A stretch of 64,000 bases of DNA. It comes from Runella sp. Its GTDB lineage: Bacteria; Bacteroidota; Bacteroidia; Cytophagales; Spirosomataceae. Each line of letters opens with the position of its first letter. The stretch's first letter is position 1. The notes under the pieces are model-generated. The model was not told the origin of the DNA. It saw only the letters and a program-made list of their open reading frames with translations, and searched no databases. Position numbers and translations under genes: made by a program. The stretch covers positions 24,861-88,860 of the forward strand of contig JALQYJ010000001.1 of NCBI GenBank assembly GCA_023254175.1, given 5' to 3'. Positions 1 through 64,000 of this stretch are shown here, in pieces.

Positions 1-52
1 TGATTACTTTTTTCATTGTTGATTCGAGATGAATGTTTATTGTCAACTACCA

Positions 53-3000
53 TTAGAAACCAAAGCGTAGACCTACGAGGTATGACTTTGCAACAGGGTA
101 TGCGCCTTCGTCGATACCCATGTGGATATCTTGGTTGTCGTTTCCAGAAGTTCTCAAGTTGATGTCTGGATCAAGACCAGAGTACTTAGTAAGTGTAAGA
201 ATGTTTTGGCCTTGAATATACACCTGTGCTGAACTCATGCCTACTTTCTTCAACAATGTGCTAGGCAAAGTGTACGTCAACTGAATGTTTTTCAAACGCA
301 AATACGAGCCATCTTCTAAGAAATACGAAGAAACTTGCTGGCTGGTCGCATCACCCGAATTCAAACGTGGAAGTTTGGCGTCATCGCCTGGTTTTTTCCA
401 AGAGTTGTACAACATATCTTTCGAACGGTTGCCTTGGAATACGTTGAAGTCGGTCCAGTAACGAACGTAGTTGAAGATTTGGTTACCTTGAACTCCTTGA
501 CCAAACATAGTCAAATCCCAGTTTTTATAACCTAAATTGACGTTGATACCGTACGTAAAGTCAGGGTGTGGGTTGCCCATGATGGTACGGTCGGCGGCAG
601 TAATTACGCCGTCGCTGTTGATGTCACGGAATTTGAATACCCCTGCTCTGGTGTACGTTCCAAATTTAGGAGCTGCTGCTGCTTCGGCGTCGTCTTTGAT
701 GATACCATCGACGATATAACCGTAGTAGCTAGCAATTGGTAAACCCGCTTTGGTAGCAGAAATGGCTGGAAGACGAGTCGTGAAACCAAACACTGTAGCG
801 TTCGGGTCGTCGTTCAATTTCTTTACTTCGTTTTTGTAGTGACCAAAATTTACCCCCACTTGGTAGCGGAAATCTCCTTTTTTATCGCGGAAGTTGATAC
901 CAAGGTCAATACCACGGTTTTGTACTGAGCCAATATTAGTGAAAGGAATCGTACCCGTTCCTGCTGTACGTGGAATTGCAATCTGGGTAAGCATGTTGCT
1001 TGTCAGACGGTTGTACCAGTCAATGACCAATTCCATTTTATTGTTTAACAACACCGCATCAATACCAATGTTGGTAGAGGTGTTGGTTTCCCATTTACCT
1101 TGTGGATTACCAAATTGAACAAGGTCAAAGCCACCTACAATCGATGAACCAGTACCGTTGATGTCGTATGCATTGTTTGACGGGTCAGCCGCATAAAGCG
1201 TGTACGCATTGTACACGTTAGGAATCAACTGGTTCCCTGTTTTACCCCAACCTGCGCGTACTTTTAAGTCGTTGATAAACTTAACTTCTTTCATAAAACC
1301 AAGCTCCGTCATGCGCATACCTACTGAGAAGGCAGGGAAGATAGCGTAACGATTGGCGGCGGAGAAACGTGAGGAGCCATCGCGGCGGAGTGTGAAGTCA
1401 GCAAGGAGGAAATCTTTGTAAGAATAGTTTACTTTTCCAAACTGTGAGAACAACGCACTAAGTATGGCTCCACCTCCTGCGTTGCTCAAACCTGCTGCCG
1501 AACCAGCATCAAGATAGCGGTAATCCAAATCATCGAAAGCAAATGCACTTCGACTGGCTTGGAAGCCAAATGCGTACGTTTTAACGGCTTCGGTACCTAC
1601 AAGCACGTTGAAGTTGTGAGCGCCAAGGGTTTTGCTATAGTTTAAGGTATTAAACCAAGTCAATGAGCGGTCAAATTGGTTAATTACGTTCAAACTGTTA
1701 GCGTTACGAGCTTCAGCCGCTTCGATGTCTCGGTGGAAATACTCAGAACGATTGAACTGATTGTATTCCAAACCAAGGCTGGTGCGGGCCTTCAATCCAG
1801 GGAGGATGTCTAATTCGGCAAAAACGTTACCGAAAGCGTGAGTACCTCTGGTAATATTATCTTTTTCGCGGTACAAACGTGCCAATGGGTTCGGCGCGTT
1901 ACCAAGGTTACTTCCCCTACTTCCTGCAAAACCGTTGTAAGGAGATGTATTGGTTCCACCTAATTCAGCAGGGCCTCCCGTAATGTCGAATACTGGAATA
2001 ATAGGGTGTACGCGAATCGCAAACATAATAGGGTTTGACTCGTTGTTGTTGGCAATTCCTTGGCGTTCGTCGTACGAGAATGTAAAGTTCTCTCCAATGG
2101 TAAGTTTACCTTTTGTAAATTCAGTATTAGCACGGACTGAGTAACGGTCGTATTTTGTGTAGCGAAGGATACCGTCTTGCTTGAAATAGTTGGCCGAGAT
2201 TGCGTATTTACCTGACTTCATCCCACCCGTAGCTCCTACTTGGAAGTTGGCGATAGGAGCTGGGTCAAAGATAACGTCCTGCCAGTCCGTTCCTTCTTTG
2301 TTGGCTTTCGTAATGTTGAAAGCTGTTCTACCCAAGTTCGGGTCTGCGATGTCATTGGTATAAGTATAGTTCGCAGGAAGAGTTCCGTACACGTTCGGAT
2401 AGATATAGTCAGCAATGGTTTGCTCGCCATTAGGGCCAAATTTATACTGAGCCGAAGGCGATGCTGCCGAAGGGTTTTTACCCGCTCCTATTTCAGATTC
2501 GTAGAGGTATTGACCTAGTTCTTGGGTGTTGAGAAGTGGCAGCATTCTGCCAGGGCGCTGAGTGCCACTGTAGAAATCAAAGGTAATATTAGGCTCACCT
2601 GTTTTACCTTTTTTAGTAGTGATGATAACGACCCCGTTGGCCGCACGTGCCCCGTAAATAGAAGCCGCCGAGGCATCTTTTAGTACCTGCATTGACTCGA
2701 TGTCGTTGGGGTTCAATTGGTTCAATGTTCCTTGCGTAGGTACACCATCAATTACGTAGAGTGGGCTGTTGTTGTTGATAGAACCAAACCCACGAATACG
2801 AACCATAGTTCCCCCACCAGGCGAGTTGTCGTTTCCGACTACAACCCCCGAGGCACGCCCTTGGAGCATTTGAGTGACACTTGCCGCAGGGGTAGCTGTC
2901 AATTCTTTCGCATTGACCACCGTTACGGCTCCCGTAATGTCTTTCTTGCGCTGTGAGGCATACCCTGTCACAACAACCTCAGAGAGAGATTTGACATCGA

Positions 3001-3286
3001 CAGCCAATGCAACATCAATGGTTGTACGGTTTCCAACGGCAATTTCTTGCGTTGTATAACCAATGTACGACACTACTAGGGTAGTGCCTGCTGACGGGGA
3101 ATTAAGGCTAAAACGACCTTCTCCGTCGGTAGTAACTCCAATGTTGGTTCCTTTAATAAGGACACTAACACCTGGGAGGGGACTACTGTCATTGGCATCA
3201 GTGACACGTCCTGTAAGACGTCCTTGTGCCCAAGTCGTGAGAACGACAATCCACAGTAATGCAGCTAAGTAGAGCTGTTTTTTCAT
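53..3286 (-). CDS. SusC/RagA family TonB-linked outer membrane protein
   Basis: Signal peptide, carboxypeptidase-like N-domain (GRVTDANDSSPLPGVSVLIKGTNIG), plug (SVTQMLQGRASGV, IRGFGSINNNSPLYVIDGVP), C-terminal beta-barrel ending VGLRFGF. Any SusD partner would lie outside the window. Confidence 0.95.
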   Translation of the reverse strand: MKKQLYLAALLWIVVLTTWAQGRLTGRVTDANDSSPLPGVSVLIKGTNIGVTTDGEGRFSLNSPSAGTTLVVSYIGYTTQEIAVGNRTTIDVALAVDVKSLSEVVVTGYASQRKKDITGAVTVVNAKELTATPAASVTQMLQGRASGVVVGNDNSPGGGTMVRIRGFGSINNNSPLYVIDGVPTQGTLNQLNPNDIESMQVLKDASAASIYGARAANGVVIITTKKGKTGEPNITFDFYSGTQRPGRMLPLLNTQELGQYLYESEIGAGKNPSAASPSAQYKFGPNGEQTIADYIYPNVYGTLPANYTYTNDIADPNLGRTAFNITKANKEGTDWQDVIFDPAPIANFQVGATGGMKSGKYAISANYFKQDGILRYTKYDRYSVRANTEFTKGKLTIGENFTFSYDERQGIANNNESNPIMFAIRVHPIIPVFDITGGPAELGGTNTSPYNGFAGSRGSNLGNAPNPLARLYREKDNITRGTHAFGNVFAELDILPGLKARTSLGLEYNQFNRSEYFHRDIEAAEARNANSLNVINQFDRSLTWFNTLNYSKTLGAHNFNVLVGTEAVKTYAFGFQASRSAFAFDDLDYRYLDAGSAAGLSNAGGGAILSALFSQFGKVNYSYKDFLLADFTLRRDGSSRFSAANRYAIFPAFSVGMRMTELGFMKEVKFINDLKVRAGWGKTGNQLIPNVYNAYTLYAADPSNNAYDINGTGSSIVGGFDLVQFGNPQGKWETNTSTNIGIDAVLLNNKMELVIDWYNRLTSNMLTQIAIPRTAGTGTIPFTNIGSVQNRGIDLGINFRDKKGDFRYQVGVNFGHYKNEVKKLNDDPNATVFGFTTRLPAISATKAGLPIASYYGYIVDGIIKDDAEAAAAPKFGTYTRAGVFKFRDINSDGVITAADRTIMGNPHPDFTYGINVNLGYKNWDLTMFGQGVQGNQIFNYVRYWTDFNVFQGNRSKDMLYNSWKKPGDDAKLPRLNSGDATSQQVSSYFLEDGSYLRLKNIQLTYTLPSTLLKKVGMSSAQVYIQGQNILTLTKYSGLDPDINLRTSGNDNQDIHMGIDEGAYPVAKSYLVGLRFGF

Positions 3287-3506
3287 TTGTTAGGAAAAAG
3301 TTAGATAGATAGAATGAGTAACAAATGCGAGCAGGTGATTCCACTCAACTTTTAAAACTAAAGATAATCGTATTTTTACTTAAAACATTTAAAAAATATT
3401 TTACAAAAAAAATCACGGGTTGGTCGAAAGATGTAATGTATATGTCGACAGATAAACTAGAGTGAGCAGATTCTGGTATACCCAATGCCTGAAAGGATAT
3501 AAATAA

Positions 3507-3544
3507 GAAGCGAGCCTTCCTTTTACATCAGGAAAGCTCGCTTC
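3507..3544 (-). terminator. Hairpin terminator downstream of OmpA-family gene
   Basis: GAAGCGAGCCTTCC ... GGAAAGCTCGCTTC, 14-bp stem with one mismatch, 25 nt past the stop at 3569. Confidence 0.7.
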
Positions 3545-3568
3545 ATTCTGACTACTTTTAGGCAGTGA

Positions 3569-5689
3569 TTATTTGATTAGAAACTGCACGCGGCGGTTGC
3601 GTTGGCGGTTATCTTCGGTGTCGTTAGGGGCAATAGGTTTGCTTTGTCCTTCACCGCGGTGAGCTATGCTATTTTCACTAACACCCTGATTGACGAGGTA
3701 GTTTGCAATTACTTTGGCGCGCTGTTCCGAAAGTGTTTGATTTAGACGAGGGGCACCAATGTTATCGGTATGCCCCACAATTTCAATCTTTATGGAGGTG
3801 TTTTTAATCATAATTGTAGCTAAACGATTGAGTTGTTCGTAAGCTTCTGGGCGAAGTATATAGCTGCTTTGGTCAAAATAGACGTTGTCTTCAATTGTAA
3901 GCGACTGACCCGCTTTAATGTTATCAAAAATCTTTTCGTTGACAACAGGCTTAGGCTTAGACACAATAGCTTTTTTGGTGGGAAGCAAAAAGATGTTAGT
4001 TAAGTATTCTCCACGTTTTGCCCATTCGCCGGCATCAATCCGCATCGAATACGTTTCATACCCATTAGCATCTGCTTCTACTAGATAAGCTTGGCTTAAT
4101 AATAAATCTGTGGTTACTTCCGATCCTTTGATTTTAATAGGGATAGCTTTCTGGGTGGTGATGTTAGTCAATCGAAAACGTAAGTTAGAAGTAATTTTAC
4201 GCGACTGCGCATCAAGTACTTTAAACGAGAAAACATGCGACGGAGGAGCCGTAGTTTTAGGGGTTAGTTTTGCTTCGTAGGCAAACACTTGTCCTACTTT
4301 CATTTCCTCGGCATCAAGGTTGTGACTCAACGTCTGATAACCAGTAGCATGAATTTCGATTTTGTAAATATCGGGCTCGCTGATTTTATGCTTTGCCACG
4401 GTAGAGGCGGTCCCTTTTACTTCCGTGGTTTGTTCGGTCATAGAAGCGGTAATTTTAAAAATGGCTGGAATCCGCTGTCCTGTTTTAGCATCGGTAGCGG
4501 TAAGGTTGAGGTAGGTATTGCCTATTTTTGAAAGTTTTATGGTAAGTTCGCTTGTTTCACTCAACATTGGAAGAAGATTCTCTAGGGGCTGTTGATAGGA
4601 CATAAACCCTTTTGCTTCTACTTCAATTAGGTATTGATGGTAGGGACTAATAGGCGTTACTGCCTGCCCTCCAAGTGTTTCTTTGATATTGAGAATGATT
4701 CGTTTATCGGCTTGGTCAATTACGCGTAGGTTTGCTACAAGGGGCTGTCCTGACTGTTCTTCAATAATTTTAATTTTTAAAATGACATCTACCTTTGAAA
4801 GCTTAATAAATTGCGGAGTAGCAGGGACTGTGGCAGGCGTAGTAATGGTGATTTTAGATTCGTGACGACGATACCCACTGGCCGAAACGACCAAGGTATA
4901 AGGTTGTTTTTGAACCACGACGGTCGGGCTAAATAAACTTCCGGCGGCGTTGGTAATGCCCGAATAGGTTTCCTTGATTTCGTCCGAGAGTTTAAACTGT
5001 GCAGCTACTGGGCGGTTGGTAATGGCATCTACCGCTATAAACTTTATCTCTTGTTTAGAAATTTTATTCAGAACTACCTCAGTGGCTTCTCCCGCTTTTA
5101 TTTTTAAGGTGCTTTTATAGGTTTCGTACTCAGGCGCATTTACTTCGAGAGTATATTGCGCAGTATCTTTCAACTCTGCTAGCCAACTCCCTCCCATATT
5201 TGGGTTCTTTGTTACGGTGATAAATTGGCCACTACTGTCGTCTTTGATGGTTATAATGGCTTTTGAAACTACAGTTCGCTCAGCTTTGTCAATGACCAAA
5301 ATGGGATGCCCCGAACTTGTACTATTGGCTACGGCAAAAGTTTTGGGGGGATTGATAGGCTCTAGGTCGATGACGAAAGGGGAATAGCCGTTTGCGAAAA
5401 GTGCCTCTACATAGAATGTGTGAGTCTGCCGGTACGTTTTATATTCTTGAAAAGCAACAAAAACTTGGTAATGGGTGCCTGAGTTTACGTTTACGACGTA
5501 AGCATCATTTACCATTTGGCCAGGTAATTCTGTCTCGGTATTGACGGCTAAAACCGAAATAATCGGAACAAGTGGGCGCTTGGTGTATTTGTCTCGTACT
5601 TCAATCCCAAGGCGAAATTCGGTTTGAGCTAAGAGCTTGGTACAACATAAGCAGGCCCAAAAAACTAATAAGCATACAGTCAGACGCAT
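3569..5689 (-). CDS. OmpA-family protein with repeated Ig-like/PEGA-like domains
   Basis: C-terminal OmpA motif (VYFDQSSYILRPEAYEQLNRLA ... IEIVGHTDNIGAPRLNQTLSEQRAKVIANYLV ... RRVQFLIK); repeated ~85-aa modules upstream. Confidence 0.9.
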   Translation of the reverse strand: MRLTVCLLVFWACLCCTKLLAQTEFRLGIEVRDKYTKRPLVPIISVLAVNTETELPGQMVNDAYVVNVNSGTHYQVFVAFQEYKTYRQTHTFYVEALFANGYSPFVIDLEPINPPKTFAVANSTSSGHPILVIDKAERTVVSKAIITIKDDSSGQFITVTKNPNMGGSWLAELKDTAQYTLEVNAPEYETYKSTLKIKAGEATEVVLNKISKQEIKFIAVDAITNRPVAAQFKLSDEIKETYSGITNAAGSLFSPTVVVQKQPYTLVVSASGYRRHESKITITTPATVPATPQFIKLSKVDVILKIKIIEEQSGQPLVANLRVIDQADKRIILNIKETLGGQAVTPISPYHQYLIEVEAKGFMSYQQPLENLLPMLSETSELTIKLSKIGNTYLNLTATDAKTGQRIPAIFKITASMTEQTTEVKGTASTVAKHKISEPDIYKIEIHATGYQTLSHNLDAEEMKVGQVFAYEAKLTPKTTAPPSHVFSFKVLDAQSRKITSNLRFRLTNITTQKAIPIKIKGSEVTTDLLLSQAYLVEADANGYETYSMRIDAGEWAKRGEYLTNIFLLPTKKAIVSKPKPVVNEKIFDNIKAGQSLTIEDNVYFDQSSYILRPEAYEQLNRLATIMIKNTSIKIEIVGHTDNIGAPRLNQTLSEQRAKVIANYLVNQGVSENSIAHRGEGQSKPIAPNDTEDNRQRNRRVQFLIK

Positions 5690-5795
5690 AGTTTATGGGA
5701 AATATAGATAGGCAAATTTAAGTACTTTCCTCAAAAAAGTGATAATTTGGTTATAAGACCCTATGTTTTTGATGGAGAATGTACAAATAATAAAA

Positions 5796-5825
5796 AAAGG
5801 AATGCCCATTAAGGAGCATTCCTTT
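5796..5825 (-). terminator. Intrinsic terminator of RND adaptor gene
   Basis: AAAGGAATGC/GCATTCCTTT stem followed on the minus strand by a T-tract (TTTTTTTATTATT). Confidence 0.85.
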
Positions 5826-5866
5826 AGAAGGAAACCTTGATTTTGTGTAGTTATTTGAACTACAAT

Positions 5867-7261
5867 TTATTCTGATTTACTTTCCTTGGTGTCTTTTTTC
5901 TTTTCCACTTTTTTTGTCACAAGAGTGCCTGCTTTTAGGCGTTTTGAGACTTCAATAAAAGGTCCTGAAATAATTTCTTCTCCTTCTTTAAGGCCCGAAA
6001 TAATTTCAATGTTTTCAAAGTCGCTAATGCCTGTGGTTACTTCACGGATGGCAGCTTTCCCTTTATCGTTGATGAAAACGAGTTCTTTTAGCTTCTCCTC
6101 TTTTTTGGCTTTATTTTCGTTTGATGGGGCAGGGGCTGCTTCTTCACCTTCTTTTTTGCCTTCGTTTTCTGCGTCTTTTCCGCGAGTTGTTACGGCAGCA
6201 ATTGGTACCGAAAGTACTCCAGCTTTGCGTTCGGTAATGATTTCAACAGCGGCGGTCATCCCTGGTTTGAAGGGATAGGACTTCTTAGCACGTTTGGCCA
6301 TTAAATCACGGTACGAAGAGTTTAAAATCTTGATTTTAACTTCAAATTCAGTGACGGCGTCAGTTGAGTTCGATGCGGCAGAGGCTGTTCCAACGCCGTT
6401 GGCTGTATTGGCGATTTCGGTCACAATTCCTTTAAACTTACGCTCAGCGTATGAATCCACCTCGATTTCTACTGTATCTCCGAGGGTAACTCGCACAATA
6501 TCATTTTCGTTGACATCAACGCGTACTTCCATGTTGTTGAGGTTCGCAATACGCATCATTTCGGTACCGGCCATTTGAGATGTTCCTACTACGCGGTCGC
6601 CTAACTCAACATTCAACTTAGAGACTGTTCCGCTTTGAGGGGCATAAATTGTGGTTTTTCGTAAGTTTTCTGCTGCATCACGGAGAGCAGCTTCGGCACT
6701 TTGTACGTTAAATTTAGCTGCTTCTACGGCAGCTTTGGCGGCTTCTACGTTTTGTACTGCTACTCGATAGTCTGCTTCACTGCGCTGAAAATCAGCTTCT
6801 GAAACTACTTTGTCGGCCATCAGCTTTTGATTACGGTCGTATTCGGTTTTTGCCCGAATTAATTGTGCATTCGACTGTGCCAATGAGGCTTTAGATCGTT
6901 CTACGTCGGCTTTACTTGCATTTACAGACGCCTGCGAACGTGCCAAAAGTGCTTCGTAGTTATCAGGACGAATTTTGGCTAGCAATTGACCTTTTACGAC
7001 CGAGTCGCCTTCTTCGACGTACAAACCAATGATTTCCCCAGGAACATCAGGGCTAATTTTTACTTCTACCTCTGGTTGTACTTTACCTGAAGCGCTGACG
7101 CGTTCGATAATATCGGTACGCTTTACTTTGGTGAATTCTACTTCGGTGGGTTTCACTTTGCCAATCCAACCTGCTTGTTTGGCAATGAACAGTCCAGCAC
7201 CGAGGGCAACGACTACGCCTCCGAGTATCCACCATATTTTTGAAGAAGATTTTTGTGCCAT
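5867..7261 (-). CDS. Efflux RND/ABC transporter periplasmic adaptor subunit (MacA/HlyD-like)
   Basis: N-terminal TM, VKRTDIIERVSASGKVQPEVEVKISPDVPGEI biotinyl-lipoyl region, coiled coil, GMTAAVEIITE. Confidence 0.92.
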   Translation of the reverse strand: MAQKSSSKIWWILGGVVVALGAGLFIAKQAGWIGKVKPTEVEFTKVKRTDIIERVSASGKVQPEVEVKISPDVPGEIIGLYVEEGDSVVKGQLLAKIRPDNYEALLARSQASVNASKADVERSKASLAQSNAQLIRAKTEYDRNQKLMADKVVSEADFQRSEADYRVAVQNVEAAKAAVEAAKFNVQSAEAALRDAAENLRKTTIYAPQSGTVSKLNVELGDRVVGTSQMAGTEMMRIANLNNMEVRVDVNENDIVRVTLGDTVEIEVDSYAERKFKGIVTEIANTANGVGTASAASNSTDAVTEFEVKIKILNSSYRDLMAKRAKKSYPFKPGMTAAVEIITERKAGVLSVPIAAVTTRGKDAENEGKKEGEEAAPAPSNENKAKKEEKLKELVFINDKGKAAIREVTTGISDFENIEIISGLKEGEEIISGPFIEVSKRLKAGTLVTKKVEKKKDTKESKSE

Positions 7262-7331
7262 AGCCTACGATAAAGTTTTGATGATAAAGAATTCAGTTTC
7301 GGTTGATGCGGTTAGGAAAAGAGAGGACATT

Positions 7332-8783
7332 TTATTCAAGGGATAGTGGTTTATTTTGGTAAAAATCCAAAATCTTAGTACGGAAGATATACTCGTATTT
7401 CGCTTGAATAAGACTAGCGCGCGAGCGGTCTAGGTTGTTCTTCGCAATATTATACTCAACGGCATTGATAGCCCCTGCATTGAGGCGAGCTTCGGCGGCT
7501 TTGAACGACAACTCCAACGATTCGATTTGCTTGGCTGTAGCCTCGTAGCGTTTGGCAGCGTTGAGCATAGTATAATAGGCTTGTTCTACGGTTTGGCGCA
7601 CTTGATTACGGACAATTTCCGACTGGTATTCCGCATTTTTTTGTTGAATTTGCGCGTTGGCAATGCGGTATTTTACTTGATAAGCATTAAAAATTGGCAC
7701 GCGGAGCGACAATGACAGCGAAGCGTTGCGGTTGAAACTCAACTGGTCGAGATACCCAAAGTTTTGAATGGAGCCACTTGGAATGGTCGTTTTTTCAATC
7801 ACAGGAACGCTCAATCCAGCGTAAGAGACGTACTTAGTAGTCGAAGGAACGTCCACTACTCGGGAATTACCACCGTCGCCCACAAAACGTTGCTTAGGCG
7901 CGGCGCTTGAAAAAGAAGAACTTAGCCCTCCGCCAAGCGATAACGAAGGAAGTTTGGCTCCTTTGGCAATCTCAATGCCTGTTTTGGCACTTTCAATCCG
8001 AAGCGTGGCTGCTTCCATATCGGGTAGGTATTTGATAGCTGTATTGTATACCTGTTCCAACGTCGCATCATAAGGTGTTGACGTAGATGGGGCTGGTAAA
8101 TTAATAGGAACAAGGTCGAAGTTTTCGCTGGCAGGTAGATTGAGGTACTGCTTAAGGGTCAACTTGGTAATTTCGATGCTATTTTGGGCATTGACAATCG
8201 ACAATTCGTCATTGGCCAACTGTGAACGGATGTCATAAAGGTTGATTTCAGGTAACGACCCTGCTTTGACCAATTTCTCAGTACGTTCTAGTTGAAAACG
8301 CGTTGTTTCGGCTTGTCGGCGCGCAAATTCCAATTGTTCTTGATTGTTGAGAACGTTGAGGTAGGAAGTTGCTACGTTTAAAATGAGGGCATTGCGATTG
8401 CTTTCAACGTCTTTTTGAAGTGCTTGAAGATTCAATTGGTTTTGCTTGATGGTGTTTTTGAGTTGGTAACCATTAAACAAATTCACCCCTGTATTGAGCT
8501 GGAAGCTTGAAAAATTGACCGTTTGCTCCACAAACTGGTTGGTAAAAGGGTCGATATTACGCCCCGACTGTAAACCTTGGTTGGCGCCTAAGTTGAGGGT
8601 AGGAAATTTCTGCCACTTCGATTGGTCGAGTGTATTTTGGCTAGATTGCACCTGAAGACCCTGCTGTTTCAGTTGCAGGTTGTTTTCTAATGCAATACCA
8701 ACGCATTGTTGGAGAGTGTATTTTTGTTGAGCCTGGGCGTACGCACTAAAACCCAGCGCAAAGGCGAGTAACCATTTTTTCAT
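7332..8783 (-). CDS. TolC family outer membrane efflux protein
   Basis: Signal peptide, YTLQQCVGIALENNLQLKQQ, duplicated OEP repeats, NLDRSRASLIQAKYEYIFRTKILDFYQ. Confidence 0.93.
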   Translation of the reverse strand: MKKWLLAFALGFSAYAQAQQKYTLQQCVGIALENNLQLKQQGLQVQSSQNTLDQSKWQKFPTLNLGANQGLQSGRNIDPFTNQFVEQTVNFSSFQLNTGVNLFNGYQLKNTIKQNQLNLQALQKDVESNRNALILNVATSYLNVLNNQEQLEFARRQAETTRFQLERTEKLVKAGSLPEINLYDIRSQLANDELSIVNAQNSIEITKLTLKQYLNLPASENFDLVPINLPAPSTSTPYDATLEQVYNTAIKYLPDMEAATLRIESAKTGIEIAKGAKLPSLSLGGGLSSSFSSAAPKQRFVGDGGNSRVVDVPSTTKYVSYAGLSVPVIEKTTIPSGSIQNFGYLDQLSFNRNASLSLSLRVPIFNAYQVKYRIANAQIQQKNAEYQSEIVRNQVRQTVEQAYYTMLNAAKRYEATAKQIESLELSFKAAEARLNAGAINAVEYNIAKNNLDRSRASLIQAKYEYIFRTKILDFYQNKPLSLE

Positions 8784-8901
8784 CGCTGTATTGGGATTTT
8801 CGATTCAAGGTTACAAAACAATGTTTGCTCGCTCTACGAAAATTGGATAAACGGTGAAATAAATGGATTAGTAGGAGGATATAAAGGATGCATTCAGTGA
8901 G

Positions 8902-9388
8902 TTACTTAGAGGAAGTCGAGACTTTTTTGAACACAATATCCCCTGCATTGGCCATCCCAACAACGACCCGGTCGATGTCGCCTTGAGCATCAATTTTGAA
9001 CTCAAACTTACTTTGGTCAAATGTGCCTGTTCCTTCAAAAACATCGTAATGATAATGTCGCAAGCGAAACGATAATCCGTGAAAAGCTCCTGCGTAACCG
9101 TCTTCTTGCGCTTCGAGGGTAATGCTGCCGTAAGCAGGTTGGCTATAAACACCACTGTTTTGAAGCGTGCCGACCAGTCAATAATTGAAAGACCCAGCCA
9201 TTGGTCAGAAACGTAGTTGCTAATAGCATTGACAAAATGATAGTCTGCAAACCCTGTGTTGGTCAAGACCACTACACCGAGATTATTATTTGAAAAAATG
9301 TCATTTGGGAACGATACCCTTCGATGGAGACGCTGTGGGATAATCGTAAATGCCCACTGTAGGTGTTGATACTCCAGCCCATGAATTG
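8902..9388 (-). pseudogene. Remnant of a class-C beta-lactamase-type serine hydrolase with DUF3471-like C-terminus
   Basis: Three-frame reading of the minus strand gives MGWSINTYSGHLRLSHSVSIEGYRSQMTFF / SNNNLGVVVLTNTGFADYHFVNAISNYVSDQWLGLSIIDWSARFK / SGVYSQPAYGSITLEAQEDGYAGAFHGLSFRLRHYHYDVFEGTGTFDQSKFEFKIDAQGDIDRVVVGMANAGDIVFKKVSTSSK*. Two 1-nt losses at homopolymers; 5' part missing. The 134-aa ORF in the track is a chimeric frame. Confidence 0.8.
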
Positions 9389-9429
9389 CCTTAGATGCAC
9401 AACATTTGTAGATAAATAGCCTATATTCA

Positions 9430-9446
9430 ATGCCTCAGTGAGGCAT
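9430..9446 (-). terminator. Hairpin overlapping the MATE stop codon
   Basis: ATGCCTC-AGT-GAGGCAT perfect 7-bp inverted repeat containing the stop at 9435-9437; no clear T-tract. Confidence 0.45.
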
Positions 9447-10766
9447 AACCTTTGTTGATATTCGGTAAAAACGAATCGTCAGAAAAACCGCCGAAAACGT
9501 AAGACCCGCCGACAATGATACCCAGACACCCTCTACGTCCATTTTGAACGTAAACGCTAGAAAATAACTCAGTGGCAATGAAATGACCCAATACGCAATG
9601 AGTGTGATAACCGTTGGCACGTTGACGTCTGTCAGCCCCCGTAATGCCCCCAAAGCTGTTACTTGTATGCCGTCCGACAACTGGAAAAAGCCCGCATAAA
9701 TCATCAACGTGGCTGCGATGGTTGTTACTTCAGGATTATCTTTGAGATATAGTGAAACTAAAAACTCGTTGCAAGTAAGGAACGTAACGCACCAAACACC
9801 CATAAAAGCGATGGTAAGAAGCAGAGCCGCTGTACCCGCTTGTTTGACCTTGAACGGATTTTTTTCGCCATAAGCCCGTCCCACGCGGATAGCCCCTGCG
9901 GAGGCAATGCCCGTTGCCATCATGTAAGTCGTAGAAGCCATGTTAATGGCGATTTGGTGGGCGGCAAGTTGGTTTTCACCCAGCCACCCAATAATGACTA
10001 CCGCCAACGAGAAGGCGGCAATTTCAAAAAAAAACTGAAACCCAACGGGAATCCCCAGTTGAAAAACTTTCTTTATCAATTTTCCTAGTGCCTGCTGATG
10101 GGAAGCCGTGAGGTAGGGCGTGAAGTTTTTGCTTCTATAAATATAAACCAAAATAGCGGCTGCCATGTAAATACGTGATAAAAGCGTTGCGAACGCAGCG
10201 CCGTTGAGCCCCATTTTTGGAAAAAAACCAATGCCATTTATGAATACCCAATTGAAAAAAGCGTTGAAAATCAGAGCAGAAACTGTAACCGCCATAGCCA
10301 CCCGCGTGAGCGAAAGCCCGTCGGCCAACTGACGAGCAGCGACAAATACAAGCAGTGGAAGTGTGGAGGCGCTTAAAATGTACAAAAACGGCTTAGCAAG
10401 CCGAGTGACTTGGGGTGTTTGACCAAAAAGGTGCATTTCGATTCCCATGAGTACGCCAGCGAGCCCTAGTCCTGTGCCAAGAATGAGGGAAACGATAAGA
10501 CCGGCTCTGAAAAGCTTTCCAATTTCGGTGGGGTTGTGTTGACCTTTGGCTTGAGAAATCAATGCTGCCACTACGCCTAAACCGCCAACGCCAATACTTG
10601 ACATCAAAAATGATAACGAATTGGCCAAGCCCGCCGCACCAAGTGGTATCGCGCCAAGATAGCGGCCTACCATTAGGTTGTCGGTCATTCCCATGAGTGT
10701 TACTCCAAGTTGGGCAATAATGATAGGGATACTTAACTTAATGGTTTCGCTGATTTCCTTGCGCAT
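9435..10766 (-). CDS. MATE family efflux transporter
   Basis: 12-TM MATE profile (ITLMGMTDNLMVGRYLGAIPLGAAGLANS); start placed at MRKEISETIKLS rather than the longer ORF start at 10835. Confidence 0.93.
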   Translation of the reverse strand: MRKEISETIKLSIPIIIAQLGVTLMGMTDNLMVGRYLGAIPLGAAGLANSLSFLMSSIGVGGLGVVAALISQAKGQHNPTEIGKLFRAGLIVSLILGTGLGLAGVLMGIEMHLFGQTPQVTRLAKPFLYILSASTLPLLVFVAARQLADGLSLTRVAMAVTVSALIFNAFFNWVFINGIGFFPKMGLNGAAFATLLSRIYMAAAILVYIYRSKNFTPYLTASHQQALGKLIKKVFQLGIPVGFQFFFEIAAFSLAVVIIGWLGENQLAAHQIAINMASTTYMMATGIASAGAIRVGRAYGEKNPFKVKQAGTAALLLTIAFMGVWCVTFLTCNEFLVSLYLKDNPEVTTIAATLMIYAGFFQLSDGIQVTALGALRGLTDVNVPTVITLIAYWVISLPLSYFLAFTFKMDVEGVWVSLSAGLTFSAVFLTIRFYRISTKVMPH

Positions 10767-10817
10767 TCTGTTCTGATTTTGGCTATTCGTTGGCTGATGA
10801 TTGTCTGAACAAGACAG

Positions 10818-10825
10818 CAAAGGTA
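10818..10825 (-). promoter_or_regulatory. Candidate Bacteroidota -7 element TACCTTTG for MATE gene
   Basis: Minus strand TACCTTTG fits TAnnTTTG and lies inside the long ORF extension, consistent with the start at 10766; no clear -33. Confidence 0.4.
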
Positions 10826-10888
10826 GAGGATGCAAGCTGAATTGTTTGAATTAAATAGTAATTTTGAGGCTTCAAGCTTCCTTATTGA

Positions 10889-11704
10889 ATGGCACATAAT
10901 CTCAAACTTAGAAAACCTTTGGCGTTTTTCGATTTAGAAACAACAGGGGTAAATATCCAAAAAGACCGCATTGTAGAAATCAGTGTGGTGAAAGCGCTCA
11001 TCAACGGTGAGACAGAAAGCAAAACCTTTCTAGTCAATCCTGGCGTCCCAATTCCGCTTGAATCAAGCCTTATTCACGGGATTTATGACGAAGACGTGAA
11101 GGACTGCCCAACCTTTAAAAACTTTGCTAAAACGCTCGCGCAGTTTTTGCAGGGCTGTGATTTGGCAGGGTTTAATTCCAACCGTTTTGATGTGCCGATG
11201 TTGGTGGAAGAATTTTTGCGTGCTGACGTCGAATTTGACATTAAAAACCGCCGATTGGTGGATGCTCAGCGTATTTTTCACATGATGGAACCCCGAAACC
11301 TCGCGGCAGCGTATAAATTTTATTGTGGCAAAGACCTCGAAAATGCCCACAGTGCGCACGCTGATACGGTGGCCACGTTTGAGGTGTTGTGTGCTCAAGT
11401 AGAACGATACGCTGGGGTGAAAATCAAGAACGACAAAGGGGAGTTGTATGAGCCTGTACAAAATGATGTAGAGGCATTGCATAACCTGACAGCAGCAAAA
11501 ATTGTAGATTTTGCCAATCGAATGGCCTATAACTCAAAAGGTGAAGAGGTTATCAACTTTGGAAAGCACAATGGAAAACGAGTAGTAGATGTTTTGGCTC
11601 AAGAGCCTAGTTACTACGATTGGATGATGAAAGGTGACTTTACTTTAGATACCAAGCGGAAATTGACCGAGATAAAAATGCGAGCTGCCTTTGGGAAAAA
11701 GTAG
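10889..11704 (+). CDS. 3'-5' exonuclease (DnaQ-like, DEDD superfamily)
   Basis: FFDLETTGVNIQKDRIVEISVVK, LAGFNSNRFDVPML, HSAHADTVATFEVL. Confidence 0.92.
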   Translation: MAHNLKLRKPLAFFDLETTGVNIQKDRIVEISVVKALINGETESKTFLVNPGVPIPLESSLIHGIYDEDVKDCPTFKNFAKTLAQFLQGCDLAGFNSNRFDVPMLVEEFLRADVEFDIKNRRLVDAQRIFHMMEPRNLAAAYKFYCGKDLENAHSAHADTVATFEVLCAQVERYAGVKIKNDKGELYEPVQNDVEALHNLTAAKIVDFANRMAYNSKGEEVINFGKHNGKRVVDVLAQEPSYYDWMMKGDFTLDTKRKLTEIKMRAAFGKK

Positions 11705-11809
11705 GTAGTGGTTAGTCCATGGTCGTTGGTCGATAGTCCATAGTTTGTAGAGAATGCTACTGTACCCAAAACTATTGACCATCGACCAGGGATTCTCGAC
11801 CCAAAACTA
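11705..11809. repeat. Heptad-periodic inverted array A (convergent gene junction)
   Basis: Parses into 7-mers GTAGTGG TTAGTCC ATGGTCG TTGGTCG ATAGTCC ATAGTTT ... AAAACTA TTGACCA TCGACCA GGGATTC TCGACCC AAAACTA; arms 11728-11746 and 11769-11787 pair with 2 mismatches in 19. Confidence 0.8.
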
Positions 11810-13069
11810 CGTCTTCAACTTCTTCTTTTTGGCCGCTGGAAACAAGATATTATTCAAAATCAAACGGTACCCTGCTGAATTAGGGTGTAGGTTTAAATCC
11901 GTAGGTTCTTCATTGATTTCGTGGCGGTAATCTTCGGGGTCGTGGCCACCGTAGAAGGTAAAAAATCCTTTGGCGTACGTACTGTGAATGTAACGCGCTT
12001 CACCCGCTGCACGATTTTCAGCTAAAATAATCACTTCTGGTTTGATGTACTGCTTTTTGAAAGCCGTGGTTTGACCCATAAACCCTTTGATGATTTGCTG
12101 GTGATTTTGTGTCAACATGGTAGGAACAGGATCCCATTTAGCCGAAAACTGAAACAACGTAAAATAGTCGTTGGCTTCGGTCATGCCCCGTTCGTTGGGT
12201 TGGCTATCGACCGACGAAAACTCAATTTCGTAAGGATTGGTCACAACTTGAAAGTTTTGGAAGGCAAACGTCTGGCTAAAGTCGAGCTTCTTTTGGGCGG
12301 TTGGGTCGGTAGGGTCGCCATCATAAATCACGTCTGCAATGTCGGTATTTTGAGTGGCCAAAGCTACATCGTACGTGTCGGTGGCGTTGCACATGGCAAA
12401 CATATAGCCGCCACCTGCTACGTACTCTTGTACTTTTTTAGCTACGGCCAATTTGAGCTTAGATACCTTAGAAAAACCCCATTTTGTTGCAATATCCTCC
12501 GCTTCTCGCTTTTGCGCGCGGTACCAAGGGTAATCGCGGAAGTGGAAAAATTTGCCGTACTGTCCCGTGAAATCTTCGTGGTGAAGGTGTAGCCAATCGT
12601 ATTCCGACAGTTTGCCTTCCATGAGGTCGTCGTCATAGACAATATCATAAGGGATTTCGGCGTAGGTCATCACCAGGGTTACGGCGTCGTCCCAAGGTTG
12701 TTTAGTTTTAGGCGAATAAACGGCCACTTTGGGCGCTTTGTGGAGCTTTACATTGTCCATGTTGGCATCAGGTTGGGCAATTTCGCTTAAAATACCGCTT
12801 CCTTGTGCGTCAGAAATCACCTCGTACGAGATCCCACGGACGACCATTTCGTTGATGATTCGCTGGTTCCAATCCATCATAAAACTGCCTCCTCGGTAGT
12901 TGAGAAGCCAGTCGATTTCAGTATCGTAAGTACGCAAGACCCAATACGCAAGTCCGTATGATTTAAGATGATTTTTTTGGGCTTCATCCATCGGAATCAG
13001 AATCTTAGAGGCCAATGCCCCTTGTATCATGCCCAAAAAAATGATAAGTGGTAGGATGAACCGCTTCAT
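11807..13069 (-). CDS. Conserved secreted Bacteroidota protein (often annotated 'asparagine synthetase B'; function uncertain)
   Basis: Signal peptide; SKILIPMDEAQKNHLKSYGLAYW ... CNATDTYDVALATQ; no recognisable asparagine synthetase catalytic motifs. Confidence 0.65.
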   Translation of the reverse strand: MKRFILPLIIFLGMIQGALASKILIPMDEAQKNHLKSYGLAYWVLRTYDTEIDWLLNYRGGSFMMDWNQRIINEMVVRGISYEVISDAQGSGILSEIAQPDANMDNVKLHKAPKVAVYSPKTKQPWDDAVTLVMTYAEIPYDIVYDDDLMEGKLSEYDWLHLHHEDFTGQYGKFFHFRDYPWYRAQKREAEDIATKWGFSKVSKLKLAVAKKVQEYVAGGGYMFAMCNATDTYDVALATQNTDIADVIYDGDPTDPTAQKKLDFSQTFAFQNFQVVTNPYEIEFSSVDSQPNERGMTEANDYFTLFQFSAKWDPVPTMLTQNHQQIIKGFMGQTTAFKKQYIKPEVIILAENRAAGEARYIHSTYAKGFFTFYGGHDPEDYRHEINEEPTDLNLHPNSAGYRLILNNILFPAAKKKKLKT

Positions 13070-13149
13070 CGGTTTGTGGATTTAAATTTTCAGAATGACT
13101 TTTGTAATAACGAATATATCGCAAAAATCGTGCAGAACCAACCAATGCC

Positions 13150-14394
13150 ATGAACCTTATTGAAAACTTTCGTGAAGGGCTTCGCTCCATTCAATCCAAC
13201 ATGCTCCGAACTGTCCTGACGGCGTTGATAATTGCCATCGGGATAACGTCGCTAGTAGGTATATTAACGGCCATTGATGGAATGCAAAGCTCAGTAAATA
13301 ACAGCTTTGCTGATTTGGGAGCTAATACCTTCGATATCAGAGGCCCTCAACCTTTTCGTCGTAGAAATGGCGGAATGCGTTTTAAAGATTTTCCTTCTAT
13401 TACTTATCGTCAATCTATGCAGTACAAACGCGAAATTAAGGATACTTACAATGCGCAAGTTTCAATCTCTTCAAACATAAGCGGAGCTGTACAGGTAAAA
13501 TATAAGTCGGTACAAACCAACCCCAATACTCGAGTAGTTGGGATTGACGACAACTTTATGGCAATTAAAGGATATAAGCTTACCAACGGACGTAATTTCT
13601 CCCAGACCGACCTAGACAATGCGCTTAACGTGGTCATTATTGGTTCAGAAATCGCCCAGAAACTCTTTGAAGGTAAAGTTAATCCCATCAATGAAGAGAT
13701 AGTCGTGCGAGGCAATCAGTATAAAGTGGTGGGAGTGTTGGATAAAAAGGGTTCGTTAACGGGGGGAGGAGATGATCGCGTATTATTGATTCCTCTGGAA
13801 AACGGGCGTGCCTTGGCGGCCAATCGTGAATTAACGTTTGATATTACTACATCGGTCAACAGTATGGAAGATCAAGAACTCATCATGGAAGAGGCGAGAG
13901 GAATCATGCGGCGAGTTCGGAAAGACCCTATCGGTAAACCCGACTCGTTCGAAATTGAAAGCGCGGATGCACTTGCCAAAAACTTTGAAGAAATATCGGG
14001 TTACTTGCGTGTAGGTGGCTTTGGCATTGGTATTATTACATTATTAGGCGCAGCTATTGCGTTGATGAATATTATGCTAGTATCAGTCACAGAGCGAACC
14101 CGAGAAATAGGTATTCGGAAGTCGCTTGGCGCTACCCCTCGTCTAATTCGCTTACAGTTTTTGATGGAGGCGATTGTGGTATGTATTTTGGGTGGTATTG
14201 GCGGACTTATCTTAGGAATCATTGTAGGAAACATCATAGCGAAAGTTATTAGTGAGAACGCAAGCTTTATTGTGCCTTGGTTTTGGATGATGATGGGGAT
14301 ATTGGTGTGTATCGTAGTCGGAATTCTTTCTGGAATTTATCCAGCCATAAAAGCCTCACGCTTAGACCCTATCGAAGCATTACGCTACGAATAG
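13150..14394 (+). CDS. ABC transporter permease (MacB/FtsX type)
   Basis: FREGLRSIQSNMLRTVLTALIIAIGI, MacB-like periplasmic domain, VTERTREIGIRKSLGATPRLIRLQFLMEAIVV, YPAIKASRLDPIEALRYE. Confidence 0.93.
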   Translation: MNLIENFREGLRSIQSNMLRTVLTALIIAIGITSLVGILTAIDGMQSSVNNSFADLGANTFDIRGPQPFRRRNGGMRFKDFPSITYRQSMQYKREIKDTYNAQVSISSNISGAVQVKYKSVQTNPNTRVVGIDDNFMAIKGYKLTNGRNFSQTDLDNALNVVIIGSEIAQKLFEGKVNPINEEIVVRGNQYKVVGVLDKKGSLTGGGDDRVLLIPLENGRALAANRELTFDITTSVNSMEDQELIMEEARGIMRRVRKDPIGKPDSFEIESADALAKNFEEISGYLRVGGFGIGIITLLGAAIALMNIMLVSVTERTREIGIRKSLGATPRLIRLQFLMEAIVVCILGGIGGLILGIIVGNIIAKVISENASFIVPWFWMMMGILVCIVVGILSGIYPAIKASRLDPIEALRYE

Positions 14395-14426
14395 TGAAAG
14401 TTTTCTAAAATTTTTCAGTGTGAATG

Positions 14427-14457
14427 TTTGCATTTTAAATCTCAACCGCTACCTTTG
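14427..14457 (+). promoter_or_regulatory. Bacteroidota-type promoter of tRNA-Leu (TTTG-N19-TACCTTTG)
   Basis: TTTG 14427-14430, 19-nt spacer, TACCTTTG 14450-14457, 23 nt before the tRNA. Confidence 0.75.
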
Positions 14458-14480
14458 CAGTCCCGTTTATACAACGATAT

Positions 14481-14564
14481 GCCCAGATGGCGGAATCGGT
14501 AGACGCGTTGGTCTCAAACACCAATGAGGTTACACTCGTGCCGGTTCGACTCCGGCTCTGGGTA
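14481..14564 (+). tRNA. tRNA-Leu (CAA)
   Basis: Class II cloverleaf: GCCCAGA acceptor, anticodon loop CTCAAAC, variable arm, GGTTCGACTCC T-arm, TCTGGGT-A; no encoded CCA. Confidence 0.93.
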
Positions 14565-14571
14565 CTCGGGT

Positions 14572-14601
14572 AAAACTCGAAGCGAAAGCTTCGAGTTTTT
14601 T
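14572..14601 (+). terminator. Rho-independent terminator of tRNA-Leu
   Basis: AAAACTCGAAGC-GAAA-GCTTCGAGTTTTTT. Confidence 0.9.
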
Positions 14602-14644
14602 GCTTTTATACCCTTGAAAAAAGTGTTTGCTTGGGAGGGGAGGC

Positions 14645-14690
14645 CAAACAACAGGCGGTTCAGAGATTGTTCTAAACCGCCTGTTGTTTG
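14645..14690 (-). terminator. Long hairpin downstream of lpxA
   Basis: CAAACAACAGGCGGTTCAGA...TCTAAACCGCCTGTTGTTTG, ~20-bp stem, no strong T-tract. Confidence 0.6.
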
Positions 14691-14712
14691 CATGTAGAAA
14701 AACCATGTTGCC

Positions 14713-15513
14713 TTAGTCTTCGCTATCGACATGGGAAGCACTCGGTGCTTTGATAATTCCCCGCTCGGCACTACGAATAAAATCGACGATAAGGTCGCGC
14801 TCAGCTGATTCAGGGAGGTCTTGCTCAATGTGCTCTAATGCTTCCGTATTGTTGAACCCCTTGAGATACACATAACGGTAAATTTCCTGAATCTCGGCTA
14901 TTTGTTCGTTGGTAAATCCTCTCCGACGAAGGCCGATTGAATTTACGCCAGCGTACGAGAGTGGTTCGCGGGCAGCTTTGGTAAAAGGAGGAACGTCTTT
15001 GCGAACTAGCGATCCGCCTGAAATCATGGCATGAGGGCCAATTTTTACCCACTGATGAACCGAACTAGAGCCGCCAATGATTCCCCAATCGCCTAAGTGT
15101 ACGTGTCCTGCCAATTGTACGTTATTGACGATAATACAATAGTTTCCAATCCGACAATCGTGCGCTACGTGGGCGTAGGCCATGATGAGGCAGTGGCTTC
15201 CAATTTCAGTTTTGAGGTATTCTTCGGTGCCGCGACTAATCGTCGCGTACTCTCGAATTACCGTTTCGTCTCCAATGAACGTTTGTGTGTACTCTCCTTT
15301 AAATTTAAGGTCTTGAGGGGTAGAGGAAATGACTGCTCCAGAGTAGATTTTACAGTTTTTGCCAATTCGAGCACCTTCATTGATGATGGCGTGCGAACCA
15401 ATCCATGTCCCTTCACCGATTTCCACGTCCTTGTGAATCATGGCAAATGGCTCAATAACAACATTGGGGGCAATTTGTGCCTCAGGGTGTATATATGCTA
15501 ACGGTTGAATCAT
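14713..15513 (-). CDS. lpxA: Acyl-ACP--UDP-N-acetylglucosamine O-acyltransferase
   Basis: Left-handed beta-helix hexapeptides, IHPEAQIAPNVVIEPFAMIHKDVEIGEGTWIGSHAII; start at MIQPLAYIHP. Confidence 0.96.
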   Translation of the reverse strand: MIQPLAYIHPEAQIAPNVVIEPFAMIHKDVEIGEGTWIGSHAIINEGARIGKNCKIYSGAVISSTPQDLKFKGEYTQTFIGDETVIREYATISRGTEEYLKTEIGSHCLIMAYAHVAHDCRIGNYCIIVNNVQLAGHVHLGDWGIIGGSSSVHQWVKIGPHAMISGGSLVRKDVPPFTKAAREPLSYAGVNSIGLRRRGFTNEQIAEIQEIYRYVYLKGFNNTEALEHIEQDLPESAERDLIVDFIRSAERGIIKAPSASHVDSED

Positions 15514-15577
15514 GTTGAATTGATAGTTTCCAGAGTGTTTTTTCAAAGCTTGAGGCTTTGTTAGGCTCTGTTGACCA

Positions 15578-16972
15578 TTACTTTTTTCTAACTAGGCTTG
15601 CGGTCATGTCAGCTTCGCATACAAGTTGTCCTGCTACATACCCTGCACCGTGCATTTTAACAATTCCACGCTTGATAGGCGCCGTAAATTCACACTTGAA
15701 GATAACGGTATCTCCAGGCACGACGTTGCGCCGAAAACGGCAATTTTCGATGGCAGCCAAGAAAGGCCAATAGTTTTCTGGGTCTGATTGCGAACTTAGA
15801 GCAAGAATAGCCCCCGTTTGTGCCATGGCTTCCATCTGTAAAACACCTGGCATGACGGGATTGTTTGGAAAGTGCCCAGTAAAGAAAGGCTCGTTCATGG
15901 TCACATTTTTAAGGCCTGCCACGCTATTTTCATCCATATAAACGATTTTGTCAATCATCAAGAACGGATAGCGATGGGGAAGAAGCTCACAAATGCGCTT
16001 CAAATCCATTACAGGAGGCATTTTAGGGTCGAAATGTGGCACAGGGCCTTTCGACGACTCCATGAGTTTTTTGATTTTTTTAGCCAAAGCTACGTTCGCT
16101 GCATGCCCAGGGCGAGCGGCTAAAATCTGACCTTTGATGGGGCGTCCTACCAATGCTAAATCACCCACAACATCAAGAAGTTTGTGGCGTGCCATTTCGT
16201 TAGGGTAGTGTAATTCTAGGTTGTTTAGAATTCCTACTTTTTTGTTTACCCCAATCGTAGGCTTGTTGAGTAACTGCGACAAGTAGTTTAGTTCACCTTC
16301 TTCTACATCACGGTCAACAATCACAATCGCGTTGGTCAAATCCCCACCTTTAATGAGGTTAGCTTTGTAAAGTGCTTCTAATTCGTGCAAGAAACAAAAA
16401 GTACGGCACGAAGCAATTTCACGCGAGAACGTTGTTAAGTCGTTGAGTGAGGCGTGTTGGCTGCTGATTACTTGTGAATTATAATCCACCATCACCGTAA
16501 GACGATAGTCGTTGAGTGGCAACGCAACCATCTCAATGTCTTTCTCCGCGTTTATGTAGCGTACAGGTTCTGGAATTTCAAAATAGTTACGCGAGGCATT
16601 TTGTTCGATAATTCCTGCCTCTTTCAACGCTTCTACAAACTTGATGGAGCTCCCATCCATGATGGGTGGCTCAGGGCCGTCAAGCTGAATAAGTACGTTG
16701 TCAATTTGCAACCCGACAAGCGCCGCAAGCGTATGTTCAACGGTGTACACGCGTGCTCCGTTTTGTTCGAGGGTCGTTCCCCGCGATACATCCACTACGT
16801 TGTCTACGTCCGCATCAATAATGGGCTGACCTTCCAAGTCAATACGTTGAAATTTATAACCGTGGTTAATAGCGGCGGGTACAAAAGTCATGGTTGCCGA
16901 TACACCAGTGTGCAACCCTACACCCGATACCGACACCGATTTTTCGATGGTTTGTTGTTTAATGTTCAACAT
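15578..16972 (-). CDS. lpxC/fabZ: Bifunctional UDP-3-O-acyl-GlcNAc deacetylase / 3-hydroxyacyl-ACP dehydratase (LpxC-FabZ fusion)
   Basis: N-half LpxC (SVSGVGLHTGVSATMTFVPA, GPEPPIMDGSS, HKLLDVVGDLALVG); C-half FabZ (LPHRYPFLMIDKI, GHFPNNPVMPGVLQMEAMAQTGA). Confidence 0.97.
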   Translation of the reverse strand: MLNIKQQTIEKSVSVSGVGLHTGVSATMTFVPAAINHGYKFQRIDLEGQPIIDADVDNVVDVSRGTTLEQNGARVYTVEHTLAALVGLQIDNVLIQLDGPEPPIMDGSSIKFVEALKEAGIIEQNASRNYFEIPEPVRYINAEKDIEMVALPLNDYRLTVMVDYNSQVISSQHASLNDLTTFSREIASCRTFCFLHELEALYKANLIKGGDLTNAIVIVDRDVEEGELNYLSQLLNKPTIGVNKKVGILNNLELHYPNEMARHKLLDVVGDLALVGRPIKGQILAARPGHAANVALAKKIKKLMESSKGPVPHFDPKMPPVMDLKRICELLPHRYPFLMIDKIVYMDENSVAGLKNVTMNEPFFTGHFPNNPVMPGVLQMEAMAQTGAILALSSQSDPENYWPFLAAIENCRFRRNVVPGDTVIFKCEFTAPIKRGIVKMHGAGYVAGQLVCEADMTASLVRKK

Positions 16973-16974
16973 TC

Positions 16975-18012
16975 CTATTGTTTGTCTTCGTTGATTTGTT
17001 TCTCTAAATCGTGTACTCTCTTCTCTAAAAGAGGCAGTTTACGGAATATCGCTGCCGAACGTAAGCTGTCTTTGAGTTCTAATGCAGGAGTTCCGTTGAG
17101 AGATAATCCTTCTTCCTCCCAAGTACGGGTTACGCCTGCTTGGCCACCCACTTTTGTTCCTTTGGGGACGGTAATGTGCCCATTAAAACCAGCTTGCCCA
17201 CCGATGACGCACTGCTCACCGATTTTGGTTGAACCTGCAATTCCTGCCTGCGCAGCAATGACAGTGTTTTTGCCAATTTCGACATTGTGACCCACTTGCA
17301 CAAGGTTGTCTAATTTTACTCCCTGACGGATAAAAGTAGAACCCATCGTAGCGCAGTCGATGGTTGTCCCTGCACCTATACTTACGTTGTCTTCAATTAC
17401 AACGTTGCCTAACTGTGGAATTGTTTTGTAAGAACCATCGGGAAGGGGGGCAAATCCAAATCCGTCACTTCCGATAACGGCATTGGCAAAAAAAGTACAA
17501 TTTTTGCCAATAATGGTATTGTTATAAATTTTTACTCCCGAATGAATGACCGTTCCGTCTCCGATTTTTACATTATCGCCAATGTAGGCTTGAGGGTAGA
17601 TCTTTACGTTTTTTCCAATCTTACAATTGCTACCAACGTAGGCAAAAGCACCTAAATAAGGGTTTTCGCCCAATTCGGAGCCTTCTCCAATGTAAGAAGG
17701 TTGCTCAATTCCTCGCTTGTCGCCTTTGATGATTCGCTCGTATTGTTGAAGAAGTTGAGTAAATGCAGTGTACGAACTTTCTACCCGAATAAGGGTAGTT
17801 TTAAACGCTTTTTTAGGTTCAAAGCTCTTATCTACGATTACTGCCGAGGCCTCAGTTGTGTACAAGTAAGGCTCGTATTTGGGATTTGAAAAAAAAGAAA
17901 TACTGCCTGAGATACCCTCCTCAATTTTTGATAACTGACTGATTCTTAGGTTTTCGTCACCTTCTATTTCTCCTCCGAGCAGTCCAGCAATCTGCTTGAC
18001 GGTAAATTCCAT
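16975..18012 (-). CDS. lpxD: UDP-3-O-(3-hydroxymyristoyl)glucosamine N-acyltransferase
   Basis: LpxD N-domain plus hexapeptide repeats, [41 protein letters not shown]. Confidence 0.96.
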
Positions 18013-18022
18013 ACGGTCTAAA

Positions 18023-19255
18023 TTAAGACTGCAAAGTTAGGGGTTTCATCCAACAAACATAATACTTTCGGACAATATTACTCAGGGCCTTAATTGTCGG
18101 TAAATCAGAGGCATCGGCAATATCACGTACGCTTCCGTCTTTCATTTTGATTAAAATGTGTTCTTTGCTCGAAACATAGGCGGCGTTGCTTGATTCTCCC
18201 ATGACCAAAAAATACTCGTGCCAGCTATCCGAAATACCTTGCTGGCGAAGTTGTTCGTGGATTTCTTGGAGTTGATTTTGGTCAAAAGGAACGGCTGAAA
18301 ACTGGATTTTGTACAATTTTCGGTTGAGTAAATGTTGACAAATCATCGAAAGGACATGGTCTTCGTGGGCAGCCCATACCTTCAAGCAGCCCCATACATC
18401 GTAGTCGTCGATTTTGGTAAAAGAATGGAGGTACTGAGGATTTTCTTGAAACTGCTGTAAAGTAATCTTTTGCCGTAAAAAAAGTCCAAAGTCGTTGGGA
18501 GCAAAAATAGCTTCACCACTTCGGGCCAATTCACGAGCACGTCTGATGGCCTGAATCAACATCGTTTCGGCACAAATGGAGGTCTTGTGAAGGTACACCT
18601 GCCAGTACATGAGACGCCGCGCATTCAAAAAGTTCTCGATACTTAAAATGCCTTTTGATTCCACCACAAGCTGGTCATCCACCACATCCAACATCTTAAT
18701 GATGCGTTCCGTCCCAATGGCTCCTTCGGCGACGCCCGTAAAAAAACAGTCACGGTTGAGGTAGTCCATGCGATCCATGTCTAATTGGCTGGAAATCAAT
18801 TGATGGAAAAAGTGGCGAGGATAACTACCTTCAAACATCTGAATCGCCATTTCGAGTTGGCCGTCCATTTGGCGATTGAGTTCTTTCATGATTTCCAACG
18901 ACAAATATTCGTGGTGGACGTCGTTCAGAATGGTTTTTTCTAGTACATGCGAAAAGGGGCCGTGTCCTACATCGTGCAGTAGGATGGCGATGTGGGCGGC
19001 TTCCCACTCGGCTTCCCAAATCAGATGGCCTTTGGAGCGAAGTGTAGAAAGAGCTTGCCCCATGAGGTGCATGGCTCCAAGGGCATGGTGAAAACGAGTA
19101 TGCAAAGCACCTGGATAGACCAGTTCGGCCATGCCTAGTTGCCTAATGCGTCGGAGTCGTTGAAAAAAAGGGTGTTGGATAAGGTCAAATACCAAATCAG
19201 ACGGAATGCTGATGAATCCGTAAACGGGGTCGTTGAAAATCTTACGTTTGTTCAA
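18023..19255 (-). CDS. HD superfamily phosphohydrolase (dGTPase-like)
   Basis: [66 protein letters not shown]. Start inferred at TTG (19253-19255); the computed ORF runs to 19420. Confidence 0.88.
18032..18039 (-). promoter_or_regulatory. Candidate -7 element TAACTTTG upstream of lpxD
   Basis: Minus strand TAACTTTG 20 nt upstream of the lpxD start, overlapping the 3' end of the HD-domain gene. Confidence 0.4.
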
Positions 19256-19371
19256 AGCGGAAGAAATTGGGAGAAAGTTGAACAAGTGTTCAATAAAAAA
19301 TTGCCTAAAGGTAATGATTAAGCAACTGAAGCATTTCAAATTTATGAGGTGAATTTGGATGACTTCGCTTT

Positions 19372-19404
19372 TTGATAGCGCAAAAAGATAATTTGATACA
19401 TTTG
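19372..19404 (+). promoter_or_regulatory. Candidate promoter TTTG-N21-TACATTTG for PPIase gene
   Basis: TTTG 19372-19375 and TACATTTG 19397-19404 upstream of the ATG at 19517. Confidence 0.5.
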
Positions 19405-19516
19405 TATGAGGATTAAACATTTACTACTGGTAGTTGTACTGATGATCATCTCACCGTTGGTCACTGTCAGCTATGTAGGATATAAAATAGAAAAAAGGGT
19501 TATATCTATTCATACA

Positions 19517-20239
19517 ATGAAAACAAGAATCCATTTAAGCACCTTGCTGGCGATAGCGATGCTGTCGGTAGCTCTGCCTGCTGTTTCCCAAAAAAAATCT
19601 AAAAAAGCGGAAGTAGTCACTATTCATACATCTTTTGGTGACATGACTGCCATTTTGCACGAGCAAACACCTTTGCACAAAGCGAACTTTTTGAGATTAG
19701 CCAAAGACCACTTTTACGATAGCTTGCTTTTCCACCGTATCATTGAAAATTTTATGATTCAGGGAGGAGACCCTGCCTCAAAAAATGCCAAAGCAGGCGA
19801 GCGCCTCGGTGGGGGCGGGGGAAATATGGAACGAATACCTGCGGAGTTTCATCCCGACTTGTTTCATAAAAAAGGGGCATTGGCCGCAGCAAGAGATAAT
19901 AACCCTGAAAAAAAATCATCGGCTTGCCAGTTTTATATTGTACAGGGAAAAGTGTACAACGATGCCGAACTGGATGTACAGCTAAAGCGAGCCACAGGAA
20001 CCCGCCAAGCCACGCCTATTCAACGTGAAGCCTATAAATCAGTGGGGGGAACGCCACATTTGGACGGAAACTATACGGTTTTTGGGCAAGTTATAAGCGG
20101 ATTAGCCGTACTGGATAGCATTGCGCGCCAACCCAAAGACCGTACCGATCGCCCCCTTAAGGATATTCGAATGAGTATGAAGGTGGAAAAAATGAAGAAG
20201 AAAAAAATCGCCAAACGTTACGGCTATCGGTTTGAATAA
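19517..20239 (+). CDS. Cyclophilin-type peptidyl-prolyl cis-trans isomerase, secreted
   Basis: Signal peptide MKTRIHLSTLLAIAMLSVALPAVSQ; FGDMTAILHEQTPLHKANFLRLAKDHFYDSLLFHRIIENFMIQGGDP. Confidence 0.92.
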   Translation: MKTRIHLSTLLAIAMLSVALPAVSQKKSKKAEVVTIHTSFGDMTAILHEQTPLHKANFLRLAKDHFYDSLLFHRIIENFMIQGGDPASKNAKAGERLGGGGGNMERIPAEFHPDLFHKKGALAAARDNNPEKKSSACQFYIVQGKVYNDAELDVQLKRATGTRQATPIQREAYKSVGGTPHLDGNYTVFGQVISGLAVLDSIARQPKDRTDRPLKDIRMSMKVEKMKKKKIAKRYGYRFE

Positions 20240-20325
20240 AGTCTCAAAAGGAAGGCATACGATTGAAGTTTTCTAAATTGTGGGAAAAGTCGATTTCTTT
20301 CGCGTAATTTTCCCAACGGGTTTAC

Positions 20326-20333
20326 TAACTTTG
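20326..20333 (+). promoter_or_regulatory. Candidate -7 element TAACTTTG for response regulator
   Basis: TAACTTTG 25 nt before the ATG at 20358; lies inside the longer computed ORF (20280). Confidence 0.5.
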
Positions 20334-20357
20334 CCCATTAACTTATTTCTACGACTG

Positions 20358-21521
20358 ATGGCAAAAATCCTAATAGTGGATGACGAAAAAAGTATCCGTG
20401 CAGCCCTGCGTGATATTTTAGAGTATGAAGATTATGAAGTCGAAGAGGCTAAAGATGGTGAAGAAGGCCTATACATGATTCTCAATAATCAGTATGATGT
20501 GGCGCTTTGTGATATAAAAATGCCAAAATTAGAAGGACTCGAAGTGCTTCTGAAGGCAGGCGAGGCAGGCCGAGCAACGCAATTTATTATGATTTCGGCA
20601 TTTGGGAGTGTGGAAAATGCCGTAGAAGCTACCAAGCGTGGCGCCTACGATTTTATTACCAAACCCCCAGATTTAAACCGCCTTTTGGTATCCGTACGCA
20701 ATGCCATCGAAAAGGCGAAACTGGTTGCTGAAACGGCTGACTTGAAAAAACGCATTTTCAAGATCAACGAAATCGTGGGTGAGTCGGCTCCGATTCGTAA
20801 AGTGAAAGAAACCATCGATCGAGTAGCACCTACCGAAGCTCGCGTGCTTATCACGGGGGCTAATGGTTCGGGGAAAGAGATGGTAGCAAAACAAATTCAT
20901 GAGAAAAGTAATCGTGCTAACAAGCCTTTGGTGGAAGTAAACTGCGCGGCAATCCCGAGTGAATTAATTGAGAGTGAACTTTTTGGTTACGAAAAAGGGG
21001 CGTTTACGGGTGCCGTTAAACAACGCATCGGTATGTTTGAACAAGCCGATGGGGGGACTCTTTTCTTAGACGAGATTGGAGACATGAGCCTTTCGGCACA
21101 AGCCAAAGTATTGAGAGCATTGCAAGAGAGCAAAATTACCCGTGTTGGAGGCGATAAAGAAATCAAAATCAATGTACGCGTGATTGCTGCGACTAACAAA
21201 GACCTCAAACGTGAGATTTCGGAAGGCGGTTTCCGCGAAGACTTGTACCACCGTCTCAATGTCATTCCGATTCACGTACCGCCTTTAGCGGAGCGTCGGG
21301 AGGATATTCTGTTGTTGGCCGAGAAATTTTTGTACGATATTTCGCAAGAGTACGGTGGTGTCCCTAAAACAATTGCTAACGATGCCATGCAGCACCTAAA
21401 ATCATTGCCTTGGACGGGTAACGTACGCGAACTGCGTAATGTAATCGAGCGCTTGGTAATTATGTGTGGCGACGAAATCTTGTTGGAAGATGTGCGCTTA
21501 TACGCAAGCTTTGGAAGTTAA
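20358..21521 (+). CDS. Sigma-54-dependent NtrC-family response regulator without C-terminal HTH
   Basis: REC (AKILIVDDEKSIRAALRDILEYEDYEVEEAKDGEEG, CDIKMPKLEG), AAA+ (GANGSGKEMVAKQIHEKS, ELFGYEKGAFTGA, GGTLFLDEIGDMS); ends soon after WTGNVRELRNVIERLVIM. Confidence 0.93.
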   Translation: MAKILIVDDEKSIRAALRDILEYEDYEVEEAKDGEEGLYMILNNQYDVALCDIKMPKLEGLEVLLKAGEAGRATQFIMISAFGSVENAVEATKRGAYDFITKPPDLNRLLVSVRNAIEKAKLVAETADLKKRIFKINEIVGESAPIRKVKETIDRVAPTEARVLITGANGSGKEMVAKQIHEKSNRANKPLVEVNCAAIPSELIESELFGYEKGAFTGAVKQRIGMFEQADGGTLFLDEIGDMSLSAQAKVLRALQESKITRVGGDKEIKINVRVIAATNKDLKREISEGGFREDLYHRLNVIPIHVPPLAERREDILLLAEKFLYDISQEYGGVPKTIANDAMQHLKSLPWTGNVRELRNVIERLVIMCGDEILLEDVRLYASFGS

Positions 21522-21623
21522 TTTAATTTAATTTATTAATAGCGCCAAAACGTTAGATAAAGAGTTTATTCACTGACTCGTTGTCTAGCGTTTTTATTAA
21601 ATAGTGCTTTGTCACTCATACGA

Positions 21624-22223
21624 ATGGAAATCAATTTTTCAAAATCTCCCGATGGTTTGGTTCCTGCCGTTGTCCAAGACGACGAAACGGGCAAGGTGCT
21701 CATGGTAGGATACATGAATGCAGAAGCACTCGCCAAAACCGAAGCCGAAAAAGTAGTTACTTTTTTTAGTCGTAGTAAGCAGCGTCTTTGGACAAAAGGA
21801 GAGACATCGGGGCATTTTTTAGAAGTTAAAACGATATTAGTGGATTGTGACCAAGATACTATTTTGGTCAAAGTACACCCGATTGGTCCAACGTGCCATA
21901 CGGGAGCTGATACGTGTTTTTTTGAGAAAAATGAGGGGAAAGCACCGTTTCTCAACTACCTTCAAAAACAAATCATTCGCGACCGTAAAAATAATCCTTC
22001 AGAAGCGTCATACACAAGTAAGCTTTTTAGCCGTGGAGTTAATAAAATAGCCCAGAAAGTAGGTGAAGAAGCCGTAGAGTTAGTGATTGAAGCCAAAGAC
22101 TCAAACGACGATTTGTTCAAAGGGGAAGCGGCTGATTTGTTGTTCCATTATTTAATTCTGTTAGAACAACGCGGCATGGATTTGGATGACATTGTTGATG
22201 TCCTGAAAACGCGTCATAAGTAG
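21624..22223 (+). CDS. hisIE: Bifunctional phosphoribosyl-AMP cyclohydrolase / phosphoribosyl-ATP pyrophosphatase
   Basis: HisI motifs (RLWTKGETSGHFLEVK, DCDQDTILVKVHPIGPTCHTG) followed by HisE (KIAQKVGEEAVELVIEAK). Confidence 0.96.
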   Translation: MEINFSKSPDGLVPAVVQDDETGKVLMVGYMNAEALAKTEAEKVVTFFSRSKQRLWTKGETSGHFLEVKTILVDCDQDTILVKVHPIGPTCHTGADTCFFEKNEGKAPFLNYLQKQIIRDRKNNPSEASYTSKLFSRGVNKIAQKVGEEAVELVIEAKDSNDDLFKGEAADLLFHYLILLEQRGMDLDDIVDVLKTRHK

Positions 22224-22227
22224 GTAT

Positions 22228-22290
22228 ATAGTCCACAGTCGATAACTCGATGGTTCACGATTTTGAACTAAGGACTATTAACTGTGGACT
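22228..22290. repeat. Heptad-periodic inverted array B (convergent gene junction)
   Basis: ATAGTCC ACAGTCG ATAACTC GATGGTT CACGATT TTGAACT AAGGACT ATTAACT GTGGACT; outer arms TAGTCCACAGT/ACTGTGGACTA perfect. Confidence 0.8.
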
Positions 22291-22298
22291 AATCAACT

Positions 22299-23168
22299 CT
22301 ACTCGTCAATCAAGCGCTTCGTGATGGGTTGGTAACTGTCGATGCGGCGGTCGCGGAGGTAAGGCCATGTGGTGCGATAGTACTCCGTTTTGTCCAAATC
22401 GAGTTCGATTACTTTCGTTTCTTCTTGATCGTGAGAAGCTAAATACATCAGACTTCCGAAGGGATTGGAAACAAATGAACCTCCCCAAAACTGCTGATCA
22501 GCTTCGCGTCCTACGCGATTGACTGACACGACATAGACGCCGTTGGCAACGGAGTGACTGCGCTGAATGGTCTGCCATGCGTTGTATTGTTCCTGATTAA
22601 TGGCAGAATCTTGTTCGTTGACGTCCCAGCCGATGGCTGTTGGGTAAAACAAAATTTCTGCTCCCATCAAGCTCGTGATACGAGCCGCTTCTGGATACCA
22701 TTGGTCCCAACAAATAAGAACACCCAGTTTTCCAAATTTGGTTTGAAATACTTTATAGCCCAAATCCCCCGGGGTAAAATAAAACTTCTCGTAGTAGCCT
22801 GGGTCGTCGGGTATGTGCATTTTGCGATATTTTCCCAAATAACTCCCGTCGGCATCCAAAACGGTGGTGGTGTTGTGGTATAGCCCTGGGGCGCGTTTTT
22901 CGAACAACGAAGCGATAATTACAATGCCTAATTCTTTGGCTAATTCACCCAAAACATCGGTCGTAGGGCCAGGGATGGCTTCACCGAGGCTAAAATTAGC
23001 ATGGTCTTCTACGTCGCAAAAATACAGGGATTTAAACAGCTCTTGAAGGCAGACAATTTGGGCACCTTGCGCAGCAGCCTCGCGGGTTTTGGCGATGGCT
23101 TTTGCTAAGTTATCGTTGACATCGGCAGTGCAGCTCATTTGCACCAAACCTACTTTTACGTTTCGCAT
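22299..23168 (-). CDS. Carbon-nitrogen hydrolase (N-carbamoylputrescine amidase-like)
   Basis: Nitrilase-fold motifs VCLQELFKSLYFC, GKYRKMHIPDDPGYYEKFYFTPGD, GVLICWDQWYPEAARI. Confidence 0.92.
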   Translation of the reverse strand: MRNVKVGLVQMSCTADVNDNLAKAIAKTREAAAQGAQIVCLQELFKSLYFCDVEDHANFSLGEAIPGPTTDVLGELAKELGIVIIASLFEKRAPGLYHNTTTVLDADGSYLGKYRKMHIPDDPGYYEKFYFTPGDLGYKVFQTKFGKLGVLICWDQWYPEAARITSLMGAEILFYPTAIGWDVNEQDSAINQEQYNAWQTIQRSHSVANGVYVVSVNRVGREADQQFWGGSFVSNPFGSLMYLASHDQEETKVIELDLDKTEYYRTTWPYLRDRRIDSYQPITKRLIDE

Positions 23169-23188
23169 TTGAAAATGATTTTAGACCG

Positions 23189-23218
23189 CAAAAATAACGG
23201 GTAGCTAGGTATCTACAA
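23189..23218 (-). promoter_or_regulatory. Candidate promoter TTG-N19-TATTTTTG for carbon-nitrogen hydrolase
   Basis: On the minus strand: TTG, 19-nt spacer, TATTTTTG, 20 nt upstream of the start. Confidence 0.55.
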
Positions 23219-23297
23219 CCTGAAATGGATTTTTGTCAGTTTTTTATAAGTCTTCAAAAGTCTGTACTTTCGGACAAAAATCAACAAACCCTTCATT

Positions 23298-25517
23298 ATG
23301 CGTTTATTTACTAACCTAACAAGCGCTTTTTTACACTGCGCTCTTTTGATAAGTGTATCGTTTGGGAGTATGGCCCAAACGAAAGAGAAAGTGGTCGCGT
23401 CTGACCTTACTCGCATCAAACAACTAGGCAATGTCGCAATTTCGCCCGATGGCAGGCGAGTGGTTTACAACGTGAATACGATTGAACCCAACGCTGATGG
23501 TAGCGATTATGACTACAAATTACACATTTGGCTGGCCGATGTAGATGGTAAAATGGTGCCCCGTGCCCTCACCCGTGGCAGCGAAAGCGCCGTGGGGCCT
23601 GTTTGGAGCCCTGATGGAAAAAGCATTGCTTTTACCCGTAGTGTAAAAGGGAAATCGCAAATTTTTGTGATGCCACTTGATGGAGGAGAAGCGTGGCAAT
23701 TGACGGATTATAAACACGGAGCAGGTGGGCCGCAGTTTTCGCCCGATGGAACTAAAATATTGTTTTCTACTTCGGTAAACTTTGCCACTTTGATGACAGA
23801 TTCGATTTTGAATCCATCAAAAGGTGGCCCCGCATGGAGTCTCGAAAAGGCAGGGTTTCAAAAGAATGAACAACTCAAAAAAAATACTGCCAAACCTAAC
23901 CCTGACGGGACGATTGAGGAAATTAGAGCGTATCTTGACAAAGATGTAGAAGATAAAAAAGCGAAAGTAATCAATCGCCTCAATTTTCAAGGAGAAGCCT
24001 CGGCGGGGCAAGAGTTGAGTTTTGCGCATTTGTTGGTGATTGACGTAAAAGAAGGAGCAAAACCACAGCCTTTGACCAAAGGGTTTTATTCGTACGGCTC
24101 AGGGGCATGGTCGGGCGATGGAAAGCAAATTTGGTTTTCAACACGCGCCGATAGCCTTGTTCATCCCGACCGTGACTTGGCTAGTCGTATCTGTGTAATG
24201 AACGCTGACGGAAGTGGCGTTCGTACGGTTTTGGCGGACAAAGCCCGTAGTTTTGGGCAGCCAACCCCTTCACCCGATGGACAATGGTTGGCGTTTACGA
24301 CGTCGCAAGCAGCCATAAAATCAGGTACGCTTGACCAATCGCATTTGGCATTTTTGAACCTAAAAAATGCAGGTGCTACTTACAACATTCATCCCTTCGA
24401 CCGTTCGCCAGGTAATTTGAAATGGGTGACGCTGACATTTCCCAAAAACAAAAAAGAAGTAGGTAAAGTCGAGTATGTTTACTTTACGGCTCAGTCAAAC
24501 GGAGGTGCACCGCTTTTCCGCGCCGTGCCAACGGTCGATAAAATTGACCAATTGTCGGATTTTGATACGGGTGTGACTGATTTCGATGTACAGCCAGACA
24601 AAGTAGTTTTTGCCAAAACCGAAATCACGAACCCGTCGGAATTGTACCGTGCGGATGTGTTAATGAAAAACGCTCAAAAACTGTCTTCGCATAACGATTG
24701 GGTTGCCAAAAAAGCCTTGAGTATTCCTACCAAACATACCTTTACCAACTCAAAAGGCCAGACGGTGGAGTACTGGATTATGAAGCCAACGGTGTTGGAA
24801 GCGGGTAAAAAATATCCATTATTGCTCAATATGCACGGTGGCCCGACGGCCATGTGGGGGCCAGGCGAATCGTCGATGTGGCACGAGTTTCAGTATTTCT
24901 GTGCCCAAGGATACGGGGTCGTTTATGCCAATCCACGTGGTTCGGGGGGGTACGGAGTGGAGTTTATGCGTGCCAACTACCGTGATTGGGGAACAGGCCC
25001 TGCGGAAGACGTATTGCGTGCTTGTTCGGAAGCGGCCAAAGAATCATGGGCCGATACGTCGCGTCAGGTGATTACGGGCGGGTCGTATGCGGGCTATCTG
25101 ACGGCTTGGATTATTGCGCACGATCACCGTTTCAAGGCAGCTTTTGCTCAGCGTGGCGTGTATGATTTGACGACATTTATGGGCGAAGGAAACGCGTGGC
25201 GTTTGGTGCCTAATTATTTTGGAGGCTACCCCTGGGAGGCTGAAACGAAGGCGTCGATGGATGCAAATTCACCCTATACGTTTGTGGATAAAATAAAAAC
25301 TCCTTTTCTGATTAAGCACGGTGAAAACGACTTGCGTACAGGAGTAATTCAAAGTGAGATGATGTACAAGTCGTTGAAAATCATGGGAAAAGAAGTAGAG
25401 TACGTACGTATGCCAGGCGGAACGCATGAACTAAGCCGCAGTGGAAACCCTCGTCAGCGCATCGACCGTATGTTGCGGATTTATGAGTTTTTTGAACGTT
25501 ACGTTGGGAAGAAGTAA
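23298..25517 (+). CDS. S9 family peptidase (prolyl oligopeptidase / acylaminoacyl peptidase type)
   Basis: WD40-like propeller N-half (SPDGRRVVYN, SPDGKSIAFTRS); YPLLLNMHGGPTAMWG, VITGGSYAGYLTAWI, GENDLRTG, GGTHELSR. Confidence 0.94.
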   Translation: MRLFTNLTSAFLHCALLISVSFGSMAQTKEKVVASDLTRIKQLGNVAISPDGRRVVYNVNTIEPNADGSDYDYKLHIWLADVDGKMVPRALTRGSESAVGPVWSPDGKSIAFTRSVKGKSQIFVMPLDGGEAWQLTDYKHGAGGPQFSPDGTKILFSTSVNFATLMTDSILNPSKGGPAWSLEKAGFQKNEQLKKNTAKPNPDGTIEEIRAYLDKDVEDKKAKVINRLNFQGEASAGQELSFAHLLVIDVKEGAKPQPLTKGFYSYGSGAWSGDGKQIWFSTRADSLVHPDRDLASRICVMNADGSGVRTVLADKARSFGQPTPSPDGQWLAFTTSQAAIKSGTLDQSHLAFLNLKNAGATYNIHPFDRSPGNLKWVTLTFPKNKKEVGKVEYVYFTAQSNGGAPLFRAVPTVDKIDQLSDFDTGVTDFDVQPDKVVFAKTEITNPSELYRADVLMKNAQKLSSHNDWVAKKALSIPTKHTFTNSKGQTVEYWIMKPTVLEAGKKYPLLLNMHGGPTAMWGPGESSMWHEFQYFCAQGYGVVYANPRGSGGYGVEFMRANYRDWGTGPAEDVLRACSEAAKESWADTSRQVITGGSYAGYLTAWIIAHDHRFKAAFAQRGVYDLTTFMGEGNAWRLVPNYFGGYPWEAETKASMDANSPYTFVDKIKTPFLIKHGENDLRTGVIQSEMMYKSLKIMGKEVEYVRMPGGTHELSRSGNPRQRIDRMLRIYEFFERYVGKK

Positions 25518-25556
25518 AAATACTTCCACGACTGCCTTTTGAAGATTAAAATAAAA

Positions 25557-25594
25557 ACCCATTGAAGTGTGATAATTTGTCAAGCTCAATGGGT
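25557..25594 (+). terminator. Hairpin downstream of S9 peptidase
   Basis: ACCCATTGA ... TCAATGGGT, 9-bp stem with 20-nt loop. Confidence 0.5.
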
Positions 25595-25627
25595 AAAAAT
25601 TATTACAAACCCTTTTAAACTACTTAC

Positions 25628-26566
25628 ATGAACAATCGTCGCTCGTTTATCAAGCAATTAGGGGCTGTGGCAGGGGCTGCAGTGCTTGCTCCCGAAGTGT
25701 TGGCCTTTGAGCCCCAGAAAAAACTATGGTTTGAGATTTCATTGGCGGAGTGGTCGTTGCACAAAGCTATATTCAATGAGAAAAAACTGACCAACTTAGA
25801 CTTTCCCGTGGTAGCCCGTAAAGAGTTCGGGATTGGGATTGTGGAGTACGTCAATCAGATGTTTAAAGACAAAGCCAAAGACACAGCTTACCTGAACGAG
25901 CTTTTGATGCGTTGTAAAGACAACGACATCAAAAACCACCTCATTATGATTGACGGAGAAGGGGGCTTGGCCGAAACCGATGCCGCAACTCGCAATAAGG
26001 CCGTTGATAATCACAAAAAATGGGTAGAATGTGCCAAATACTTGGGTTGTAAGACCATTCGGGTAAATTCATTTGGCCGCGGTACAGCCGAGGAAGTAGC
26101 CAAAGCTGCCGTTGACGGATTGGGTAAATTGGGTGAATTTGCCGCTCCTGTGGGCATCAACGTAATTGTAGAAAACCACGGAGGCTTTTCTTCCGATGGT
26201 AAGTGGTTGTCGGGAGTAATGAAGCAAGTAAACATGAAAAACGTAGGGACTCTCCCAGATTTTGGTAACTTCTGTATCAAGCGCAGTACAGGTGGCGAGT
26301 GGGGTGGAAGTTGTACCGAAGAATACGACCGTTATTTGGGAGTACAGGAGTTGATGCCATTTGCCAAGGGTGTAAGTGCCAAAACCAACGATTTTGATGC
26401 CAATGGCAACGAAGCAAAAATGGATTACGCCAAACTTCTTAAAATTGTAAAAGACGCGGGCTTTCGTGGCATTGTGGGTATCGAATACGAAGGAAACGTA
26501 ACGTCAGAATACGACGGAATCAAAGCCACTAAGAAACTCCTTGAGCGCGTAGGCGCAAGCGTTTAG
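25628..26566 (+). CDS. Sugar phosphate isomerase/epimerase-like TIM-barrel protein with Tat-like signal
   Basis: [59 protein letters not shown]. Confidence 0.85.
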
Positions 26567-26601
26567 CGAGTGGATTGGCTTTTGAGAAACCCGCCTGTAT
26601 T

Positions 26602-26635
26602 GTGTGCGTTGGGGTGCTTGCACCCCAACGTATAC
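26602..26635 (+). terminator. Hairpin at convergent junction
   Basis: GTGTGCGTTGGGGTG-CTTG-CACCCCAACGTATAC, 15-bp stem including 2 G.U pairs. Confidence 0.65.
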
Positions 26636-26659
26636 TCCTAAAATGCGGAATGAAGACTC

Positions 26660-26675
26660 GGGTTGTGAGCAACCC
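26660..26675. repeat. TGAG-loop hairpin
   Basis: GGGTTG-TGAG-CAACCC between convergent genes. Confidence 0.55.
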
Positions 26676-26687
26676 TCAAACATTTCA

Positions 26688-29120
26688 TTAAAACTCAATT
26701 ACAAAACCCAGTGCAGGGGTAAAGTTGGCGTCTTCATTGGCCAAAATGAGCGGAATCCCATTGCTACCATCGATTCGTAAAGCTTGTCCATCTGTAGTTT
26801 TAAACCCAGAATTATCAGCTAAACGCTCAAAAGTGTATTGAGGAAACGCAGGATTAGTAGTAAAGAGCGCGTTTTGTAAGTCAAAAAACAAGTCGATAGA
26901 CGTTTTTTTATAATTCCATTTTTTATCAATGCGGAAGTCCACGCGGCTAAACGGTCGGAGACGGAGGCTATTGAGTCGTGCATAATCTTCGGTACCCACG
27001 CCTGTAGTGAGGTAGTTTCGTTGCGAAGTAGCCAAATCAAAAGGAGTGTAAGGTGCCCCCCCTTGGTAAAGCCATTTAAGACCTAATTCCCAGCCGCGTT
27101 TGAACTTATACCCCAACTGCGTCGAAATCAGGTTACGTGTATCCCAGGCTGAGGCTAAGTACTTATCGTCTTTCCCCGAAAATTCAGAACGGAAAAGCGT
27201 ATAGCTAAAGACCCCAAAGAAGTTTTTGGTCAGTTTTTGTTGGAAGAAAAACTCAAGCCCACGACTATTTCCTTTACCCGTACTGATGACTGCCTCGTTA
27301 CCAATCGCGCCGAAATTTCCGCCTTGGTTGGCCAACGAAATGCCATCACGTACTGAAACAGGGTAGTTGTCGTATTGCTTCACAAATCCTTCGAGCGTAA
27401 TACGCGTGGTAGGTGTTGGAATAAATTCTAAACCTGCCACAAAATGGTCGGAACGAATGTATTTGCTTGATTTATTGACAAAATTACCGTCTTGTTTGTA
27501 TCCCAAAACCGTATAAATCGGTGTTTTGAAATACCGCCCCACCGACGCATTTAAACGCCATTTGTCGCTCAATTGGTAACTTGCCGAAATGCGCGGACTA
27601 AAGGTTTCGAGTGGGTTGTTACCGTCCGAGGTAAACGAATTCATGTCGGTACGTAAACCTGCCGAAAGATTCAAGCGGTCGTCCAGCAACTTGCGGTTTA
27701 ATTGGGCAAAAGCCCCGAACTTGAAGAAATCAATGGCCGTGTTGAACGCAATGTTTACCGCAGGTTGAACGACTTGCCCTTGGGTATTTTTGATTTCACG
27801 GCGCAGTACGTTGAAGAAGTTGTTGTTATACTTAACATACTGAAGCATAGCGCCGTAGCTGTATTCCCACTTGCCCACAAACTTATTCACATCGAGGCGG
27901 AGTTTGTTCTCTATTTCTTGAGATACGCTTTTGAGGGCGCGGTAATTTTCGTCACCTTGGCGATTGTCTTCAAAGCGGTCGAGGCGGTTGTTAAACATAT
28001 TTCGGCTAAGTGAAACGTTGAGATAGCCGTTTTCCAACAATCGTTTCAGCGAAAAGCCAGTCGTATAATTCCACTGATTGATGGTGGGGTTGGAACGAAG
28101 CACATACTCTTTTTCGGGGGAAGATTCTTTGGGAACCGCAAACGAAAATTCGTCGATGGCTCCCACTCCGATGGCTGTTAATGTAGTCTTTTTGTTGAGT
28201 TTGTGCGTGACTTTGTATTGAAAATCCCAGTAGTTGGGACGAATAGGGAGGTCAATGGCTTTGAATAAAAACTGTAAATATGAGCGACGTACTGATGCCA
28301 AAAAAGTGGTTTTGGGCGAGAGAGGCCCTTCAAATGTTCCTGCTACTTCGGTAGAGCTTACTCGAAAGTTGCCTTGGAGGCGTTCGGGGTTGCCTTCGCG
28401 CTGACGGAATTGCAATACCGACGAAAGGGCATTGTCGTAACGGGCGTTGAAGCTACTCGAACTCAACGTGGCGTCTTCAATAAACGATACGTTAAGAATC
28501 CCCGTAGGACCTCCCGAACTCCCCTGAGTTGCAAAGTGGTTGATGACGGGAATTTCGATGCCATCTAGGTAAAAAACGTTTTCGTTGGGACCACCACCAC
28601 GAATGATAAGGTCATTACGAAAACCTCCCACTGAGCCTGCCGTCCCTCCAACGCCTGGAAGTACCTGAATCACACGAGAAATATCAAAGTTACCGCCTGG
28701 GTTGTTTTTGATTTCTTCAGTGGTGAGTTTTTGGATGGAGTTGGGGGTCTCGACCGAGGCGACCGAAATAGAACGATTATAGACGACCTTGGCTTCGTTC
28801 AATTGAACGGCCTCTTCTTCGAGGTCAAACGTAATTTGTTGGGCATTCCCTGACGTAAGTACTACGTTGAATTTACTGGCCGTTTTGTAGCCTACAAAAG
28901 AAGCTTTGAGGTTGTAGCTTCCTACGGGTAGGGTGAGTTTAAATTTTCCGTCTACGTCGGTGGTGGTACCTTGGGTAGTACCTTCGATTTGTACCGTTAC
29001 CCCGATAAGTGTTTCTTGGGTGCGTTTGTCCCGCACAGACCCCAAAATGGTTCCTGTGTTTTGGGCGAACGCATTGCTGAAACTAACGATGAGTAGTAGA
29101 GCGAATAGATGTGTTTTCAT
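26688..29120 (-). CDS. TonB-dependent receptor with carboxypeptidase-like regulatory N-domain
   Basis: GTILGSVRDKRTQETLIGVTVQIEGTTQGTTTDVDGKF, plug NDLIIRGGGPNENVFYLDGIEIP, barrel C-term ALGFVIEF; start at MKTHLFALLL. Confidence 0.93.
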   Translation of the reverse strand: MKTHLFALLLIVSFSNAFAQNTGTILGSVRDKRTQETLIGVTVQIEGTTQGTTTDVDGKFKLTLPVGSYNLKASFVGYKTASKFNVVLTSGNAQQITFDLEEEAVQLNEAKVVYNRSISVASVETPNSIQKLTTEEIKNNPGGNFDISRVIQVLPGVGGTAGSVGGFRNDLIIRGGGPNENVFYLDGIEIPVINHFATQGSSGGPTGILNVSFIEDATLSSSSFNARYDNALSSVLQFRQREGNPERLQGNFRVSSTEVAGTFEGPLSPKTTFLASVRRSYLQFLFKAIDLPIRPNYWDFQYKVTHKLNKKTTLTAIGVGAIDEFSFAVPKESSPEKEYVLRSNPTINQWNYTTGFSLKRLLENGYLNVSLSRNMFNNRLDRFEDNRQGDENYRALKSVSQEIENKLRLDVNKFVGKWEYSYGAMLQYVKYNNNFFNVLRREIKNTQGQVVQPAVNIAFNTAIDFFKFGAFAQLNRKLLDDRLNLSAGLRTDMNSFTSDGNNPLETFSPRISASYQLSDKWRLNASVGRYFKTPIYTVLGYKQDGNFVNKSSKYIRSDHFVAGLEFIPTPTTRITLEGFVKQYDNYPVSVRDGISLANQGGNFGAIGNEAVISTGKGNSRGLEFFFQQKLTKNFFGVFSYTLFRSEFSGKDDKYLASAWDTRNLISTQLGYKFKRGWELGLKWLYQGGAPYTPFDLATSQRNYLTTGVGTEDYARLNSLRLRPFSRVDFRIDKKWNYKKTSIDLFFDLQNALFTTNPAFPQYTFERLADNSGFKTTDGQALRIDGSNGIPLILANEDANFTPALGFVIEF

Positions 29121-29256
29121 GCGAAATTTAAAATGAGCAGTAAAAAACATTTATGATTTGATCTGTGTTAATTACTACGATAACATTCCAAATGAATTAT
29201 TGTTTGTACGAAAACAAAATATATTTTAAATTTTAGAATGTTTTCACTACTAAAAA

Positions 29257-29904
29257 ATGAACTACGTACTATTACAAGAGTTGATTGGGCACTTGGCCAA
29301 CTACGAAGCGCAGCGTTCGCCGCTGCAACGGAAGGACATGGAGGGGTTTGTGGCGTACCTTAATCAACAAGTTTTTGCTAAATCAGTAGACCCCGACTTG
29401 AAGTTTGAAAATGGAGAAACAGTAGAGGTATTGCTATCGCAGTTGGTGGCGTTTTTATATCGTTATGCCAAAGGGTACATCAAAAAAGCACTGGACTCTG
29501 CTCACCTCATTACGATTGACGATTTTTCCTACTTGGCGGGCATTTGGCAAACGGGTGGTTGTACCAAAACGGAGATTATTGACATGAACATCCACGAAAA
29601 AACCACGGGGATGGAAGTCATCAAGCGGTTATTGAACAATGGCCTCGTCGAACAAACGGACGACCAAAACGACCGCCGAAGTAAACGGTTGTTGATTACG
29701 GCCAAAGGAATGGGGGTACTTTTGGGTACGTTTGAAGAAATGCGAAAAGCGAGTTTGATTATCGCTGGAACGCTCAATGAAGTGGAGAAAATGCAGTTGT
29801 TACACTTACTTCAAAAACTGCACTTTTTTCATAAACCCTTGTTTATCAACGAACGAGAAACAGGCTTGGACGGACTGTTGGAAATGGTAGAAGCAGCAAA
29901 ATAA
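29257..29904 (+). CDS. MarR family winged-helix transcriptional regulator
   Basis: TKTEIIDMNIHEKTTGMEVIKRLLNNGLVEQTDDQNDRRSKRLLITAKGMGVL. Confidence 0.85.
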   Translation: MNYVLLQELIGHLANYEAQRSPLQRKDMEGFVAYLNQQVFAKSVDPDLKFENGETVEVLLSQLVAFLYRYAKGYIKKALDSAHLITIDDFSYLAGIWQTGGCTKTEIIDMNIHEKTTGMEVIKRLLNNGLVEQTDDQNDRRSKRLLITAKGMGVLLGTFEEMRKASLIIAGTLNEVEKMQLLHLLQKLHFFHKPLFINERETGLDGLLEMVEAAK

Positions 29905-29906
29905 AA

Positions 29907-29933
29907 AAAGCCATAGTGATGAACTATGGCTTT
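29907..29933. terminator. Bidirectional terminator
   Basis: AAAGCCATAG-TGATGAA-CTATGGCTTT between convergent genes, A-tract 5' (T-tract on minus strand). Confidence 0.8.
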
Positions 29934-29943
29934 GTAAAGACTT

Positions 29944-30399
29944 TTAAGCATATTTTTCTCGAATCTGGAATAACAGCCAGCCTCCGATTAGAAACGACAA
30001 CGCAAGACTAATGAGCTTGGTAACTAAATCTCCAATACCTGCCAGATTGACAATTCCGCTGACTAGGCTCAACAAGAAAATGTAGTACATATAATCCCAG
30101 CCTTTCTTTTGGCGTTTCATCAGTGGCGAAATAGACAGCCCTTCTAAGACCACCATCGCGGCTAAAATGGCCATTGAAACCCAATAGGTTCCCATATTTC
30201 CAAAAGCCGCTAGTCCGATGGCGGTAGCACTAGCGCCAATGCCTAGTGCGGCGAGTAATCCTAATCCTCCAAAAATGACTCCAATAATGCAGAGGAAGGG
30301 AGAGATTTTAACCAAAATTTCTTTGACATTGTCAGGCAGTTGGGGAAATTTAGCAAATACGCCTGCGATTTCGTTTTCGAGGGGAAGTGATTGTGCCAT
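29944..30399 (-). CDS. Small integral membrane protein, unknown function
   Basis: 151 aa with several TM helices. Confidence 0.75.
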   Translation of the reverse strand: MAQSLPLENEIAGVFAKFPQLPDNVKEILVKISPFLCIIGVIFGGLGLLAALGIGASATAIGLAAFGNMGTYWVSMAILAAMVVLEGLSISPLMKRQKKGWDYMYYIFLLSLVSGIVNLAGIGDLVTKLISLALSFLIGGWLLFQIREKYA

Positions 30400-30500
30400 G
30401 TGATTGAAAAGGATAAGGTGATCGATTTTAGGTAGTAGGAAAAAATTTATCTAACCTAATCCTTTTCAACCAAAGTGTCAAGGAGTTACAGCTATTTTTG

Positions 30501-31730
30501 TTAGCTTTCGGTATATTCTCCTTCAAGTTTTGAAATAACTGCGGTTGCCACGGCATTTCCAGCTACCGAAGTGGCCGAACGTCCCATGTCTAAGAAGGGG
30601 TCAATACCGAGTAACAGTGCCAGCCCTTCGACGGGTAAGTTAAATTGTGCCAACGTTCCCGCAATTACCACCAACGAGGCACGTGGTACCCCCGCAATTC
30701 CTTTGGAAGTAATCATCAGGGTAAGAAGCATGGCTATTTGTTGCTGAATGGTGAGCGGAATACCGTAAGCTTGGGCAATAAAACCGGTTGCAAAAGTCAT
30801 GTACATCATCGAGCCATCAAGATTAAAAGAATAACCCAGCGGCAACACAAACCCAATGATACGCTGACTACAACCAAATTTTTCCAAGGCAGTGATTTGT
30901 TGTGGCAAAGAAGCCTCTGAACTAGCCGTACTGAAAGTCAGAATCATCGAATCTTTGACGTGCGCCAACAGTTTGAGGTACGGGATTTTCATGACAAGGC
31001 AAATAGCCCACAATACCCCGAAAATAAAGAAAAGTAGTCCTCCAAAAAAACATACCATTAGGTAGGCGTACGAAATCAAAATGCCGAGTCCTTTCATGGC
31101 CACTACGCCCGTCATTGCCCCTAAAACGGCAAAAGGAGCCAATTCCATCACGTACCCGACAATCTTGAATACTACCTCCGAAAGGCTTTCAATGGCTTTG
31201 ATGAGTTTTTTGCCGTGCTCTCCTACAGCGCCCAAAGCAATCCCAAAAAACAACGAAAAGACCACAATTTGGAGGATTTCGTTTTCGGAAAGGGCTTTAA
31301 AGAAGCTATCAGGGAAGATGTGCAAAATAAAATCTTCGACGGTTTTCATCGACTTGCCCGTCACTCCTGTGTCGGTACCCGCAGCAGGACGAGGCCACTG
31401 TTGTACTTCGCCAGGGCGGGTTACATTTACAACCAATAAACCTACAAGCAGGGATAAAATAGTAGCAAAATAAAAATAAAGCAAGGTTTTGATACCAATA
31501 CGACCCACGACTTTGAAATCGCCGAGCTTGGCCACTCCCACCGCAAGTGTACAAAACACCAGCGGCCCCACAATCATCTTGATGAGTTTGAGGAAGACTT
31601 TGCTTAGAATCTGGAATTTCTTGGATATTTCGGCGGCCTGTTCGGCGTCCATCGTACTGTGTAAAATTTGCCCGATAACTACCCCCAGAATAAAGCCAAT
31701 GACGATTTTGGTAGTAATGTTTAGTTTCAT
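30501..31730 (-). CDS. Dicarboxylate/amino acid:cation symporter (DAACS family, GltP/DctA-like)
   Basis: IGFVLPLGYSFNLDGSMMYMTFATGFIAQ, SKGIAGVPRASLVVIAGTL, GRSATSVAGNAVATAVI. Confidence 0.95.
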   Translation of the reverse strand: MKLNITTKIVIGFILGVVIGQILHSTMDAEQAAEISKKFQILSKVFLKLIKMIVGPLVFCTLAVGVAKLGDFKVVGRIGIKTLLYFYFATILSLLVGLLVVNVTRPGEVQQWPRPAAGTDTGVTGKSMKTVEDFILHIFPDSFFKALSENEILQIVVFSLFFGIALGAVGEHGKKLIKAIESLSEVVFKIVGYVMELAPFAVLGAMTGVVAMKGLGILISYAYLMVCFFGGLLFFIFGVLWAICLVMKIPYLKLLAHVKDSMILTFSTASSEASLPQQITALEKFGCSQRIIGFVLPLGYSFNLDGSMMYMTFATGFIAQAYGIPLTIQQQIAMLLTLMITSKGIAGVPRASLVVIAGTLAQFNLPVEGLALLLGIDPFLDMGRSATSVAGNAVATAVISKLEGEYTES

Positions 31731-32068
31731 GAAGTGTTGGTTTTGGTGAAAGTTAGGTTTTGCAGATATGATGGTTAGAGATATTCAATGAAAGTAAAAA
31801 TGCTTAAAGTGGCTACTACGGAGGTAGTATTTTGGAAATAGGAAACATAAGGATTTCAGGTTTAGGGCAAAAGAAGCCTGTTTGTGGCACAAATTAGGAA
31901 AAAAACGATAGAAACGAACGCTATTGGTACAAAAACTATACTTCGATGACGGAATAGGATAGGGCTCTAAGTAGAGATTTATGGAAAGTAAATGGGTATT
32001 AATAGCCTTTTTTTTGTTTTTTTGGTAAATTAGATGTCTTAGTATATTGCATGTAAACAGGGCCTTGT

Positions 32069-33451
32069 ATGAAAAAAAGAGACTTTATTAAATTATTAGG
32101 GGCAGGTGTTGCTGGAAGTAGCTTGCCTGCTTCGGTGGTAGCCCAAGAGAGCCACGTCGTTATGCCCGCCCAAACCTTCAATATGTGCGGGTACGGCGCT
32201 CCCAAAATCGATACCGTACGAATAGGCTACATTGGCCTTGGGAACCGTGGCTTGGGCGCACTCGACCGAATTGTATATATTGATAACGTCGAGATCAAAG
32301 CGCTGTGCGATATTCGCCCTGAGCGTACCGATTTGGCGAAGAAAAAACTGGAGGGCACTAAGCACGCGCCAGAGGTGTATGCAGGCAAAGCCGATGACTG
32401 GAAAAAACTCTGCGAACGCCCCGATCTTGACCTTATTTACATTTGTACTCCGTGGAATCTTCACGCTCCGATGGCGCTTTATGCTATGGAACAAGGCAAA
32501 CATGTAGCGGTGGAAATCCCTGCCGCAACAACGGTAGATGAGTGCTGGAAGCTGGTCGAAACGTCAGAACGAATGCGAAAACATTGCATGATGCTCGAAA
32601 ACTGTTGCTACGATTTCTTTGAATTGCTCACGCTTAACATGGTACGCCAAGGCTTTTTCGGGGAAGTAGTACACGTTGAAGGGGCGTATATTCATGATAT
32701 TTTTGACTCTTTTTTTGATAAAGGAAAACGCTACGCTTTGTGGCGCTTAAAGGAAAATACCCGAAACGGAAACCTTTACCCGACGCACGGTTTGGGGCCT
32801 ATTTGTCAAGTGTTGGACATCAATCGCGGCGATAAAATGGAGTATTTGGTGTCGATGTCGAGTAACGATTTTATGTTGGAAGCCAAGGTGAAAGAACTGG
32901 CGAAAACCGACGCGACGTTCCAGCCCTTGGCCAAGAAAACTTTTCGTGGGAACATGAACACTACGACGATTCGGACGAACAAAGGCAAAACGATTATGTT
33001 GCAGCACGACGTAAGCTCGCCGCGTCCGTATTCTCGCATACACTTGGTAAGCGGAACCAAAGCAACTGCCCTCAAATACCCGCTTCCAGGGAAGATTTCG
33101 ACGGGGCACGATTGGGCATCGGAGGCTGAAATGAAGGCGTTGGAGGAAAAATACCAGCCTGCGCTTGTCAAAAAAATTGGCGAATTGGCCAAGCAAGTAG
33201 GCGGTCACGGAGGCATGGATTTCTTGATGGATTGGCGTTTGATTGATTGCCTACGCAATGGTCTTCCGCTCGACCAGGACGTCTATGATGCGGCTTCGTG
33301 GAGTGTGATTGGGCCGTTGAGTGAAAAATCGGTAGCCAACCGTTCTAACTCCATTGATATTCCTGATTTTACGGCGGGTGCGTGGAAAAACAACCGTCCC
33401 GTTGATATTTCCCTTGCCCAAGGAGGCAATACCCCCGTCAAACCTAAATAA
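32069..33451 (+). CDS. Gfo/Idh/MocA-family protein, probable GH109-type alpha-N-acetylgalactosaminidase
   Basis: GAPKIDTVRIGYIGLGNRGLGALDRIVYIDNVEIKALCDIRPE, TPWNLHAPMALYAMEQGKHVAVEIPAATTVDECW, NGNLYPTHGLGPICQVLDINRGDKMEYLVSMSS, GGHGGMDFLMDWRLIDCLRNG resemble my recall of GH109 enzymes. Confidence 0.8.
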   Translation: MKKRDFIKLLGAGVAGSSLPASVVAQESHVVMPAQTFNMCGYGAPKIDTVRIGYIGLGNRGLGALDRIVYIDNVEIKALCDIRPERTDLAKKKLEGTKHAPEVYAGKADDWKKLCERPDLDLIYICTPWNLHAPMALYAMEQGKHVAVEIPAATTVDECWKLVETSERMRKHCMMLENCCYDFFELLTLNMVRQGFFGEVVHVEGAYIHDIFDSFFDKGKRYALWRLKENTRNGNLYPTHGLGPICQVLDINRGDKMEYLVSMSSNDFMLEAKVKELAKTDATFQPLAKKTFRGNMNTTTIRTNKGKTIMLQHDVSSPRPYSRIHLVSGTKATALKYPLPGKISTGHDWASEAEMKALEEKYQPALVKKIGELAKQVGGHGGMDFLMDWRLIDCLRNGLPLDQDVYDAASWSVIGPLSEKSVANRSNSIDIPDFTAGAWKNNRPVDISLAQGGNTPVKPK

Positions 33452-33463
33452 AGACACAACCCG

Positions 33464-34195
33464 ATGGTTATTCACATTTCCGAAACCCCTAACGCCCTTG
33501 GCCAAGTAGCAGGCGCTGCCGCTGCTGACTACATCCGCAAAGCCCTTGCCGAACGGGGCGAAGCAAACGTGATTTTAGCGACAGGAACTAGCCAATTTGA
33601 AACGTTGAACCAATTGCTTCACGAACCTGACATCGACTGGACAAAGGTGACGATGTTTCATTTGGATGAATATATTGCTTTGCCAGAATCACACCCCGCA
33701 AGTTTTCGTAAGTATTTGAAAGAGAGAGTACTGTCAAGAGTAGTGATGAAAGAAAGTCATCTTATCAACGGCGAAACGCAACCCGAAACGGAATGTGAAC
33801 GATTGGGACAACTTATTTTGCAGCATCCAATTGACGTGGCTTTGGTGGGAATCGGTGAAAATGGACACTTGGCGTTTAATGACCCGCCTGCCGATTTTGA
33901 AACCGAAAGCCCTTACATCGTCGTGAATCTCGATGAAGCTTGCCGTCGTCAACAGTTAGGAGAAGGGTGGTTTGCTACGCTTGAGGAGGTTCCCAAACAA
34001 GCGATTAGCATGTCGATTCGGCAAATTATGAAATCGGCAGCCCTTATTTGTTCGGTGCCTGATGAGCGTAAAGCTGAAGCGGTAAAAAATTGCTTAACGG
34101 GCGAAATTAGCCCCCTTTTCCCCGCCAGCATTTTGCAAAACCACCCCAATTGTGGCATGTATTTGGACAAAGCATCAAGCAAGTATTTATCTTAA
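33464..34195 (+). CDS. nagB: Glucosamine-6-phosphate deaminase family protein
   Basis: ILATGTSQFETLNQL, MFHLDEYIALPESHPASFRKYL, IDVALVGIGENGHLAFNDPPADF. Confidence 0.88.
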   Translation: MVIHISETPNALGQVAGAAAADYIRKALAERGEANVILATGTSQFETLNQLLHEPDIDWTKVTMFHLDEYIALPESHPASFRKYLKERVLSRVVMKESHLINGETQPETECERLGQLILQHPIDVALVGIGENGHLAFNDPPADFETESPYIVVNLDEACRRQQLGEGWFATLEEVPKQAISMSIRQIMKSAALICSVPDERKAEAVKNCLTGEISPLFPASILQNHPNCGMYLDKASSKYLS

Positions 34196-34213
34196 AACAA
34201 ATGATTAACCCCT

Positions 34214-35479
34214 ATGCCAAACCGTCGTAAGTTTTTAAAAAAGAGCAGTGTAGCGAGTATTGGAATGGTAGGGTTGGATGTGCTCAATCCGTTTGTAAAT
34301 GATATTTTTTCCCCATTAACCCTTATGAATTCCAACGAAACTACGGAGAACCTCATCGGACTGTACGGGCCTTGGGCGGTATCGCTCATTGAGAGTAAAC
34401 TTCCATCGCTTTCTTTTCGGCGCAACGAGTGGACGAATCTCGCTCAATGGCGTGAGATGGCGAAGCAACGTTTAATTGAGCGTTTGGGCATTCCTGACAT
34501 TGGAGGAATGCCCCAAGTGACGCTTAAAAAACAATACGAGTACGATGGGCTTCATATCGAGGAACTTACGTGGCAGCTTCCCTATGGACGACCCACGGAA
34601 GGTATTTTGTTAAAACCAGCCAATGCAAAAGGGCCGCTACCTGCCATTTTGGCTTTCCATGACCACGGTGGAAATAAGTATTTTGGGGTTCGAAAAATCA
34701 CAAAGACGTCAGACCAACAGCATCCTTTGATGAAAGAACATCAGCAGGAATACTATGAAGGGCTGGCTTGGGCCAACGAAATTGCTAAGCGCGGTTACGT
34801 GGTGCTGGTCTCGGATGCGTTTCCGTTTGCCAGCCGACGCGTATGGGTGCAAGACGTCCCTGCGCACCTTCGTCGCGGATTAAATGACAATGACCCTGAA
34901 AATTCCGATAATATTCGTAAGTACAACGAATGGGCAGGAGAGCACGAACATATAATGTCCAAATCGTTGATGAGCGCGGGTACTACGTGGGCAGGGGTAT
35001 TTTTTGCAGAAGATAAAAAGGCGTTGGATGTTCTTTGTGCCCGTCAGGATGTAGACGCTACACGGGTGGGTTGTGCGGGACTATCGGGGGGAGGAATGCG
35101 CACTGTGTTTATGGGTGGACTGGACGAACGTATCAAATGTGCCGTGTGTGTTGGGTTTATGACTACTTGGAAAGACCTCATTTTACACAAATCGTTCACA
35201 CACACGTGGATGACCTACGTGCCTATTTTGCCCAATGAGCTAGATTTTCCAGAAATCTTTGGATTGCGCGCCCCACTTCCCACAATGGTACTCAACGACA
35301 TTGATGATGATTTATACACACTTCCAGAAATGAAACGGGCTGACAAAATACTGGGTGATGTCTATGCTAAAGCAGGGGCTTCGGAGCGATACAAGTGCTC
35401 GTTTTACCCTGGCCCACACAAGTTTGATAAAAAGATGCAAGCCGAAGCGTTTGCGTGGTTTGATAAGTGGCTAAAGTGA
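34214..35479 (+). CDS. Alpha/beta hydrolase (dienelactone hydrolase / acetyl-xylan-esterase-like) with Tat-like signal
   Basis: MPNRRKFLKKSSVASIG; LPAILAFHDHGGNKYFG; RVGCAGLSGGGMRTVFMGGLDERI. Confidence 0.82.
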   Translation: MPNRRKFLKKSSVASIGMVGLDVLNPFVNDIFSPLTLMNSNETTENLIGLYGPWAVSLIESKLPSLSFRRNEWTNLAQWREMAKQRLIERLGIPDIGGMPQVTLKKQYEYDGLHIEELTWQLPYGRPTEGILLKPANAKGPLPAILAFHDHGGNKYFGVRKITKTSDQQHPLMKEHQQEYYEGLAWANEIAKRGYVVLVSDAFPFASRRVWVQDVPAHLRRGLNDNDPENSDNIRKYNEWAGEHEHIMSKSLMSAGTTWAGVFFAEDKKALDVLCARQDVDATRVGCAGLSGGGMRTVFMGGLDERIKCAVCVGFMTTWKDLILHKSFTHTWMTYVPILPNELDFPEIFGLRAPLPTMVLNDIDDDLYTLPEMKRADKILGDVYAKAGASERYKCSFYPGPHKFDKKMQAEAFAWFDKWLK

Positions 35480-35537
35480 GGGTCTGCCTATCGTCAGACG
35501 GCTTTTGAGATTATTTATCATGATTATTAAGTCTGAC

Positions 35538-37469
35538 TTAGGAATAAACAGCAGTAGTTACCATTTCGTGGGCGGTTTTGGCAATTCCTTCGGGGTCAAA
35601 ACCACATTCGCGATGAAGTTCGATTTGTTCGCCATGTTCTACAATTCGGTCAGGAATACCCAAACGTTTGAGTTTGGCAGTATAGCCGTGGTCAACCATA
35701 AATTCCAATACAGCACTTCCCATTCCACCCTGTAAGCACCCGTCTTCAACGGTAATAACTTTATCAAATTTCTGGAACACCTTGTGCAACAGTTCTTCGT
35801 CCAGCGGTTTTACAAAGCGTAAATCGTAGTGAGCGGCACTAATACCTGCGTTTTCGAGCAATTGGCAACTTTTAACAGCATAGTTTCCGATGTGACCAAT
35901 GGTCAGAATCGCTATATCTTCGCCGTCTTTTATTTTTCTGCCTTTACCAATCTCCAATTGTTCGAGAGGAGTGCGCCACTGGGGCATCATTCCTTCGCCT
36001 CTTGGATAACGAATGGTAAAAGCTCGTTTTCCGCGTTGAGTTTCGTCGAGTTGTGCCGTGTACATCATGTTTCGAAGCTCCTGTTCGTTCATTGGCGATG
36101 CTACAATCATGTTGGGAATACAGCGCATGTAAGCAATATCATACGCGCCGTGGTGCGTAGGGCCATCAGCGCCTGCGAAACCTGCACGATCGAGGCAAAA
36201 CACCACTGGAAGTTCCTGAATACAGACATCATGCACTACTTGGTCGTAAGCACGCTGCATAAACGTACTGTAAATGTTGCAGAATACTACCGACCCTTGC
36301 GTGGCCATTCCTGCCGAGAAAGTAACGGCGTGTTGTTCGGCAATACCTACGTCGAAGGCACGCTCTGGCATGACTTTCATCAACAGGTTCATCGATGAGC
36401 CTGAAGGCATCGCAGGGGTTACGCCCACGACTTTGGGATTCTGCTCGGCCAATTCCACCAAAGTATGTCCAAACACATCTTGGTACTTAGGTGGCTGTGG
36501 AGTATCGGGGATTTTTTTGAAAATCTCACCCGTTATTTTATCAAATTTACCAGGGGCGTGCCATTTTGTTTGGTCTTTTTCGGCAGGAGCAAATCCTTTT
36601 CCTTTGACCGTCACGCAGTGCAACAGCTTCGGCCCTGGTATATTTTTAAGGTCATTCAGTACGTGCACAAGGTGATCAACGTCGTGCCCGTCGATGGGGC
36701 CAAAGTAACGCAAATTGAGCGACTCAAATAAATTACTTTGGCGTAACAAAGTGGCTTTGAGCCCGTCTTCTACTCGTGAGACAATCTCGCGAGCACTTTT
36801 GCCAAATTGGCTCATTTTGCCCAACAAATTCCAAACTTCTTCTTTGACGCGGTTGTATGTATGAGAAGTGGTAATGTCGGTCAAATACTCTTTTAATGCC
36901 CCAACGTTGGGGTCTATACTCATGCAATTATCATTCAAGATGATAAGCAAATTCGTATCTGCCAACGCCCCTGCGTGGTTCATTGCTTCAAACGCCATAC
37001 CGCCCGTCATGGCGCCATCACCAATCACCGCAATTGAATGTTGGTTTTTAATACCTTTCAACTGCGCTCCCACGGCCATCCCTAAGGCACCAGAGATAGA
37101 CGTAGAAGAGTGACCTACTCCAAAAGCATCGTAAGGGCTTTCTTTGCGTTTAGGGAATCCAGAAATTCCACCGTAAAGTCGGTTAGTATGGAATACCTCG
37201 CGGCGACCCGTCAAGATTTTATGGCCATATGCTTGGTGTCCTACATCCCAAATAAGTTGGTCGGCAGGAGTATTAAACACGTAATGTAGTGCAACAGTCA
37301 GTTCTACTACACCCAGGCTCGCGCCAAAATGCCCTCCATACACCGAAACTAAATCAATGATGTACTGCCGAAGTTCTTGAGAAACTTGGGGGAGGTCTGC
37401 TGAGTCAAATTTTCGCAAATCATCGGGCGTGTTGATTTGTGAAAGTAATTTACCGGGAGTTATGAGCAT
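35538..37469 (-). CDS. dxs: 1-deoxy-D-xylulose-5-phosphate synthase
   Basis: SLGVVELTVALHYVFNTPADQLIWDVGHQAYGHKILTGRR, IGDGAMTGGMAFEAMNHAG, CLDRAGFAGADGPTHHGAYD, VTVEDGCLQGGMGSAV. Confidence 0.97.
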   Translation of the reverse strand: MLITPGKLLSQINTPDDLRKFDSADLPQVSQELRQYIIDLVSVYGGHFGASLGVVELTVALHYVFNTPADQLIWDVGHQAYGHKILTGRREVFHTNRLYGGISGFPKRKESPYDAFGVGHSSTSISGALGMAVGAQLKGIKNQHSIAVIGDGAMTGGMAFEAMNHAGALADTNLLIILNDNCMSIDPNVGALKEYLTDITTSHTYNRVKEEVWNLLGKMSQFGKSAREIVSRVEDGLKATLLRQSNLFESLNLRYFGPIDGHDVDHLVHVLNDLKNIPGPKLLHCVTVKGKGFAPAEKDQTKWHAPGKFDKITGEIFKKIPDTPQPPKYQDVFGHTLVELAEQNPKVVGVTPAMPSGSSMNLLMKVMPERAFDVGIAEQHAVTFSAGMATQGSVVFCNIYSTFMQRAYDQVVHDVCIQELPVVFCLDRAGFAGADGPTHHGAYDIAYMRCIPNMIVASPMNEQELRNMMYTAQLDETQRGKRAFTIRYPRGEGMMPQWRTPLEQLEIGKGRKIKDGEDIAILTIGHIGNYAVKSCQLLENAGISAAHYDLRFVKPLDEELLHKVFQKFDKVITVEDGCLQGGMGSAVLEFMVDHGYTAKLKRLGIPDRIVEHGEQIELHRECGFDPEGIAKTAHEMVTTAVYS

Positions 37470-37603
37470 CGTTTAACGGCTTGAAACTAAACGTAGAAAT
37501 ATAACTTGCTTGCTGATAAAAGTGTTTTGCAAAGTTATGAAAAATGCCAATCGCTACCCACATTTTAGCGTATGTATAGCGGTAAAACCACATAGACGGC
37601 CAC

Positions 37604-38521
37604 TTATTGTTGGCTTGCTTTGTAGAGTTTTTGCTTCTCTTCACGAGTGAGGCTCTCGTAGCCAGATTTTGAAATTTTGTCCAAAATTGCATCAATTTCG
37701 TCCTGATTAGGGATAATTACCGAAGTAGTATCACTACTTTGCTTGTAATGAAGTGCCGTAGAAGAGGTGGTGGCACGTGCGCGTTGAGGTACTTGTATCT
37801 TTGGCTTGGAGCTAAAAAAAATCTGGAAAAATTTCCCCATACTGTAGATAGGTTTGCCCCAGTCATACCCATTTTGTAGTGATTTGATAAATCCAAAACC
37901 TACCATTGCTCCTGCTAAGTGAGCTAAATTTCCACCCGCATTGGGGCCTACCAACTGTGCCATTGTGATAATAATACACAGTGCTGCTATGTATTTAAGA
38001 CGAACTGGGCCAATGAGAAACACAAAAAAGGTGTATTCGGGGAGTAAAGTGGCAGCTCCTAAAATCACAGCGAATACTGCGCCCGAAGCTCCAATTAAAC
38101 TGGTGTTGGCAAGCTCAGGTTGGAAATAGGGAACTAGGTTGTACATGGTCAAAAAAAGCACTCCGCCTGCCAAGCCGCCCAATAAAAAAATCGCAATCAA
38201 GCGTCGGCTGCCAAGGTACTCTTCCAATACCTGCCCAAACCAATAGAGCGATAGCATGTTAAAAAAAACATGAAAAGGCCCTTGATGAACAAAGAAGTTG
38301 GTCAGAAGCGTCCAAGGCTTGTGTAGAAACGAACCAAAGCTGGCGGGTAGACGTAGTTGCTCTATGACCCACTGATAATAATAGGGGTATTGAGCAATCG
38401 TGAAAACGATGTACAAAATAATTATTGCGACAAAGACAATCACATTGGTCAATATGAGTTTAATGACCGCGTTGTTTGTCTTTGAAAACTCGCCTCTAAC
38501 ATCATCGAAAATGCTGCTCAT
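37604..38521 (-). CDS. Rhomboid family intramembrane serine protease
   Basis: HVFFNMLSLYWFG, SLIGASGAVFAV (catalytic GASG), NLAHLAGAMVGF (catalytic His). Confidence 0.92.
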   Translation of the reverse strand: MSSIFDDVRGEFSKTNNAVIKLILTNVIVFVAIIILYIVFTIAQYPYYYQWVIEQLRLPASFGSFLHKPWTLLTNFFVHQGPFHVFFNMLSLYWFGQVLEEYLGSRRLIAIFLLGGLAGGVLFLTMYNLVPYFQPELANTSLIGASGAVFAVILGAATLLPEYTFFVFLIGPVRLKYIAALCIIITMAQLVGPNAGGNLAHLAGAMVGFGFIKSLQNGYDWGKPIYSMGKFFQIFFSSKPKIQVPQRARATTSSTALHYKQSSDTTSVIIPNQDEIDAILDKISKSGYESLTREEKQKLYKASQQ

Positions 38522-38624
38522 CGCTCTCTGCCGTTCAAATTAGGTTCTACAAAATAACCCATTTTTCTACAAACTAGTTTTAGTTTGTGACTGAAAATTA
38601 GAGAAAAAGATACAAAAAGCCAAA

Positions 38625-39404
38625 TTAATGCATTCGTCTAATTTTCCAGATTTTCAATAGTATATACGCAAAAATCATACCTCCAAGATGCGCAAAGTGA
38701 GCAACTCCTGAATCTTGGATGTTCATTCCTGCATAAAGCTCGTATAGTGCATAAAAAGTGACAAAATACTTGGCTTTTATAGGGATAGGGAAGAACAAAA
38801 GCATCATTTCCATGTTTGGGAAAATAAGCCCAAAAGCCGCAATAATTCCAAATATAGCCCCTGAAGCCCCTACCATTGGGATGTTTAGGCGGGTATTTAC
38901 GGTGTTTTTGACAAAAGCTACACTATCATTGATATACGAAAGATTTTTGGGCTGCTCTTCAAAGCTATTCAGAAAATCGAGGGAAGAACGTTTGATATCA
39001 GGGGCAAAACGAGTCAAAAAATCCAAAAACGCTTCTGGTGAAGGGTATTGACTGTATAAGTCAACGGCTTGTTTTAGCTCATACATTTCATACAAATTAA
39101 TGACTGTGTAGAGAAAGCCTGCTCCAATGCCTGTTACGAAATAAAAAATTAAGAAGCGTTTGGAGCCCAGTACGTGCTGCTCAAGCAATGGTCCAAAGAA
39201 AAACAGTCCAAGCATGTTGCTAAACAAATGCCCCACGTTTCCGTGTAAAAACATGTACGTGATGAATTGATGGGGTTTAAAGCTTGGGCCTGTGAGGGGG
39301 TAAAGTGCAAATAAATTTTCAACGAGGGGACTAAGACTTTGTATGAAATAAATGAGTACGTTTAGAATTAGTAAATTGCGAACAGTAGGAGTGATGTTGA
39401 ACAT
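38625..39404 (-). CDS. Rhomboid family intramembrane serine protease (second copy)
   Basis: NVGHLFSNMLGLFFFGPLLE, MVGASGAIFGI, VAHFAHLGGMIFAY. Confidence 0.92.
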   Translation of the reverse strand: MFNITPTVRNLLILNVLIYFIQSLSPLVENLFALYPLTGPSFKPHQFITYMFLHGNVGHLFSNMLGLFFFGPLLEQHVLGSKRFLIFYFVTGIGAGFLYTVINLYEMYELKQAVDLYSQYPSPEAFLDFLTRFAPDIKRSSLDFLNSFEEQPKNLSYINDSVAFVKNTVNTRLNIPMVGASGAIFGIIAAFGLIFPNMEMMLLFFPIPIKAKYFVTFYALYELYAGMNIQDSGVAHFAHLGGMIFAYILLKIWKIRRMH

Positions 39405-39416
39405 GGCTTTCTGGGC

Positions 39417-41327
39417 TTATTTTAATAAATTAGCTATTTTGTCTAATGCTAAAATGGAGAAAATCGGTTCACCTGTTGGGGTGTAATTGGGATTCGAGGA
39501 AACAAAAAGTTGGTTGATGAGCCGCTCCATTTCGTCAGACGAAAGACGAACCAAATGCCGCGAAGCAAAGCGTTTGGCTAAAGTGCGAGCTGTGGTCTCG
39601 GTGCGATTTAGCTCTAAATCTGCATAACTTTGCCGAAGCTGCTCGGTCAATTCTTCAAAAATCTTTTGGGCGTCTTCCGCAGGGAAATCGGTTGGCATAC
39701 TTCGTACAATCAGGGTGTCAGGCCCTAATGAATCAAAGTCAAAGCCTAAGGCCAAGATTTCATCGCGCATTTCCAGTACAAGCGGAACGTCAGCAACGGG
39801 CAGTTGAACCGTAATTGGAAACAATAGCTGCTGGGAAACCGCAGTTTGAGATTCCAATTGTTTCAGATAACGGTCGTAAAGCACACGTTCATAGGCTGCC
39901 CGCTGATCGATGAGCATCATGCCAGACTTGACCGATGAAACAATGTAACGATTCTGAATTTGAACAGCCAAACGGCGATTTTGGAGTTCTTCATCTTCTT
40001 TGATTTGGACGTCATTGGCGCGGCTTCCAAGCGTGGGGCTCGGGGTTGGGACAAATTCGTCTTCTTCTCCCAAATCGAGCGTGACTTGAGCTGGCGTAGG
40101 GTCTGTTTTCTGGAATCCCTCAAATAATTTATCCCAATTAGCTAGGTTTGATTCTTCCCTGGGCGATTTACTCGCAGGAGGGTAAGAAGCACTGAAAGGA
40201 CTTTCACTGTTATTACTTCCTATGCCTGCACTGTTCTCCCGAGAAGACGGCATTGACAATGGCTTGGTGGGCGTAGAACGTGATGGCAACGGACGCAGAA
40301 AATTGACGTTGGAGTCAAAATCAATGGAGTGCGAGAGATGGTTGACACTGATGGCTTTTCTGACAGCAGCCATCAATAGGGCATACACCGACCGCTCGTC
40401 GTCAAATTTGATTTCGGTTTTGGTCGGGTGAATATTGATGTCAATGTGCGACGGGTCGAGGTCGAGGTGAAGAACGTAGAAAGGGTGACTTCCTTCGTTG
40501 ATGGTTCCTTCGTAAGCCGATAACACCGCATGGTGTAAATAATTGTGTTTAATAAAACGGTCGTTGACAAAAAAGAACTGTTCTCCTCTCGTCTTACGGG
40601 CAAATTCAGGCTTGCCAATGTAACCTTTTACGGTTACAAAAGGAGTTTCTTCTTGGCAACTAAGGATATTTTCTCGATAGTTTTTGCCAAACATATCTAC
40701 AATACGTCGGCTGATTTTTCCTGAGTACAGGTTGTAAATCTCGGTGTCGTTGTGGTAGAGTGATAAACTCACTTCAGGATGAGCAAGTGCAACCCGTTGA
40801 AACTCATCGAGGATGTGCCGCATCTCTACGGAGTTGGTTTTGAGAAAGTTGCGGCGTGCAGGTACGTTGAAAAATAAATTTTTTACTAAAATATTGGTTC
40901 CAGGTAAACACGCCACCAACTCTTGCGACCTCAAGTCAGAGCCCTCAATACGAAGTAAAACGCCAATTTCGTCGGCAGCGCGACGGGTACGCATCTCGAC
41001 CTGAGCTACCGCTGCAATAGAAGCCAATGCTTCACCGCGAAAGCCCATTGTACGGATTCGGAAGAGGTCGTCAGCAGTGCGTATTTTGGACGTAGCGTGT
41101 CGTTCAAAACTCATGCGGGCGTCAGTTTCGGACATGCCAACACCATCGTCTATGATTTGAATGAGTGTGCGCCCCGCATCACGAATGATTACTTGTATAT
41201 TTTTGGCCTGTGCGTCAATAGCATTTTCTAACAGTTCTTTCACCACAGAAGCAGGCCGCTGTACAACCTCACCCGCAGCAATTTGGTTAGCAATAGCATC
41301 AGGAAGCAGGCGAATTATATCTTGCAT
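39417..41327 (-). CDS. mutL: DNA mismatch repair protein MutL
   Basis: IRLLPDAIANQIAAGEVVQRPASVVKELLENAIDA, TMGFRGEALASIAAVA, NIHPTKTEIKF. Confidence 0.97.
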   Translation of the reverse strand: MQDIIRLLPDAIANQIAAGEVVQRPASVVKELLENAIDAQAKNIQVIIRDAGRTLIQIIDDGVGMSETDARMSFERHATSKIRTADDLFRIRTMGFRGEALASIAAVAQVEMRTRRAADEIGVLLRIEGSDLRSQELVACLPGTNILVKNLFFNVPARRNFLKTNSVEMRHILDEFQRVALAHPEVSLSLYHNDTEIYNLYSGKISRRIVDMFGKNYRENILSCQEETPFVTVKGYIGKPEFARKTRGEQFFFVNDRFIKHNYLHHAVLSAYEGTINEGSHPFYVLHLDLDPSHIDINIHPTKTEIKFDDERSVYALLMAAVRKAISVNHLSHSIDFDSNVNFLRPLPSRSTPTKPLSMPSSRENSAGIGSNNSESPFSASYPPASKSPREESNLANWDKLFEGFQKTDPTPAQVTLDLGEEDEFVPTPSPTLGSRANDVQIKEDEELQNRRLAVQIQNRYIVSSVKSGMMLIDQRAAYERVLYDRYLKQLESQTAVSQQLLFPITVQLPVADVPLVLEMRDEILALGFDFDSLGPDTLIVRSMPTDFPAEDAQKIFEELTEQLRQSYADLELNRTETTARTLAKRFASRHLVRLSSDEMERLINQLFVSSNPNYTPTGEPIFSILALDKIANLLK

Positions 41328-41623
41328 ATCGAATGTAGACTTTCAAGAATTAGATAACAAAATAACAGCTGTAAAACGTTTACTAGATGCCATTTTGTTA
41401 AAAAAATATATCTTAAAAAAACAAATCAAATAAAATGCTGGTTTTTATCATTATAAAAATAAATATTTAAACTTTATATAGGTAATAGTTTGTGATGTTA
41501 CACCCGTTTCTAAGAAAAAGCTATCCTGTAAAAAGTTTGGCACACTGTTTGTAAAGGGCTCAAATATAGATTCTTGATGACCTCTTTGTTAAACAGTTGT
41601 TCAACATTTAATGACCTTTTGAA

Positions 41624-41800
41624 ATGAAAAAGCCTAACCTGCATTTAGTTTTTCAATGGCTTATTTTTCTGCCAGTTATCTTGCCTTTGTGTATTATTTT
41701 TGGGGCTATCCAAGGGGTAATCAACACAGTGGAGCAGATGGCACTTCAAATGTGGGCTGATGCTTCAACCATTGACAAAGTCGAGCCATCAGAGTTATGA
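41624..41800 (+). CDS. 58-aa single-TM small protein (absent from ORF track)
   Basis: Direct translation: MKKPNLHLVFQWLIFLPVILPLCIIFGAIQGVINTVEQMALQMWADASTIDKVEPSEL*. Confidence 0.55.
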   Translation: MKKPNLHLVFQWLIFLPVILPLCIIFGAIQGVINTVEQMALQMWADASTIDKVEPSEL

Positions 41801-42100
41801 TTTTTTTTTGGAAAAAAGGGATTTAATGCGTTGAAACATCTTTTTCTCGAAATGCCAAAAGAACTGGTGTTGACCAAAAACCCAGCCGTATATCAATAGT
41901 ATAATTTGGTACAAAGGCAAAATAATAAAAATGTTGAAGCACCAAACTGCCCAAGCTGCTTCAATACTTAACCATTTGACCATCCAACGCTTGGTGTACA
42001 TGACCGTAAAACCAGTACATGCAAACACAAGCAGGATAACCATTACTTGCCATCCGCTAGTCACATTCCACCGTTTCTTTAGTTTGTCTATCCAACTCAT
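41795..42100 (-). CDS. Small membrane protein, DUF6787-like
   Basis: MSWIDKLKKRWNVTSGWQVMVILLVFACTGFTVMYTKRW; family name from memory. Confidence 0.7.
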   Translation of the reverse strand: MSWIDKLKKRWNVTSGWQVMVILLVFACTGFTVMYTKRWMVKWLSIEAAWAVWCFNIFIILPLYQIILLIYGWVFGQHQFFWHFEKKMFQRIKSLFSKKKS

Positions 42101-42167
42101 TGAACTATCACGTGTTGAGTAATGGAAGGTTTCGTTTTTGTTATTAGATTAAGAGCTTTTCTAGTGC

Positions 42168-42896
42168 TTACTCGTACAAAAACTCCAAGTGCTCAGGGCC
42201 TATTTCCTCTGGGTCAAGCGACAAAAACTCTTCCCAAAACGGGTCATTGGGCAGGGCAGCTCGGCAAAGTATCGACTCCTTTTTGACAGGATGAACAAAA
42301 AATAATCGACGAGCGTGAAGGTTAATACTTCCGTCGTTGTTGGCACGCGCATAACCATATTTTAAATCTCCTCGAATAGGAGAACCCATCGTTGCTAACT
42401 GCACCCTAATTTGGTGCGGGCGGCCAGTAATGGGGGTTACTTCTAATAAAAAATGCTTGTTGATTTCTCCCAGAACCCGATAATGAAGTTCGGCTTTTTG
42501 TGCATTAGGCACGGGCGTCTCGTAGGCAGTAACGAAGTTTTTTGCTTCGTCTTTTACCAACCAATTGGTTAATTTATCTTGGTTTTTGGGAGGGCGGCGG
42601 CGAACTACGGCCCAATAGGTCTTTTGAACCTCCCGTTTACGAAAAATATCATTCATACGTTCAAGCCCTTTCGAGGTTCGTGCAAAAACCACAAGCCCGC
42701 TTACAGGACGGTCGAGGCGATGAACGGTTCCTAGAAAAACCTCTCCTGGTTTTTCGTATCTTTCCTTGATATAATCCTTCACCAACTCCAACAAAGGCAC
42801 ATCGCCTGTTGCGTCGCCCTGAACGAGCACGCCCGCGGCCTTATTGACAATGATGAGGTGGTTGTCTTCGTATATGACATGAAATGGCTTGGCCAT
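42168..42896 (-). CDS. RluA-family pseudouridine synthase
   Basis: NHLIIVNKAAGVLVQGD, GTVHRLDRPVSGLVVFARTSKG, GRPHQIRVQLATMGSPIRGDLKYG. Confidence 0.94.
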   Translation of the reverse strand: MAKPFHVIYEDNHLIIVNKAAGVLVQGDATGDVPLLELVKDYIKERYEKPGEVFLGTVHRLDRPVSGLVVFARTSKGLERMNDIFRKREVQKTYWAVVRRRPPKNQDKLTNWLVKDEAKNFVTAYETPVPNAQKAELHYRVLGEINKHFLLEVTPITGRPHQIRVQLATMGSPIRGDLKYGYARANNDGSINLHARRLFFVHPVKKESILCRAALPNDPFWEEFLSLDPEEIGPEHLEFLYE

Positions 42897-42950
42897 TGAG
42901 ATAAAGCGTTTGTGTTAATTAACGGTAACGGATTAGTGCGGATGATAGTT

Positions 42951-43775
42951 TCAATACGACTCTTTTTCGTTAGGGAAATCATTGGATTTTACATCCTTTA
43001 CATAGTTCTGAACAGCATCAGTCATAATACCGTGCAAGTCGGCATAACGGCGTAAAAAGCGGGGCTTAAACTCCTTCGTGATGCCCAATAAATCGTGTAA
43101 AACAAGAATTTGTCCATCGGCGTGGGGGCCTGCTCCAATCCCAATGGTTGGGATACTCACACTTTGAGATACTTTTTGAGTGAGGGCTGCAGGAATTTTT
43201 TCTAATACCATTCCAAAACACCCTATTTCGTCGAGCATTTGAGCATCTTGAAGGAGCTTTTCGGCTTCGGTTTCTTCTTTGGCTCGCACTGTATAGGTGC
43301 CAAACTTGTAAATAGATTGAGGGGTAAGTCCCAAATGCCCCATTACAGGTACGCCTGCGCTAAGGATACGCGTAATAGAGTCTTTGATTTCGATACCCCC
43401 TTCAACTTTGACTGCATGAGCCCCCGATTCTTTCATAATTCGAATGGCGGAGTCAAGGGCGGCGCGTGAGTTCCCTTGGTACGAACCAAAAGGTAAATCG
43501 ACCACCACAAAAGCACGTTTTACGGCCCTGACTACGGCTTGGGCGTGATAAATCATTTGGTCGAGGGTAATCGGTAAGGTTGTTTCGTGGCCTGCGATGA
43601 CATTGGAGGCGGAGTCACCCACTAAAATAATGTCAATACCAGCGGCGTCGACGATACGCGCCATTGAATAATCGTAAGCAGTGAGGGCAGAGATTTTCTC
43701 GCCTCGGTGCTTCATTTCTTGTATGATGTGGGTCGTTACCCGTTTTACTTCGGTAGAAGATAACTGAGTTGACAT
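42951..43775 (-). CDS. panB: 3-methyl-2-oxobutanoate hydroxymethyltransferase
   Basis: [86 protein letters not shown]. Confidence 0.96.
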
Positions 43776-43832
43776 AGGTAGGATTTTTGGGAGCAATTAG
43801 TAGCGTAGTTACTCCATTTTCATTTTATGTTT

Positions 43833-45215
43833 CTAGCGAGGATGAAGCCACGTTTCAGGATTGAGGCGGTTGGCTTTGTTTTTATTTTCTTTCCAAATTT
43901 GAAAATTAAGCTCAGATACACCTTCTCCGTCGGTAGCCACAACCCCAATAACATCACGAGCTTTCAAACGCTGTCCTGGTTGGACACTGACACTTTTTAA
44001 TTTAGCATAAACGGTATAGTAGTCACCATGTTGAACAAATACAAAGTTTTTCATGATGGTAGGGTCATTACTTACTTGCATAACCACCCCATCGTATACT
44101 GCATGGACAGCACTTCCTGCTTTGGTCTGAATATCAATGCCGTAGTTTTCTTGGTTTACGTTCTTCATAATTTCTTTGGTACCAAAATCATCCGAAATAA
44201 ACCCAGGGACAGGCCAAGGTAGTCGACCACGGTTGGCAGCAAAGGAGGAGGCAAGTTTTATTTCAGCTTCGTTCATTCCACTTTCATTTATTTCTTCCTC
44301 TTCCATTTCTTTTTGGAGTTCAGGTTTGTTTTCGGGCTCGGCCTTAGCTACCTCGTTGTTGTCGAGTGGTTTTTCGGCGGGCTTAGTTCGGGTAGTCGCT
44401 TCGCGTTCGGCTCGTTCTGCTTTGTCTCGGTTGGCTCGTTCGCGGATAGCGGCCCGGGCTCGTTCGCGGCGCTCTTCGATTTCGCGCTGAATGATGCGTG
44501 TTAAGGCATTTTCCAACTGTTTGTTTGCTTTTCGTACTTCAGACACTTCAGCGATAATTTCTTTTTCGCGACCGCTCAATTCTTTTACTACTTTATCTTT
44601 TTCTCCCTTTAACTGTTCTAAGCTTTTGCTCTCCGCAATTCGTGATTGAAGGGCGTTGACTTGGTCTTTCTTTTTATTCGAAATACTTTTTGTTTTGACA
44701 ATCATCAATGACTGCACTTTTTTCATTTCTTTGACTTGCTTCTGGCGCTCGTCGGTGTATTGTTTTAAGTATTTGTACCGAATTAAAAACTGGTTAAAGT
44801 TAGGAGCTGAAAACAAAAAGCTAAGTTCGTTAAGGCTATTGTTGCGTTTGGAGGCATTATAAATCATTTTTGCATACTCCTCACGCAGTTTTTTTAGGTC
44901 TTGGTCAAGTTCTAGCTTGGCCTTTTCGAGTTCGCTCAATTCGTTATCCATCAACTTCAAGTCTTCATTGATGAGTTCAATTTTTCGGTTTTGGGCGTTG
45001 ATTTGTTGCTTAATGACCTTTAATTGCCCCAAACTCGCCCTTTTTTGCTCGGTGGTTTGTTTCAAAACCCCTTGGAGTTCTTGTAGGCGGTCGAGGTTTT
45101 CGCGTTTTTCTTTTTCTAATTGTTGGCGACTTTTTTGAGCAAAGACTTGAAGGCTTGTTGCAACTAACCCAATAATAAGAACAAAAATAAAGCGTATTTG
45201 GTAAATGGCATTCAT
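43833..45215 (-). CDS. M23 family metallopeptidase, murein hydrolase activator EnvC-like
   Basis: Signal peptide, long coiled coil, C-terminal LytM-like domain (YGIDIQTKAGSAVHAVYDGVVMQVSN...VQHGDYYTVYAKL). Confidence 0.9.
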   Translation of the reverse strand: MNAIYQIRFIFVLIIGLVATSLQVFAQKSRQQLEKEKRENLDRLQELQGVLKQTTEQKRASLGQLKVIKQQINAQNRKIELINEDLKLMDNELSELEKAKLELDQDLKKLREEYAKMIYNASKRNNSLNELSFLFSAPNFNQFLIRYKYLKQYTDERQKQVKEMKKVQSLMIVKTKSISNKKKDQVNALQSRIAESKSLEQLKGEKDKVVKELSGREKEIIAEVSEVRKANKQLENALTRIIQREIEERRERARAAIRERANRDKAERAEREATTRTKPAEKPLDNNEVAKAEPENKPELQKEMEEEEINESGMNEAEIKLASSFAANRGRLPWPVPGFISDDFGTKEIMKNVNQENYGIDIQTKAGSAVHAVYDGVVMQVSNDPTIMKNFVFVQHGDYYTVYAKLKSVSVQPGQRLKARDVIGVVATDGEGVSELNFQIWKENKNKANRLNPETWLHPR

Positions 45216-45272
45216 ACAATTTGTTGTCAAAATAAAAGCAGCTTTTGGTAGAGAATAGGCTGCTATCTAATT

Positions 45273-46127
45273 CTAATTTCGTTCGTATTTAGCAGGAATA
45301 CTGAACGGAAATGTAAGTGGCTTTTCGCTCAACTCCACTTTTTGGTGTTTGATTCGAAACACTGTTTGGTATCGTTGTTGGTCTTTTTTTGATTCATAAG
45401 CCAGTTCAATCAAACTTGTGTAGGGAAAGAGGTAATTGTTAAGTTGGGTAAAATCTTCGTAGTCGAGCGTAAGCGAATTTTTGGTGGGTTGCTCGGTCAC
45501 CAAGAGTTTTTTTAGACGACGATTTTGTTCGCCAATGTAATTTTCAAGAGATATTTTACCTTCATCTTGGCGAAGCATAAAATAGTCTTTTTCCTTTTTA
45601 AACCGTTGACCCACTTTTTTTGGAATAGGCATATTACCTACCAAAATGGATTGAATAAGGTCAAAACTGAGTTGGAAATTAAAGTTGTGACTCAAAGCCG
45701 TGAAGTCGTAGAGGTACACCTTTTTGTTGTAGCGGTCTATGATTTTGATGGAATCTCGCGTAATTAATCCACGAACTACTTCGATAGGTCCTTTAGAAAC
45801 TTGTAACCATAACAGGCTGTCTTTGCGCATCCGGATGTTGACACTGGCGTCGTCAATTTCTTGGTCTTTACTCTTAAAAGAGATTTTAGATTTTGCACTC
45901 AAGTATTGAAAATCAACATTCTCGATGCTTACTTTAATATCTTCTGGTTCTGCAACGGCCTTTACAGCCACGGCAGTGTCCTTTTTAGGTTGAACTAAGG
46001 TATCAACTTTTACTACAGCAATGCTGTCGGTAGGGGTAGCTAGCTGGCTTCTTTGGCGCTGCCGATGGCACGACGACAAGCCTGCAAAAAGCGTTATTCC
46101 CACAAAAAACAACCAATGGAGTTTCAT
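45273..46127 (-). CDS. DUF4292-type lipoprotein
   Basis: Lipobox LSSCHRQRQ; VDFQYLSAKSKISFKSKDQEIDDASVNIRMRKDSLLWLQVS; DUF number from memory. Confidence 0.78.
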   Translation of the reverse strand: MKLHWLFFVGITLFAGLSSCHRQRQRSQLATPTDSIAVVKVDTLVQPKKDTAVAVKAVAEPEDIKVSIENVDFQYLSAKSKISFKSKDQEIDDASVNIRMRKDSLLWLQVSKGPIEVVRGLITRDSIKIIDRYNKKVYLYDFTALSHNFNFQLSFDLIQSILVGNMPIPKKVGQRFKKEKDYFMLRQDEGKISLENYIGEQNRRLKKLLVTEQPTKNSLTLDYEDFTQLNNYLFPYTSLIELAYESKKDQQRYQTVFRIKHQKVELSEKPLTFPFSIPAKYERN

Positions 46128-46137
46128 TCTTTTGCGT

Positions 46138-47853
46138 TTATTCAATCAACTGTCCTGTTGCAATTTTTTTATCTATCTGTTGGCTGTTTTCTCCCATGCT
46201 CTTCGCTTTTTTCCATTGTTCTATGGCTTTTTCTTTTTCACCCATTTGAAACAATGTATCGCCATAATGCTCGAGAATGGTACCACTCACGTTTTTCCCT
46301 GTAGCAATGGCTTTTTCGAGGTAAGTACGGGCATTTTTGTAGTCTTTCATGACGTATAACACCCAAGCGTATGTGTCGAGGTAAGTGGCATTGTTGGGGT
46401 GGCGCTCAGCTACACTGGCCGACATTTCTTTGGCACGTTCGAGTTTATCTTTTCGAAGCGATAAGAAATAACTGTAATTGTTGAGAACATGGTCGTTTTT
46501 AGGCTCAAGTTTGAGGGCAGTCTCGTACGATTCGTCTGACTTAGCGTGCTCACCAAGTCCGTGGTAAGCATCGCCAAGCTGAGCCAAAATGGCCCCTTGC
46601 AGTTCTTTGTTTTCGCTCGTTAATTTTTGGGCTTCTTCCAAAGCATCGACAGCTTGTTGGTACTGTTTTTTGACCAAATGTGCTGATCCGTTGGAGTACC
46701 AGAAAAGCCCTTGATTCGGGAAAGTTTCAATGGCTCGTTCGGAGTGGGCAATGAGGCTATCCAATTGATTCAAATCACTGTCTAATTGAAGCACTGCCCC
46801 CCACACTTCGTACATCGACGGGTTTATTCGAGCCGCTTTCATGTAGGCATCACGCGCTTCTGCTTTCCGGTCTGCCTTGGCAAGCAGGTCGGCATACACT
46901 ACATATCCACGGATGTCTTTGGGGTGAGCTTTGACAATTTCTGCCGCTCGATTGAGCACCTCTTGACGTGTGACATCGTCTTTAGCTTCGCGCAAAAGCC
47001 CCACCAACGCTTGCATTTTGGTATCAATGTCGGCATTGGGGTTATTAAACATTTGTCCCATTTGCCGGTCGGCGGCCTTGTTGTCTCCATTTTGGCGCAA
47101 AAGTTCTGCCAACATGATGCGGGCGTCGCCTTGGTCAGGATTGATTTTAAGGGCTTTTTCGAGTTGCTCTTGTGCTTCTTTAGGACGTTTACCCATGATA
47201 AGTAACTGCGCTAATTCCACGACATATTGCGCCTCAGTAGGCTCGGCATTTATAAGCTTTTGGGCTTCGTCGATGGCCTTGGCAGGTTTATCGAGTTTGA
47301 GATAAATCCGTTGTTTTTGATGGATTAGATCCTCGTCAATACCCAGAGATTTTTCGACGTCGTCGTACGCTTTGAGGGCTTCTTCGTACTTTTCATCCAA
47401 AATATACACGGCCGCAAGTTCGAGCCCGTACTCGGCGTTTTCGTCGCTCTTACGAATTATTTCTTTGTACAATTCTGCCGCTTTACTGTATTTGCGTTGT
47501 TGGGTAAATACTTCTGCCAACTGAATAGTATAAAAGGTATTTGCAGGTTCTAGCTGAGTGGCTTTTTGGGCATAAATAGCGGCTTCATCCAGGCGCTCAC
47601 GTTTCAGGAGTGTGCGAGCTAACTCGTAATTTATAGCGGGGATGTTAGGGCTTATTTTAAGGGCAAGCCGCAAGACGCTGTCCGCACGTTGGTATTCTTC
47701 CATCGCAGCGAACTTCATGCCGTCGGCAAGCAAAGACTCTAATTCATATCGTTGCGATTTTTGGGTGTCGGTTTCGCCGACAAGTTTGTTTTTTTGAGCC
47801 ATTGCAAACTGACTCAAAAAAAGGAGTACCCAGAGAAGGGATGGATTTTTCAT
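46138..47853 (-). CDS. Tetratricopeptide repeat protein
   Basis: Signal peptide and many TPR units (e.g. AKSDESYETALKLEPKNDHVLNNYSYFLSLR). Confidence 0.93.
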   Translation of the reverse strand: MKNPSLLWVLLFLSQFAMAQKNKLVGETDTQKSQRYELESLLADGMKFAAMEEYQRADSVLRLALKISPNIPAINYELARTLLKRERLDEAAIYAQKATQLEPANTFYTIQLAEVFTQQRKYSKAAELYKEIIRKSDENAEYGLELAAVYILDEKYEEALKAYDDVEKSLGIDEDLIHQKQRIYLKLDKPAKAIDEAQKLINAEPTEAQYVVELAQLLIMGKRPKEAQEQLEKALKINPDQGDARIMLAELLRQNGDNKAADRQMGQMFNNPNADIDTKMQALVGLLREAKDDVTRQEVLNRAAEIVKAHPKDIRGYVVYADLLAKADRKAEARDAYMKAARINPSMYEVWGAVLQLDSDLNQLDSLIAHSERAIETFPNQGLFWYSNGSAHLVKKQYQQAVDALEEAQKLTSENKELQGAILAQLGDAYHGLGEHAKSDESYETALKLEPKNDHVLNNYSYFLSLRKDKLERAKEMSASVAERHPNNATYLDTYAWVLYVMKDYKNARTYLEKAIATGKNVSGTILEHYGDTLFQMGEKEKAIEQWKKAKSMGENSQQIDKKIATGQLIE

Positions 47854-47969
47854 TGATTAAGAGAATCTCGTTGGCTGGTGCTCTTTAAGGCTAAATCTAT
47901 CATAAAAAACGAGATAAACGAAGCAAAATTGGAAGAATTTAGCCGTTTTACCAAAATTTATAAAAAACC

Positions 47970-47996
47970 TACCCCAAAATAGATGTTTTAGGGGTA
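47970..47996 (-). terminator. Terminator hairpin containing the xth stop codon
   Basis: Minus strand TACCCC-TAAAACATCTATTTT-GGGGTA followed by GGTTTTTTATAAA; TAA stop at 47988-47990. Confidence 0.7.
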
Positions 47997-48758
47997 AGCG
48001 ATTTCAAGCCAGACAGGGCAATGGTCTGAGTGTATCGCATCGGCCAATTGGCGACAAGCTACGATTTTGTCCTTGAGATTGCTACTAACAGACTGGTAAT
48101 CAATGCGCCATCCTTTATTGTTGCCGCGTGCGCCTGCTCGGTAACTCCACCAACTGTATTCGACCAAGTCGGGATTGGCATGGCGAAAAGCGTCTGTAAA
48201 TCCACTTTCAAACCATTTGGTCATCCAAGCACGTTCTTCCGGCAAAAAGCCAGTGGTGTTTTTGTTGCGAACAGGGTCATGGATGTCGATTTCTTGGTGG
48301 GCAATGTTATAATCTCCCACAACAACTAGGTGCTGACCTGTCTGACGAAGCGTCTGAATCCATTCGTAAAAATCCTCCAAAAAACGCATTTTGACGTCCT
48401 GACGTTCGTCCCCACTCGTTCCTGACGGAAAATAAGCATTCACGACAGTCAACTCTCCAAAATCAGCCCGAACGACGCGCCCTTCGTAATCATACAGTTC
48501 CATGCCACAGCCATGCACGCAGCGGTCGGCGGGAGTTTTGGCAAACATAGCTACTCCACTGTAGCCTTTTTTTTGAGCGGCGTTCCAGCCTACAAGTTGA
48601 TAACCAAGGGCTTTAAACTCAAGTAAACTCACTTGGTCGAGGGTAGCTTTTACTTCTTGAAAACAAAGAATATCAAAAGGCTTATCAGCGAGCCACTCGG
48701 TAAGGCCATTGCGCATGGCAGCTCGGAGGCCATTGACGTTGTAGGTAAGAATTTGCAT
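47988..48758 (-). CDS. xth: Exodeoxyribonuclease III
   Basis: MQILTYNVNGLRAAMRNGLTEWL, ILCFQEVKATLDQV, NAYFPSGTSGDERQDVKMRFL, VGDYNIAHQEIDIHDP, RIDYQSVS, SDHCPVWLEI. Confidence 0.95.
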   Translation of the reverse strand: MQILTYNVNGLRAAMRNGLTEWLADKPFDILCFQEVKATLDQVSLLEFKALGYQLVGWNAAQKKGYSGVAMFAKTPADRCVHGCGMELYDYEGRVVRADFGELTVVNAYFPSGTSGDERQDVKMRFLEDFYEWIQTLRQTGQHLVVVGDYNIAHQEIDIHDPVRNKNTTGFLPEERAWMTKWFESGFTDAFRHANPDLVEYSWWSYRAGARGNNKGWRIDYQSVSSNLKDKIVACRQLADAIHSDHCPVWLEIAYP

Positions 48759-48786
48759 AGGAGGAATGAAAATAGGCCACAAATAT

Positions 48787-48817
48787 AAAGAGCGCACCCC
48801 AACGAGATGCGCTCTTT
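48787..48817 (-). terminator. Terminator of nucleoside symporter gene
   Basis: AAAGAGCGCA ... TGCGCTCTTT, 10-bp stem. Confidence 0.75.
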
Positions 48818-48856
48818 ACTAGATTCTTTTGGGGAATGAGCTAGACCTTCGTTTAT

Positions 48857-50059
48857 TTAGTGTGAGATGGCTGCGTTTTTGTCGGTTTTGTCACTGAAGA
48901 AAATCAGGAACAATACAAGTACACCCGCTGCAATACCTGCGGGAACTGTCCAAACGCTCAACCAGTTAGTGACGTTTTCGGCAGTAGTGTTGTTGGCAAG
49001 CACTTGTCCGCCTAACCATGAGCCAATGCCCATCCCGATGCCGTAGGTCGCTAAGGTGATAAGCCCCTGCGCTTGCGACTTGATACGCTCACCTGCTTTG
49101 GTATCAGTGTAAATTTGTCCAGTCACAAAGAAAAAGTCGAAACAAACACCGTGGAGTAAAATAGCAGCATACAGCATCCATTCGCTGGTATCGGCATCGC
49201 CATATCCAAAGCAAAGGAAACGAATAATCCAAGAAATGAGTCCAACGGCAAGCATCCATTTTACGCCCAAACGGCTAAAGGCCAACGGAATAAGAAGCAT
49301 GAAGCCTACTTCCGATACTTGACCTAATGACATTTTGTTTTCAACAAACTCCATGCCCGATGCCCGTAATGATGGGTTCGCAAAGGCATAATAAAACGAT
49401 AATGGAATACAGATAGCGACCGAAGAAATAAAGAAAATGCTAAACGAACGGTCTTTGAACAACGAGAAAGCATCGGCACCGATAATTTGGCCAATGTTAA
49501 CAGGCCCTGTAGCGCGTGGTGGGGTGTTGGGAAGGGTAAAAGCCAACAAGCCAAGTACTAAGGACGTTCCCATTGCGATTTGGAATATAGTGACTTTATC
49601 TCCTACGTTTAAGAATCCGATGAGGTTAGTAACCGCAATCCAGGCGACTGTTCCCATCACCCGAATGGTAGGAAAATCTTTCTCTGGCGATTCGATTTGC
49701 CGCATTGAAATAGACGTAGTGAGGGCAATGCAAGGAGCAAAACACAAACAATACAATAAAATAAACCAGAAAAAATTACCAGCATCGGTTATTTGCGAAA
49801 GCACAAATAAAAGTCCAGCCCCGACAAGGTTGAGAACGCCAAGTACTTTTTGAGCCGCAAAATATCGGTCGGCTACGGCACCAATAAAAGGTGAAATAAT
49901 CATAGCAATAGAGAATGCAGTGTAGGCATTGCCGATTTGGTCGCCCGTGGCATTGAGCTGTTTACCAAGATAAACACTCATTTGACCGTACCACGCTCCC
50001 CACGTAAAGAATTGGAGGAACATCATGAGCATTAGTTGTATCCGAACCGAAGATTTCAT
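48857..50059 (-). CDS. MFS transporter, nucleoside:H+ symporter-like
   Basis: FTWGAWYGQMSVYLGKQLNATGDQIGNAYTAFSIAMIISPFIGAVADRYF; 12 TM. Confidence 0.87.
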   Translation of the reverse strand: MKSSVRIQLMLMMFLQFFTWGAWYGQMSVYLGKQLNATGDQIGNAYTAFSIAMIISPFIGAVADRYFAAQKVLGVLNLVGAGLLFVLSQITDAGNFFWFILLYCLCFAPCIALTTSISMRQIESPEKDFPTIRVMGTVAWIAVTNLIGFLNVGDKVTIFQIAMGTSLVLGLLAFTLPNTPPRATGPVNIGQIIGADAFSLFKDRSFSIFFISSVAICIPLSFYYAFANPSLRASGMEFVENKMSLGQVSEVGFMLLIPLAFSRLGVKWMLAVGLISWIIRFLCFGYGDADTSEWMLYAAILLHGVCFDFFFVTGQIYTDTKAGERIKSQAQGLITLATYGIGMGIGSWLGGQVLANNTTAENVTNWLSVWTVPAGIAAGVLVLFLIFFSDKTDKNAAISH

Positions 50060-50288
50060 AGTTAGTTTTTTAGGGTTTGACTATTGAAGTGCCGAAAATG
50101 AGGCTTTTTATGGTAAATTTCAAAAAAAGAGGGTTTCTCGCTGATACTACTCTTTGATTGGAGGAACTTACTAGCGGCCTTCCACGCCCATTGCGATTTT
50201 ACGGATAATTCGGCGCTTTTTGTGTGGAGTATTTGTAATTGATAGAATTACCAATTTTAGAATAGGGTAGCTTTCGTATTTTTGCTCC

Positions 50289-52421
50289 ATGAAGCAACTA
50301 ATCCAAAACCTCCAAAACGGACAGACGATTTTGGAGGAAGTGCCCGCCCCTCAAGTAAAACCCGGTGCGGTACTGATTCACACCCGACGTAGCCTTGTTT
50401 CGTTGGGTACCGAACGGATGTTGGTCGAATTTGGTAAAGCTAACCTGATTGAAAAAGCCCGCCAACAACCTGAGCGGGTCAAAATGGTGTTGGATAAAAT
50501 CAAGTCGGATGGCTTGATACCGACGCTTGAAACGGTTTTTAATAAACTGGGCCAGCCTTTGCCACTCGGCTATTGCAATGTAGGGGAGGTGATTGCCCTA
50601 GGAGAGGGAGTGACTGACTTGCGTGTGGGTGACCGCGTGGCGTCCAATGGCTCCCATGCCGAAATCGTGTGCGTACCCCGTCATTTGGTGGCCAAAGTGC
50701 CTGATAATGTCACCGACGACGAAGCAGCGTTTATAGTTATTGGTTCTATTGGTCTTCAAGGAGTTCGATTATTGAATCCTACTTTGGGTGAAACCGTTGT
50801 GGTGATTGGGCTTGGGTTGATTGGATTACTTACGGCCGAACTGCTTCGTTTGAACGGTTGTCGGGTGGTTGGGGTGGATTTGGATAAACAAAAGTTAAAG
50901 ATAGCGGAGAATAAAGGTATCATTCCGTGCAATCCACGCTTGGGAGATGACCCCGTGAAATTTGTGGAAAGTGTGACCAATGGAGTGGGGGCCGACGGGG
51001 TAATTATAACGGCTTCGGCTAAAACGGACGAAATTATTTCACAAGCAGCGCGCATGTCCCGGAAACGAGGGCGAATTGTGTTAGTGGGGGAGATTGGACT
51101 TCAACTGAGCCGATCTGAATTTTACGAAAAAGAGTTGACGTTTCAGGTTTCGTGTTCCTACGGGCCAGGTCGCTACGACGACGATTATGAACAAAAAGGT
51201 GTCGATTATCCGTTGCCATTTGTTCGTTGGACTGAAAATCGCAATTTTCAAACCCTTCTTCAATTGTTGGAATCGGGGCAGTTGGATGTGAAGCCGCTCA
51301 TTACAGAGGTAGTTCCCTTGGAAGAATATGCCACTATTTACGGTGATATCAGCAAAGGAGGTACGATTGCTTCGCTACTGGCGTATCCCGAAAAGCCTTC
51401 ATTGGGGCGTACTGTTCGTTACAATGACATGGTTTTTGAAGGGAACAAAGGAGTAATTGGCATTATCGGGGCAGGTAACTTTACCAAAATGACGTTGCTT
51501 CCTGCCTTAAAAAGTGGAGCGGGGCAATTAAATGTCAAATACATTGCAAGCGCGAATGGATTGTCGGGAACGGCGTTGGCCCAGAAACACGGCATTCCCC
51601 TCAGTACCACCGACTACCGCGAAATGTTGGCCGACGATGAGGTGGACTTGGTACTTATCACCACTCGTCACCACCAACACGCACGCCTAACGATGGAGGC
51701 TTTGCAGGCGGGGAAACACGTGTTTGTGGAGAAACCACTGGCGATTTTTGAGAAAGAATTAGAAGAATTACTCACCATAAAAACGTCGGTTGCGCCCACT
51801 GCGAGTGTTACGGTGGGTTTCAATCGCCGTTTTTCGCCTCATGCTCAAAAAATGAAATCGCTTCTGGGTAATGCCCCAATGAACATAATTGCCACCATAA
51901 ACGCAGGCTTTATTCCTGCCTCGTCGTGGGTACATGACCGTGCAGTGGGCGGAGGTCGGATTTTAGGTGAAGCCTGTCATTTTATCGACTTAATTACGTT
52001 TTTGACAGGCAGTCGAGTCACAGCCGTATGTATGAACGCGATGGGGATAAACCCCACCGAAACGACGGATATCGCCAGTATTTTGTTGAGGTACGAAGAT
52101 GGCTCAACGGGCGTTATCAATTATTTTTCCAATGGGAGCAAAGTATACTCAAAAGAGCGCGTAGAGGTGTATTCGCAAGAACGAACGCTTGTTTTGGACA
52201 ACTTTCGTACGTTGAAAGGATACGGTTTTAAAGGTTTTACTAAGCTCAAAACTATACAAGACAAAGGGCACAAAGCGCAGTTTCAAGCGTTAATGGAGCG
52301 GATTCGGAGTGGCGGAGGGCCACTCATTCCTTTTGATGAAATTATCAATACGACGCAAGCATCTTTTGCTGCTCTTCGGAGCCTCAAAGAAGGTCGCTGG
52401 GTGGAGTGTGGAGGGTTTTGA
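50289..52421 (+). CDS. Bi-domain oxidoreductase: Zn-type alcohol dehydrogenase fused to Gfo/Idh/MocA domain
   Basis: N-half MDR (GVTDLRVGDRVASNGSHAEIVCVPRHLVAKVPD, VVVIGLGLIGLLTAELLRLNGCRVVGVD); C-half GVIGIIGAGNFTKM, QAGKHVFVEKPLA. Confidence 0.92.
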   Translation: MKQLIQNLQNGQTILEEVPAPQVKPGAVLIHTRRSLVSLGTERMLVEFGKANLIEKARQQPERVKMVLDKIKSDGLIPTLETVFNKLGQPLPLGYCNVGEVIALGEGVTDLRVGDRVASNGSHAEIVCVPRHLVAKVPDNVTDDEAAFIVIGSIGLQGVRLLNPTLGETVVVIGLGLIGLLTAELLRLNGCRVVGVDLDKQKLKIAENKGIIPCNPRLGDDPVKFVESVTNGVGADGVIITASAKTDEIISQAARMSRKRGRIVLVGEIGLQLSRSEFYEKELTFQVSCSYGPGRYDDDYEQKGVDYPLPFVRWTENRNFQTLLQLLESGQLDVKPLITEVVPLEEYATIYGDISKGGTIASLLAYPEKPSLGRTVRYNDMVFEGNKGVIGIIGAGNFTKMTLLPALKSGAGQLNVKYIASANGLSGTALAQKHGIPLSTTDYREMLADDEVDLVLITTRHHQHARLTMEALQAGKHVFVEKPLAIFEKELEELLTIKTSVAPTASVTVGFNRRFSPHAQKMKSLLGNAPMNIIATINAGFIPASSWVHDRAVGGGRILGEACHFIDLITFLTGSRVTAVCMNAMGINPTETTDIASILLRYEDGSTGVINYFSNGSKVYSKERVEVYSQERTLVLDNFRTLKGYGFKGFTKLKTIQDKGHKAQFQALMERIRSGGGPLIPFDEIINTTQASFAALRSLKEGRWVECGGF

Positions 52422-52435
52422 GAAACCCTCCACAC
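52406..52435 (+). terminator. Terminator hairpin with the TGA stop codon in its loop
   Basis: GTGTGGAGGGTTT-TGAG-AAACCCTCCACAC, perfect 13-bp stem, followed by CCTCCACATTTTTCT. Confidence 0.85.
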
Positions 52436-52448
52436 CCTCCACATTTTT

Positions 52449-52889
52449 CTAGGGTTGCCACTCATTGAGTTCGACCAGATACCCATCAGGGTCGGGAACG
52501 TAGATTTGAATGACCCCGTCAAAACGCGTTTGTTTATGAAAAGGCAGTTTGAGGCGAGTTAGATACGCGTCGGCCTTCTCCATAGAAGCTACAAAAATCG
52601 CAAAATGACTACCATTTCGGTCGTTGACTATGGGTTGCGTACGTCCTGCCAACAGGTGAATTTGCTGGTCGGTGCCAATTTTAAACCACGCCCGAATCGC
52701 CTTCAAATTATCAGGTACCTCGATACGTTCTAATTGCATTACTTCCCCATAAAACTTTGCACTTGCTTGTAAATCGGCCACTTGAAGTGCTATATGGTTG
52801 TGTTTGACAATGCCTATTTTGTCTTGAGAAAACCCTGATAATGAGTCCCAAAAAAACAAGATAGCGATGCAAAAAAAGAAAGATTTCAT
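52449..52889 (-). CDS. VOC/glyoxalase-family protein, secreted
   Basis: N-terminal signal; NHIALQVADLQASAKFYGEVMQLERIEVP ... QIYVPDPDGYLVELNEW. Confidence 0.88.
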   Translation of the reverse strand: MKSFFFCIAILFFWDSLSGFSQDKIGIVKHNHIALQVADLQASAKFYGEVMQLERIEVPDNLKAIRAWFKIGTDQQIHLLAGRTQPIVNDRNGSHFAIFVASMEKADAYLTRLKLPFHKQTRFDGVIQIYVPDPDGYLVELNEWQP

Positions 52890-53001
52890 GAGGAAATGAA
52901 TAGTAAAAAGTAGGCTAATAGACGCTGTATTGTAAAAGCGTTTTTAGGGCTATATTTACCTACATCGCTCCTTTGGGTTGTGTACCCTTCAACACAGACT
53001 A

Positions 53002-53023
53002 CTCAGGTTGTGAGCAACCTGAG
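53002..53023. repeat. TGAG-loop hairpin
   Basis: CTCAGGTTG-TGAG-CAACCTGAG, perfect 9-bp stem. Confidence 0.7.
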
Positions 53024-53025
53024 GT

Positions 53026-53060
53026 ACATTCGACATTCTTCCTTCTACGCTCGACATTCA
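53026..53060. repeat. Heptad-periodic array E (single-armed)
   Basis: ACATTCG ACATTCT TCCTTCT ACGCTCG ACATTCA, just downstream of the minus-strand stop at 53064. Confidence 0.65.
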
Positions 53061-53063
53061 AAA

Positions 53064-53351
53064 TCACAGCCACATTTTCACCAGTTCTTCCCATTCTTGT
53101 TCCAACGAATACGATGGCATTTCGGCACGGGCGCGTCGGTACCAGTAGCCTGCATTCCATTGGTCGCCTTCTTTGCGGTGCAAATACGCGTGTAGGCGGT
53201 CGTAGTCGCGCGTGCCTTCACGCGACTGAGCTATATCGTGTGCTTCGTCCCATTGGCCTTTGGCGTCGTACCACAAGGCTTTCACTAAAATAGGACAATC
53301 GGTAGGTACTTTCGATGAAGAAAGGCTTTGTTTAAAATCGTTAAATGTCAT
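53064..53351 (-). CDS. Conserved hypothetical protein
   Basis: MTFNDFKQSLSSSKVPTDCPILVKALWYDAKGQWDEAHDIAQSREGTRDYDRLHAYLHRKEGDQWNAGYWYRRA; strongly motif-like. Confidence 0.75.
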   Translation of the reverse strand: MTFNDFKQSLSSSKVPTDCPILVKALWYDAKGQWDEAHDIAQSREGTRDYDRLHAYLHRKEGDQWNAGYWYRRARAEMPSYSLEQEWEELVKMWL

Positions 53352-53417
53352 TTTGGATGCAGATTGAAAAAACAAAGAAACCTGATTTTTCTCATCTTTT
53401 CTTCCAAACTCGACCGA

Positions 53418-53425
53418 TACTTTTG
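53418..53425 (+). promoter_or_regulatory. Candidate -7 element TACTTTTG upstream of desaturase
   Basis: Fits TAnnTTTG, 33 nt before the start at 53459; no clear -33. Confidence 0.35.
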
Positions 53426-53458
53426 TGGTAGTGTAGTTTCAATTCATTTTCTCCGTTT

Positions 53459-54211
53459 ATGTATATTCTTGTCTTTTTTGTAGCCCACTGGTATTTGTCT
53501 CTTTTAATGCAAACCTTCTTCTTGCATCGTTACGCTGCTCATAAAATGTTCACAATGAGTTCGTTTTGGGAAAAATTCTTTTACACACTTACGTTCATTT
53601 TTCAAGGTTCTTCGTTTTTGAGCCCGTATGCGTATGGAGTGATGCACCGTCTTCACCACGCCTACGCCGATACGGAAGAAGACCCTCATTCGCCGAGTTT
53701 TTCGTCGAATCTTTTTGATATGATGTGGAAAACCAAGAATTATTACAACAATATTTTACACCGAGAAGACCAAATTCCTGCTAAGTTTAAGAAGGATGTT
53801 CCTCATTGGCAGTTTATGGAGCGCCTCGGCGATTATTGGATTATTCGTATAGGTTGGGGAGTATTGTACGTCTTATTTTATATCCAATTTGCGACGGCTT
53901 GGTGGATGTTTTTGTTGTTACCCATTCACTTTTTGATGGGACCTGTCCACGGTGTTATCATCAACTGGTACGCACACAAATACGGTTATACGAACTTTAA
54001 AGTAAATGATACGGCCAAAAACCTTCTTCCGTTCGACTTTTTGATGATGGGAGAATCGTACCACAACAACCACCACAAATTGGGTGGAAGAGCTAACTTT
54101 GGCGTAAAATGGCATGAGTTTGACCCTACCTATCCGTTCATTTTATTCCTGAACGCAACGGGTATCATCAAACTCAAGCGAAACAATGATTTGAATTATA
54201 TGCCTAGCTAG
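53459..54211 (+). CDS. Acyl-CoA/fatty acid desaturase
   Basis: Histidine boxes HRYAAH, HRLHHAYADTEEDPHS, YHNNHHKLGGRANFG. Confidence 0.92.
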   Translation: MYILVFFVAHWYLSLLMQTFFLHRYAAHKMFTMSSFWEKFFYTLTFIFQGSSFLSPYAYGVMHRLHHAYADTEEDPHSPSFSSNLFDMMWKTKNYYNNILHREDQIPAKFKKDVPHWQFMERLGDYWIIRIGWGVLYVLFYIQFATAWWMFLLLPIHFLMGPVHGVIINWYAHKYGYTNFKVNDTAKNLLPFDFLMMGESYHNNHHKLGGRANFGVKWHEFDPTYPFILFLNATGIIKLKRNNDLNYMPS

Positions 54212-54213
54212 GC

Positions 54214-54276
54214 GTGGTTACTGGTTATCTGTTAACTATTATTTGTCAACAGTACGAATAACGATTAACAGATAAC
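54214..54276. repeat. Heptad-periodic inverted array C (convergent gene junction)
   Basis: GTGGTTA CTGGTTA TCTGTTA ACTATTA TTTGTCA ACAGTAC GAATAAC GATTAAC AGATAAC; arms TGGTTATCTGTTAA/TTAACAGATAACCA perfect over 14 bp. Confidence 0.85.
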
Positions 54277-54284
54277 CAAATCAC

Positions 54285-55166
54285 CTACTTAAAAATGGCT
54301 TTTTTCGAGGCCAAAAGCGTGTTGGTCATCAAGCCACAGATAGTCATGAGCCCTACTCCGCCTGGGACTGGGGTAATGTAGCTCGATTTGGGCGCAACTT
54401 CGTCGAACTTAACGTCGCCTTTAATGGCAAAACCGCTTTTTTTGGATTCGTCCACTACGCGCGTGATACCGACGTCAATTACAACGGCACCTTCTTTTAC
54501 GTAATCGGCTGTGATAAACTCAGGGCGTCCTAAGGCGGCAATCAAGATGTCAGCGCTTTGACAAACCTCTTTTAAATTATGCGTACGGCTGTGGCAAATC
54601 GTCACGGTAGCGTTGCCAGGTGCGGTATTTCGTTGCATCAAAATACCCATCGGAAGACCCACAATCTGGCTACGTCCTACCACTACGCAATGCTTGCCAG
54701 CGGTGTCGATATTGTAGCGTTTGAGCATTTCCAAAATCCCAAACGGGGTAGCTGAAATGTACGCAGGCAAGCCTTTGCACATGCGCCCAACGTTGATGGG
54801 ATGAAAGCCGTCCACGTCTTTCTCAGGGGCGACTGCTTCCATTACGGTGTTTTCAGAAATGTGAGAAGGAAGCGGTAACTGTACGATAAAACCGTCGATG
54901 TCTGCGTCGTTGTTGAGGGCTTCGATGTGCGATAGTACCTCCGCTTCCGAAGTAGTTTCGGGTAAACGCACAAGTGTTGATTTAAACCCTACCTCTTCGC
55001 AGCTTTTGATTTTTGATGCCACGTAGGTTTCACTTGCGCCGTTGTTTCCTACCAAAATCGCCGCCAAATGAGGCGTTTTTCCGCCTTCTGCTTTGATTTT
55101 ATCTACTTCTGCTTTGATTTCGGCTTTTACCTGTGCCGACAGGAACTTACCGTCTAAAAGTTGCAT
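54285..55166 (-). CDS. folD: Methylenetetrahydrofolate dehydrogenase/cyclohydrolase
   Basis: [85 protein letters not shown]. Confidence 0.97.
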
Positions 55167-55391
55167 TTTGTATGTATAAATATTCTTAACTGTTCAACAA
55201 CTCTTGTACTTCTACCTTTAAAATTGGAAGATAGTTAATGATTATCGCCCAAATACTAACTGGCTCGATTGTATCATATCCATGAATTTATCTTGTTTCG
55301 AGTATCAACAATAGGCTCTTTCAACCTTGTGGGTTTGAAAAATTGTTTTTAACTGGGATAAATTATCTTTTATTAAACCATTCATAGTTTT

Positions 55392-56102
55392 CTACAAAAA
55401 CTTTTCCAGCAATGTCTCTTTCAACAGCTCCATACCCACTGTTGCTTTTTCGGGAATAAATGTGACGTACTTGGTGCTCCCAGCTAGCTCTGGTGTTTTG
55501 GGGTCAACCACGAAAATAGGCACACGAGGACGAACGTAATGCACCAAGCCCGCCGCAGGATACACCACCAACGACGTGCCAACCACCACAAAAATATCTG
55601 CTTGCTCGGTCAGTTCAATGGCGGGCTCTATCATTGGCACTTCTTCGTGAAACCACACAATATTGGGGCGTAGTTGGCTGCCAAGTTTGCATTTATCTCC
55701 CAAATTCAACTCCCACCCTTTGATGTCATACACCAAACGGGGATTTTTAGTACTGCGCGATTGGAACAGCTCTCCGTGTAAGTGGAGTACTTTGGTAGAA
55801 CCTGCTTTTTCGTGCAAATTATCGACGTTTTGGGTAATAATCTGAACATCAAATTGTTGTTCCAACTCCGCTAAAATCAAATGAGCCGCATTTGGCTCGA
55901 CGGATAGCGCCTGTTTGCGGCGTTCGTTGTAAAAATCAAGTACTAACTGCGGGTTTTTGCGCCAGCCCTCGGGCGTGGCTACGTCCTCTATGCGATAGCC
56001 TTCCCACAATCCATCTGAATCGCGAAAGGTCTTAATACCGCTTTCAGCGCTTATACCTGCGCCTGACAGGATAACTAACTTTTTTTTGGGCGACGATGAC
56101 AT
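55392..56102 (-). CDS. Sir2-family NAD-dependent protein deacylase
   Basis: KKLVILSGAGISAESGIKTFRDSDGLWEGY, IITQNVDNLHEKAGSTKVLHLHGELF, RPNIVWFHEEVP, VVGTSLVVYPAAGL. Confidence 0.95.
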   Translation of the reverse strand: MSSSPKKKLVILSGAGISAESGIKTFRDSDGLWEGYRIEDVATPEGWRKNPQLVLDFYNERRKQALSVEPNAAHLILAELEQQFDVQIITQNVDNLHEKAGSTKVLHLHGELFQSRSTKNPRLVYDIKGWELNLGDKCKLGSQLRPNIVWFHEEVPMIEPAIELTEQADIFVVVGTSLVVYPAAGLVHYVRPRVPIFVVDPKTPELAGSTKYVTFIPEKATVGMELLKETLLEKFL

Positions 56103-57054
56103 TCGTTTCTGGGATAAATGATTGTAAGAACGAGTTTACTTTTGCGTAAAACACCGCAGGATTGTCTAACCAAGGAAAATGATGCGCTAGGTCAATCACC
56201 GTTAGGGAGGCCGCAGGCAATGCTTTTTTCCAATAGCTGACCAATCCACTGAGATTGAATCGTTGCCGCGACAATACGACCATGACGGGGATGTCGCACT
56301 GACGAATGCTCGTAATGCAGTCAAACGGATCAGAAACAAATTTACTACTTACCCTGCTTTTTACGTCGATATTCTGAATTTTTTCGTACAAAAAACCTGC
56401 CGCTATGGGCTCATGAAGGGTATCGTGTACATAAGTAGCGGCCTGAAAACCCATGATGGCTTTGGCGCGTGCCACCGAGTCTGCCGTAATTGTTTGAAGG
56501 TGTTGTTGTAGTTTTTCAAACCGCCGATTGATGACTTCTTGCGACAACATTTCCGAAAAACCGTAATCCTCGTGCGTGTCAAAATACACCTCCGAGCTAT
56601 TGGGCAAGGTCGTCATCGACACGGGATTTACCAAAATTAATTGCCCCAAATGCGTGCCCGCTTGCGAAGCGTACGCACAGGCGATTTTAGCTCCAAAACC
56701 GTGTGCCATCACCGACCATTTCGGGATACGCAGCACCATTCGGAGGGCTTCAATGTCGGCTACGGCTTTGTTGAAATTGACCGTTGAGTCGCTAATGTAC
56801 GGAAACCGACTTTTACCCGTAGCACGCGGGTCGTAGAAGACAACGCGGTTGGTTTCCGATAGTTTTTGGACAAGTTCTCTCAAGTAGCTTGAAGAGTTTC
56901 CCACGTCACCAACGACAAGGACGGGATTGCCATTCCCGACTATTTTGAAGTACAAATTAGCGCCGCTGTTACAAATAGCCCACCCTTCGTTTTGGGCCCT
57001 ACTCCCCAACACCACCAACAAAAACGCGATTATATAGGGTAAAGCTTTTCTCAT
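56044..57054 (-). CDS. Alpha/beta hydrolase, secreted
   Basis: Signal peptide; GNPVLVVGDVGNSSSYLRELVQKLSETNRVVFYDPRATGKSRFP; WSVMAHGFGAKIACAYASQ. Confidence 0.88.
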   Translation of the reverse strand: MRKALPYIIAFLLVVLGSRAQNEGWAICNSGANLYFKIVGNGNPVLVVGDVGNSSSYLRELVQKLSETNRVVFYDPRATGKSRFPYISDSTVNFNKAVADIEALRMVLRIPKWSVMAHGFGAKIACAYASQAGTHLGQLILVNPVSMTTLPNSSEVYFDTHEDYGFSEMLSQEVINRRFEKLQQHLQTITADSVARAKAIMGFQAATYVHDTLHEPIAAGFLYEKIQNIDVKSRVSSKFVSDPFDCITSIRQCDIPVMVVLSRQRFNLSGLVSYWKKALPAASLTVIDLAHHFPWLDNPAVFYAKVNSFLQSFIPETNVIVAQKKVSYPVRRRYKR

Positions 57055-57072
57055 GCGGCCCCTGAGATTTTC

Positions 57073-57149
57073 GTTATTTGTTAATTGTTATCTGTTATTA
57101 GTTGTTCACTGCTGATAACAGATAACAATTAACAGATAACGAATTACTG
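57073..57149. repeat. Heptad-periodic inverted array D (downstream of argG)
   Basis: GTTATTT GTTAATT GTTATCT GTTATTA GTTGTTC ACTGCTG ATAACAG ATAACAA TTAACAG ATAACGA ATTACTG; arms 57071-57098 and 57115-57142 pair over 28 nt with one wobble. Confidence 0.88.
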
Positions 57150-58343
57150 ATTCAACTCACTAATTTTCTGATAAATCATCACTTGGTTTGACGCTACTTT
57201 GGCAAAACCACGAACGTCGTCGCCAGTCCAAGCGTTGTTCATTTCACCATAGCTACCAAACACCGACGACATCAAATCGAAATTTGATTCAATGCCTTCA
57301 ACGTGGAAACGGTACGGCGCCAAATGAACGTGTACCAATCCCGAAACGTGTGCTTGGGTATCGGCTAAGAATGTCTCAATGTTACGCATTACAGGCTCCA
57401 TAAATTGCCCCTTGTGCAATAGACTTCCGTACCAGTTGGCCAACTGTTCTTTCCAGTACAATTGTTGCTCGCTCAATACGTGTTTTTCCAACGTATGGTG
57501 CGCTTTGATAATCACCAACGGCGCGGCTGCTTCAAAACCTACCCGTCCTTTGATACCAATAATGGTGTCACCCACGTGGATGTCACGTCCGATACCGAAA
57601 GGCGCTGCAATTTCGGTCAATTTCTGAATCACTTCTACCGCACTCATTGCTTCGCCGTTGAGCGAGCAAAGTTCGCCTTTTTCGAAGCCCAACGTAACCC
57701 GTTCGGCTTCGGTTTTGCTTACTTGTGTTGGGAAGGCACTTTCTGGCAGGTAGTTATTTGAAGTCAAGGTTTCTTTTCCACCTACCGATGTTCCCCACAA
57801 ACCTTTATTGATTGAATACGCTGCTTTATGCCATTCTTGATCAACTCCTTTTGATTTTAGGTACTCGATTTCGGCCTCACGTGAGAGACGCATGTCACGA
57901 ATCGGGGTAATGATTTCGGCTTCGGGCATGATGATGCGGAACGCCATATCGAAACGCACTTGGTCGTTTCCTGCGCCTGTGCTTCCGTGGGCAATGGCCG
58001 CTGCGCCAATTTTTTTGGCAAACTCAGCGGCTGCAATCGCCTGAAAAATACGCTCAGCACTCACCGAAAGTGGGTACGTGTTATTTTTTAGAATGTTTCC
58101 AAAAATTAAGTATTTGATGCACTCGTCGTAGTAAGCCGCTGTTTTTGAAATAGTTACGTGCGACTTCACACCCAACGAATACGCACGAGCTTCGATAGCT
58201 TTCAGTTCTTCGTCCGAAAAACCTCCAGTATCAACCAATACTGAGTGCACTTCGTAGCCTTTGTCTTCCGACAAATATTTGACACAAAATGAGGTATCCA
58301 GACCTCCACTAAATGCTAAAACAACTTTCTTTTTTTCTGACAT
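57144..58343 (-). CDS. argG: Argininosuccinate synthase
   Basis: KKKVVLAFSGGLDTSFCVKYLSEDKGYEV, AAAIAHGSTGAGNDQVRFDMAF, TPIRDMRLSREAEIEYLKSKG. Confidence 0.96.
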   Translation of the reverse strand: MSEKKKVVLAFSGGLDTSFCVKYLSEDKGYEVHSVLVDTGGFSDEELKAIEARAYSLGVKSHVTISKTAAYYDECIKYLIFGNILKNNTYPLSVSAERIFQAIAAAEFAKKIGAAAIAHGSTGAGNDQVRFDMAFRIIMPEAEIITPIRDMRLSREAEIEYLKSKGVDQEWHKAAYSINKGLWGTSVGGKETLTSNNYLPESAFPTQVSKTEAERVTLGFEKGELCSLNGEAMSAVEVIQKLTEIAAPFGIGRDIHVGDTIIGIKGRVGFEAAAPLVIIKAHHTLEKHVLSEQQLYWKEQLANWYGSLLHKGQFMEPVMRNIETFLADTQAHVSGLVHVHLAPYRFHVEGIESNFDLMSSVFGSYGEMNNAWTGDDVRGFAKVASNQVMIYQKISELNQ

Positions 58344-58368
58344 CGGTGGTAAATACAATTTTTTGTTG

Positions 58369-58376
58369 CAAAGTTA
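58369..58376 (-). promoter_or_regulatory. Candidate -7 element TAACTTTG upstream of argG
   Basis: Minus strand TAACTTTG 26 nt before the argG start; no clear -33. Confidence 0.4.
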
Positions 58377-58407
58377 AGATAATCTAAGGAAGGTTACTAA
58401 AAAAATA

Positions 58408-58435
58408 AACCCGCTGACCTTGGTGCCAGCGGGTT
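58408..58435 (-). terminator. Terminator of GNAT gene
   Basis: AACCCGCTG...CAGCGGGTT, T-tract (TTATTTTTTT) on minus strand. Confidence 0.85.
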
Positions 58436-58456
58436 AGTGAAGTAATATAGTTTTTA

Positions 58457-59164
58457 TTACGCCATTTCTACTTCTTGTTGGCGATGACGTGCTTTTGCTT
58501 CTCTGATTTCGCGTTGTAGCAATACGCGCTGCTTGAGGCGCATCCAGCGTTCGTACAGTTTTGATTCTTTCAAGAAGTCCCAAGGCGCTTTTTTCTCGCT
58601 TTTTTGAATCGCTTGTGGGTCGTACATCATTCCTGTACACAGACAGTTTTTACGGTTGGTACGCGTCAATACGTCATAGTTTACACAACTAGAACAACCC
58701 TTCCAGAAGGCATCATCCGCAGGTAATTCACTAAACGTAACTGGCTCGTAGCCCAAATCCGAGTTGATTTTCATTACGGCTAAGCTCGTAGTGATACCTA
58801 TGATTTTGGCTTCTGGATATTTGTTGCGTGATAACTCAAATGCTTTGCGTTTGATGGCTTTTGCAATTCCACTCTTTCGGTGGTCGGGGTGAACGATAAG
58901 CCCTGAGTTAGCCACAAATTTACCATGTTCCCAAGTTTCGATGTAACAAAAACCAACCCACTCGCCCAAAAGCGTAGTGGCGATGATTGCCTTGCCTTCG
59001 GCCATTTTTTCGCGGATGTAAACTGGAGAGCGTTTGGCAATACCAGTTCCGCGTTGTTTTGCGCTTTCTTCCATCTCTTTGCAGATAGTTTCGGCGAGGT
59101 TAAAATGTTTTTCTTCGGCTGTCTCTACAATGTATTGGTCAGATACGATTTCGATGTTTGACAT
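58457..59164 (-). CDS. GNAT family N-acetyltransferase with C-terminal Cys cluster, argG neighbour
   Basis: GNAT core (GLIVHPDHRKSGIAKAIKRKAFELS); GCSSCVNYDVLTRTNRKNCLCTGMMYDP. Confidence 0.87.
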   Translation of the reverse strand: MSNIEIVSDQYIVETAEEKHFNLAETICKEMEESAKQRGTGIAKRSPVYIREKMAEGKAIIATTLLGEWVGFCYIETWEHGKFVANSGLIVHPDHRKSGIAKAIKRKAFELSRNKYPEAKIIGITTSLAVMKINSDLGYEPVTFSELPADDAFWKGCSSCVNYDVLTRTNRKNCLCTGMMYDPQAIQKSEKKAPWDFLKESKLYERWMRLKQRVLLQREIREAKARHRQQEVEMA

Positions 59165-59577
59165 TGTCGTTTAGTCAGGATTAAATCCTCTGCGGAGACA
59201 AATAATCCGCTTTGGTGTTGAAAATTGATGATTTTTTGGAAAAGATGCGAAGTATGTTTACCACATAGGCAAACGGATGTCATTGTGTCCTTTCGGACCT
59301 ACAAACGAATGGCGTAGTATGTGCGCAGCGAGTATGTGAGAGCGTTTTGGCCACCTTTGTAATTTTGTTTTTGAAAAAACGTGACAAATATCGGTTAAAT
59401 TGTACGAACCATACAAGAAAAAAACGAATTATTTTTTTCGATAGTTCATTTACTTTGGTATGTCGTACTATACATAATTTTTACTTGTTTATAAAACTTG
59501 TCAGTTGGCAAATTAGTTTACTCCAAATGCTTACTTTATAAGGTAACACAATACACATTTTCATTTTAAACTACACT

Positions 59578-62292
59578 ATGAAGCCATTTTTTGGGTCTAA
59601 GTCATCCGTGGTACTGTCTACCTGTTTGCTTGTAGCAGCGATGTCGCCCTCAGTCATGGGGCAAACCTACACCCCACCTGAGGAAAACCGCTTTACCAAA
59701 AACATTCTACTTGAAAAGCTCGACGAACCCACTGAGCTTGTGGTATTGGAAGACCAACGCGTACTTTTTACCGAGCGTAAAGGGAAAGTAAAATTGTTTA
59801 ACCCCAAAAAACCGAATTCGTACAAAGTAGTAGCCAATCTGCCTGTGTACATTCTGCAAGAATACGGCTTGATGGGTATCAACGTTGACCCTAATTTTAA
59901 AGAAAACAAATGGGTCTATCTGTACTATTCACCCGTATCGACCGAAGCAGATACTTCGCAGCGATTGGTACGCATGAAATACGATACTGAAAAAGATACG
60001 CTCCTGCCTAGTACCGAACAAGTTTTGTTGCGTGTGCCCGTCAAACGTACTGACTGCTGCCACACGGGCGGCTCGATTGCGTGGGATAAACAAGGCAATT
60101 TGTACCTTTCGACGGGTGACGACATCAATCCATTTGGAAACGAAGGATACGGTGCCCTCGATGGTCGCCCTGGTCGAGCAGGTTGGGATGGTCGTTCGAC
60201 TTCTTCAAACACCAACGACCTGCGCGGAAAAGTGCTTCGTATCAAGCCTCGCCCTGAAGGGGGGTATGACATTCCAGAGGGTAACTTATTTAGCCCCCTA
60301 GCCCCCAATGGGGGGACTGCCTTGACGCGTCCGGAAATCTATGTTATGGGAACGCGTAACCCGTACCGTATTTCGGTAGACCAGCGCACTAATTATTTGT
60401 ATTGGGGTGACGTAGGCCCTGACGCAGGCAACGACAGCCCAACGCGAGGCTCGCGAGGCTATGACGAGGTAAACCAAGCCCGTAAAGCGGGGTATTTTGG
60501 CTATCCGCTTTTCATTGGCGACAATCGCCCTTATAATCGTTATGACATGGGTACCAAAGTATCGGGCGAACGTTTTGACCCGCTCAAGCCCATCAACGAT
60601 TCTCCGCACAACACGGGTATCACCGAATTGCCTCCTGCGCAAAAAGCGTTTATTTTTTACCCCTACGCCGACTCTCCAGAGTTTGGTCCGATTGTAGGTA
60701 AAGGGGGGCGTAATGCCATGGCAGGGCCTGTTTACTACTACGATGATTATCCAGAAACCGATGTGAAATTTCCTCGTCATTACGATGGTAAATTGTTTGC
60801 ATACGAGTGGATTCGCGATTGGATTCACCCTGTGACCATGACCAAAGACGGTGATTTTGTGAAAATGGAAGAGTTTATGCCTAACACCAAATTTAGCCAC
60901 CCTATCGACATGCAGTTTGCGGTGGACGGCTCGTTGTACGTACTCGAGTACGGTAACACCTGGTTTGCTCAAAATGACGACTCGCGCTTGTCGCGCATCA
61001 CCTACAACGCTGGTAATCGCAAGCCGTTGGCCGTGGCAAGTGTGCAGAAAAAAGCAGGTTCAGCGCCCATGAAAGCGGAGTTCTCGTCGAAAGGAACGGT
61101 GGATTACGATGGCGATGCTCTCAAGTACGAGTGGACGTTTGGAAAAGGTTTGCCCAAAAGCACCGTGGCTAATCCAACGTTTACCTACACAAAACCAGGT
61201 ATTTACACGGCTATCCTCAAAGTAACCGATAGCAAAGGCAACGCAAGTAGCAGTAGGGTAGAGGTAAAAGTAGGAAACGAACCTCCTAAAGTAGAAGTGG
61301 CATTGGCAGGAAACAAATCGTTTTATTGGGAAAACAAACCCGTCGCTTACGAAGTAAAAGTTTCGGACAAAGAAGATGGCAGTTTGGCCAATCAAAAAAT
61401 CAATCCAGAGGATGTCACCGTGACGGTGGACTATTTGGAAGGGTTTGACAAAACGATTTTGGCGCAAGGCCACCAAGCCAATTTAGGTGTAGCGACGGGC
61501 AAACGCTTGATGGATTTGTCGGATTGTAAAGCCTGCCACGACGTAGTGAAAAAGTCGATTGGGCCTGCTTACCGCGACGTAGCCAAAAAATACAAAGGCC
61601 AACGTGACATTGAAAGCCGTTTGGCCGACAAAATTATCAACGGTGGTGGTGGCGTATGGGGTGAACAAGCCATGAGCGCTCACCCTCAAATCAAGAAAGA
61701 AGAAGCCAAAGAAATTGTGAAGTACATCATGTCGTTGGGCAATGAAAAAGGCCCCGACAAAAAACCCGTGAAAGGTGAGTACGTAACGGTGGCTAAACAA
61801 AAAGAAGGATCGTATATTTTCAGAGCCAGCTATACCGATAAAGGAAACCCTGTGGTTGGCCCTCAGACTTCTACAAGTACGGTGGCTTTGCGTCCTGCCA
61901 AATTGAAAGCAACTTGGAACGACGAAGCCAAAGACGCCACGACGGTTGAGCTTCCAACAAAATTAGAAGTGTTAGCCCCTGTGAAAAATGGCAGCTATGC
62001 GCTTTATAAAGACGTGGATTTGACCGACGTCAGCAGCCTGTCGTGCATGGTGTACGCCAGTCCTGACCGCACCGTAGGCGGTACGATTGAAGTACGTTTG
62101 GATAGTTCAACGGGAGCGTTGATTGGTCAGACCGAAGTATCGAATAGTCAAATGGGAACCGTTACGCTCTCCCTCCGCAAGCCTGATAACAAAGTACACG
62201 ATTTATACTTGGTTTTTACGACCACCAAATCTGTGCCCGAAGGCAATGGTCTCTTTGGTTTAGAATGGCTTCAGTTTAACTCGGGGCAGTAG
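59578..62292 (+). CDS. PQQ-type soluble sugar dehydrogenase + PKD + cytochrome c + C-terminal carbohydrate-binding-like module
   Basis: GSH-type propeller (LEDQRVLFTERKGKVKLF, GSIAWDKQGNLYLSTGDD), PKD (YDGDALKYEWTFGKGLPKSTVANPTFTYTKPGIYTAILKVTDSKGN), cytochrome c CKACH ... MSAHP, CBM6-like C-term. Confidence 0.9.
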   Translation: MKPFFGSKSSVVLSTCLLVAAMSPSVMGQTYTPPEENRFTKNILLEKLDEPTELVVLEDQRVLFTERKGKVKLFNPKKPNSYKVVANLPVYILQEYGLMGINVDPNFKENKWVYLYYSPVSTEADTSQRLVRMKYDTEKDTLLPSTEQVLLRVPVKRTDCCHTGGSIAWDKQGNLYLSTGDDINPFGNEGYGALDGRPGRAGWDGRSTSSNTNDLRGKVLRIKPRPEGGYDIPEGNLFSPLAPNGGTALTRPEIYVMGTRNPYRISVDQRTNYLYWGDVGPDAGNDSPTRGSRGYDEVNQARKAGYFGYPLFIGDNRPYNRYDMGTKVSGERFDPLKPINDSPHNTGITELPPAQKAFIFYPYADSPEFGPIVGKGGRNAMAGPVYYYDDYPETDVKFPRHYDGKLFAYEWIRDWIHPVTMTKDGDFVKMEEFMPNTKFSHPIDMQFAVDGSLYVLEYGNTWFAQNDDSRLSRITYNAGNRKPLAVASVQKKAGSAPMKAEFSSKGTVDYDGDALKYEWTFGKGLPKSTVANPTFTYTKPGIYTAILKVTDSKGNASSSRVEVKVGNEPPKVEVALAGNKSFYWENKPVAYEVKVSDKEDGSLANQKINPEDVTVTVDYLEGFDKTILAQGHQANLGVATGKRLMDLSDCKACHDVVKKSIGPAYRDVAKKYKGQRDIESRLADKIINGGGGVWGEQAMSAHPQIKKEEAKEIVKYIMSLGNEKGPDKKPVKGEYVTVAKQKEGSYIFRASYTDKGNPVVGPQTSTSTVALRPAKLKATWNDEAKDATTVELPTKLEVLAPVKNGSYALYKDVDLTDVSSLSCMVYASPDRTVGGTIEVRLDSSTGALIGQTEVSNSQMGTVTLSLRKPDNKVHDLYLVFTTTKSVPEGNGLFGLEWLQFNSGQ
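60288..60318 (+). repeat. GC-rich palindromic repeat embedded in frame in CDS
   Basis: ATTTAGCCCCCTAGCCCCCAATGGGGGGACT within the 59578-62292 CDS (reads SPLAPNGGT). Confidence 0.5.
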
Positions 62293-62323
62293 TTTTTGTT
62301 CATTGTTAACCATTTTTGCCGTG

Positions 62324-62347
62324 GGGCTGGTTGTAAGTAACCAGCCC
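62324..62347 (+). terminator. Hairpin terminator at convergent junction
   Basis: GGGCTGGTT-GTAAGT-AACCAGCCC followed by TATTGTTTTTTAT. Confidence 0.85.
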
Positions 62348-62356
62348 TATTGTTTT

Positions 62357-62686
62357 TTATCCTTCTTTTGCCTTCTCACCCAGTAGTTTAAACGTCGTTC
62401 CTTGCAGAGTTTCGTTCACACGTAGTTGGCAGGCGAGTCGGCTGGATGAGGTAGCCGAGGGTAGGGTGTCCAAAATATCCAGTTCAGCGTCGCTTACTGA
62501 TGGCAAGTTTTCTCCCCCGTCCAATACACCCACGTGGCAAGTGGCGCAGAGCGCCATTCCTCCACAAGTAGCCAAAATCGAATACTCGGAAGCTTTTAAA
62601 ACTTCCATTAAGTTGAGTCCTATTCCTTCGGGAATTTCTAGCGCTTGGCGCTCACCCGTGCGGTCTTCTATTGTGAATTGTATCAT
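62357..62686 (-). CDS. 2Fe-2S ferredoxin
   Basis: ATCGGMALCATCHVGVLDGGENLPSVSDAELDILDTLPSATSSSRLACQLRV: plant/adrenodoxin-like C..C..C spacing plus distal Cys. Confidence 0.94.
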   Translation of the reverse strand: MIQFTIEDRTGERQALEIPEGIGLNLMEVLKASEYSILATCGGMALCATCHVGVLDGGENLPSVSDAELDILDTLPSATSSSRLACQLRVNETLQGTTFKLLGEKAKEG

Positions 62687-62703
62687 GTCATTTTTAAATG
62701 TTA

Positions 62704-63708
62704 TTAGAAAGCATTGATTCCGTTTACCGTCGTATATTTAAAACTGAGGTGCTGATTGGGATACACGTATTTGAAGGCGCTTTGGCACATCATGGCTGCC
62801 TCGTGGAAACCGGTTAAAATCAACTTGAGTTTGCCAGGGTACGTGTTGATATCGCCAATAGCATAGATGCGCTCAACGTTGGTTGAATAATCAAGGGTGT
62901 TTACTTCAATGGCTGATTTGCTGATATTTAGTCCCCAATCAGCGATGGGGCCGAGTTTGGGACTCAAACCAAACAGCGGAATAAAAAAGTCGGACGACAA
63001 TTGGGTGGTGCTTTTGTCCTTGGCCGCCACAACTACCTCTTTCAAATGACCATTGCCGTTTAGGCCAACTACATTTGACTGCAACAGCAGATTGATACGA
63101 CCGTGTTGCGCCAACTCAAACACTTTCTCGGCCGAATCGGGTGCGCCACGAAACGAATCACTGCGGTGAATCAAGGTGACGTTTTTGGCCACGTCGGCCA
63201 AGTAGGCCGTCCAGTCGAGGGCAGAGTCGCCACCGCCTGCAATCACCACGTTTTTGTCCCTGAATTTCTCTGGATTTTTGACCATGTAATCAACTCCTTT
63301 TCCTTCAAATCGCTCCAAATCAGGGATTTCGGGTTTACGTGGTTCGAAACATCCTAAACCACCTGCAATGACCACCACTTGGCAATGCACCTCAGTGTCG
63401 TCAGACGTGCGCACTACCAACGAACCATCGGGTTGGCGTTCTACCTTTTCCACGCGCTCGCCTAGCGTAAACGTTGGTTTGAAGGGAGCAATTTGCGCCA
63501 TGAGGTTGTCCACTAATTCCTGCGCCTTGATGGTGGGGTAGCCTGGAATATCATAAATGGGTTTTTGGGGATAAATTTCTGACAACTGCCCCCCTATTTG
63601 CGGCAAGGCATCAATCAAATGGCAACGCATTTTTAAAAGTCCCGCTTCAAAAACGCTAAACAGCCCCACTGGTCCTGCTCCTACAATACAAATATCTGTT
63701 GTTTTCAT
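62704..63708 (-). CDS. NAD(P)/FAD-dependent oxidoreductase, ferredoxin-NADP+ reductase (TrxB-like)
   Basis: DICIVGAGPVGLFSVFEAGLL, VVIAGGGDSALDWTAYLAD, RIYAIGDINTYPGKLKLILTGFHEAAMM. Confidence 0.94.
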   Translation of the reverse strand: MKTTDICIVGAGPVGLFSVFEAGLLKMRCHLIDALPQIGGQLSEIYPQKPIYDIPGYPTIKAQELVDNLMAQIAPFKPTFTLGERVEKVERQPDGSLVVRTSDDTEVHCQVVVIAGGLGCFEPRKPEIPDLERFEGKGVDYMVKNPEKFRDKNVVIAGGGDSALDWTAYLADVAKNVTLIHRSDSFRGAPDSAEKVFELAQHGRINLLLQSNVVGLNGNGHLKEVVVAAKDKSTTQLSSDFFIPLFGLSPKLGPIADWGLNISKSAIEVNTLDYSTNVERIYAIGDINTYPGKLKLILTGFHEAAMMCQSAFKYVYPNQHLSFKYTTVNGINAF

Positions 63709-64000
63709 AACCATTAGTAATTTTAATTAATGCATTTTTATTTTTAAATCTGCCTTGTAAAACAAATTAGCGACTACATTAGAACACGAATAGAATGGGT
63801 ATTTCAAGACGAATTTTAATGGTAAAAGTTGATTTTTTGAAAAATTTGTTACTCTTTTTAAATTTTACCCGCTCCTTAATCAGTTAAATTTACGACAGTA
63901 AAAGTAGAACGTTTTGCAGTAGTACGCCAATCATAAAAATGCATAAATTATTACTATAAGTTATAATTGGCAATTTTTGTGTTTTTTCGTGTAGATTTGT

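Follow-up and report, generated by a model that had tools for sequence, protein, structure and literature searches.

Degenerate heptanucleotide arrays with inward-facing arms in the gene gaps of a Runella genome

The 75-bp gap between hisIE and a convergent amidase gene of Runella sp. is filled by a sequence, here termed array B, in which degenerate 7-bp units stand in tandem and form two arms that face inward; copies of this element are dispersed over the genome. Arrays of this kind are retained at gene boundaries as species diverge, with whole 7-bp units gained and lost and words changed, and they can be deleted or replaced. It is proposed, with a probability of about one-half, that they arise through gain and loss of 7 bases combined with fold-back copying, and that they are tolerated as spacer sequence. 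The window referred to below is the whole stretch of DNA that was analysed, 64,000 nucleotides in length.

Array B fills the hisIE–amidase gap

The upstream neighbour of array B scores over the cut-off of the HisIE model NCBIfam NF002747. The convergent gene has TIGR03381, N-carbamoylputrescine amidase, as its best hit, below that model's cut-off. The features of the gap are as follows:

21609..22223, + strand: hisIE, upstream neighbour of array B; stop codon TAG at 22221-22223
22224..22298, no strand assigned: array B, the whole hisIE–amidase gap; degenerate heptad array with inverted arms
22229..22244, + strand: 5′ arm of array B, TAGTCCACAGTCGATA; the first 11 nt pair perfectly
22276..22291, + strand: 3′ arm of array B, TATTAACTGTGGACTA
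22299..23168, − strand: gene for an AguB-like carbon-nitrogen hydrolase (amidase), convergent neighbour of array B, ending at 22299

An earlier, sequence-only reading of this DNA had described nine consecutive 7-mers and perfect outer arms in the gap. Positions 22228-22290 do hold exactly nine 7-mers, and the arms pair perfectly over 11 bp (22229-22239 with 22281-22291), one base past the end given in that reading, and extend to 16 nt with 88% pairing. The 7-nt tandem unit that characterises bacterial heptanucleotide arrays is evident from the lag-7/14 score of the gap, which is 43 compared with 27.1 ± 4.1 in shuffles and was equalled by 1 of 2000 dinucleotide shuffles. A perfect 11-bp arm was equalled by 1 of 400 shuffles. 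The family word occurs only in the outer heptads, as GTY.... in the 5′ arm and as its complement in the 3′ arm; the middle heptads are degenerate. At gathering score, the only Rfam match in the window is a tRNA at 14481-14564, and array B is unmatched.

Three further arrays in the window

Together with array B, the window contains four heptad arrays:

11705..11806, no strand assigned: array A, words of the GTYVAYR family, as in array B; convergent gap
54212..54284, no strand assigned: array C, GTTAWYN words; convergent gap
57055..57143, no strand assigned: array D, GTTAWYN words (GTTATCT/GTTAATT); between co-directional genes

Array D, with 32-nt arms that are 94% complementary around a 10-nt loop, is the strongest of these. 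Array B has the weakest period-7 score (43, compared with 51, 51 and 59 for the other three).

Arrays A and B had been regarded as members of one element with a common left edge, taken as a sign of shared ancestry or spread. They are indeed the same kind of element, both with GTYVAYR words, and dozens more copies exist in the genome. The edge fared less well: GTAGGTA is present in both arrays, but it aligns only with a 3-nt offset, the distance from GTAGGTA to GTCC being 14 nt in array A and 11 nt in array B. Over 58 array places in the genome, AAGTAGGT occurs three times near arrays (0.7 expected), each time within the window, at A, B and C (on the − strand at C). As the GTAGGTA edge is not enriched at other arrays genome-wide, it was dropped as a component of the element and as evidence of common ancestry. 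Array copies have vocabulary and polarity in common without alignable sequence, and A and B cannot be aligned base by base.

Genome-wide distribution

A pattern of GTY every 7 bases, four times over, matches the genome 89 times, compared with 19 matches for the reversed control. These 89 matches correspond to about 58 places; chance must account for some of them, chiefly the single matches that lie within genes. The copies are mainly intergenic: a naive gene call puts 41 of the 58 places in gaps (31 co-directional, 5 convergent and 5 divergent), 16 within ORFs and 1 at the edge of a contig. Their words belong to the GTYVAYR family (A and B), the GTTAWYN family (C and D) and GTTT families.

Arrays also occur inside operons and coding sequences, the genes and proteins concerned being presumably those named here, as judged from reading their sequences. 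The operon positions are rpoB–rpoC, nuoK–nuoL and rpsM–rpsK, and two arrays lie in frame in proteins, one in a loop of an FG-GAP/CRTAC-like protein and one in the linker of a 2-oxoacid dehydrogenase E2. Both in-frame arrays differ in length in sister species and are replaced by other filler in more distant species. At locus L050 (about 3015-3104, the FG-GAP/CRTAC-like loop) and locus L032 (about 1075-1136, the dihydrolipoyl acyltransferase-like linker), two word families are joined in the inward orientation.

Exact or near-exact repetition of a single word is not a property of these arrays: adjacent units are identical in 9 of 281 pairs. They are therefore filed as a variant of the heptanucleotide kind rather than as a member of one described family. 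An identical 14-mer is common to 18 locus pairs (10.5 expected with shuffled word order), and an identical 21-mer to one pair only.

Across the family and the phylum, the GTY heptad pattern is patchily abundant. The reversed control is itself high in some genomes, probably those with other words, and pattern counts do not measure heptad arrays in general. In genomes G054 and G319 matches to the reversed control (YTG every 7) greatly outnumber those to the forward pattern (392 and 530 in G319), which suggests heptad arrays with quite different words.

The same gaps in related species

The sequence-only reading would have been refuted by syntenic gaps without periodicity in close relatives together with a lack of other copies in the genome. 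Neither applies, as several congeners are periodic between hisIE and the amidase gene and dozens of further copies exist. The words there are GTCCACG/GTCAATA in G007, GTTCRCA/GTYGGCR in G009 and G002, and another word, about TTRGANN, in G003, G011 and G012. G006 and G008 carry a classic bidirectional terminator hairpin in the gap. G001, G004 and G010 have a plain hairpin, and the amidase gene was not found within their fetched flank.

Further gaps were compared at nine loci in up to ten congeners and at twenty loci in the three closest; the loci were picked by arrays in the window's own genome, and the relatives' sequences were unfiltered for words. In the closest species the array is mostly present too; in distant ones the gap has different words, a plain hairpin or nothing of the kind. 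Sister G004 lacks array C, and content has been swapped in other gaps as well. At locus L061, the gap holds AGGAGTG and GTATTRR words in distant species. Two of its orthologues, L170 (G003) and L171 (G009), have a near-exact CACTCCT tandem on the 3′ arm, where the window's genome has GTYVAYR words.

Period 7 tops all lags in the autocorrelation of the congeners' gaps, at 0.486 in sisters and 0.381 in others (background median 0.25-0.28). Length varies between relatives in whole units: where both sisters have an array, the gap length differences are a multiple of 7 in 27 of 61 non-zero comparisons, against 8.7 expected, although the pairs are not independent. Examples are the rpoBC gap (102/109) and locus L016 (85/64). 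Among other pairs, which are likewise not independent, 3 of 28 differences are multiples of 7.

Other repeats were observed in some of these gaps. A different palindrome, about TTCCAAGTTTTTGAAACTTGGAA, lies inside the array A orthologue in L156 (G001) and L158 (G004), and the rpoB–rpoC gap of G011 and G012 is filled by related hairpins, e.g. GAAGGTTTTAAACCTTC; these palindromes look like a second repeat family settling in array gaps. A third repeat, with ACACATAG...CTATGTG arms, occurs at L235 and L217 (both G004) and L181 (G010), in gaps that are heptad-bearing in the window's genome.

Polarity and constancy of GT

The two arms of an array face inward in 32 of 34 pairs and outward in 2, a ratio that becomes 17:0 with at least three words per arm. 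Heptad hairpins at the compared gaps, drawn from several families that include words without GTY, have a G-rich 5′ arm in 44 cases and a C-rich one in 3. The corresponding ratio for non-heptad hairpins at these gaps is 20:6. In other genera, a count by eye among the matches listed gave eight opposite-strand neighbours within about 130 bp that faced inward and none that faced outward.

When the units were phased by G000 and only differences among sisters were counted, 0 of 101 aligned sites at positions 1-2 (GT) proved variable, compared with 26 of 202 at positions 4-7. Because MAFFT could align different units by their GT, the test was redone on gapless arrays only; in this small test, GT varies at 1 of 74 sites compared with 14 of 148 at positions 4-7 (p = 0.023). 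The near-invariant GT points to a constraint on each unit.

RNA pairing and transcript termination

Array B folds well as RNA on both strands (z = −5.05 on the + strand and −4.82 on the − strand). Across the arrays, the arms match in register at 0.585, hardly above the 0.565 obtained when words are shuffled, and on the sense strand in co-directional gaps G-U mismatches number 23 and A-C mismatches 37. Compensatory selection at the RNA level was rejected, as G-U is not in excess over A-C and register-specific complementarity is marginal; RNA pairing in the arrays does not look selected. A search of 21900-22700 on either strand returned no terminator-like sites, and array B has no U-tract and so lacks the stem-plus-U-tract form of an intrinsic (Rho-independent) terminator. 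A special tie of the arrays to convergent gaps, as terminators, was also rejected, given 5 convergent places compared with 31 co-directional and 5 divergent.

These observations bear on the idea that the arrays work as RNA hairpins, standing in for an ordinary terminator by ending transcripts or protecting their 3′ ends. The strong fold of array B and the terminator hairpin in the corresponding gap of G006 and G008 speak for it. It is difficult to reconcile with the absence of a terminator-like site or U-tract at array B, the mismatch counts, the positions inside operons (rpoB–rpoC, rpsM–rpsK) and mostly in co-directional gaps, and the loss of array C in G004. Pairing that does not look selected, operon positions, losses and replacements together argue against an indispensable terminator, and this explanation is considered quite unlikely. 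Annotation of such gaps as regulatory RNAs or terminators should await supporting data.

Origin of the arrays

In the favoured model, replication slippage would add and remove units 7 bases at a time, and a nascent G/T-rich strand that folded back and was copied by template switching would give rise to the inverted second arm. Fold-back copying of a G/T-rich strand would leave both arms facing inward with the G-rich word 5′. Arrays would survive where extra sequence is tolerated, in gaps between genes and in protein linkers, and any function, such as forming a transcript 3′ end or an intercistronic hairpin, would be secondary and dispensable. Some additional factor would have to stop the GT of each unit from drifting, since pure slippage does not account for a constant GT. 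The 7-base steps are observed, and slippage and fold-back copying are inferred.

The multiples of 7 among sister length differences (27 of 61) and the dominance of period 7 in the congeners' gaps are consistent with slippage. Fold-back copying would presumably explain the inward polarity (32:2) and the G-rich 5′ arm (44:3). The near-perfect arms of array D (32 nt, 94%) are what would be expected after a recent fold-back, and most arrays pair weakly in register. A role as tolerated spacer would agree with the absence of array C from G004, the swapped gaps and the variable-length in-frame arrays in protein linkers. Recent slippage should leave identical neighbours, yet these are few (9 of 281). 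The near-invariance of GT also tells against the model, and non-heptad hairpins likewise tend to be G-rich on the 5′ side (20:6).

Slippage and fold-back copying account least well for the constraint on GT and for how few neighbours are identical, and these two findings leave room for a factor that reads GT every 7 nt. Under such a scheme, the arrays would be binding platforms on which a protein reads GT(Y) every 7 nt in single-stranded RNA or DNA or in duplex DNA, the letters outside GT being free to vary and the partner's preference differing between species. The scheme would accommodate a GT that is nearly invariant between species while the remainder varies, the strict polarity, and units drawn from a common vocabulary rather than duplicated from their neighbours; a repeat-binding protein was proposed by MacGregor for TAACTGA repeats (PMC4679880). 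Set against this, no candidate protein was found, the corresponding gaps of congeners hold words that lack GTY, sisters differ by the loss or replacement of arrays, and the gapless GT test is small. The accessible part of the source on the Bacteroides RRM protein RbpB, which was sought for a heptad-like motif, holds nothing that points to heptads. Binding platforms are viewed as an unlikely explanation. The same doubt attaches to the broader conjecture that heptad arrays of Bacteroidota are sites for a factor reading GT once per 7 nt in a fixed direction, where other letters would drift by species and unit size, polarity and GT would be held by selection.

A mobile origin, in which the arrays would be REP-type miniature palindromes whose movement depends on a transposase, either a REP-associated tyrosine transposase (RAYT) or a different one, appears improbable. 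Dispersed palindromic copies, some of them in frame in genes, would be expected of such elements, as would gaps with and without arrays between clades, and GTAG adjoins the hairpin in A and B as it does in GTAG-tagged REPs (PMC3733652). That tag is not conserved at one end of the other arrays, however, the copies share no alignable sequence, and none of the compared gaps showed a clean insertion flanked by a target duplication. Mobilisation by RAYT was rejected because array abundance does not follow Y1_Tnp counts: G046, G084, G102 and G119, all 98-99% complete or more, have no Y1_Tnp match, yet they contain 248-468 pattern matches. An accidental palindrome coinciding with an accidental period in one short gap would sit best with array B, the weakest of the window's four. 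The shuffles, the genome excess of 89 over 19 and the periodic arrays in the hisIE–amidase gap of several congeners already refute a chance origin, and its likelihood is regarded as negligible.

Heptanucleotide arrays recur in unrelated bacteria. In this genus many orthologous arrays can be compared at a divergence that is still resolvable, and three rules are quantified: changes in steps of 7 nt, inward polarity with the G-rich arm on the 5′ side, and a near-invariant GT. A neutral origin by slippage and fold-back copying is now directly testable against a sequence-reading factor.

Comparison with known repeat systems

We read the arrays as a degenerate, palindromic, multi-vocabulary variant of known heptanucleotide arrays, of which an earlier description may exist beyond the open-licence literature searched. 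Rickettsia palindromic elements are palindromic repeats that lie in frame inside proteins and have a family consensus, whereas the coding arrays described here vary in word and unit number between species. The arrays resemble GTAG- and CGTC-tagged REPs in being short, dispersed, extragenic hairpins that sometimes lie inside genes, but a REP carries a fixed consensus of 20-40 bp and a tag at its end (PMC3733652); the arrays have neither, nor do they follow Y1_Tnp copy number.

Seven is the commonest longer unit class among the STRR repeats of Calothrix, which include heptanucleotides (cited in PMC4692102), and the long simple sequence repeats of Mrazek et al. 2007 (cited in PMC4679880), and slippage of about 7 nt was the proposed cause. 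The descriptions consulted are of near-exact tandems and do not include inverted arms or word turnover, both of which are found here.

TAACTGA direct repeats occur in Beggiatoaceae, some Cyanobacteria and five Bacteroidetes, where they are mixed with other heptamers and show indels in 7-nt steps; in BOGUAY they lie mostly just upstream of starts (PMC4679880). A TAACTGA tandem is the opposite strand of a GTTATCA tandem, a word of the GTTAWYN family of this genome, and its orientation in BOGUAY is that predicted by the inward rule. TAACTGA repeats are for the most part direct, exact copies of a single word close to start codons, whereas the present arrays are degenerate, often have an inverted second arm and occur at both gene ends.

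The GGGAATC repeats of Xanthomonas and the GGGGA(C/T)T repeats of Nostoc are heptanucleotide, partly degenerate and mostly intergenic, with few in genes; they lie mostly between the same genes in relatives, with extensive length and sequence variation, and about 70 convergent (inward) pairs of GGGAATC form inverted repeats (PMC4692102). The present arrays are alike in their degenerate 7-nt units, mostly intergenic placement, inward pairs and kept gaps with variation in length and sequence. They differ in having no G-tract words, so that quadruplexes are not expected, and in that several word families coexist, two-arm palindromes are common and words change within the genus.
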